Source: Actinomycetota bacterium
GTDB taxonomy: Bacteria > Actinomycetota > Acidimicrobiia > Acidimicrobiales > CADCSY01
Direction of reading: 5' to 3'
DNA length: 34,129 bases
Assembly (NCBI GenBank): GCA_004366205.1
Contig: SIRW01000049.1
Coordinates: forward strand, 1 to 34,129
How positions within the stretch are numbered: position 1 is the stretch's first letter; each line of letters opens with the position of its first letter. This document shows positions 1 to 34,129 of the stretch, one piece after another. The notes beneath the pieces were generated by a model that was given only the letters and a program-made list of their open reading frames with translations, did not search any database and was not told the DNA's origin. A program made the position numbers and the translations under genes.

Positions 1-1
1 C

Positions 2-391
2 TACTGGCTGGTGGCCTCCGACGGCGGGATCTTCACCTTCGGCGACGCCGCGTTCCAGGGGAGCCTGGGCGACCTGCGCCTCAACCGCCCCATCGTGGGC
101 ATGGCCGCCACGCCCTCGGGCAGCGGCTACTGGCTCGTGGCGTCCGACGGCGGGATCTTCACCTTCGGCGACGCCGCCTTCCTCGGGAGCCTCGGCGACG
201 TTCGCCTGCAGCAGCCGATCACCGGCATGGCCGCCACGCCCTCGGGCAACGGCTACTGGCTGGTCGCCGCCGACGGCGGGCTCTTCACCTTCGGCGACGC
301 CGAGTTCTTCGGCTCCGCGGGTGACCGCGACCTGCGGGCGCCGGTTGTCGCCGTGACGCCGCTCGCCACCGACGACGGCACCGTGGCGGGC
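2..391 (+). repeat. 126-bp coding tandem repeat
   Basis: Repeat units begin at 2, 128 and 254, each opening with a TAC TGG codon pair, and a degenerate unit begins at 392. The first two units are nearly identical at DNA level (the same run GACGGCGGGATCTTCACCTT occurs in both), which suggests recent duplication or gene conversion. The third unit is lengthened to 138 bp by a changed tail. Confidence 0.85.
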
Positions 392-703
392 TACTGGATG
401 GCCACCGGCCAGCCCGAGCCCGCCGAGGTCCACAACGGCTTCGGCGCCGCCGCCGGCGACCCCTACGGCGACGACGTCTGGCGTCGCCTCGCGGAGTGCG
501 AGTCGGGCCTGCGCAACCTGAACACCGGCAACGGCTACTTCGGCTACTTCCAGTTCGCCCTCAGCACCTGGCGGTCCGTCGGTGGGCCCGGGTACCCCCA
601 CCACCACGACTACGCCACCCAGAAGCACTACGCCCAGGTCCTCCAGCAGCGCTCGGGGTGGGGCCAGTGGCCCCACTGCTCCCGCCGCCTCGGCCTGCGC
701 TAG
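2..703 (+). CDS. Repeat-rich secreted protein with Rpf/transglycosylase-like C-terminal domain (5' end missing)
   Basis: The reading frame is open from the first bases of the window, so the N-terminus, including any signal peptide, is missing; an internal GTG at 11 is not a credible start. The visible part has three copies of a 42-residue unit beginning YWLVASDGG, followed by a degenerate fourth. After a short linker comes a domain of about 75 residues with [23 protein letters not shown] and a final [11 protein letters not shown]. This pattern matches the transglycosylase-like/resuscitation-promoting factor domain, in which the Glu of ECESG is the expected catalytic acid. Proteins of this kind are exported and are thought to cleave or bind peptidoglycan. 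The repeats probably form a beta-propeller-like or stalk region; that is inference. A very strong hairpin follows the stop. The domain call is fairly firm, the biological role is not. Confidence 0.8.
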
Positions 704-727
704 CCACGGCTTCGCCCGCCTTCCAGC

Positions 728-768
728 CTCGGGGCCGCGGCACCGGTTCCCGGTGTCGCGGCCCCGAG
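728..768 (+). terminator. Strong hairpin after the Rpf-like gene
   Basis: Positions 728-746 pair with 750-768 in a 19-bp stem that has a single G-T mismatch and a TTC loop. It lies 25 bp after the stop at 703. No T-tract follows, as is common in GC-rich actinobacteria, so termination is likely but not proven. Confidence 0.7.
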
Positions 769-853
769 CCGCGCCGCCCGGCCTTTCGCCGCGCCCCCGG
801 CGGGGATATCGTTCGAGCACCGAATGAGTCTGAGGCGTCCGAGGGGGGAACCG

Positions 854-1654
854 ATGGGTCGGCTCGAAGGCAAGGTCGCGCTCGTCACCGGCGCGAGCCG
901 CGGGATCGGCGAGGCGATCGCCCGCCGCTTCGCGGCCGAGGGTGCCGCGGTCGCGGTCACGGCCCGCACCGCCCGGGAGGGCGACCACCCCCTGCCCGGC
1001 AGCATCGCCGCCACGGTCGCGGCGATCGCGGATGACGGTGGCCGGGCGGTGGCCGTCGCCGCCGACCTCGCCGACCCCGCCGATCGGGCCCGGCTCGTCG
1101 AGGAGGTCGAGGCCGCGCTGGGCCCGGTCGACGTGCTGGTCAACAACGCGGCGGTCACCTACTTCGAGCCCGTCGAGCGCTTCGACGAGGGCCACTACCG
1201 GCTCATGTTCGAGGTGCAGGTGCGGGCCCCGTTCGAGCTCGCCCAGCGCGTGCTGCCGGGCATGCGCGAGCGCGGCGGCGGGTGGATCCTGAACATCTCG
1301 TCAGGCGCGGCGCGGCACCCCCAGGGCCCGCCCTACCAGGCGCGGGTGATGCGGGGCGGCACCGTGTACGGCATGTGCAAGGCGGCACTGGAGCGGTTCA
1401 CCACCGGGCTGGCGGCCGAGGTGCACGACGCCGGCGTCGCCGTCAACGTGCTGTCGCCCTCGGGCCTGGTGCGCACCCCCGGCGTGGTCCACCACGGCCT
1501 CGACCGCAACGTCCCCGAGGAGCTGCTCGAGCCGGTGGCGTGCATGGTCGAGGCCGCCCTGGCGCTCTGCACCGGGGATCCCGCCGAGCTGACCGGGCGC
1601 ATCGCCTACGCCCGGCCGCTCCTCGACGAGCTGGGCGTGGAGGTGGGCCGGTGA
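854..1654 (+). CDS. Short-chain dehydrogenase/reductase (SDR)
   Basis: This 266-residue protein has the classical SDR layout: nucleotide-binding motif TGASRGIG at 12-19, NNA at 97-99, Ser149/150 in NISS, and the catalytic Tyr172 and Lys176 in YGMCK. SDRs catalyse NAD(P)-dependent oxidation or reduction of hydroxyl/keto groups; the substrate is not evident. The start at 854 is preferred over ATG 824 because a purine-rich GAGGGGGGAA sequence lies just upstream and the Rossmann fold begins at once after it. The stop overlaps the GTG of the next gene by four bases, so the two are probably translated together. Pairing with an acyl-CoA synthetase suggests catabolism of a fatty acid, steroid or similar CoA-linked substrate; that is inference. 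Confidence 0.9.
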   Translation: MGRLEGKVALVTGASRGIGEAIARRFAAEGAAVAVTARTAREGDHPLPGSIAATVAAIADDGGRAVAVAADLADPADRARLVEEVEAALGPVDVLVNNAAVTYFEPVERFDEGHYRLMFEVQVRAPFELAQRVLPGMRERGGGWILNISSGAARHPQGPPYQARVMRGGTVYGMCKAALERFTTGLAAEVHDAGVAVNVLSPSGLVRTPGVVHHGLDRNVPEELLEPVACMVEAALALCTGDPAELTGRIAYARPLLDELGVEVGR

Positions 1655-3306
1655 GCGCCGCGCCCTCCGGCGCCGCCGAGGTCACCAGGGAGGCCCGGGC
1701 CGCGGCGGTCGCCTCGGGCATGACGCTCGCTCTGCACGCCGCGGTGGCGCCCGACCGGCCGGCGATCGTGTCGCCTCACGGGGACCGCACCTTCGGCGAG
1801 CTGAACGCCAACGCCAACCGGCTGGTGCGGGCGCTGCGGGCGCGGGGGATCGGCGCGGGCGACTCGGTGTCGCTCGTGTGCGGCAACCGGGCCGAGTTCG
1901 CCGAGGTCGTGGCCGCCACCAACCGCATGGGGGTACGGCTCACGCCGGTGAACTGGCACCTGACCGCCGGCGAGATCGCCTACATCCTCGACAACTCCGA
2001 GGCCCGGGCCGTGATCGCCGACGCCGCCTTCGCCGGCGCCGTGGGCGGGGCCGTCGAGCAGGCGCCCGCGGTCGAGGTGCGCCTGGCCGTGGGCGGCGCG
2101 ATCGGCGGCTTCGAGGCCTACGACGACGCGCTCGCCGGCGAGGCCGGCGACGACATCGACGATCCGGTGCTGGGGCGCACGATGCTCTACACGTCGGGCA
2201 CCACCGGCAGGCCCAAGGGCGTCGACCGCCCGGCGCCGCGCGACCGGGGCGAGGCCCGGGCCGCCGCCGCCACGCCGCTGGCGCTCGCCATCGGCGCCGC
2301 CAGCCGCTACGACCCCGCGACCGACCGCCACCTGTGCACCGGCCCGCTGTACCACGCCGCCCCGCTGGCCTTCTCGCTGTCGGGCCCGCTGAACGCGGGC
2401 GTCACGGTGGTGCTGATGGACCACTGGGACGCCGAGGAGGCCCTGCGGCTCGTCGACCGCCACCGCGTCACCCACACCCACATGGTCCCGACGATGTTCC
2501 ACCGGCTGCTCGCCCTCCCCGCCGAGGTGCGCGACCGCTACGACGTGTCGTCGCTGCGGTTCGTCATCCACGGCGCCGCGCCGTGCCCCGTCCCGGTGAA
2601 GCGGGCGCTGATCGAGTGGCTCGGACCCGTCGTGTACGAGTACTACGCCGCCACCGAGGGGGGCGGCACGTTCATCACGCCCGAGGAGTGGCTGGCCAAG
2701 CCCGGCAGCGTGGGGAAGCCCGCGGTCGAGGGTCTGGTCACCGTGCTCGACGGCGCCGGCGAGCCCGCGGGTCCCAACCAGATCGGCACCGTGTACTTCC
2801 GGGCGCCGGCCACCGGCCGGTTCCGGTACTACAAGGACGACGCCAAGACCGAGGCCAGCTACCGCGGGGATCGCTTCACGCTCGGCGACATGGGCTACGT
2901 CGACGACGACGGCTACCTGTTCCTCACCGGCCGGTCCGCCGAGCTCATCATCACCGGCGGCGTCAACGTCTACCCCGCCGAGGTCGACGCCGTGCTGCTC
3001 ACCCACCCCGCCGTCGGCGACGCCGGCACCATCGGCGTGCCCAACGAGGAGTGGGGCGAGGAGGTGCTCGCCGTCGTCGAGCTGCGCGCCGGCCACGAGC
3101 CCGGCGCCGCGCTCGCCGCCGAGCTGATCGAGCACTGCCGGGCCAACCTCGCGCACTACAAGTGCCCACGCCGGGTCGAGTTCGTCGACGAGCTGCCCCG
3201 CCACGACAACGGCAAGCTCTACCGGCGCCGGCTCCGCGAGCTGTTCGTGCCCGACGACGACCCCACCGGCCACCGGGCCGGCACCACCCCACCCTCCGCC
3301 CCCTGA
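1651..3306 (+). CDS. Acyl-CoA synthetase (AMP-dependent ligase)
   Basis: This 551-residue protein belongs to the ANL adenylate-forming superfamily. It shows the phosphate-binding motif TSGTTGRPKG at 181-190, YYAATEGG around 331-338, the GDMGYVDDDGYLFLTGR hinge region, and the C-terminal catalytic lysine in NGKLYRR at about residue 522. The expected reaction is ATP-dependent activation of a carboxylic acid to an acyl-AMP and then an acyl-CoA; the acid is unknown. The GTG start at 1651 overlaps the SDR stop in a GTGA arrangement, which indicates translational coupling. The family identity is firm. The substrate could be a fatty acid, a steroid side chain or an aromatic acid. Confidence 0.92.
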   Translation: MSAAPSGAAEVTREARAAAVASGMTLALHAAVAPDRPAIVSPHGDRTFGELNANANRLVRALRARGIGAGDSVSLVCGNRAEFAEVVAATNRMGVRLTPVNWHLTAGEIAYILDNSEARAVIADAAFAGAVGGAVEQAPAVEVRLAVGGAIGGFEAYDDALAGEAGDDIDDPVLGRTMLYTSGTTGRPKGVDRPAPRDRGEARAAAATPLALAIGAASRYDPATDRHLCTGPLYHAAPLAFSLSGPLNAGVTVVLMDHWDAEEALRLVDRHRVTHTHMVPTMFHRLLALPAEVRDRYDVSSLRFVIHGAAPCPVPVKRALIEWLGPVVYEYYAATEGGGTFITPEEWLAKPGSVGKPAVEGLVTVLDGAGEPAGPNQIGTVYFRAPATGRFRYYKDDAKTEASYRGDRFTLGDMGYVDDDGYLFLTGRSAELIITGGVNVYPAEVDAVLLTHPAVGDAGTIGVPNEEWGEEVLAVVELRAGHEPGAALAAELIEHCRANLAHYKCPRRVEFVDELPRHDNGKLYRRRLRELFVPDDDPTGHRAGTTPPSAP

Positions 3307-3314
3307 CCCATCCC

Positions 3315-3365
3315 GTTCTGGGTGGCGCTGGTTTCGCGTGGGTGGAACCTGGCCCACCCGGAACG
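3315..3365 (+). repeat. Two-tier hairpin intergenic repeat, copy A
   Basis: This 51-bp sequence shares about 40 of 51 positions with a second copy at 9752-9802. Its outer stem pairs 3314-3325 with 3354-3365 and its inner stem pairs 3330-3337 with 3342-3349 around the loop GTGG, allowing G-T pairs. It lies eight bases after the acyl-CoA synthetase stop, so it may also act as a terminator. Confidence 0.7.
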
Positions 3366-3411
3366 AGCCGGTTTGGGCTCGTCCCCCCGGTCGACAGGGT
3401 GTTACCGAATG

Positions 3412-3428
3412 GGTTACCGTCGGTAACC
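3412..3428. promoter_or_regulatory. Perfect palindrome abutting the AarF gene start (possible operator)
   Basis: GGTTACCG and CGGTAACC form a perfect 8-bp inverted repeat around a single T. It ends on the base before the GTG at 3429. Another GTTACCG lies just upstream at about 3401. The geometry suits a TetR-like or other dimeric repressor that would block transcription or translation initiation; no regulator gene is adjacent. Confidence 0.4.
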
Positions 3429-4952
3429 GTGAGCGCTGCGAGCACCGTCCCCCCGCTGCCCGACCCCCTCGAGCTGCTGGAGCGCTCGGCGTGGATCGGC
3501 GAGGTGCCCGGGCTGCGGGACGAGACCGCCCGGTGGCTGCGCGACCTGCCGGCCCGGCGGGCCCGTCTCGCCCGCCACGCCGCCCGGCTGGCCAGCCCGG
3601 TGCCCGACGCCGCGGCGGTGCGCGCCATCGCCCGCACCGGCCTGCGCACGGCGAGGCTCGCAGCACCCGAGGCGCTCACCGAGCTGCTGCGGGCGGGCGC
3701 GGCCTCGGTCGGCCTGGCTCGCCGCCGGTCCGTGGAGCGGTCCGGCACGGCGGTGCGGCGCGCCGAGCAGCTCGTGCGGGCCGGGGGGCCCGCCTACGTG
3801 AAGTTGGGCCAGTTCATCGCCACCGCCGAGGGGATCCTCCCCCGTGAGTGGGTCGAGGCGTTCGGGTGGTGCCGCGACGAGGTGCCCGCCCTGCCGCCCG
3901 ACGTCGCCCGCTCCGTCGTCCGGCGGGGCCTGGGCCGGCCCGTGCGCGACACGTTCCGGCACCTCGAGCGGCACCCGTTCGCGGCGGCGTCGATCGGCCA
4001 GGTGCACGACGCCGTGCTGGCCGACGGCACCGAGGTCGTGGTCAAGGTCCGCCGCCCCCGGCTCTACCGGCGCTTCAGCCGCGACATCCGGGCGATGGCG
4101 GTCGCCGCGGCCGCCGCCGAACGACTCTCCGCCGGTGCCCGGGCCGCCAACCTCTCGGGGTTCGTCTCGCTGTTCGCGGGCCTCGTGCTCGAGGAGCTCG
4201 ACTTCCGGCTCGAGTCGCTCAACATGGTGCAGCTGGGCATGGCGTCGGAGGACGCCGGCCATCACTTCGTGCGCTACCCCCGCCCGATCCCCGGCCTCGT
4301 CGCCCCCAACGTGCTGGTCATGGAGCGGGTGCCGGGCATCCGCTACACCGACGCCAGCGGCCGGTACCCCGACCTCGACGGCGACCGCCTCCTGCGGGTC
4401 GCCATCACCGGCGTGCTCGAGCAGCTGCTCATCTACGGCGTGTTCCACGGCGACCTGCACGCCGGCAACGTGCTGGTCACCCCCGACAGCACGTTCTCGC
4501 TCGTCGACTTCGGCATCGTCGGGCGCATCGACGCCGAGCAGCGCGCCGCCCTGGTGCGCTTCCTCGTCGCCTTCGCCGGCATGGACGTGGCCGCCATGCT
4601 CGACGCCATGACGGCCTTCGGCGCCATCCCCCGCGGCGTCGATCTGGCGGCCGTCACCGCCGAGCTCCAGGCCCGGGCCGACGCCGTCCCCTCCGGGACC
4701 GTCCGCTTCGACGAGCTCGCCGACGTCCTGGGGGAGGTCATCCGCATCCTCGTCGGCAACGGGTTCCGGTTGCCGTCCGAGCTCGTCCTGTTCTTCAAGA
4801 ACCTGCTGTACCTCAACGGTCTGGCCGCCGCCGTGGCGCCCGACGCCGACCTGCTCCGCGAGATCGAGCCGGTCTTCGGCTACTTCAACGACCGCTACGC
4901 CGATCAGATGGCGAGCATCCTCACCGGGGCCCGCTCCGGCCGGCCGGGGTAG
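3429..4952 (+). CDS. AarF/UbiB (ABC1) family atypical kinase
   Basis: This 507-residue protein has the hallmarks of the ABC1/UbiB/AarF family: KLGQ at 125-128 (the family-specific KxGQ motif), ASIGQVH and VVVKVRRP (the alanine-rich loop and the ATP-binding lysine), HGDLHAGN at 340-347 and the DFG triad at about 360-362. In other bacteria these proteins support quinone biosynthesis or lipid handling as ATPases or atypical kinases. The actinobacterial role is not established. The GTG start at 3429 gives a normal-length N-terminal helical region; upstream sequence in the same frame is the palindromic intergenic stretch. It precedes the SCO6745-like gene by ten bases, so they probably share a transcript. 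Confidence 0.88.
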   Translation: MSAASTVPPLPDPLELLERSAWIGEVPGLRDETARWLRDLPARRARLARHAARLASPVPDAAAVRAIARTGLRTARLAAPEALTELLRAGAASVGLARRRSVERSGTAVRRAEQLVRAGGPAYVKLGQFIATAEGILPREWVEAFGWCRDEVPALPPDVARSVVRRGLGRPVRDTFRHLERHPFAAASIGQVHDAVLADGTEVVVKVRRPRLYRRFSRDIRAMAVAAAAAERLSAGARAANLSGFVSLFAGLVLEELDFRLESLNMVQLGMASEDAGHHFVRYPRPIPGLVAPNVLVMERVPGIRYTDASGRYPDLDGDRLLRVAITGVLEQLLIYGVFHGDLHAGNVLVTPDSTFSLVDFGIVGRIDAEQRAALVRFLVAFAGMDVAAMLDAMTAFGAIPRGVDLAAVTAELQARADAVPSGTVRFDELADVLGEVIRILVGNGFRLPSELVLFFKNLLYLNGLAAAVAPDADLLREIEPVFGYFNDRYADQMASILTGARSGRPG

Positions 4953-4962
4953 CGTCCGGCGC

Positions 4963-5817
4963 GTGGAACGAGCGATCGCCCGCAAGACGTGGCGCACCCT
5001 CGAGCCGCTCCACGCCATCGTCTACTTCGCCCGCGAGGCCGACGAGGCCTACACCGCGCTGGGCCTGAGCGGTGACGGTCACCGGGTCCGCCCCGGCTAC
5101 TTCGCCAGCCGGGCGGCACCCATGGGCCCCGTTCCCGCCGAGGTCGTGATCGCCACGTTCTTCAACTTCCATCCCGACCTCGTGCGCGCCGCCGTGCCGT
5201 GGGCGTGGGAGGTCACCAGTCCCGCCGCCGTGCTCGACGCCCGGCACCGGGCGGCCGGCGCCGTGCTGTGGCGGCTGCTCGGCGAGGAAGCGTGCACCTC
5301 CGATGCGCTCGCCGAGGCGGCCGGCCTGGCCCGCCAGGCGGCCGAACGAGCGGCCGGGCGTCCCGAGGGCCGCCCGCTGTTCGCCGGACACGCCGCCCTG
5401 CCCTGGCCCGACGAGCCCCACCTCGTCCTGTGGCACGCCCAGACGCTGCTGCGCGAGTTCCGCGGCGACGCCCACGTGGCGGCACTCACCGCCGAGGGCG
5501 TCACCGGGTGCGAGGCCCTGCTCCTGCACGCGGCCACCGGCGAGGTGCCCGCCGCGGTCCTCCGGGCGAGCCGGGCCTGGCCCGACGAGGACTGGCAGGC
5601 CGCAGCCGAGCGGCTCCGCGCCCGGGGCTGGCTCGACGCCGGCGGGAGCCTCACCCCCGCCGGCCGGGACCACCGCCAGTGGGTGGAGGACCGCACCGAC
5701 GAGCTCTCGGTCCCGGCCTACGAGGTGCTGGGCGAGGACCGCTGCGAGCAGCTCCGGGCCTTGTGCCGGCCCTGGTCGCGCCGCATCGTCGAGTCGGGTG
5801 AGCTCACCTTCGGGTGA
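4963..5817 (+). CDS. SCO6745-family protein
   Basis: This 284-residue protein resembles the actinobacterial SCO6745/SalK-like family in length and in the N-terminal pattern beginning ERAIARKTWRTLEPLHA. The family is largely helical; its N-terminal part carries an HAIVYF segment and its C-terminal part looks like a winged helix (LTPAGRDHRQWVEDRTDEL resembles the wing region of MarR-type regulators). Function is unknown. The GTG start at 4963 follows the AarF stop by ten bases, which suggests an operon. The family assignment rests on overall resemblance rather than on a diagnostic catalytic motif. Confidence 0.65.
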   Translation: MERAIARKTWRTLEPLHAIVYFAREADEAYTALGLSGDGHRVRPGYFASRAAPMGPVPAEVVIATFFNFHPDLVRAAVPWAWEVTSPAAVLDARHRAAGAVLWRLLGEEACTSDALAEAAGLARQAAERAAGRPEGRPLFAGHAALPWPDEPHLVLWHAQTLLREFRGDAHVAALTAEGVTGCEALLLHAATGEVPAAVLRASRAWPDEDWQAAAERLRARGWLDAGGSLTPAGRDHRQWVEDRTDELSVPAYEVLGEDRCEQLRALCRPWSRRIVESGELTFG

Positions 5818-5871
5818 GGCGCACCCCGCTCACCGCGGCCTGTGGCGACGCCGGTCCGCAGGCCGACCCCG

Positions 5872-5877
5872 TAGAGT
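5872..5877 (+). promoter_or_regulatory. Possible -10 box for the stressosome operon
   Basis: TAGAGT fits the actinobacterial TANNNT -10 pattern and lies about 50 bases before the RsbR start. No good TTGACA-like -35 is seen at the right distance, so the call is weak. The 112-bp gap here holds nothing else recognisable. Confidence 0.25.
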
Positions 5878-5929
5878 ACGTGGACCCCAACGCGCCGTGG
5901 CGGACGCGGCGTTGCCCGATGGAGGCCCC

Positions 5930-6802
5930 ATGACCGATACCCCTCCTGCCAGCGCGAGCGACGCCGAGCTGCTCCGCGAGCTGGTGGCGCACCTGCGTCA
6001 GAACCGCACGGAGCTGCGCGAGAACTGGGCCCAGCGCATCACCGAGTCGCAGCTGCTCACGGCCATGACCGCCGAGGAGATCTTCCTCGAGGCCACCGCC
6101 GTGTACGACAACTACGTCGAGGTCCTCGAGACCGGCTCGGTGGAGGCCCTCCAGGACTACGCCCGCGACCTCTCCGAGCGGATCATCCCCCGCGGCGTCG
6201 AGACCGACGAGGTCCTCGGCATCGTCCTGCTGCTGCGCGACGTGCTCGCCCGCTCGCTGTTCGAGAAGTACCAGGGCGACTTCGAGCTGCTCAACCGCGT
6301 CCTCGACGTCTACGAGCCTGCCGCCAACCGCATCGCCAACACCGTGGGCGTGTCGTTCGTGCAGGAGCGCGAGCGCGTCATCCGCCAGCAGCAGGAGGCG
6401 ATCCGCGAGCTGTCCACGCCGGTGCTGCAGGTGCGCGAGCGCCTGCTGATCCTCCCGATCGTCGGTGTCCTCGACTCCCAGCGGGCCCGCCAGCTCACCG
6501 AGCAGCTGCTGCAGGGGATCCGCACCAACCGCGCCAAGGTCGTCGTCATCGACGTCACCGGTGTGCCCGACATCGACTCGACCGTCGCCAACCACCTCGT
6601 GCAGACCGTCGAGGCGTCCCGGCTCATGGGCGCCAGCGTGATCATCACCGGCCTGTCGGCCGAGATCGCCCAGACCCTGGTCACGATCGGCGTCGACCTC
6701 TCCAAGATGAACGCCGTCGGCGACCTCCAGGGTGGCATCGAGGAGGCAGAGCGCCTGCTCGGCGCCTACGCCCGCACCGAGCCGGACGACCGGGGGCACT
6801 AG
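5930..6802 (+). CDS. rsbR: RsbR-type stressosome scaffold protein (STAS)
   Basis: This 290-residue protein has a helical N-terminal sensory domain (about 1-155, RsbR-type, with RENWAQRITES and a region ending EPAANRIANTVGVSF). A linker rich in R, Q and E follows, then a STAS domain (about 160-280) beginning LSTPVLQVRERLLILPIVG. In the STAS domain VIDVTGVPDIDSTVANHL carries the Ser/Thr expected as the RsbT phosphorylation site. RsbR and RsbS build the stressosome, a cytoplasmic stress-sensing complex. The ATG at 5930 has a GGAGG ribosome-binding site at 5921-5925. It is the first gene of a run in which rsbS follows after three bases and later genes overlap. Confidence 0.88.
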   Translation: MTDTPPASASDAELLRELVAHLRQNRTELRENWAQRITESQLLTAMTAEEIFLEATAVYDNYVEVLETGSVEALQDYARDLSERIIPRGVETDEVLGIVLLLRDVLARSLFEKYQGDFELLNRVLDVYEPAANRIANTVGVSFVQERERVIRQQQEAIRELSTPVLQVRERLLILPIVGVLDSQRARQLTEQLLQGIRTNRAKVVVIDVTGVPDIDSTVANHLVQTVEASRLMGASVIITGLSAEIAQTLVTIGVDLSKMNAVGDLQGGIEEAERLLGAYARTEPDDRGH

Positions 6803-6805
6803 GGC

Positions 6806-7183
6806 GTGCAGGTCCCCATCCTCAAGCAGGGGCACTACCTCATCGCGTCGATCCAGTCGGCTCTGTCCGACACCGACGTGCTGCGCCTGCGCGAGGAGCT
6901 GGGGGAGCAGGTCGGCCGGTACCGGTCGCGCGGGGTCATCGTCGACGTGACCGCCCTCGACGTCATGGACAGCTTCGTCGCCCGCTCGCTGCGGTCCATC
7001 GCGCTGATGAGCCGGCTGCGGGGCGCCGAGACCGTCGTGGTCGGGATCCAACCCGACGTGGCCTTCGCCATGGTGCAGCTGGGGTTGACCCTCGAGGACG
7101 TGGCGTGCGCCCTCGACTTGGAGGAGGGCCTCGCGTACCTCGACGCGTGGCTCCACGGCGGCGACGATGCCCGAGCTGACTGA
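6806..7183 (+). CDS. rsbS: RsbS-type stressosome protein (single STAS domain)
   Basis: This 125-residue single STAS-domain protein contains DVTALDVMDSFVARSL, which places a serine at the conserved RsbS phosphorylation position. Its size and order directly after RsbR identify it as the core partner that, in known stressosomes, holds RsbT until phosphorylated. It starts with GTG at 6806, three bases after the RsbR stop, and its 3' end overlaps rsbT by 17 bases, which implies coupled translation and a fixed stoichiometry. Confidence 0.88.
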   Translation: MQVPILKQGHYLIASIQSALSDTDVLRLREELGEQVGRYRSRGVIVDVTALDVMDSFVARSLRSIALMSRLRGAETVVVGIQPDVAFAMVQLGLTLEDVACALDLEEGLAYLDAWLHGGDDARAD

Positions 7184-7613
7184 CTCCGGTCCCAACGCCG
7201 CCGTTTCGATCGACGAGACCTTGGTCGTGCCGGTCGCCAACGACGCCGACGTGGTCACGGCCCGGTCCGAGGGCCGCGCACTGGCCGAGCGGCTCGGGTT
7301 CGCCGGCGCGGACCTCACCGTGATCGCCACGGCGATCTCCGAGGTCGCCCGCAACATCACGACCTACGCGGGGGCGGGGGAGATCCAGCTGCAGGCGCTC
7401 ACTCGCCGCCAGACGGCCGGCATCGGCGTCGTGGCCGTGGACGAGGGCCCCGGCATCGCTGACATCGAGGCGGCCCTGACCGACGGCTACTCCACCGGCA
7501 CGGGCATGGGCCTCGGCCTCCCCGGCGCCCGCCGCCTGATGGACGAGTTCGAGGTGTGGTCCGAGGTGGGGGTGGGCACCCGCGTGACCATGCGGAAGTG
7601 GCTGGATGGCTGA
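7167..7613 (+). CDS. rsbT: RsbT-type serine/threonine kinase (switch kinase)
   Basis: This 148-residue protein has the GHKL-type ATPase fold of RsbT/SpoIIAB kinases: N-box EVARNI, G1 box DEGPGI and a glycine-rich G2 region GMGLGLPGARRL. RsbT phosphorylates RsbR and RsbS on stress, is released, and activates an RsbU-type phosphatase. The ATG at 7167 lies inside the end of rsbS. Its stop overlaps the downstream phosphatase gene by eight bases. No residue essential to the nucleotide pocket appears to be missing. Confidence 0.88.
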   Translation: MPELTDSGPNAAVSIDETLVVPVANDADVVTARSEGRALAERLGFAGADLTVIATAISEVARNITTYAGAGEIQLQALTRRQTAGIGVVAVDEGPGIADIEAALTDGYSTGTGMGLGLPGARRLMDEFEVWSEVGVGTRVTMRKWLDG

Positions 7614-8229
7614 CCTCACCCGGGGTCAGGCGGGGCCGCTCGAGTGGGCCGTCGCCAGCGAGGCCCTGGCCGGTGAGCAGTTCCTCGGCGACGCCTACCT
7701 GGTCCAGGAGGACGGCGACCGCTTGGTCGCCGCCGTCATCGACGGCCTCGGCCACGGCCAGGAGGCGGCCACGGCGGCCCGGCGCACGCTGCGGGCCTTG
7801 AAGGAGTCGACGGGGCGGGGCCTTGGGCTCGAGGCGATGGTGGCGCACTGCCACGAGGAGGTGCGGGCCACCCGGGGCGTGGTCATGACGCTCGTGGGCC
7901 TGGAGGGCTCGACGCTCAGCTGGGTGGGGGTCGGCAACGTCGAGGCGGCGGTCATCCGCGGCGACCGCCAGGCGCCCCGCCCGGTCGAGTCGATGCTGCT
8001 CAGCGGGGGCGTCGTCGGCTACAAGCTGCCGCCGTTGCGCTGCCGGACGACCGAGATCGGCCCCGGGGACCTGCTCGTGCTGGCCACCGACGGGATCCGC
8101 GCCGACTTCGCCAGCCGGGTCGTTCGTCACGATCCGCCCCATCTGATCGCCGGTCGGATGCTGCGCACGCTGCGGCTTCCGGGCGATGATGCGCTCGTGC
8201 TGGTGGCGCGCCACACCGGGGCCGGCTGA
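7606..8229 (+). CDS. rsbX: RsbX-like PP2C/SpoIIE phosphatase
   Basis: This 207-residue protein is a minimal SpoIIE-type PP2C domain, with VIDGLGHGQEAA supplying the metal-binding Asp and Gly and a later ATDGIRADF motif. Its size and place after RsbT match RsbX, which resets the stressosome by dephosphorylating RsbR and RsbS. It overlaps rsbT by eight bases and ends on the ATG of the next gene in a TGATG arrangement. The phosphatase call is strong; assigning RsbX rather than another small SpoIIE phosphatase rests on context. Confidence 0.8.
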   Translation: MADLTRGQAGPLEWAVASEALAGEQFLGDAYLVQEDGDRLVAAVIDGLGHGQEAATAARRTLRALKESTGRGLGLEAMVAHCHEEVRATRGVVMTLVGLEGSTLSWVGVGNVEAAVIRGDRQAPRPVESMLLSGGVVGYKLPPLRCRTTEIGPGDLLVLATDGIRADFASRVVRHDPPHLIAGRMLRTLRLPGDDALVLVARHTGAG

Positions 8230-9680
8230 TGCCCGAGCGCGCCGCGTTCCGCGAGGCCTACGCCACCGCCTTCCGGGGCTACCTCGAGGCGCCGGACGAG
8301 GAGGGCCTGCGGGTGGCCTACGAGCTCGGGCGGCGGGCGGTCGCCGTGGGGCTCTCCATGCTCGACCTGGTCGACGCCCACCAGGACGTGCTCGCCATGA
8401 TGATCGAGCGGCTCGGCATGCACCGGCCCCCCGCCGAGGTCGCGGCCGCCGGGCGGGCGTTCCTCAACGAGAGCCTGGCCACCTACGACATGGCGTCTCG
8501 GGGCTTCAAGGAGGCGTCCGAGGCCGCCCGGCTCGAGCAGCAGCACGCCGAGCGGCTCCGGCGGCTCGCCGAGGCGTTCCTCGAGCTCAACGGCAGCCTG
8601 CTGCCCGGCGAGATCCTGCGGATCGTGACCCAGCGGGCGAAGACGATCCACGACGCCGCCAGCATCGTCGCCCACCTCGACACGACCGCTGACGGTCGGC
8701 GGGTCCAGCTCACCCAGGTCGAAGGCGACGACCATCCCGTCGACGACGCGCTCGCCCGCGCCGCGCAGACCGAGGGCCGGCCGGTGCGAGGCGCCGGCCC
8801 GGCCGGCCCGGTGCTGGTCGCCCCGGTGCTGCGCAGCAACGGGCTGCCGCTCGGCGTCCTGCAGTTGAGCGGCCCCCGGTCGGGAGACTTCAGCTCCGGC
8901 GACGAGGCCATCCTCCTGCAGTTCGCGCTGATGACCGGCATCGCCCTCGAGAACGCCTTCCGCTACCAGCACGAGCGGTCGATCGCCGTCACGCTGCAGC
9001 GCAGCCTGCTGCCCGAGCTGCTCACCGCCGTGCCCGCCGCCAACGTGGCGTGCCGGTACCTGCCGGGCGGCGAGGGGGTCGAGGTGGGCGGCGACTTCTA
9101 CGACGTGATCGAGCTCGACGGCGACCGGGTGGCGCTCGCGCTCGGCGACGTGATGGGCAAGGGGGTGGCCGCCGCCGCGACCATGGGCCAGCTGCGGATG
9201 GCGCTGCGGGCCTATGCCACCGACGAACGGCCCCCGGCGGGTGTGATCGAGGGCCTCGGCCGGCTCATGAGCCTGCTGCGCAACGACGCCTTCGCCACCA
9301 TGGTCTACGTCGAGTGCGACACCCGCCGCGACGCCCTGCTGGTCGCCAACGCCGGGCACCCCCCGCCGGTGCTGCGCACCCCCGAGGGCGACGTACGGCT
9401 GCTCGAGGGCCCGGTGAGCCCGCCGCTCGGCGTCGCCTCCGGTGCGACCGGCGGCCAGCTCGAGGTGCCGCTCGAGCCGGGCGCCATGCTCGTGCTCTAC
9501 AGCGACGGGCTCGTCGAGGGCCACGAGCTCACGCTCATCGAGGGTCTCGACCGGCTGGTCGACGCCGTGCGCACCGGCCCCGACGACGTGGAGGGCATGT
9601 GCGAGCACCTCCTGCGCGCCCTCGGGGGCCACGCCGGCCGTGACGACACCGCCCTCCTCGCCTACCGCCGCACCACCTGA
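8229..9680 (+). CDS. rsbU: RsbU-like phosphatase (N-terminal sensor, GAF, SpoIIE PP2C)
   Basis: This 483-residue protein has three parts. About 1-95 is helical and resembles the RsbU N-terminal domain that binds RsbT. About 110-245 reads as a GAF domain (from EAFLELNGSLLPGEILRIV to the MTGIALENAFRYQHE linker helix). About 250-480 is a SpoIIE-type PP2C domain with VGGDFYDVI, LGDVMGKG, NAGHPPPVL, YSDGLVEG and DDTALL, so the metal-binding residues are present. It is the likely output of the upstream RsbRST complex, dephosphorylating an RsbV-like anti-sigma antagonist encoded elsewhere, since no rsbV, rsbW or sigma factor gene lies in the window. The ATG overlaps the previous stop by one base. 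Confidence 0.85.
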   Translation: MPERAAFREAYATAFRGYLEAPDEEGLRVAYELGRRAVAVGLSMLDLVDAHQDVLAMMIERLGMHRPPAEVAAAGRAFLNESLATYDMASRGFKEASEAARLEQQHAERLRRLAEAFLELNGSLLPGEILRIVTQRAKTIHDAASIVAHLDTTADGRRVQLTQVEGDDHPVDDALARAAQTEGRPVRGAGPAGPVLVAPVLRSNGLPLGVLQLSGPRSGDFSSGDEAILLQFALMTGIALENAFRYQHERSIAVTLQRSLLPELLTAVPAANVACRYLPGGEGVEVGGDFYDVIELDGDRVALALGDVMGKGVAAAATMGQLRMALRAYATDERPPAGVIEGLGRLMSLLRNDAFATMVYVECDTRRDALLVANAGHPPPVLRTPEGDVRLLEGPVSPPLGVASGATGGQLEVPLEPGAMLVLYSDGLVEGHELTLIEGLDRLVDAVRTGPDDVEGMCEHLLRALGGHAGRDDTALLAYRRTT

Positions 9681-9715
9681 CCCCGCCACCCCACCCGGTT
9701 TCGCGCACCCGCCCA

Positions 9716-9744
9716 CCCGCCAACCCGCTCGCCCGCCAACCCGC
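9716..9744. repeat. Short duplicated 13-mer in intergenic GC-rich tract
   Basis: CCCGCCAACCCGC occurs at 9716-9728 and again at 9732-9744, within a longer tract of CCCGCC/CCACCC words directly after the RsbU-like gene. It is probably slippage-prone simple sequence. It sits just before copy B of the hairpin repeat. Confidence 0.6.
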
Positions 9745-9751
9745 CCACCCG

Positions 9752-9802
9752 GTTCTGGGTGGCTGTGGTCTCACGCTGGTGAGACGTGGAGCACCCGGAA
9801 CG
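9752..9802 (+). repeat. Two-tier hairpin intergenic repeat, copy B
   Basis: This is the same length and orientation as copy A at 3315-3365; the first 11 and last 10 positions are identical. The outer stem pairs 9752-9761 with 9792-9801. The inner stem is a perfect 7-bp pairing of 9768-9774 with 9779-9785 around the loop GCTG. It lies about 70 bases after the RsbU-like stop and 85 before the patatin gene. Confidence 0.7.
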
Positions 9803-9887
9803 GCGAGGGGGGCGCCGGCTCGCCGCCGGCCGGCGAGGGTCGGTAGCGTGACCAGGGCAACGGACGGGCCGGGAACGGGAGACGAAG

Positions 9888-10763
9888 GTGGGTGTCGGGC
9901 TGGTGCTGGGGGGTGGCGGCGTCGTCGGCGTCGCCTGGGAGACCGGCGTGCTGGCGGGCCTGGCCGGGGCGCTGGGGTGGGACCCTGCGAGCTCGCCCGT
10001 TCTCGTGGGCACGTCGGCCGGCTCGATCGTGGGCGCCCAGCTGCTGCACGGGCGCACCCTCGACGAGCTCGTCGCCGCCCAGCGGGACCCGGCGCCGTCC
10101 CAGGGGGCCGGTCGCGGCGTGGCCCCGCCCCGCGATCCCGAGGCGGCCATGGAGGTGTTCCGCCTCTGGGGCGGTGCCGAGGAGATGGACGCCGCGACGG
10201 CGCGTGCCGTGGGCGCCGCCGCGCTCCGAGCGACCGGCCAGACCGAGGAGCAGATGCTCGAGATGTTCGAGCGCATGCTGCCGTCGGGTGAGTGGCCCGA
10301 CGCGGACCTGCGGGTGACCGCGGTGGCGGTGGAGACCGGTGAGCGGGTGGTGTGCACGCCGCGCTCCGGGGTGTCGCTCGTCCGGGCGGTGGCGGCGTCG
10401 TGCGCGGTGCCCGGCCTGTTCCCGCCCGTCTCGTTCGGCGAGGACGGCCACTTCCTCGACGGGGGGCTGTGGTCGGGCAGCAACGCCGACGTGCTCGCCG
10501 GATCGGGTGTCGATGCCGCTGTGTTCGTCGGGCCGATGAGCGCGGCGGGCGGCGGGATCGGCGAGCTGTCGGCCCGCTCACTGGAGCGGGAGGTCGAGCT
10601 GCTCGCCGCCGCCGGGATCGAGCTGCACACGGTCGTGCCCGGCGCTCGCTTCGCCGAGGCGAACCTGTCGCTCATGGACGCCACCCGCCGCGCCGAGGCG
10701 CTCGAGATCGGACTCGCCGAGGGCGCCGAGGCCGCCGGGCGCCTGGGGCACGTGCTCAGCTGA
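9888..10763 (+). CDS. Patatin-like phospholipase
   Basis: This 291-residue protein has the patatin signature: an oxyanion-hole glycine run GGGG at 8-11, the nucleophile elbow GTSAG at 41-45 with Ser43, and the catalytic Asp191 in LDGGLWSG. These proteins are Ser-Asp dyad lipid acyl hydrolases; bacterial substrates are mostly unknown. The GTG at 9888 places the GGGG loop directly after the first strand, as in the family, so the start is well supported. No signal peptide is present, which suggests a cytosolic or membrane-associated enzyme. It appears monocistronic and is followed by the tRNA gene. Confidence 0.88.
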   Translation: MGVGLVLGGGGVVGVAWETGVLAGLAGALGWDPASSPVLVGTSAGSIVGAQLLHGRTLDELVAAQRDPAPSQGAGRGVAPPRDPEAAMEVFRLWGGAEEMDAATARAVGAAALRATGQTEEQMLEMFERMLPSGEWPDADLRVTAVAVETGERVVCTPRSGVSLVRAVAASCAVPGLFPPVSFGEDGHFLDGGLWSGSNADVLAGSGVDAAVFVGPMSAAGGGIGELSARSLEREVELLAAAGIELHTVVPGARFAEANLSLMDATRRAEALEIGLAEGAEAAGRLGHVLS

Positions 10764-10799
10764 CGGGCACCCAAGGGAGGGCCTGCGGGGGCCGCCGAC

Positions 10800-10805
10800 T
10801 ACACT
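10800..10805 (+). promoter_or_regulatory. Probable -10 box of the tRNA-Arg gene
   Basis: TACACT lies 14 bases before the tRNA 5' end and fits the TANNNT -10 consensus. A clear -35 is not seen in the GC-rich run upstream. Confidence 0.4.
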
Positions 10806-10819
10806 GTCGACTTCGCCCA

Positions 10820-10892
10820 GCGCTCGTAGCTCAACGGATAGAGCATCTGACTACGGATCAGAAGGTTGGGGGTTCGAGTCCCTCCGAGCGCG
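10820..10892 (+). tRNA. tRNA-Arg (anticodon ACG)
   Basis: The sequence folds as a standard cloverleaf. The acceptor stem GCGCTCG (10820-10826) pairs with CGAGCGC (10885-10891), the D stem is GCTC/GAGC, and the anticodon stem TCTGA/TCAGA encloses CTACGGA with anticodon ACG. The T arm is GGGGG/CCCTC with loop TTCGAGT, and G10892 is the discriminator. CCA is not encoded. The 3' half, from the end of the anticodon stem onward, is duplicated at 32688-32732, so this gene is the integration site of the element to its right and its 3' half is now supplied by that element. Confidence 0.96.
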
Positions 10893-10893
10893 C
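10849..10893 (+). repeat. attL: left copy of the 45-bp att duplication
   Basis: It runs from the last bases of the 5' anticodon stem to one base past the tRNA discriminator. It matches 32688-32732 at 44 of 45 positions; the single difference is G10878 (T-loop) against A32717. Crossover must lie within this segment. Confidence 0.93.
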
Positions 10894-10951
10894 AGCAAAG
10901 GTCCTGGTCACAGCGTTGCGGCGCTGCCGCCAAGCGTGCGAATGCCGTCCG

Positions 10952-10975
10952 CTTCTACCGGATCTTCTACCGGAT
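10952..10975 (+). repeat. Left tandem 12-mer pair (putative integrase/excisionase arm site)
   Basis: CTTCTACCGGAT is repeated twice without a gap, 58 bases inside attL. The same 24 bases occur at 32552-32575 near the other end in the same orientation, and weaker similarity continues for about 27 bases beyond. Paired direct repeats near both ends are what arm-type binding sites of heterobivalent tyrosine integrases look like. Confidence 0.65.
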
Positions 10976-11047
10976 CAGGCGACACGAGCCGATCTGAAGC
11001 AGTAGCGAACGGGATGCATCCGCGCTCCGGTGTTGCGCAGAAGCTGA

Positions 11048-13003
11048 GTGCCGAAGCGCCCGGTACGCGCACGTGTGTCGCAGGCGGCGTGTACAACGGA
11101 CGGCGTGCCTTGGGAGCCGACGCCTGAGCAGCAGGCCATCGTCGAACACGACCTGGGACGAGACGCGCGCGTGCTCGCCGGGCCCGGCACGGGCAAGAGC
11201 GCCACCGTCATCCGGATGATGCTCCGAGCGGCCGAGCAGCTCGATCGGCGCGGCAAGCTCCTCACGTTCACACGGGCCGCCACCAACGAACTCCGCGAGA
11301 AGGTCGCCGAGCATCCAGAGCACCTGGCGACGCCAAGCACCGTCCACTCGTTCTCGATCGCGACCCTCCTCGCCAACGAGGGAACCAGCGGCCTGCCGGA
11401 GCCAATCCGGCTTGCCGACGACTGGGAGTGGTCGGAGCTGATTCGTCAGCACCTCAAGGTCTTGGTGGACTGCGACGTCCGAATGATCGACCGGGCGCGG
11501 GCAGAGATGGCGTCGAACTGGGAGTCACTGGAGCCAGCCGAGGACCCAGACCTGCCCGAGGACGTGCGGAACCGCTTCGCTGGGATCTGGGAGCACCACC
11601 GTCGGATCTTCGGCTACGCCCTACTCGCCGAGCTGCCGTTCCGGCTCCTTCGAGCACTCGAGGACCATCCGGACCTCAACATCGGGAACTGGGAGTACCT
11701 CGTCGTGGACGAGTACCAGGACCTCAACCAGTGCGATCTCTCGGTGCTCAGGCAGATCACGCACCGGGGCCGAGTACTGGTGGCCACGGGCGACGACGAC
11801 CAGTCGATCTACTCGTTCAGGCGGGCCCACCCCATCGGCATCAGGCGGTTCATCAGCGACGACTATCCGGCGGCTGCTGATCTGACGCTCACGGTCAGCC
11901 AACGATGTGCAACACGAGCGCTCGCCTGGGCTCGACACGTCATCGAAGGGCTTCCCGGCCGGCCGCCAAGGCCGGCCCTGACTCCCGCGCCGCACTGCGT
12001 GGAAGGCGTAGCTCGCTACCTCCGCTTCCCGAGCTGGGCACAGGAGGCGGATGGAGTGGCGCGTCTCACCAGGTGGCTCATCGACAGCGAAGGGATCGCC
12101 CCCGAGGACATCGCCGTGATGTTCCGGAGCAACTTCAACAACGCCTGGTCGACGCCGTTGACGGAGCGACTGGCGGACTACGGCGTGCCAGTCATCAACG
12201 CCGGAGCGGTCGCCGAGATGCTTGCCGATCCTCAGAACCGGCGACTGATCGCCCTGGCACGACTCGTCGTCAACCGCGAGGACTCCCTGGCGTGGTGGAC
12301 GCTCCTTCACCTAACACCGGGCATCGGCCCGGCAGTTCGCAACCACTTCTACGACGGTGCCGAACACCATGCGCGAACCTTTGCCGGCCAGGTACTCGCC
12401 GAGCACGCCGAGGACTTCCACGGCCTTGGCGGAGCTTCGGCAACTCGGGTTCGCACCGCCGTCAACGCCGCCGTGGCGGTGATCGATGCGGTCGACCTCG
12501 AGGGCGCTGATCTTGGCGACGCGGGTTGGGGAGCGTGGCTGGTTGCCAACGCTGACGCGTCCGGCGGGTGCAACGAGGACTTCGCGGAGCTCCTTGGGGA
12601 TCTCGACGGCCTGATCGATAGGACCGAAGGTCTCGGTCGATTCCTCGGTCAGATCCAACCGGTCGGCACCGACCTCCGATCGGGCCGATCAGCGGGTGCA
12701 GTTCGACTCATGACGATGGCGAGCTCCAAGGGGCTCACCGTGAAGGCGGCGATCATCGTGGGCGTCGAGGAAGGCGTTGTGCCACTCGCTGACCGCGATC
12801 CCGGTGAAGAACGTCGCCTGCTCTACGTCGCGATGACCCGCGCCACTGACTACCTCTACGCAACTTGGTCAGGGCAGCGCACCGGTCCAACCGCGCGAAC
12901 CGGTGCGCCTCGTGTTGGCGCCGGGCGCAATCGGTCCCCGCTGCTAACCCATGGGCCCGTCCAGTCCGAGGATGGCAACGCCTACTTGGCGCAACTCGCG
13001 TAG
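11048..13003 (+). CDS. UvrD/Rep-family superfamily 1 helicase
   Basis: This 651-residue protein has the SF1A helicase motifs in order: Q-motif PTPEQQ, Walker A GPGTGKS at 45-51, motif II VVDEYQDLN (Asp221-Glu222), motif III GDDDQSIYSFR, motif V MTMASSKGLTVKAA and motif VI YVAMTRA. It is therefore an ATP-dependent 3'-5' translocase on single-stranded DNA. GTG 11048 is used here; GTG 11105, just before the Q-motif, is an equally plausible start and would remove 19 residues. It is the first gene after attL and is convergent with a TIR-like gene 52 bases away. UvrD-type helicases occur in defence systems such as Gabija, but no OLD-family nuclease partner is visible, so a defence role is inference. 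Confidence 0.87.
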   Translation: MPKRPVRARVSQAACTTDGVPWEPTPEQQAIVEHDLGRDARVLAGPGTGKSATVIRMMLRAAEQLDRRGKLLTFTRAATNELREKVAEHPEHLATPSTVHSFSIATLLANEGTSGLPEPIRLADDWEWSELIRQHLKVLVDCDVRMIDRARAEMASNWESLEPAEDPDLPEDVRNRFAGIWEHHRRIFGYALLAELPFRLLRALEDHPDLNIGNWEYLVVDEYQDLNQCDLSVLRQITHRGRVLVATGDDDQSIYSFRRAHPIGIRRFISDDYPAAADLTLTVSQRCATRALAWARHVIEGLPGRPPRPALTPAPHCVEGVARYLRFPSWAQEADGVARLTRWLIDSEGIAPEDIAVMFRSNFNNAWSTPLTERLADYGVPVINAGAVAEMLADPQNRRLIALARLVVNREDSLAWWTLLHLTPGIGPAVRNHFYDGAEHHARTFAGQVLAEHAEDFHGLGGASATRVRTAVNAAVAVIDAVDLEGADLGDAGWGAWLVANADASGGCNEDFAELLGDLDGLIDRTEGLGRFLGQIQPVGTDLRSGRSAGAVRLMTMASSKGLTVKAAIIVGVEEGVVPLADRDPGEERRLLYVAMTRATDYLYATWSGQRTGPTARTGAPRVGAGRNRSPLLTHGPVQSEDGNAYLAQLA

Positions 13004-13055
13004 AGCTGCTTGCACACTCACCCCACAGGACTGTCCACGTCGGATCGGCGTCTGA

Positions 13056-13958
13056 TCAGTCCCCAAAGTCGCCAGAACGAAGCCAGTCCTCGCCCGAGTC
13101 GTCGACGCGGAGCCCCATCGTCTGCAACCGACCGATCACCCGCTTCCGAGCCTGCGCGGCGTTGCCCAGGTAGGCGAGATGGCGCCCGGCGATGTCGGAG
13201 AGGATCTTCGTCCGCGGCGTGGCCACGATGAGCGTTCTGGTGGGTGCCAGTGCCATGGCCATTCCAGCCTCGTAGATCACGTTCTGGCGGGGCTGATGTG
13301 CTTCGGTCAGCTCAGGGTCGTCGACTTCATCGGCCAGCGCAGGATCCAACCTCACAATGTCGTCCGGGGTCGCGAGCACGACCACCCCGTCGGCTGCCTC
13401 GAGCCCCGCTGCGATTACGTCGCCGATGTACGGGTTCGGCTCACCTGTCAGCGCCACGGCCTGCTCCCACTCGATGATCTTGAGATCCAAGGAACGCAGG
13501 AACTGCGACATCGCCTCGCGCATCTGGTGGTGCCGACCGTGCACGAGGAACACAGTCCTGCCGTCGCCAGGTCCTGCCGGGACGCTCACTCGCCGTAGCT
13601 TCGGGTCGGCATCTGCGGAGGCAGCCGATCCCGGTGGACCCGTGATGTACTCATCGGTCACATTCCGCGCTCGACCGGCCGCGCGCCATGAGTACGACGG
13701 GCCACCGAAGACGACGACCGAGGACTCGCGATCTTCAGCTTCAAGTCGTGGGATGAAGTCCCGGGCCGAGTGATCGGACGTCGAGATGCGGATCCGTTCG
13801 AGGTCCGACATCTCGACGACGCGGCCGTTGACAGTGATGGGTCGTCCGTCCCGGTAGGGCGCGAGGAACTGCTGCTCGAGCTGATCATCGGTCAAGTCGA
13901 GCTTCGTCTCGTCGGACTGTTCGCCGGCGACAGAGATCCTCACGTGATACAGCGCCAC
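13056..13958 (-). CDS. TIR-like nucleotide-binding protein with N-terminal sensor-like domain
   Basis: This is a 300-residue protein. Residues about 134-270 match the TIR-like family of predicted nucleotide-binding proteins: VFLVHGRHH opens the fold, ADGVVVLATPDD forms a central strand and loop, and RQNVIYEAG carries the conserved Glu230 expected to be catalytic in NAD+-cleaving relatives. Residues 1-105 form a separate domain (YHVRISVAGEQSDETKLDL; LERIRIST) that I do not recognise and that could sense a trigger. Relatives of the C-terminal domain act in abortive-infection systems such as TIR-STING. Here no cyclase or STING gene is adjacent. The GTG at 13958 starts 59 bases after the integrase stop on the same strand. 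Confidence 0.75.
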   Translation of the reverse strand: MALYHVRISVAGEQSDETKLDLTDDQLEQQFLAPYRDGRPITVNGRVVEMSDLERIRISTSDHSARDFIPRLEAEDRESSVVVFGGPSYSWRAAGRARNVTDEYITGPPGSAASADADPKLRRVSVPAGPGDGRTVFLVHGRHHQMREAMSQFLRSLDLKIIEWEQAVALTGEPNPYIGDVIAAGLEAADGVVVLATPDDIVRLDPALADEVDDPELTEAHQPRQNVIYEAGMAMALAPTRTLIVATPRTKILSDIAGRHLAYLGNAAQARKRVIGRLQTMGLRVDDSGEDWLRSGDFGD

Positions 13959-14017
13959 GACAGCAGGCTACGAAGTGCGGGCTTCGCGATCGTCCAACCC
14001 GACGGCCGCTAGCGGCA

Positions 14018-15235
14018 TCACGAGGCTGGTCCGGCCATCGGACTGTCGGCCTGTCGCTCATCGGCCGTCGTTGGTGCCGCCATCAGCCTCGAGAACACCG
14101 CAGCAGCTTCGGCCTGCATGCCAGGGAGGACCCAGCCGTAGACGTCGAGGGTGAAGCTCGCCGTCGCATGGCCGAGTCTCTCGCTCACGACCTTGATTGG
14201 GACGCCGGCCTTTAGCAGCAGGGTGGCGTGGGTGTGTCGGACGTCGTGGAGGCGGATCCTAGGCAGTCCGCTGCGGCCAATCATGCGCTCGAACGTGGAG
14301 CTCAGCAGCTCGGGGTGCGTGAGCGCGCCGTCAGCGCGGGCGAAGACGAGGTCGTGATCGGCGTACCCCGCCCCGAGCAGGAGCCGCTCCTCGGCTTGCT
14401 TGCGCCGCCATCCCTGCAGCGCGCGCACGACGTCGTCGTTGACGTCGATCGTGCGCCTCCCGTGCGAAGTCTTCACATCGGTGAGACGGACGTCGTAGTT
14501 GACCACCACGGCGTTCTGTCGGACGTGGATCAGCTTGGCGTCGAGATCGACATCCGCCCACCGGAGCCCGGCCACCTCGCCCCGTCGCATCCCGGTATGG
14601 GCTGCGAGCACGAACGCCGGCGCCAGCCGCTCGCCGTCGAGCGAGGCCAGGAACGTCTGGAGCTGGGCGCTCGTCCACACGCGCATCTCGCCCTCGCGCC
14701 TGGTGCTGGTGCTCCGCTTCGGCGGGTCGGCGAGGGACGCCGGGTTCCGGTTGAGCGTTCCCTTGCGCACCGCGTCACCGAGTGCCTTGCGCAGGATGCG
14801 GTGCACGTAGCGCACGCTGCCCGGGCTCAGCCCCGGTCCGTCACCGCTCTTGTTGCGGCGTCCCGACTCGAGCAGCCGGCCATAGAGGGCGTCGAGATCC
14901 TCCGGGGCGAGTCGGCCGAGAGGCACCTTGCCGAGCGTCGGCAGGACGTGCAGCCGGATGTTGCTCTCGTAGGAGTGGAACGTGGTCGCCTTGAGCTGGC
15001 TTCGCTGTGCCGGCAGCCACCGCTCGGTCAGGTACTGCCCGAGGGTGACCTTGTCGGGAGCGCGGTACTCGCCGTCGTTGTGGCGCTTGACCAGCTCGGT
15101 GACGAGCTTCTCGGCGTCGGTCTTTCGGGTCCCGGCTGGATACCAGCGGCGTCGCTCCTTGCCGGTGGCTGGGTCAACACCCTCGTAGATGACGGCGTAG
15201 TAGCGGTTGCCCTTCTTGGCTGTGTAGCCGCGCAC
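14018..15235 (-). CDS. Tyrosine integrase
   Basis: This 405-residue protein has all the expected tyrosine recombinase residues: Arg217 in HTGMRRGE, Lys255 in VKTSHGRR, His330 and Arg333 in HDVRHTH, His356 in LGHA and the nucleophile Tyr366 in DVYGWV. The N-terminus (RGYTAKKGNRYYAVIYEG) resembles an arm-binding AP2-like domain, followed by a core-binding SAM-like domain (about 64-160). The GTG at 15235 is chosen because AGGAGG lies seven bases upstream; the frame stays open further upstream but overlaps the regulator gene. It would integrate the element at tRNA-Arg by recombination within the 45-bp att sequence. The gene lies well inside the element rather than next to an att site. Confidence 0.93.
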   Translation of the reverse strand: MRGYTAKKGNRYYAVIYEGVDPATGKERRRWYPAGTRKTDAEKLVTELVKRHNDGEYRAPDKVTLGQYLTERWLPAQRSQLKATTFHSYESNIRLHVLPTLGKVPLGRLAPEDLDALYGRLLESGRRNKSGDGPGLSPGSVRYVHRILRKALGDAVRKGTLNRNPASLADPPKRSTSTRREGEMRVWTSAQLQTFLASLDGERLAPAFVLAAHTGMRRGEVAGLRWADVDLDAKLIHVRQNAVVVNYDVRLTDVKTSHGRRTIDVNDDVVRALQGWRRKQAEERLLLGAGYADHDLVFARADGALTHPELLSSTFERMIGRSGLPRIRLHDVRHTHATLLLKAGVPIKVVSERLGHATASFTLDVYGWVLPGMQAEAAAVFSRLMAAPTTADERQADSPMAGPAS

Positions 15236-15252
15236 GAGCGGCCTCCTTCGCG

Positions 15253-16002
15253 TCAGCGCGTGTCGCGCGTCTGCTTGCGGGGAGCGTCCGCTCCCGATCC
15301 GGCTCGTGCCGGCTCGTCCGCCGTGCCGGCTCGTGCCGCCTTGTCCGCCGATCGCTTGCCGGGCGGCTTGGCGAAGTCGCTGTCGTTGGTGTGCTCGGAC
15401 AAGAACCCTCGGATGCCGACCTGGCGGAGGTGGTCGATCCACCGCCCGAGCTCGTCGACGGCGCTGTCGAGGCTGTCGGCGTGCTGGTCGACGAGCGCCA
15501 GCAGCAGTTCCTTGCGGCGGTCCCGGTAGTTCCACCGGCGCGCGTGCGACGTGATCCCGGTGACCTTCTCGGCGGCCTCGTCGGCGTCGCTGGGGTCGAC
15601 GATCCCGTGCTCGCGCAGCCGGTCGTACACGGGCGGCAGCATCTCGGGTGAACCCATGAGCCACATGTACAGCTCGTTGGACTGGCTGTTGGTGCCCCGC
15701 AGGAAGCGCCGCTCACCCGGCGGCGGGAGCAGGAACCAGATGATCGGCAGCTCGAAGACCATGGCGAACACGAGGAGCTCGTGGGCGTCGAACTCGCGTC
15801 GGCGGTCGCCGTCCCAGGCCCGCTCGATCGACGAGATGCCAGCCTGGGTCATTCGCTGGCCCATGTAGGGCTCGAGCTCGGCGGCGAACTGATCCTGGGT
15901 CCAGCCCCGCAGCTCCCGGGCGGCACGTACGTTGTAGGCGACGATCTGGTTGAGGTCGACCTCGGGTCGCGGGGGTGGGGCGTTCTTAGGCCGTCGTGCC
16001 AC
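15253..16002 (-). CDS. XRE-family transcriptional regulator
   Basis: This 249-residue protein begins VARRPKNAPP and has an XRE-type helix-turn-helix at about 20-70 (NVRAARELRGWTQDQFAAEL, then MTQAGISSIER). A middle region, FELPIIWFLLPP, is typical of phage/ICE-type XRE proteins. A charged C-terminal third ends in a low-complexity R/A/D tail. The GTG at 16002 is preferred because upstream in-frame sequence overlaps the divergent promoter. It ends 17 bases before the integrase start and should be cotranscribed with it, so it probably controls integrase or the divergent transfer genes. The ligand or inducing signal is unknown. Confidence 0.8.
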   Translation of the reverse strand: MARRPKNAPPPRPEVDLNQIVAYNVRAARELRGWTQDQFAAELEPYMGQRMTQAGISSIERAWDGDRRREFDAHELLVFAMVFELPIIWFLLPPPGERRFLRGTNSQSNELYMWLMGSPEMLPPVYDRLREHGIVDPSDADEAAEKVTGITSHARRWNYRDRRKELLLALVDQHADSLDSAVDELGRWIDHLRQVGIRGFLSEHTNDSDFAKPPGKRSADKAARAGTADEPARAGSGADAPRKQTRDTR

Positions 16003-16040
16003 GCTTCTGACTCTACACGGTCTACCGCTTGTGCTGCCAC

Positions 16041-16069
16041 TAGCCATACGCTGTGGGAATGGGTACAAT
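16041..16069 (+). promoter_or_regulatory. Probable promoter for the HTH-relaxase operon
   Basis: TAGCCA (16041-16046) and TACAAT (16064-16069) are separated by 17 bases. The -10 is close to consensus and lies 46 bases before the chosen start at 16116. It sits in the divergent gap with the XRE gene, so XRE could act here. Confidence 0.5.
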
Positions 16070-16115
16070 CCACGCGCCGTTCTCGGAGTGCGCAGCACGA
16101 GCCGGAGGTTGTTCC

Positions 16116-16499
16116 GTGGCAGCACGCAAAGCCCTACCGCTGATGACGCTCAGCGTGGAGGAAGCCGCGGGTCTCCTGGGCGTCGGCCGCACCAAGGCCT
16201 ACGACATGACCCGCGAGTGGCGAGCCAACGGCGGCGAGTCGGGCCTGCCGGTCATCGACTGCGGCAGTACGCTGCGCGTCCCGCTCTACCCGCTGGCCGA
16301 GATGCTCGGCGTCGAGGTGTCCCACCTCCTGGCGGTGCTGCGCGACGCAGCGACGCCTGAGCCCGCGCCGGAACCTGCGCCGGCACCCCCGCTCGAGCCC
16401 GTCGCCGCGCCGGCACCGAAGCCGACACGCGGCAGCAGGCGCAAGCCTGCGATTCCCGGCAACCAGCTCGACCTCTTCGAGCACCCGACCGCGAGCTGA
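16116..16499 (+). CDS. Small HTH (excisionase-like) protein with C-terminal QLDLF clamp motif
   Basis: This 127-residue protein starts at GTG 16116 with GGAGG at 16104-16108. Residues about 10-70 form a MerR/excisionase-type helix-turn-helix (LSVEEAAGLLGVGRTKAYDM). A proline/alanine linker with EPAPEPAPAPP follows, then a basic patch (RGSRRK). Residues 117-121 are QLDLF, which matches the canonical bacterial sliding-clamp-binding pentapeptide and sits six residues from the C-terminus, where such motifs usually lie. It could be the excisionase (recombination directionality factor), a transfer regulator or a replication-linked factor. It lies 81 bases before the relaxase gene and probably shares its transcript. 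Confidence 0.72.
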   Translation: MAARKALPLMTLSVEEAAGLLGVGRTKAYDMTREWRANGGESGLPVIDCGSTLRVPLYPLAEMLGVEVSHLLAVLRDAATPEPAPEPAPAPPLEPVAAPAPKPTRGSRRKPAIPGNQLDLFEHPTAS

Positions 16500-16580
16500 C
16501 GCCGTGACCGACCACCTCTCCCACGGGAACGACCCACTGCCGAACAGACAAGTGCCCGCGGCCGGGAACGTGAGCACCTG

Positions 16581-19535
16581 ATGCTGCGGGTGACCACCAT
16601 CCACGCCCACAGCGCGGCAGCGTCGGCGCGCTACTACACCCGCTACCTCACCGGCGATGGCCCTGAGGCTGAAGGGCACTGGCTCGGCGGGCGTGCCGCC
16701 GCGCTCGGACTCTCCGGGACGGTCGAGACCGACGACCTCGAAGCGCTCCTCTCCGGACACGACCCGACGACTGGGCGGCAGCTCGGCTATCCGCTCGTCG
16801 ATCGCGTCGACAGCAAGGGCCGCATCATTCGCGCCGTCGCCGGCTTCGACGCGACGGTCTCGGCCCCCAAGTCGCTATCGGTGTGGTGGGGCCTTACCGG
16901 CGACCCTGGACTGCTCGACGCGCACAACCTCGCCGTCCGCGCCGTGCTCGACCATGTCGAGCGCTACGGCGCAACCACGCGAGTCCGAGTCGGCGATCGG
17001 CGACAGCACCCCGACGTGGACGGTCTGGTCATGGCCGCCTTCCCACAGGCGACCTCCCGCGAGGACGACCCCCAGCTCCACACCCACGTGGTCATCTCCG
17101 CCAAGGTCCTCGCCCCGGACGGGCGATGGCTGGCTCTCGACGCCCGCTACCTCAAGCGCAAGCAGCGCGCCCTCGGCGGCCTATACCAGTCGGTACTGCG
17201 CGCGGAGCTCACCAGCCGGTACGGCGTCGCCTGGGGACCTATCGAGAAGGGCCAAGCGGAGATCGCCGGCATGCCGGAGGAGCTGCTCGACGCGTTCTCC
17301 AAGCGCACCGCCCAGGTCGACACCGCCCTCGCCGACAAGGTCACCGAGTTCCGCGAGCGCGAAGGCCGCGACCCGACCCGCTGGGAACGAGCCGCGCTCA
17401 CCCGCGAAGCGTCCGAGGACACGCGCGCCAAGAAGACGCACGAGTCACCCGGCGACCTCGGGAACCACTGGCGCGACGAAGCCAAGGCGCTCGGCTGGAC
17501 CCCAGCCCGGCTCGTGGATCGGATGCGGGACGCGGCGCGCATCGCCCCGACGCCGGAGGCGCCCACGGTCTCGGACGTCGTGGAGCAGCTCTCCGCCGCC
17601 GGGTCGTCCTGGAATCGTGCCGACATCCTCCAGGCAGTCTGCGACCTGACGCCCCCAGTCGCAGGAGTGCCGGGGCGCCTGTGGGCAGCAGCCGTCGAGC
17701 GTGCCTGTGACCGTGTGATCGAGAGCTGCACGACCCTCGATCCGCCGTCAGAACGCGGACCACGGCGAGCATCCGACGGGCGGTCCATCTGGATCGCCCC
17801 CGTCGAACCACACCTCACCACCGAGGGCGTCCTCGCCCAGGAGGAGCGGATCCTCCTGTTCGCGATCGACGCCCACGACACACCCGCTCAGCCGTCGCGG
17901 ACCCTCGACCGCACCGGACTCGATGTTCTCCAGGCGGACGCGGCAGCGGCGGTCGCCGGCCACGACCCGCTCGTGCTCGTCGTCGGCCCCGCGGGCACCG
18001 GCAAGACAACCACCCTTCGCTGTGCCGCCGCCGACCTCGGCGCCCAGCATCGCCACGTCTTCGCCGTCGCACCCACGGCCAAGGCGGCCAAGGTCCTGCT
18101 GGACGAGACCGGCATCCCGGCGGCCACCGTCGCCAAGCTGCTCCACGAGTGGCGCGACCGGCAGCCCCACGACGAGTACCGGCTCCCGCCGGGTACCACG
18201 CTGATCGTCGACGAGGCGGGGATGCTGGGCAATGGGAACCTCGACACCCTCACCCAGCTCGCCGCGTCCCAGCAGTGGCGACTCGTCCTCGTCGGGGACC
18301 CCCGCCAGCTCCAAGCCGTCGGACGAGGCGGCATGTTCGACGAGCTGTGCCGCACCGGACGCGTCCACGAGCTGGCAACGATCCACCGCTTCCGCCGCCG
18401 CTGGGAGCAAGCCGCCTCGCTCCGGCTGCGCGCCGGCAACCCCGAAGCACTCGACGCCTACTTCCAGCACGGGCGAGTCGGCACAGGCACCTTCGACGCG
18501 CTCGCCGCAGACGCCGCCCGCCAGTGGATCGACCACCGCGCCGCCGGTCGATCCGTCGCCGTCGTCGCCGAGACCAACGAGCACGTCGACGCGCTCAACC
18601 ACGCCATCCAGGAACTGCGACGCGAGCACGGCCAGCTCGGTACGCGCACCGAGCGCATCGCCGGTGGCGAGTCAGCCGCTGTCGGCGACGTCATCGTGAC
18701 CCGCCGCAACAACCGCGAGCTGCGGACGAGCAACGGCGAACCGATCCGCAACCGCGACCGCTGGACGGTCACCGCCGTCGGACGAGACGGAGGCCTCACC
18801 GTGTCCCACGAACAGGGACATGGACAGGTCAGCCTGCCGGCCGAGTACGCGCGCGAACACGTCCGACTGGGCTACGCCGCCACCGCGCACGGCCACCAGG
18901 GCGACACCGTCGACGTCAGCCTGACCATCGTCACCGCCGCGACCACCCATCGCAGCCTCTACGTCGGCGCCACCCGGGGACGGGACGTCAACCGCCTCCT
19001 CGTCGTGACCGGGGACCCTGACCTGGCACGGGACGTCCTCGAGGAGGTGTTGACGAACGATCGGGCCGACCTGCCAGCGGTCGCCCAGCGCCGCCACCTG
19101 GCCGATCAGGAACCGCGTGTCGCTCGCCAAACTGCCGAAGCACGAGTGGCTGCCGCACGTCGGGCTCTCGCCGAGGCGGAGAAGCGCACCGACCCGCACC
19201 TCCGTCCGCTCCGGGATGCCGAGCATGCCGTCGAGGAAGTCCAACGCGAGGTGTGGGCCGCTCGCCGGGCCGCAGACGACGCGCCCATCTTGCGGCGGCG
19301 AGCGGCCACCCGCGCACTGACCGCGGCGGAGGCCCGGCTCGTCCAGGCACACACAGGGCTCGACCACGCCCGGGAGGAGGCAGCACCGCACCTGACCGAG
19401 GTCGCCACCGCCGCCGAACAGCTGCAAGCCGCCGAGCGGGATCTGTCGTCGGCTCGCCTCCGTGAGCGCCTCGACCACCTCTCTCGCCCTGCTCCGCAGC
19501 GAACGCTCGAGCGCGGACGGGGGATCGAGCTCTGA
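16581..19535 (+). CDS. MobF-family relaxase-helicase (TrwC/TraA-like)
   Basis: This 984-residue protein combines a MobF relaxase domain (about 1-300) with an SF1 helicase. The N-terminus has Tyr18-Tyr19 (YYTRYL), the FDATVSAPKSLSVWW motif at 89-103, and His167/His169 in LHTHVVIS of the metal-binding histidine cluster. The helicase part has GPAGTGKT at 469-476, VDEAGML, VGDPRQLQAVGRGG, a motif-V-like GYAATAHGHQGDTVD and YVGATRGRD. The C-terminal 150 residues are a long charged coiled coil. It should nick oriT, stay covalently bound through a tyrosine and unwind the strand for transfer. The 81-bp gap at 16500-16580 is a possible oriT position, but I see no clear inverted repeat there. No coupling protein is encoded nearby. 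Confidence 0.9.
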   Translation: MLRVTTIHAHSAAASARYYTRYLTGDGPEAEGHWLGGRAAALGLSGTVETDDLEALLSGHDPTTGRQLGYPLVDRVDSKGRIIRAVAGFDATVSAPKSLSVWWGLTGDPGLLDAHNLAVRAVLDHVERYGATTRVRVGDRRQHPDVDGLVMAAFPQATSREDDPQLHTHVVISAKVLAPDGRWLALDARYLKRKQRALGGLYQSVLRAELTSRYGVAWGPIEKGQAEIAGMPEELLDAFSKRTAQVDTALADKVTEFREREGRDPTRWERAALTREASEDTRAKKTHESPGDLGNHWRDEAKALGWTPARLVDRMRDAARIAPTPEAPTVSDVVEQLSAAGSSWNRADILQAVCDLTPPVAGVPGRLWAAAVERACDRVIESCTTLDPPSERGPRRASDGRSIWIAPVEPHLTTEGVLAQEERILLFAIDAHDTPAQPSRTLDRTGLDVLQADAAAAVAGHDPLVLVVGPAGTGKTTTLRCAAADLGAQHRHVFAVAPTAKAAKVLLDETGIPAATVAKLLHEWRDRQPHDEYRLPPGTTLIVDEAGMLGNGNLDTLTQLAASQQWRLVLVGDPRQLQAVGRGGMFDELCRTGRVHELATIHRFRRRWEQAASLRLRAGNPEALDAYFQHGRVGTGTFDALAADAARQWIDHRAAGRSVAVVAETNEHVDALNHAIQELRREHGQLGTRTERIAGGESAAVGDVIVTRRNNRELRTSNGEPIRNRDRWTVTAVGRDGGLTVSHEQGHGQVSLPAEYAREHVRLGYAATAHGHQGDTVDVSLTIVTAATTHRSLYVGATRGRDVNRLLVVTGDPDLARDVLEEVLTNDRADLPAVAQRRHLADQEPRVARQTAEARVAAARRALAEAEKRTDPHLRPLRDAEHAVEEVQREVWAARRAADDAPILRRRAATRALTAAEARLVQAHTGLDHAREEAAPHLTEVATAAEQLQAAERDLSSARLRERLDHLSRPAPQRTLERGRGIEL

Positions 19536-19619
19536 CCACCGTTGCCCGGCCAGTTCGCCGGTTTCGTCCTAACGTCGAAGGGCGCTGAACGACGAGGCGA
19601 AGGGCTCAGGCGACACCCG

Positions 19620-21629
19620 ATGACGCTCACCAACGGCGGCAGCTTCACCGACAAGGTCAACTTCATCTGGTCCGTCGCCGACCTGCTGCGCGGGACCTAC
19701 AAGCAGTCCGAGTACGGGCGCGTCATCTTGCCGCTCGTCGTGATCCGGCGCCTCGACTGCGTCCTCGAGGACACCAAGCCCGCCGTCCTCGCCCGCGCCG
19801 AGCAGCTCGCCGGCCGCATCGACAACCCGAACGACGCCCTGTGCGCCGCGTCCGGACACGAGTTCTACAACCTCGCCCCGATCGACTTCGCCAAGCTCAC
19901 CGCCGATCCTGAGCACGTCGCTGACAACCTGCGCGCCTACATCGGCGGGTTCTCGCCGTCGGCACGCGAGGTCGTCGACAAGTTCAGGTTCGAGGAGCAG
20001 ATTAAGCGGCTCGACGAGGCCGGTCTGCTCTACCTCGTGGTCTCCCGGTTCGCCGATATCGACCTGCACCCGGAGGTCGTCGGCAACACCGAGATGGGCT
20101 ACATCTACGAGGAGCTGATCCGGCGCTTCTCGGAACAGTCGAACGAGACCGCGGGTGAGCACTTCACGCCCCGCGAGGTCATCCGCCTCATGGTGAACCT
20201 GCTCTTCGCCGAGGACGACGCCCTGCTGCGCGACGCCGGCGTGGTCAAGACGCTCCTCGACCCGGCGTGCGGGACCGGTGGGATGCTCGCCGTGGCCGCC
20301 GAGCACCTCACGGCAATGAACCCCAAAGCCCACCTCGAGGTGTTCGGCCAGGAGCTCAACGACGAGTCCTTCGCCATCTGCCGGTCGGACATGATGCTGA
20401 AGGGCCAGTCCTCGACGAACATCGTGTCGGGCAACAGCTTCTCGGCCGACGGGTTCGTCGGCCGCACCTTCGACTACCTCCTCGCCAACCCGCCGTTCGG
20501 CGTCGAGTGGAAGAACGTCGAGACCGCCGTGAAGGCCGAGGCGAAGTCGCTCGGCTTCGCCGGACGCTTCGGCGCCGGCTTGCCGCGCATCAACGACGGC
20601 TCCCTGCTGTTCCTCCAGCACATGATCTCGAAGATGCGCCCGCCCGAGCAGGGCGGCTCGCGCCTCGCCATCGTCTTCAACGGCTCGCCCCTGTTCACCG
20701 GCGCTGCCGGTTCGGGGGAGTCGGAGATCCGACGTTGGATCGTCGAGAACGACTGGCTCGACGCGATCGTCGCCTTGCCGGACCAGCTCTTCTACAACAC
20801 GGGCATCTCGACCTACATCTGGGTTGTCACCAACCGCAAGCGCGCCGACCGGCGCGGTCTCGTGCAGCTCGTCGACGCGCGCGACCTGTTCGTGCGCATG
20901 CGGAAGTCGCTCGGCGACAAGCGCAAGGAGATCAGCTCCGAGCAGATCGACGAGATCACGAACCTCTACGGCGACTTCACCGAGAACGACCGAGTGAAGA
21001 TCCTCCCCAATGAGTCGTTCGGCGTTCAGCGCATCACCGTCGAGCGCCCGCTCCGGCTCCGTTGGGCGATCACGGACCTCACCTCCGCCGAACTCGCAGC
21101 CACCAAGGCGTGGGCGAAGCTCACCGCGCCCGAGCAGCTCGAGCTCACCGAGCGCCTCGACGCCATGGCCGGCACTGCCGCCGCCAGCGAGAAGGAGATG
21201 GCCGACGCGCTCGGGCCGCTGCCGCCTGCCATCGCCGCCGAGGTGTGGAAGCACATCGCCGTCTCGCACCCCGACGGCGTGCTCCAGACCAAGAAGGGCC
21301 AGCCGCTCCCCGACGCCAACCTGCGGGAGCAGGAGAGCGTGCCGTTGCCGCCCGGCACGCCGACGTGGGACGAGGCCGACGTCGGTGCCGCCAAGCGGCT
21401 CGCCGACGCAGACCACCGCGCCGCGGTCGACGCGTACGTCGCCGAGGAGGTGCTGCCCTGGGTGCCGGACGCATGGGTCGATCACAGCAAGACACGCATC
21501 GGCTACGAGATCCCGCTGACTCGACACTTCTACACGTACACGCCACCACGACCCGTCGCCGAGATCGACGCCGAGATCAAGGCGCTCGAGGCGGAGATTC
21601 GCGCCCTCCTCGACGAGGTCACGGAGTGA
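19620..21629 (+). CDS. hsdM: Type I restriction-modification DNA methyltransferase subunit
   Basis: This 669-residue N6-adenine methyltransferase has the N-terminal HsdM helical domain (FTDKVNFIWSVADLLRGTYK), SAM-binding motif I DPACGTGG at 214-221 and catalytic motif IV NPPF at 290-293. The ATG at 19620 is chosen because it precedes the conserved start of HsdM proteins; a longer reading frame from a TTG at 19542 is less likely. A C-terminal extension of about 150 residues ends in a predicted coiled coil (EIDAEIKALEAEIRALLDEV). The GTG of hsdS overlaps its stop. HsdM2-HsdS modifies the recognition site and protects the host from HsdR. Confidence 0.94.
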   Translation: MTLTNGGSFTDKVNFIWSVADLLRGTYKQSEYGRVILPLVVIRRLDCVLEDTKPAVLARAEQLAGRIDNPNDALCAASGHEFYNLAPIDFAKLTADPEHVADNLRAYIGGFSPSAREVVDKFRFEEQIKRLDEAGLLYLVVSRFADIDLHPEVVGNTEMGYIYEELIRRFSEQSNETAGEHFTPREVIRLMVNLLFAEDDALLRDAGVVKTLLDPACGTGGMLAVAAEHLTAMNPKAHLEVFGQELNDESFAICRSDMMLKGQSSTNIVSGNSFSADGFVGRTFDYLLANPPFGVEWKNVETAVKAEAKSLGFAGRFGAGLPRINDGSLLFLQHMISKMRPPEQGGSRLAIVFNGSPLFTGAAGSGESEIRRWIVENDWLDAIVALPDQLFYNTGISTYIWVVTNRKRADRRGLVQLVDARDLFVRMRKSLGDKRKEISSEQIDEITNLYGDFTENDRVKILPNESFGVQRITVERPLRLRWAITDLTSAELAATKAWAKLTAPEQLELTERLDAMAGTAAASEKEMADALGPLPPAIAAEVWKHIAVSHPDGVLQTKKGQPLPDANLREQESVPLPPGTPTWDEADVGAAKRLADADHRAAVDAYVAEEVLPWVPDAWVDHSKTRIGYEIPLTRHFYTYTPPRPVAEIDAEIKALEAEIRALLDEVTE

Positions 21630-22879
21630 GGCGCGTCCAGATCCGCAAGGTGGCTCGCCTCGGGACGGGACACACGCCGAGCCGTTCCGTGGAGGCCTAT
21701 TGGGAGCCTTCGGAGTGCACCATCCCGTGGCTCACCCTCGCCGACGTCTGGCAGCTACGTGACGGGTCGATCAGCGTCGTCCACGACACCAAGGAGAAGA
21801 TCAGCCCGCTCGGACTCGCGAACTCTGCCGCCGTCCGGCACCCCGCCGGGACGGTCGCGTTCTCCCGCACGGCGTCGGTCGGGTTCAGCTGCATCCTCGG
21901 AGCCGACATGGCCACGAGCCAGGACTTCGTGACGTGGACGTGCGGCCCGCAGCTCGACCCGCGCTACCTGCTCTGGGTCCTGCGGGGTGAGCGCGACGAC
22001 ATCCTCCGGCGCACGCAAGGCTCGACGCACAAGACGATCTACATGCCCGACATCGAGCAGCTCACAATCCCTCTCCCGCCGCTCGACGAGCAGCGGCGCA
22101 TCGTGGAGTACCTCGACCGCGAAACCGCGCGGATCGACGAGGTCATTCATCGGCGCGTGAACCAACTGAAGCGGCTCGACGAACGAGAGGCGCGCCGGCT
22201 AAGTGCGGCCCTCGGACTGGCTGTCACTGCTCGCGGCAACGGCTTGGCGCCGAGCGGAACTGCGCGGACGCGCGCGCTCAGGTGGGCTGCACATATCAGT
22301 GGCGGGCTGACGCTCGGCAAGCGGTACGAGGGTCCACTGGCGCGCCGGCCCTACCTGCGTGTCGCCAACGTTCAAGACGGCTACCTCGACCTCACCGACG
22401 TCGCTGAGGTCGAGGTCCCACCCACTGACGCCCGTCGCTTCAGCCTCGAGCCCGGAGACGTTCTTGTGCTTGAGGGGAACGGCAACCCCGACAACCTCGG
22501 CCGGGGATGTATGTGGCGCGGCGAGGTCAGCGACTGCCTCCACCAGAACCATGTGCACGTCGTGAGGCCGGATCGGGCACTACTCCTGCCTGAGTTCTTC
22601 GCCCTGGCTCTGCGCACCGAGTGGGTCCGACACTGGTTCACCGGCGGCGTCGCGCAGGTGTCGATCGCGACACTCAGCCAATCGCGTCTCGGTGACCTGC
22701 CGCTCCCGCTGCCGGATCTCGACGAGCAAGCACAAATGGTCCAACAATCAGAGCGTGCGCGAGCCAAGCACGAGCAACTCCGTGCGTCGCTTGAGCGCCA
22801 GGTCTCCCTCCTACGCGAACACCGGCACGCCCTGATTGCCAGCGCCGTCACGCCTCCACCTGAAGCCGAGGCTGCGTGA
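21626..22879 (+). CDS. hsdS: Type I restriction-modification specificity subunit
   Basis: This 417-residue protein has two target-recognition domains. The first (about 1-150) ends in the conserved region IPLPPLDEQRRIVEYLDRET, followed by a helical spacer (ARIDEVIHRRVNQLKRL). The second (about 200-360) ends in LPLPDLDEQAQMVQQ, followed by a second helical spacer. This is the standard HsdS plan that reads a bipartite site. The target sequence cannot be deduced here. GTG 21626 overlaps the hsdM stop (GTGA), and the stop overlaps the hsdR ATG by one base. The second half has less extreme codon use than hsdM, as expected for a fast-exchanging specificity gene. Confidence 0.92.
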   Translation: MRRVQIRKVARLGTGHTPSRSVEAYWEPSECTIPWLTLADVWQLRDGSISVVHDTKEKISPLGLANSAAVRHPAGTVAFSRTASVGFSCILGADMATSQDFVTWTCGPQLDPRYLLWVLRGERDDILRRTQGSTHKTIYMPDIEQLTIPLPPLDEQRRIVEYLDRETARIDEVIHRRVNQLKRLDEREARRLSAALGLAVTARGNGLAPSGTARTRALRWAAHISGGLTLGKRYEGPLARRPYLRVANVQDGYLDLTDVAEVEVPPTDARRFSLEPGDVLVLEGNGNPDNLGRGCMWRGEVSDCLHQNHVHVVRPDRALLLPEFFALALRTEWVRHWFTGGVAQVSIATLSQSRLGDLPLPLPDLDEQAQMVQQSERARAKHEQLRASLERQVSLLREHRHALIASAVTPPPEAEAA

Positions 22880-25800
22880 TGGCGAAGTCCAAGGAGCGGC
22901 ACTTCGAGGACGAGGTGTTCGACTCGCTCGTCGACGACGGCGGGTGGAACGCCGGACTGGCCGACGACATCGAGTTCGCAACCGGGATCGCCCCGGCAGA
23001 GCTGCTCACGTTCATCGGACAGACCCAGATCGAGGAGTGGAACAAGCTCCTCGTGCAGATGGGCAACGACCCGGATCGGGCACAGATCGAGTTCCGCAAG
23101 CGCGTCGCAGCCGAGATCGACAAGCGGGGGACTGTCGATGTGCTCCGCCATGGTGTCAAGGGGTGGGGGCTCAAGTTCGATCTCTGCTACTTCAAGCCGG
23201 CTCACGGCCTGACGCCGCTGCTCGTCGAGAGGTACGCGGCGAACCGCGTCACGGTCACCCGGCAGCAGCGCTACCACGCCAAGCACACGAAGACCCTCGA
23301 TCTGTGCCTGTGGGTGAACGGGCTGGCGGTGGCGACCGTCGAGCTGAAGAACGAGCTGACGAACCAGACCGTCGAGGACGCGAAGACGCAGTACCGGACC
23401 GACCGCGACCCGAACGACCCGTTCCTCGCCATGCGCGCTGTCGTGCACTTCGCCGTCGATCCCTACCTCGCGTTCATGACGACCCGACTGGCCGGCGCAG
23501 CGACCGAGTTCCTCCCGTTCAACCGCGGCCACAACGGGCACGCCGGGAACCCGCCGGCAACCGGCGGCAAGCACGCCACGGCGTACCTGTGGGAGGAGGT
23601 GTGGCAGCGCGACTCGTTCCTCGACCTGCTCGGTCGATTCATCCACACCGAGATCGACGACAGCGGCAAGGCGACCGGCAAGGTGATCTTCCCGCGGTAC
23701 CACCAGTGGGACTGCGTGCTGCGGCTCGAGGCCGACGCACGCGCTCACGGGCCGGGCCGCCGGTACCTAGCCCAGCACTCAGCGGGCTCGGGCAAGTCGA
23801 ACTCGATCGCGTGGCTGGCGCACCGGCTTTCGAAGCTGCATGACGACCACGACAAGGCGGTCTTCGACAAGGTCGTGGTCATCACCGACCGGCGCGTCCT
23901 CGACGATCAGCTCTCGGCGACGATCGCCCAGTTCGAGTCGGTCGCCGGTGTCGTCGTCCGAGTCGAGGACAAGGAAGGCGCGAAGTCAACGAAGCTGGCC
24001 GGGGCGCTGGCCGGCGAGCAGGCGCGGATCGTCGTCTGCACGTTGCAGACGTTCTCGTTCGTGCTCGACAAGATCGAGGGCATCGGTCGCCGCAACTACG
24101 CCGTGATCGTCGACGAGGCGCACTCGTCGCAGACCGGTGAGGCAGCGCGCGATCTGAAGGCGGCGCTGGGGGCCGGCTCGGAGGAAGCCCGGCTCGAGAT
24201 CGCCGAGAAGGAAGAGGCCGGCGAGCCCGTTACCGCTGAGGACAAGTTGAACGAGGCGGTCGCGGCGCGCGCCCACCAAGAGAACCTGTCGTTCTTCGCG
24301 TTCACCGCAACGCCGAAGCCGCGCACAGTCGAGCTGTTCGGGACGGCAGCTGCTGGCGCCGATCTGAAGGTGCCGTTCCACACCTACTCGATGCGCCAGG
24401 CCATCGAGGAGGGCTTCATCCTCGACGTCCTCCGTCACTACACGCCCTTCGGCGTCTACTGGCGGGTCAAGCAGGCAGGTCTCGGCGATCCCGAGGTCGA
24501 CAAGGGCAAGGCGTCCGCGCAGATCGCCAAGGCGATCTCGCTGCACCCGCACAATCTCGCCCAGCGGGCGAAGATCGTCGTCGACCACTTCCGCGGTCAT
24601 GTCGCCCAGCAGATCGGCGGCAAGGCGAAGGCCATGGTCGTCACGGCGAGCCGCCTCCACGCCGTGCGGTACAAGCAGGCGATCGACCGGTACCTGGCCG
24701 ATGCGCACATCACCGACGTGAAGGCCCTCGTCGCGTTCTCCGGGAAGGTGATCGATCCCGACGATCCGTCGACCGCCTACACCGAGGCCGGGATGAACGG
24801 GTTCCCCGAGTCGCAGACGGGAGGCCGGTTCAAGGGCGACCCGTCACCGCCCTACGACCCCACCGGGTTCCAGGTGATGATCGTCGCCGAGAAGTTCCAG
24901 ACCGGCTTCGACGCGCCGCTGCTGCACACCATGTACGTCGACAAGAAGCTCGAGGGCGTCAACGCCGTGCAGACCCTGGCCCGGCTCAACCGGACCCACC
25001 CCGGCAAGACCGACACCTTCGTCCTCGACTTCCGCAACGACCCCGAGACGATCGCCGAGGGGTTCAAACCGTTCTACGACACCACCATCGTCGAGCCCGT
25101 TGACGGCAACGTCCTCTACGGCTTCGCCGGCGCGATCGAGTCGGCAGGCGTGTTCTCCGTCGCCGACGTCGACCACTACTGGTCGGCGTTCTCTCTGGTC
25201 GCACCCGACCAACGGAAGGGCAACGGCGCGCTGTATTCGGCGCTCGCCGGCGCCGTCGAGCGGTTCAAGACCGAGCTCGACGACGACGACCAGGAGCGCT
25301 TCCGCTCGGACCTCGACGCCTTCATCCGCGCGTACTCGTTCCTGTCGCAGATCGTCACGTGGACCGACAACGACCTCGAGAAGCTCTACGTCTGGGCCAA
25401 GTCGCTCCAGTCGAACCTGCCCAAGCGCCCCAACGACGGGAGCCTCGACCTGGGCACCGAGGTCGAGCTGACCCACCTCCGCATCGAGAAGTCGGCGGAG
25501 GTCGACGCCAGCCTCGCCGGCACTCCAGCCGACGATGAGCCGCTCAGCGCGCTGCCGGGCGCCGGCGGCGTGTCACCAGACCCGCAGACTGAGCGGCTCT
25601 CCGCCATCATCGACCGGCTCAACGAGCGGCACGCGCTGAACCTCACCATCACCGACGCCTTGCTGTTCGAGCAGTTCAAGGGCGACTGGCTCGCCGACCC
25701 CGAGCTGGCCGCGCAGGCGAAGGCGAACACGCTCGACAACTTCCTGATCGTCTTCGCCAAGAAGTTCCTCAGCACCGTCCTGTCGCGTATGGACGCGAAC

Positions 25801-25905
25801 GCCGACATCTTCAAGGCGATCAACGACGACAAGGGATTCGCTGACGACCTCAAGGCGAGCTACGGCCGCGACGTCTACCTCGCGCTGCGGACGGACGATG
25901 ACTGA
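22879..25905 (+). CDS. hsdR: Type I restriction endonuclease subunit
   Basis: This 1008-residue protein has an N-terminal PD-(D/E)xK nuclease (Asp141, Glu155 and Lys157 in VELKN), then an SF2 translocase with Walker A SAGSGKSN (about 301-308), DEAH at 412-415 and motif III FTATP. A helical C-terminus should contact the methyltransferase core. It translocates DNA in an ATP-dependent way and cuts unmodified DNA far from the recognition site. ATG 22879 is used; GTG 22876 is one codon upstream. It closes the hsdMSR operon. The accessory cassette follows on the same strand after a 137-bp gap, so the two sets may share a transcript or be independently promoted. Confidence 0.94.
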   Translation: MAKSKERHFEDEVFDSLVDDGGWNAGLADDIEFATGIAPAELLTFIGQTQIEEWNKLLVQMGNDPDRAQIEFRKRVAAEIDKRGTVDVLRHGVKGWGLKFDLCYFKPAHGLTPLLVERYAANRVTVTRQQRYHAKHTKTLDLCLWVNGLAVATVELKNELTNQTVEDAKTQYRTDRDPNDPFLAMRAVVHFAVDPYLAFMTTRLAGAATEFLPFNRGHNGHAGNPPATGGKHATAYLWEEVWQRDSFLDLLGRFIHTEIDDSGKATGKVIFPRYHQWDCVLRLEADARAHGPGRRYLAQHSAGSGKSNSIAWLAHRLSKLHDDHDKAVFDKVVVITDRRVLDDQLSATIAQFESVAGVVVRVEDKEGAKSTKLAGALAGEQARIVVCTLQTFSFVLDKIEGIGRRNYAVIVDEAHSSQTGEAARDLKAALGAGSEEARLEIAEKEEAGEPVTAEDKLNEAVAARAHQENLSFFAFTATPKPRTVELFGTAAAGADLKVPFHTYSMRQAIEEGFILDVLRHYTPFGVYWRVKQAGLGDPEVDKGKASAQIAKAISLHPHNLAQRAKIVVDHFRGHVAQQIGGKAKAMVVTASRLHAVRYKQAIDRYLADAHITDVKALVAFSGKVIDPDDPSTAYTEAGMNGFPESQTGGRFKGDPSPPYDPTGFQVMIVAEKFQTGFDAPLLHTMYVDKKLEGVNAVQTLARLNRTHPGKTDTFVLDFRNDPETIAEGFKPFYDTTIVEPVDGNVLYGFAGAIESAGVFSVADVDHYWSAFSLVAPDQRKGNGALYSALAGAVERFKTELDDDDQERFRSDLDAFIRAYSFLSQIVTWTDNDLEKLYVWAKSLQSNLPKRPNDGSLDLGTEVELTHLRIEKSAEVDASLAGTPADDEPLSALPGAGGVSPDPQTERLSAIIDRLNERHALNLTITDALLFEQFKGDWLADPELAAQAKANTLDNFLIVFAKKFLSTVLSRMDANADIFKAINDDKGFADDLKASYGRDVYLALRTDDD

Positions 25906-25969
25906 TCGCCGCGACCGGATTCGTCCCTCTTGTCCGGAACTCAGTTGAAGGATTATTTCTACATCACTG

Positions 25970-25984
25970 CTCATGGCCCATGAG
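25970..25984. promoter_or_regulatory. Palindrome in the gap between hsdR and the accessory cassette
   Basis: CTCATGG and CCATGAG form a perfect 7-bp inverted repeat around one C. It lies in a gap (25906-26042) that is clearly less GC-rich than its surroundings and contains runs such as GGATTATTTCTACATCACT. It could be an operator within the cassette's promoter region. The -10 and -35 boxes are not clear. Confidence 0.35.
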
Positions 25985-26042
25985 ACGGCGATGACGAACA
26001 TTATGGTTGCAGTCATCGCCGAGCGGCAGCACGATCATCTAC

Positions 26043-26411
26043 ATGCAGCCGCACCCCACACAGCAGCCCCGGATCAGCCGGCACGCCGTCGATCGGTACC
26101 GGCAGCGCGTCGCCGACGTCTCGCCTGCGGAGGCGACCCGACGTCTCGCTGAACTCGCCGCCGACTCGACCCGTCGCCCCACCCCGCGTCGCTGGACGCA
26201 GGCGCCCGCCGGTCCCGGGGTGCTGTTCCTCTATCCCCACACCGACTCCGACGTCTGCCTGGTGATGAAGGGGAACACGATCGTTACGGTCTTCTCCCGG
26301 GTGGTCTGCCTCAGCTGGCGGACGCCGAAGGCGAGCGGGCCCCGCGGCCCCGTCCGTCGCGAGCCGTACCGCCGCCCCTCGCCGGGCACGTGGCCGCTGG
26401 AGGCAGCGTGA
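26043..26411 (+). CDS. Small HAVDRYRQRV-motif protein of unknown function
   Basis: This 122-residue protein contains ISRHAVDRYRQRV near the N-terminus, a middle region ending GPGVLFLYP and a strand-like VCLVMKGNTIVTVFSRVV. The tail is basic and proline-rich (RTPKASGPRGPVRREPYRRP). The SxHAxxRxxxR opening plus a terminal beta pair is reminiscent of DUF4258/RelE-like small domains, some of which are toxins, but the resemblance is loose. The ATG at 26043 is chosen over an upstream TTG. The stop overlaps the next gene (GTGA), so it belongs to the accessory cassette as its first gene. No function is assigned. Confidence 0.6.
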   Translation: MQPHPTQQPRISRHAVDRYRQRVADVSPAEATRRLAELAADSTRRPTPRRWTQAPAGPGVLFLYPHTDSDVCLVMKGNTIVTVFSRVVCLSWRTPKASGPRGPVRREPYRRPSPGTWPLEAA

Positions 26412-27643
26412 CCGTCGGCGGCAGCGGGCTGCCCCGGCTCCAGGAGCTCGCCTACCTCGAGACGATCGCCAAGGCGGTCGCCGCCGGCCTGCCGTTCGAG
26501 CAGATCCGACTCGCTCTCGTCGATCACATCTGGGGTGTCCGGCAGAGCACCCCAGGAGATCCGCCGGACCCGACCGAGTACCGGGCTTGGCGTGGCGACG
26601 AGAAGAAGTACGTGCGCAACGTCACCGACGCGATCAAGGAGCTGATGCGTCTCGGCTTCGTCGACAACGCGATGTTGCCCTCGAGCGGAAACTCGGCCTA
26701 CGCCCACAAGGACGCCACCTACCAGACGACCACGAGCGGCCGCGCGTGGGTCGACCTGCTGGACACCGACCGGCGGGCCGCGTACGACGATCTCCTCCCG
26801 CGCCTCGTCCTCGCGCACCCGGGCTTCACGTGCTTCCTCACCACCGTCGGTGCGATCGGCGATCGCCACGACTCATTCGTGGTGCCGCTCCTGCGATGGG
26901 GCGACCTTCCCGATCGCCAACGGTCGCAGCAGACCTACCGCGCCGCGATCGGCGACTTCGTGGCAGGCGCGCTCGCGTCGTCCGACCTTGGCTGGCGTGC
27001 CGACGCCACCGAGATCGCCGCCAGCGTGAACGAGTACCTCGACCGCATCCTCGCCCGGGCGCAGGCGCGCGGCAAGGACCCGTTCCCAACGGTGAGGACC
27101 TTCACGCAGACCTGCGAGGAGGCGCTGGTCCGGCTTGCGTTCAGCAAGGCCGGCTGCTCGATCGACTACGTCTCGATGGAGATCGCGCGTCGCTGGAGCC
27201 GCTGGCTCGGGCTGGCATCGTTCACCTACCACGCCCCCGGTCCGTACGCGCTGCGCTTCTGGAACACCGCCCGCATCGAGCTCGACGGCACTGGCTCGAT
27301 GACCGTCGAGCGGCGCGCCGGCGGCGAGTGGCGCGACAAGGCACTTGATGCCCTGTACGACCACTGCCAGCAGGAGCGCGCAAGCGGTACCACCTACGTG
27401 CCGGTGTGGGAGGTGCGCGCCGCCGTCTGCTGGAAGCTGCGCATCGTCGACGACGAGTTCGACCGCGCCGTCACCGACATGATCGCCGGCCGGCGTGGCG
27501 AGCAGCTGCCTTGGCGCATCCATCTCGACCAAGTCTCGGTCGGGAACGTCCCGTCGTCGGCCGCGCCCTTCGTGCTCACCACGACCGCCGCCGGCACCCG
27601 TACCTACAACGTCATGACCGTCGTCCCCAAGCCCACGAACTGA
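26408..27643 (+). CDS. Accessory cassette protein, 411 aa, unrecognised
   Basis: This 411-residue protein starts at GTG 26408 with GGAGG a few bases upstream and overlaps the previous stop. I do not recognise the family. The first 120 residues look like a winged-helix region: helices in LQELAYLETIAKAVAAGL and AIKELMRLGFV, then a wing-like YQTTTSGRAWVDLL. The middle (FTQTCEEALVRLAFSKAGCS) and the C-terminal part (KALDALYDHCQQER; VWEVRAAVCWKLRIVDDEF) are helical and also HTH-like. There are no catalytic motifs or membrane segments. Its place directly before the ATPase suggests a DNA-binding or adaptor subunit of the same complex; this is inferred from context only. Confidence 0.75.
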   Translation: MTVGGSGLPRLQELAYLETIAKAVAAGLPFEQIRLALVDHIWGVRQSTPGDPPDPTEYRAWRGDEKKYVRNVTDAIKELMRLGFVDNAMLPSSGNSAYAHKDATYQTTTSGRAWVDLLDTDRRAAYDDLLPRLVLAHPGFTCFLTTVGAIGDRHDSFVVPLLRWGDLPDRQRSQQTYRAAIGDFVAGALASSDLGWRADATEIAASVNEYLDRILARAQARGKDPFPTVRTFTQTCEEALVRLAFSKAGCSIDYVSMEIARRWSRWLGLASFTYHAPGPYALRFWNTARIELDGTGSMTVERRAGGEWRDKALDALYDHCQQERASGTTYVPVWEVRAAVCWKLRIVDDEFDRAVTDMIAGRRGEQLPWRIHLDQVSVGNVPSSAAPFVLTTTAAGTRTYNVMTVVPKPTN

Positions 27644-27657
27644 CCGAGGAGATCGCC

Positions 27658-28980
27658 ATGTCCCCTGCCCTTCCCGCCGTCCCCTGGATCCGCAACAAGT
27701 GGGGCCTCGAGCACAACCCGTTCCCCGCCGAGGCCATCGCCGTCCTCGGCGGCAACGACGATCGAGAGAACGGCCGCCTGTTCCGGCCCGAGGTCCAGAC
27801 CGAGCAGTTCGACGAGGCCATCGGCAAGTTCGTGCTCGGCGCGGTCTACAACGGACAGCGCTTCGGCGCCCTCTGGTCGCAGTCGACCGTGCTCGACCCC
27901 GACTCCCGCGGCTACGGCAAGTCCGTCCTGCTGCAGTACCTCTCGTGCTACCTCAACGAGGACTTCGGCAAAGCCGCGTTCCTCAAGGTCGGCATGGAGG
28001 AGAGCGACGCCGAGGACAACCCGATCTGCGCGCTCCTCGCGTCCTTCGACACTGCCTCGACGAAGAACCTGAACAGCCTGTTCTTCAGTGCCGTGGAGTA
28101 CGGCACCGACTTCCGCCGCCACGACGGTGAGCCGACGCTGTACGAGCGCCTCTACGAGCGTCTCTGCGCCGTCGCAGGCACCGACGACACGATGACCCTG
28201 GCTGAGCAGTGCCACGACGCCTACCGCGCGCTCAAGGGCCGCACGCTCGGACCGCCCGAGGAGAAGTTCCTCGCCGCCCTGTGCGCCGGTGAAGCGCGCG
28301 CCGTGCAGGACTTCCTCGACGAGGTCACGCCCCAGAAGCGCAGCCGCTCCGGCGCGAACTACCTCGCGACGCTGCTGCTGTTCATCAAGGCGGCCGGCAT
28401 CGGCAAGGTCATGCTCTTCTGCGACCAGCTCGAGGACTTCGCATCGCCGCAGACGCCGAAGAAGACGCGCAGCGTCGAGGTCGAGCGGTTCCGCGACTTC
28501 ATCGTCGAATTGCTGCCGATGGCCGACATGGTCAGCGTCGTCGTCACCATGCACCCCCGAGCCCTCGCCTCCATCGAGGAGTTCTGGCAGCTCGCCGACC
28601 TGCCCTCCCTTCGTGTCGACGAAGCCAACCGCCACATCGTCGTCGTCATGCCGCCCCTCGGGACGCTCGATCAGGCCACGCGCCTGCTGACCGCCTACCT
28701 CACCGCAGCTCGCCGGGACCCCGACGCCGCCAGGGACGCGCTCGCGCCGTTCACCGAGGACGCCGTCGAGGAGCTCTGGACCCACTCCACGAAGAAGCCC
28801 CGCGACCTCCTGCGCAAGGCGCACAAGATGATCACCTTCGCCGCCGAGGAGAACCTCGAGGTCATCGATGCGGCTGCGGTGGACTCGCACCTGACGCTGC
28901 TCACGGCGGGCGACGACGAGGTGATCACGGACCGGCCGCCCACCATCAGCATCGCCGCACCCGACTTCTCCAACGAGTAG
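27658..28980 (+). CDS. P-loop ATPase with divergent Walker A motif
   Basis: This 440-residue protein has DSRGYGKS at 82-89 in the Walker A position (Lys88-Ser89). It departs from the usual A/G-xxxx-GK[ST] because Asp82 stands where Ala or Gly is expected. Walker B is VMLFCDQLEDF (Asp256 with acidic residues 259-260). A sensor-like strand follows in MADMVSVVVTMHP, and the C-terminus (DLLRKAHKMITFAAEE) is lid-like. The overall plan resembles ORC/Cdc6- or STAND-like AAA ATPases that act on DNA or assemble on a signal. It starts 14 bases after the previous stop with GAGGAG upstream and ends two bases before the nuclease gene. It is the likely motor or switch of the cassette. Confidence 0.78.
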   Translation: MSPALPAVPWIRNKWGLEHNPFPAEAIAVLGGNDDRENGRLFRPEVQTEQFDEAIGKFVLGAVYNGQRFGALWSQSTVLDPDSRGYGKSVLLQYLSCYLNEDFGKAAFLKVGMEESDAEDNPICALLASFDTASTKNLNSLFFSAVEYGTDFRRHDGEPTLYERLYERLCAVAGTDDTMTLAEQCHDAYRALKGRTLGPPEEKFLAALCAGEARAVQDFLDEVTPQKRSRSGANYLATLLLFIKAAGIGKVMLFCDQLEDFASPQTPKKTRSVEVERFRDFIVELLPMADMVSVVVTMHPRALASIEEFWQLADLPSLRVDEANRHIVVVMPPLGTLDQATRLLTAYLTAARRDPDAARDALAPFTEDAVEELWTHSTKKPRDLLRKAHKMITFAAEENLEVIDAAAVDSHLTLLTAGDDEVITDRPPTISIAAPDFSNE

Positions 28981-28982
28981 CC

Positions 28983-29708
28983 GTGGTTTCGTTCACCTCC
29001 TTCCTTCGCGACCTCTTCTGCCTCGCCAACGCCCACCTCGCCGCCGGTGAGGCCGGTGACGGTCGAGCGTTCGAACGCCGGGTCGAGCGCCACCTCGCCG
29101 CAACCGGTGTGCGCCCCGTCGAGGTGTTCTCTGGCGTCCGTTCGCTCGGCAGCCAATCCCTCTCCGGTCTCTACCACCAGATCGACGCCACCGGCGCCAC
29201 ACGAGAGGCCGTCGTCATCGGGGAGTGGAAGGCGTACCGCGGCTCGATCCCCAAGAACGACCTCATGCGGTTCAAGGCTGTGACCGACGACTACTGGCTC
29301 CGCCAGCACGCGTACGCCGTCGGACCGGTGATGCGGGTGTTCGGCGGAACCGGCTACGTCTCACCTGCCCTCCGCCGGTACGCAGCCCAGTGGGGGATCT
29401 GCCTCATCACCACGGACCGGTGGCCCTCGCCGCTTCTCGCGTCCGAGACCACCGCGTGGCCCGCAGCCGCGCCGGATCGACTCGCCCGCCGCTACCTCGC
29501 ATGGTTGGCACGACCGCTCGACGCCGTCTGCGTGCCGCGTCCGGACGGAAGCTGGTCGATTCCCAAGCCGGCGACCGAGGCGACCATCGACCACTTCCTG
29601 GCCCTGCACGACCGCTGGTCGGACGAGCTCTGGCGTCGTTTCGACGCTCGGCCCGGCAGCTTCGACGACTGGGTCGACGCGACGATCCCGTGGGGTACGG
29701 CCGCATGA
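28983..29708 (+). CDS. Stand-alone PD-(D/E)xK nuclease-like protein
   Basis: This 241-residue protein has a restriction-endonuclease-like core. A helix in GRAFERRVERHL is followed by a strand ending in Asp68 (YHQIDA) and then a strand with Glu81-Trp-Lys83 (VVIGEWKAY), giving the D...ExK arrangement. The next helix, NDLMRFKAVTDDYW, fits the conserved helix after the catalytic lysine. It is probably a Mg2+-dependent DNA nuclease with no fused specificity domain, so it would need partners for targeting. GTG 28983 starts two bases after the ATPase stop, which implies strict co-expression. The stop overlaps the next gene (ATGA). Confidence 0.75.
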   Translation: MVSFTSFLRDLFCLANAHLAAGEAGDGRAFERRVERHLAATGVRPVEVFSGVRSLGSQSLSGLYHQIDATGATREAVVIGEWKAYRGSIPKNDLMRFKAVTDDYWLRQHAYAVGPVMRVFGGTGYVSPALRRYAAQWGICLITTDRWPSPLLASETTAWPAAAPDRLARRYLAWLARPLDAVCVPRPDGSWSIPKPATEATIDHFLALHDRWSDELWRRFDARPGSFDDWVDATIPWGTAA

Positions 29709-30415
29709 TGCGCTGCTCCCGATGCGATGCAGAGGTGTCGGCCTGGGAGCGCCGCGAGGCAGACCAGCTGGGTGTTACGCCGTGCTGGTGTGACGGGGTC
29801 CCGCGCGGAGTGCCCCGGACGCTTGCCAACGTCGCCTACGCAGAGCTGTGCCACGTCGATCTCTCCCAGCCAGTGAAGACCCACGACGTCGTGCGGTTCG
29901 TCGAGCCGAAGTACAACGGCAATCCCCGCTACTCGATCAACGTCGCGCTCTCGAAGGACAAGCGCTTCTGCTGGGGTGGACGAGCGCTCTACGGACTCGC
30001 CCGACACGGCCTCATCCCCGGCGCGCGCAGCTTGGCGGAGGCCGCGTATGCCGTCCTGCTCGCCGCCCCACGGCAGCTCCACGCCGAGGAGGTCGACTTC
30101 GTGCTGGAGCAGCTCAACTACCGCTTCAACCCCGACAGCCTCCTCCACCACCTCCGCGGCTACACGAGCAACCGCTGGCGGCTCGAGTTCCAGATGGACT
30201 ACTGGAACCGCGTCTGGGTCAACAGCGGGCGGGACGCAAGGCACGAGTACAACGCCTGCGTCCAGGTCTGCCCCACGCAGACCGGGTTCGACGCCTGGAT
30301 CGAGGAAGACCTCGCACCGAAGGTCGCCGGGATCCTCGATGACCGCACCAAGCGCCTGGCCGATCTCAAGGGCGGCAAGGTCGACATCGCCGGGGACCGC
30401 ATTGAGTTCGGCTGA
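29705..30415 (+). CDS. Zinc-ribbon plus HARE-HTH-like DNA-binding protein
   Basis: This 236-residue protein opens with a Zn-binding cluster, Cys4-x-x-Cys7 and Cys27-x-Cys29. Residues about 38-105 resemble a HARE-HTH winged helix (TLANVAYAELCHVDL; then PRYSINVALSKDKRFCWGG and RALYGLARHGLIPG, the typical end of that fold). A second helical unit follows (SLAEAAYAVLLA; LHAEEVDFVLEQLNYRFNP). HARE-HTH domains have been proposed to link DNA binding to recognition of modified bases and occur in restriction contexts. ATG 29705 overlaps the nuclease stop; ATG 29708 is nearly as good. It is probably the DNA-recognition subunit for the nuclease; that is inference. Confidence 0.65.
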   Translation: MMRCSRCDAEVSAWERREADQLGVTPCWCDGVPRGVPRTLANVAYAELCHVDLSQPVKTHDVVRFVEPKYNGNPRYSINVALSKDKRFCWGGRALYGLARHGLIPGARSLAEAAYAVLLAAPRQLHAEEVDFVLEQLNYRFNPDSLLHHLRGYTSNRWRLEFQMDYWNRVWVNSGRDARHEYNACVQVCPTQTGFDAWIEEDLAPKVAGILDDRTKRLADLKGGKVDIAGDRIEFG

Positions 30416-31058
30416 TCACCGGCGCGTGCTCTGGCTCGTCCGCTCCGGCGAGGGCGGCGAGGTTGTCGACGAGTGCGTAGCCAACAGCGTCGCCGCCGTC
30501 GGATACCCGACCGTCGGTGACGTCCGGGAACGGACACCAGCGCAGGTGCTCGAGGAGCTCACGCGAGCAAGGAACCGGACCGACTTCGAAACGCTCGCGC
30601 AGCGACTCCGCGACTTCGCCGAACGCATGCTCATGGGCGACTACATCGTCACGTCCGATGGCGCGCGCCGCCAGCTCGTGGTCGGCCGCGTGAACGGGAC
30701 CTACGAGTGGCGCGAGAACTCACCGATCCCCGGTATGCGACACCTGCTCCCTGTCGAGTGGCTGGGCCGGATCGACTGGGACGACCTCGACGAGGACGCG
30801 GTCACGACGCTCGTGAAGTACCCGCGCACCATTCTCGAGATCACAGACCCGGCGCTTGTGGCGCTCGGTGACCGAGCCGTCGCCGGCGACCTGCTCCCGA
30901 TCACCCCACCGACGCAGGTCCGGCGCACGCGAAGCACTCGCACCCCTGCCGTGAAGGCAGCCCGCAGCGATGAGCGCCTCTGTGGGGAGTGCTTCCTCTG
31001 GAAGCACCTCACGCAGTTCGACGGTGACTCGACCATCTGCCGGGAGCACACGGGATGA
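30402..31058 (+). CDS. PUA/EVE-like domain protein with C-terminal zinc motif
   Basis: This protein has 218 residues from TTG 30402, which overlaps the previous gene by 14 bases, or 210 from GTG 30426; neither start has a strong ribosome-binding site. Residues about 8-150 resemble the N-terminal domain of some Mrr/McrBC-type restriction proteins: VLWLVRSGEGGEVV, then AERMLMGDYIVTSDG, QLVVGRVNGTYEWR and HLLPVEWLGRIDW. This is a PUA/EVE-like pattern associated with reading modified bases. The C-terminus has CGECFLWKHL...CREH, a probable small zinc finger. With the HARE-HTH protein and the nuclease it would make a reader-cutter set. The domain call is by pattern only. Confidence 0.62.
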   Translation: MSSADHRRVLWLVRSGEGGEVVDECVANSVAAVGYPTVGDVRERTPAQVLEELTRARNRTDFETLAQRLRDFAERMLMGDYIVTSDGARRQLVVGRVNGTYEWRENSPIPGMRHLLPVEWLGRIDWDDLDEDAVTTLVKYPRTILEITDPALVALGDRAVAGDLLPITPPTQVRRTRSTRTPAVKAARSDERLCGECFLWKHLTQFDGDSTICREHTG

Positions 31059-31080
31059 CCCGCACGGAATGGAGAACGAC

Positions 31081-31473
31081 ATGAGCCTGTGGTCCGAGCA
31101 CGACCTCACCGACAAGGTGGTGCAGATCCTCACCGGTGTGCACTGCAACAACGAGGTCCACCACTTCGGCCGGCCCTACATCAGCGCGTATCAGATCGCG
31201 ATCGAGATGCAGCGCCGCTTCCCCGAGACCGTGACCGCGATCGGCAAGCCGATCGGCGGCGCCGGGACCGGGCAGCACAACAGCCTCGCCCAGTACCTCT
31301 CCAACGAGCTCTCCAAGCAGATCAAGGCACAGGGTGTCGACCATCCCGTCGAGGGAGCGTTCTTCTCCAACGAGAACGCGCGCAGCGTCACCTTCACGGG
31401 CGTCGACGGAGACGTGATCACGTCCTCTCTCGTCGGCACCGACTACGACATGGCGCTGTACCGGTTGCGGTAG
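31081..31473 (+). CDS. Small winged-helix-like protein, last gene of the accessory cassette
   Basis: This 130-residue protein starts at ATG 31081 with GGAG about six bases upstream; ATG 31069 would add four residues. It begins SLWSEHDLTDKVVQIL and contains ISAYQIAIEMQRRFPETV and HNSLAQYLSNELSKQI, which look like the two main helices of a winged helix, ending in strands (FFSNENARSVTF). No catalytic residues are evident. It lies 22 bases after the previous stop and ends five bases before the 3' end of a convergent toxin gene. It could be a DNA-binding subunit or an autoregulator of the cassette. Confidence 0.65.
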   Translation: MSLWSEHDLTDKVVQILTGVHCNNEVHHFGRPYISAYQIAIEMQRRFPETVTAIGKPIGGAGTGQHNSLAQYLSNELSKQIKAQGVDHPVEGAFFSNENARSVTFTGVDGDVITSSLVGTDYDMALYRLR

Positions 31474-31478
31474 GGCGG

Positions 31479-32054
31479 CTACGTCTCGTCGCGCTCGGCG
31501 AGGAGAGAACGAGCCTTCGCAGCAAAGTTCGGGACGCCCGCGGCCTCGAGGTCATCCAGGAGATCTCCCGCCGTCTTCGGCGGCCGAGACTTCTCGGCGG
31601 CGAGACGTACCAGCGTGTCGATGACCTCGTCGGGGAGATCGTCAGCAAGTTCGCAGAGGTAGGTGTCCGGGTCGGTCACGCGCACCCCTCGATCGCGCAG
31701 GGGCGTGGCCGGGAAGTCCTTCTTGTTGTGCGTCAGGATCGTGCAGGGCTGCCGAGCGACCGCGGCGGCCATGTGCTCGTGATCGTCCTCGTCAGCTCCG
31801 GGCATCTCGTCGACGAGAGCCTCGTACTCGGCGCGCTCAACCTCGCAGTCGTCGAAGAACTCGCGAATCTCGGCAGTGATGCTCGCCGCCGACTCGGGCG
31901 TCCGCTTCTGCTCGCGGACGATCACGTCCTGCCATTCATCGAGGAGCGCATCGGTCCAGATGAGCTCGTGCACGCCGTCTTCCGTCAGGGCTAGCAGCAG
32001 GTCCATGACCGAGAACGGAAACAGGACGTTGGTATCGGCGAAGAAGCGCCCCAT
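31479..32054 (-). CDS. PIN-domain toxin (VapC-like)
   Basis: This 191-residue protein has a PIN-type RNase pattern: FADTNVLFPF with Asp7, acidic residues in TDALLDEW and a distal acidic cluster ADEDDHEHMAAA, followed by TILTHNKKDFP. It should cleave RNA, often a tRNA, when its antitoxin is lost. It has a C-terminal extension of about 50 residues beyond the usual VapC length. It lies nine bases after the antitoxin gene on the same strand, in the last part of the element before attR, where it would penalise loss of the element. Confidence 0.82.
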   Translation of the reverse strand: MGRFFADTNVLFPFSVMDLLLALTEDGVHELIWTDALLDEWQDVIVREQKRTPESAASITAEIREFFDDCEVERAEYEALVDEMPGADEDDHEHMAAAVARQPCTILTHNKKDFPATPLRDRGVRVTDPDTYLCELADDLPDEVIDTLVRLAAEKSRPPKTAGDLLDDLEAAGVPNFAAKARSLLAERDET

Positions 32055-32063
32055 CCGGCCGCG

Positions 32064-32516
32064 TCAGTACGGGAGGCCGGCTTCCTCCACGGCCGCGGCG
32101 ATCCTCTGCCTGCCTGTGCGGCGCCGATCACGGCGCGCCTGGAAGGCCAACACGTCGGATAGCAGCACCCGCCGGTGCCGACTACGAGGGAGCCGCTCAG
32201 ATGGGATCTCGCCCTGGTCGAGCAGGCGAACGACGAAGGGGCGAGACAGGCCCAGCAACTCGGCCGCCTCGGCCGGAGACAACGCGACCTCCGACGGCAG
32301 GACCGTCACCGCGTGACCATCCGCCAGCTCGTCGGCTGAAGCGCGCAAGACCTCGACCAGGGCCCGAGGCAACGGGACCGCTGTACCGTCGGGAAGCTGG
32401 AGCATCAGCGACGATCGACGGCTGCCTACGGCGCGCGCGACTTGTGCAGCGGACTCCCGTTCGGCCTTCTTCGGCTCGACTCGAACCGCACTCGACAGGA
32501 CGCTCGTGCGCGCCAT
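32064..32516 (-). CDS. HTH antitoxin partner of the PIN toxin
   Basis: This 150-residue protein has an excisionase-type helix-turn-helix in its second half (LSPAEAAELLGLSRPFVVRLLDQGEIP, then RHRRVLLSDVLAFQ) and a less structured N-terminal half (LMLQLPDGTAVPLP). ATG 32516 has an excellent GAGGAGG ribosome-binding site, so it is preferred over an upstream in-frame start. Pairs of this HTH type with PIN proteins are common in actinobacteria. It probably represses its own promoter, which overlaps the right-hand 12-bp repeats. An alternative role as the element's excisionase cannot be ruled out. Confidence 0.75.
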   Translation of the reverse strand: MARTSVLSSAVRVEPKKAERESAAQVARAVGSRRSSLMLQLPDGTAVPLPRALVEVLRASADELADGHAVTVLPSEVALSPAEAAELLGLSRPFVVRLLDQGEIPSERLPRSRHRRVLLSDVLAFQARRDRRRTGRQRIAAAVEEAGLPY

Positions 32517-32540
32517 GGGCACCTCCTCGTATCTGCAACA

Positions 32541-32569
32541 ACTGTAACTGACTTCTACCGGATCTTCTA
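32541..32569 (-). promoter_or_regulatory. Possible promoter of the antitoxin-toxin operon
   Basis: On the - strand TACAGT (32546-32541) could be the -10, with TAGAAG (32569-32564) at a spacing of 17. The -35 lies inside the tandem 12-bp repeat, so whatever binds the repeat could control this promoter. Confidence 0.35.
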
Positions 32570-32575
32570 CCGGAT
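32552..32575 (+). repeat. Right tandem 12-mer pair (putative arm site)
   Basis: Two adjacent copies of CTTCTACCGGAT, identical to 10952-10975 and in the same orientation, lie 112 bases inside attR. They lie 36-59 bases upstream of the antitoxin start. Confidence 0.65.
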
Positions 32576-32687
32576 GGTCCGGCACGAGGCGTTTGAGGAC
32601 GGATCAGCCGTCATCGCTCGATCGCGTAAGCCCTGCTCAGCGCCCCTGCACGACACCCGGCAGCACCAGCCGACACCCCTCGGAGCG

Positions 32688-32732
32688 GACTACGGATCAG
32701 AAGGTTGGGGGTTCGAATCCCTCCGAGCGCGC
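32688..32732 (+). repeat. attR: right copy of the 45-bp att duplication
   Basis: This is the 3' half of a tRNA-Arg without the 5' half, so it is not a working tRNA. It is identical to 10849-10893 except for A32717. It represents the original chromosomal tRNA 3' end displaced by integration. The 171-bp stretch 32517-32687 before it holds only the promoter, the repeats and no gene that I can see. Confidence 0.93.
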
Positions 32733-32733
32733 T

Positions 32734-32751
32734 AGCCGCTGACCAGCGGCT
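32734..32751 (+). terminator. Hairpin just outside attR (displaced tRNA-Arg terminator)
   Basis: AGCCGCT (32734-32740) and AGCGGCT (32745-32751) pair perfectly around GACC. It begins two bases past attR, which is where the native tRNA-Arg terminator would have been before the element inserted. Confidence 0.55.
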
Positions 32752-32809
32752 TCCCTGCGAAAACCCACTCCGACGTGCGGCTTTGCCGCAGCGACTCCCT
32801 CCCTTCGTG

Positions 32810-32836
32810 GTGGTCAGGCGTGGTCATGTGTGGTCA
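32810..32836 (+). repeat. Three GTGGTCA repeats at exact 10-bp spacing
   Basis: GTGGTCA occurs at 32810-32816, 32820-32826 and 32830-32836, on one face of the helix. This suggests cooperative binding of a regulator or old integrase arm sites. The gap 32733-32975 otherwise holds no gene. Confidence 0.6.
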
Positions 32837-32842
32837 CACGAC

Positions 32843-32901
32843 GTGGGGAAACTGGGGGAAAACGCCTTCCCCCGAAGCCCCGTGGGGAAATTCTGGGGGA
32901 A
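32843..32901 (+). repeat. Duplicated GTGGGGAAA/TGGGGGAA motif with an internal hairpin
   Basis: GTGGGGAAACTGGGGGAA at 32843-32860 recurs as GTGGGGAAATTCTGGGGGAA at 32882-32901, 39 bp on. Between them GGGGGAA (32854-32860) pairs with TTCCCCC (32867-32873). It is directly adjacent to the GTGGTCA array. Confidence 0.55.
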
Positions 32902-32975
32902 GGATCGCTCCCGATCGTAGGGCACAGCCTCCCTCCGCAGCGATGGCGCTGGGGCGTGGAAGCCATGATCGAGGC

Positions 32976-33869
32976 ATGCGCGTGGATGACGTGGTGAGGC
33001 GAGCCCGCGAAGCGGTCGCGGGGCCGACGGTCGATCCGGCGCGGTTCGGACTCGAGCGCCTCTCCGGCGGCATGACTCACGACGTATTTGCCATAGAAGA
33101 CGAGCCAAGCCTGGTCGTGAAGGTCTTCGGCGCCTTCAACCGCACCGAGCCGGAGCGCGAGTGGGGGGCGTTGGTCAGCCTCGCTGGCTCCGGGATAGCT
33201 CCGCGTCCAGTCCACCTTGACGCTGGCGAGCGACCCGTCGTAGTGATGGAGCGAGTCGGTGGCTTGTCGCTCTTGGCCGATGCGCTTGACGCGGCGCACG
33301 CCGCGGCGATTGGCGGCTCCCACCGACTCGTGCATGCGACGCCCCGGGAGCCACCGCAAGAAGCTCCTCTATCGGGGCTTCGGGCCACCCGCGCAGCTCT
33401 GGGACAGGAGCGCGAGGACTCGCCCGGACAGGAGAGCGACCCGGCCAACGTGGTCGACCAAGCTTGGCGAGCAGCGCAGGGATGGTTCGCTGACTTCGAG
33501 CTCGATCGGCTCGTCTCGCCGGGGCGCCTGCGGTTCTGCCGCGGCGACCCGAATCTCAGCAACTACCTCTGGACCGACGAAGGGCTCGTGCTCATCGACT
33601 GGGAGAACAGCGGCCATAACGATCCCGCTCTGGAGTTGGCGGACATGGCAGAGCACGCGAGCACGCGAGTGTTGAGCGATGACTTCTGGCACCTGGTGGC
33701 GGACGCAACAGAGCTCACCGCCTCCGACCGTGCTCGGGTTTCGCAAGGCCGTCGTGTGATGGCCTGCTTCTGGCTCGTCCTCATTGAGAGCAGATGCCGC
33801 CAGGGCCTGCCGACGACCGTGACGCTTGAGGAACAAGCGAAGCGAACCCTCGCCGTCCTCGACCCGTAG
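32976..33869 (+). CDS. Aminoglycoside phosphotransferase (APH)/choline kinase family protein
   Basis: This 297-residue protein has a kinase-like fold: LVVKVF supplies the ATP-binding lysine, VVVMERVGG forms the hinge, RGDPNLSNYLW at about 189-199 is the catalytic loop (Asp191), and VLIDWENSGHNDPALELAD carries the metal-binding Asp. The usual His of HGD is replaced by Arg here, a variant also seen in APH relatives that are not resistance enzymes, so antibiotic phosphorylation should not be assumed. ATG 32976 is chosen because it directly precedes a normal N-lobe; upstream in-frame codons run through repetitive non-coding DNA. It is convergent with the methyltransferase gene, 35 bases away, and lies outside the element. 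Confidence 0.82.
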   Translation: MRVDDVVRRAREAVAGPTVDPARFGLERLSGGMTHDVFAIEDEPSLVVKVFGAFNRTEPEREWGALVSLAGSGIAPRPVHLDAGERPVVVMERVGGLSLLADALDAAHAAAIGGSHRLVHATPREPPQEAPLSGLRATRAALGQEREDSPGQESDPANVVDQAWRAAQGWFADFELDRLVSPGRLRFCRGDPNLSNYLWTDEGLVLIDWENSGHNDPALELADMAEHASTRVLSDDFWHLVADATELTASDRARVSQGRRVMACFWLVLIESRCRQGLPTTVTLEEQAKRTLAVLDP

Positions 33870-33904
33870 GCACTGACCCGAACCGAGCGCGTCCCGCTGG
33901 CTCG

Positions 33905-34129
33905 TCAAGCCTCCTTCCGCCACACCGAGACGTGCTTCGTACTCTCGCCGGTGAACGGCGAGCGGTCCCAGTCAGCCCAGCGGGCATGCAGCTCCATCCC
34001 GGCGAGCCGTGCCATGAGATCGAGCTCTGATGGCCACACGAACCGCCACGGGGTGGTGGATTCGCGGACGGAGTCGCCGCGGGCTACGAAGTGGTGGGAC
34101 ACGGCCTGTTGCGCGACGAGGTCAGTGTA
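33905..34129 (-). CDS. SAM-dependent methyltransferase, C-terminal fragment (5' end beyond window)
   Basis: The frame is open to the right edge and ends at 33905, giving the last 74 residues. The tail has RFVWPSELDLMARLAGMELHARWADWDRSPFTG and KHVSVW, a pattern typical of the end of class I SAM-dependent methyltransferases of the small-molecule type. The SAM-binding motifs would be in the missing part. The internal GTG at 34102 is not the real start. The substrate is unknown. Confidence 0.7.
   Translation of the reverse strand, partial: YTDLVAQQAVSHHFVARGDSVRESTTPWRFVWPSELDLMARLAGMELHARWADWDRSPFTGESTKHVSVWRKEA

Follow-up and report, generated by a model that had tools for sequence, protein, structure and literature searches.

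We describe a family of dispersed palindromic elements in an actinobacterial genome and relate it to genes of the AbiEi-DUF559 kind, whose products join an AbiEi-type part to a Vsr-like nuclease. Palindromes of this build are associated with such genes, an observation in which we have high confidence. The reading we favour, and judge reasonably probable, is that the elements are putative duplex binding sites of the AbiEi-Vsr fusion, spread in the manner of REP sequences and RAYT transposases, here by an enzyme outside the HUH class.

The window, meaning the whole stretch of 34,129 nucleotides that was analysed, holds two copies of the element. The features in and around them are as follows.

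3315 to 3364, no strand: palindromic element copy 1, 50 bp (23 + 4 + 23), imperfect (sequence read, covariance model)
3315 to 3337, plus strand: left half-site of copy 1, with outer block GTTCTGGGTGG and inner block GTTTCGC
3342 to 3364, minus strand: right half-site of copy 1, inverted
9752 to 9801, no strand: palindromic element copy 2, 50 bp, imperfect (sequence read, covariance model)
9752 to 9774, plus strand: left half-site of copy 2, with outer block GTTCTGGGTGG and inner block GTCTCAC
9779 to 9801, minus strand: right half-site of copy 2, inverted
1651 to 3306: AMP-binding enzyme gene, its stop 8 bases 5' of copy 1
3429 to 4952: ABC1 kinase-like gene, beginning 64 bases past copy 1
8229 to 9680: SpoIIE/RsbU-like phosphatase gene, its stop 71 bases 5' of copy 2
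9888 to 10763: patatin-like gene, beginning 86 bases past copy 2
10820 to 10893: tRNA-Arg (acg) gene

A sequence-only reading of this DNA had reported two copies of 51 bp; both are present, and each is 50 bp long, the 51st base falling outside the element. The arms are just as that reading gave them, with outer arms GTTCTGGGTG and CACCCGGAAC and inner arms GTTTCGC/GTGGAAC in copy 1 and GTCTCAC/GTGAGAC in copy 2. Single-strand DNA folding of the two copies gives z = -3.8 and -4.9 (plus strand). At the gathering score, no Rfam family matches the element, and tRNA-Arg is the only family found in the window. Immediately 5' of copy 2, at window positions 9697-9751, lie C-rich imperfect repeats (CACCCGCC, AACCCGC), possibly a decayed stretch.

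The host genome, an assembly of 3.44 Mb in 119 contigs, contains the exact outer-arm pattern at 21 places, against 0 for the reversed control, and the same pattern with at most three mismatches at 57 places against 4. A search with a covariance model based on 50 copies gives 64 places at E<=0.01; the two on contigs C76 and C86 may represent a single locus that the assembly contains in duplicate. This search excludes the case of just two copies and, together with the 3'-end location described below, bears out the earlier suggestion of a genome-wide REP-like family. The copies are alike over 50 bp, beginning with GTTCT and ending with AGAAC, and their flanks are not conserved, being unrelated except for a C-rich left and a G-rich right side. 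Integron attC core sites come in the order RYYYAAC ... GTTRRRY, and an attC identity was rejected on the GTTCT start and AGAAC end of the elements. Tandem pairs, triples and one array of four also occur, mostly at a pitch of 61-63 bp and with linkers of 11-13 bp, the gaps in arrays being 4 and 11-13 bp. Over all loci, the centre spacings of 72 neighbouring pairs, which are mutually dependent and a few of which resemble coding-sequence matches, are mostly 61-62 or 70-72 bp and follow a period of about 10.25-10.5 bp, as would be expected of sites lying on one face of duplex DNA. In all tandem arrays, L112, L124 and L232 among them, the spacing changes in steps of about one helical turn. Isolated half-sites occur in the host genome at counts near the control and background rate, on which grounds half-sites as transposon ends were rejected.

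A REP-associated transposase, which the earlier reading had proposed to look for, did not appear: Y1_Tnp (PF01797, RAYT) has 0 matches in the host genome, in a search whose 14-genome control worked, and it is present in 2 and absent from 10 of 12 further genomes searched (carriers and two non-carriers). The partner gene is of another kind, AbiEi-DUF559 and not RAYT. The first lead was a genome (G216) with elements on both sides of a gene carrying AbiEi_4 and DUF559 domains. DUF559 is present in 19 of the 25 genomes searched, and 60 of the 62 listed DUF559 places were fetched with up to 6 kb on each side; at 4 of these no gene was called and at 5 the gene was too close to the end of its contig, which left 51 for testing. 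The density of palindromes with the geometry of the element is about 0.75 per kb within 1.5 kb of the DUF559 domain, compared with about 0.37 per kb at 2-6.5 kb. At a similarity of at least 0.65, matching palindromes stand on both sides of 21 of the 51 DUF559 genes and of 0 of 184 control genes (500-1300 bp long, from the same stretches); at 0.60, the counts are 23/51 and 10/184. For 30 of the 51 a matched pair is absent at the 0.65 threshold, and four long proteins with a DUF559-like end (L206, L213, L219, L229) have no matched palindromes. A profile of 32 AbiEi-DUF559 proteins has members in 11 of 12 genomes, including 11 matches in the host genome. When 32 profile-found loci were scanned, some of them seen before and several cut by contig ends, 14 had matched palindrome pairs and several others one strong palindrome. 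Protein and palindrome distances are correlated (Mantel r 0.26, p 0.0002, 34 loci, two loci with internal stops left out), a correlation that vertical descent could also give.

For most dispersed families, the cognate gene adjoins a copy. G117 has only one gene of the AbiEi-DUF559 kind, with its GTTCTGTGATGG palindrome on both sides, and in G056, G192, G258, G006, G018 and G216 such a gene lies beside a copy of its own dispersed palindrome. G017 is an exception, as it has many GTTCTCGG palindromes, yet its two genes, that of L224 included, carry other palindromes. In the host genome, a gene at G000:C25:25-960 is followed by family elements at C25:1084-1133 and 1146-1195, members of the GGGTAC sub-group of the GTTCTGGGTG family. 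This gene is the candidate partner of that family; its contig begins 24 bases before the gene match, and one flank, the 3' side, is visible. A disrupted relative on C59 lies near two more family elements, with another gene in between. Two AbiEi-DUF559 members of the host genome, at G000:C59:20297-21229 and G000:C80:18817-19713, contain an internal stop and are probably disrupted genes. Further AbiEi-DUF559 genes of this genome, on C37, C93, C80, C91 and C23 (L264, L265, L266, L202, L189), are flanked by other palindrome families, and the palindromes of the C91 and C37 genes have solo copies elsewhere in the host-genome stretches examined. A AACCCGCGACGG palindrome that stands alone after the stop of a gene in G008 (L221:9972-10026) resembles those by the DUF559 gene on contig C196 of that genome (L209).

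The AbiEi-DUF559 protein has about 300 residues, the C-terminal ones forming a nuclease of the Vsr/PDDEXK-like kind (Pfam DUF559 and REase_MTES_1575), with REase_MTES_1575 matches mostly below the curated cut-off. By profile, it matches the endonuclease-like protein 3hrl (6.5e-12), the mobile intron protein 3r3p, of the mobile-intron endonucleases named EDxHD, and Vsr. The protein encoded on C25 keeps the catalytic columns E, D, E, H, D and R. PADLOC AbiEi models are matched by 32 of 32 members, and in one member, followed residue by residue, the AbiEi match covers the N-terminal 180 or so residues. It is likely that the AbiEi part binds its palindrome and plausible that the Vsr-like part cuts at or near the site. 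That the nuclease drives the spread of the palindrome is a proposal on which we are evenly balanced, and repair copying is a possible route for it.

Location relative to genes was assessed at 47 loci with gene calls made in this analysis: the neighbouring genes are convergent at 22, of the same direction at 19 and divergent at 2, while 2 loci overlap a gene call and 2 are at contig ends. With the last four left out, 43 loci were set against a control, obtained by subtraction, of 101 further gaps, 60 bp or longer, from the stretches that hold them. Elements are enriched in convergent gaps (22/43 versus 15/101, p 1.5e-5) and depleted from divergent ones (2/43 versus 36/101, p 5e-5), so that the comparison with operon ends proposed in the earlier reading places them at gene 3' ends, with convergent gaps favoured. 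No gene family is common to the neighbours of the copies: any one Pfam family matches 2 of 75 at most.

These locations bear on the alternative that the palindromes are operators, with the AbiEi-type domain repressing its own gene and the dispersed copies acting as regulatory or roadblock sites, of a regulon or of a chromosome-organising protein, instead of being products of mobility. According to the available text of one study, AbiEi and Rv2827c use inverted repeats of 23 bp for autoregulation (PMC7319586), and the geometry and helical phasing of our elements, as well as the independent variation of their half-sites, would suit such duplex binding. However, the sites lie on both sides of the gene, so the promoter is not their sole location, and the dispersed copies avoid the divergent gaps in which promoters would be sought. 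Moreover, in G117 many near-identical 50-mers stand in unrelated flanks, which calls for a copying process. Operators appear rather unlikely to us as an explanation.

The change of inner-arm sequence between the two window copies had been read as covariation and as a sign of selection on a cruciform or RNA structure. It is real as a difference between these two copies; across the host genome, however, covariation is weak or absent, and the middle of the element avoids pairing. In a test on 31 non-redundant copies out of 50, near-identical ones having been removed, the inner column pairs 20/31 and 22/29 are complementary in 17 and 13 copies, versus 16.9 and 16.3 in shuffled controls, and pair 19/32 in 20 versus 16.1 (p 0.11). 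The variable inner columns thus do no better than after shuffling, and pair 9/42 alone does (21 versus 16.6, p 0.014). In the six middle columns, pairing falls below the shuffled level (69 versus 92.9 +- 5.6), the centre likewise being less complementary, and the changes in inner columns are T/C and G/A, uncoordinated between the arms except at 9/42. The counts of a covariation program agree, with 89.6% of cells paired versus 88.6% after shuffling and fewer pairs changed on both sides than in shuffled sets. Avoidance of pairing in the middle is also seen in G017 (p 0.008) and G056 (p 0.03), and not in G192 (p 0.45).

Between genomes, by contrast, covariation is strong. A pattern that fixes only GTTCT-N11-GTC ... 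GAC-N11-AGAAC matches 16 of 397 genomes of the host's order. Taking one copy from each, and including all 16, positions 6-11 are paired in 84 of 96 cells versus 34.4 +- 4.4 with shuffled arms (maximum 51 over 2000 shuffles), and the real copies show up to four pair types per column. Two of these genomes, G153 and G115, have almost no pairing and are probably chance matches, the palindromes of G275 and G151 may be unrelated hairpins, and the remaining 12 look genuine. Related Acidimicrobiia share the geometry of the element with other arm sequences, at a length of 48-50 bp in other genomes (46-50 bp overall); the palindromes of G117, G293 and G258 are perfect or nearly perfect through the middle, unlike the rest, and copies at the same place in G117 and G293 (L084, L074) show two-sided change. 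The arms therefore track each other between lineages and not between copies of one genome, as is expected of two half-sites for one protein, and a two-fold protein site explains the change between genomes as well as a hairpin does. Covariance as proof of an RNA or a cruciform was set aside on the evidence of shuffles and slid structures and of its weakness inside the genome.

The same data weigh upon the idea that the palindromes are selected as RNA, either as bidirectional terminators or as 3'-end hairpins that stabilise the mRNAs of convergent genes. Such a role would fit the 3'-end and convergent location, which is like that of REPs, for which an RNA role was proposed (PMC3733652, available text), and it would fit the strong predicted folding. 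Yet the hairpin is not followed by a T-run and its downstream flanks are G-rich, which led us to reject an intrinsic terminator; the variable inner columns change without compensatory pairing inside the genome, and the fixed offset from GTTCT to GTC across genomes is not something a terminator requires. Selection on RNA would also leave the association with DUF559 genes unexplained, and we regard it as very unlikely.

With regard to movement, a segment of about 1.17 kb in G117, made up of an element, a gene and half an element, corresponds to 18 unmatched bases in G293, and the host gene at C93:32898 is absent from the same place in G008. The junctions are not clean in either comparison, and deletion is a possible cause of both differences. 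The flanks of copies, read by eye and with no clean empty site among them, show no consistent direct repeat of the kind left by target-site duplication. Several AbiEi-DUF559 genes are found at corresponding chromosomal positions in different families of the order, with palindromes that differ (L211, L266 and L282; L177, L189 and L270), from which the gene seems to be mostly inherited and not hopping. One of these shared neighbourhoods adjoins an Oxidored_q4 gene. We give little credence to a view of the elements as MITE-like remains, left by a classical insertion sequence whose ends were 23 bp long, with the DUF559 gene as a passenger or homing-like insert and not the mover. The gene-plus-palindrome segment that G293 lacks and the profile match to a mobile intron protein would agree with it. 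On the other side, isolated half-sites are near the background rate and target duplication was not seen; within one protein family, the palindrome differs from member to member, and the copies have no other recurrent gene family beside them.

A GTDB scan with a strict element pattern gave no match, and a looser pattern matched 27 stretches, all in Microthrixaceae, Acidimicrobiia or 'Actinomycetes bacterium' assemblies bar one in Devosia, which lies inside coding DNA and was taken as chance. At the start of a contig of the MAG CSMAG_2939 (L061:1-100), the 25 bases before the palindrome complement those after it, probably an assembly fold-back. Among plasmids (72,556 records), one host protein (L189) found a single near full-length AbiEi-DUF559 relative, in Tsukamurella tyrosinosolvens (Mycobacteriales); a second query (L202) gave six partial AbiEi matches, in Thermus, and a third (L188) none. 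Phages (50,697 records) held no relative of the L189 protein, and viral contigs yielded remote nuclease-domain matches at most, or none. In T. tyrosinosolvens, matching palindromes flank the DUF559 gene on either side, and two further records of the same strain hold solo copies like them, one in a convergent gap and one in a divergent gap. The rule that joins gene and palindrome thus holds in another class.

To return to duplex sites of an AbiEi-Vsr fusion, each element would be a double-stranded site for two monomers of the AbiEi-type DNA-binding module, laid out as two inverted 23-bp half-sites around a centre of 2-4 bp; conserved sequence within a half falls into an outer and an inner block. 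This module is the N-terminal part and the nuclease the C-terminal part of the same protein. A single genome can carry several genes of this kind, with flanking palindromes that differ in sequence from gene to gene, and in some genomes one palindrome family has multiplied to tens of solo or tandem copies, mainly behind gene stops. The nuclease may nick or cut at the palindrome, and repair of the break might then copy the palindrome to new places in a REP/RAYT-like way. In its widest form, the proposal is of an undescribed class of selfish element in Actinobacteria, in which an AbiEi-type domain with a Vsr-like nickase spreads its own palindrome of 23-3/4-23 bp and occasionally its own gene, the REP/RAYT-like behaviour having evolved independently of HUH transposases and many orthogonal protein-site pairs existing per genome; we offer this tentatively, as a possibility we would stop short of endorsing. 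Few bacterial repeats are better known than REPs, with which one enzyme class, RAYT, is associated. If our reading is true, REP-like systems would have arisen more than once, as a further protein class, unrelated to RAYT, would have palindromes of its own. The numerous actinobacterial AbiEi/DUF559 genes now filed as antitoxins or unknowns would gain a concrete, testable function, and nature would offer a large set of orthogonal pairs, each a long, specific DNA site with the protein that binds it.

Literature searches in an open-access library, judged by titles and abstracts, brought up no paper that connects DUF559 or AbiEi-nuclease genes with palindromic repeats. As far as the available text of the REP papers goes, the likeness to REP/RAYT systems is close: both comprise short palindromes in tens of copies, mostly behind stops or between convergent genes, and both combine a palindrome family with a resident gene flanked by its own palindromes, with several pairs per genome (PMC2817692, PMC3733652). 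Flanking of the partner gene on both sides, a REP/RAYT trait, is likewise seen with AbiEi-DUF559 genes as a group, one side being visible for the GTTCTGGGTG family. Genes that keep their place while their palindromes differ also recall RAYT genes whose REPs diverge in place (PMC2817692, available text). On the other hand, REPs are defined as palindromes of 20-40 bp with an unpaired GTAG or CGTC tag (PMC3733652, as far as available), whereas our elements measure 46-50 bp and lack either tag, and the partner is an AbiEi-DUF559 (Vsr/PDDEXK) protein and not a Y1 HUH transposase, which is absent from the host genome. CGTC-tagged REPs, described in the same available text as a large class apparently without a dedicated transposase, are likewise palindrome families with no known transposase, although tag and hosts differ (PMC3733652). 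Caulobacter VsrA is a DUF559 protein (PMC12907096, in part), and it and the mobile-intron endonucleases (3r3p) have a related nuclease domain; the available portions of their descriptions do not report an AbiEi part or cognate palindromes. The closest geometry is that of AbiEi-type operators: the site of S. agalactiae AbiEi consists of two inverted repeats of 23 bp with 3 bp between them, and that of M. tuberculosis Rv2827c of four 23-bp repeats separated by 4 and 13 bp (PMC7319586, available text), while our elements are built as 23 + 4 + 23 with tandem linkers of 11-13 bp, a match noticed after the elements had been described. Unlike AbiEi antitoxins, however, the AbiEi part is here fused to a nuclease, and its putative sites stand at both ends of the gene and are scattered across the whole genome.
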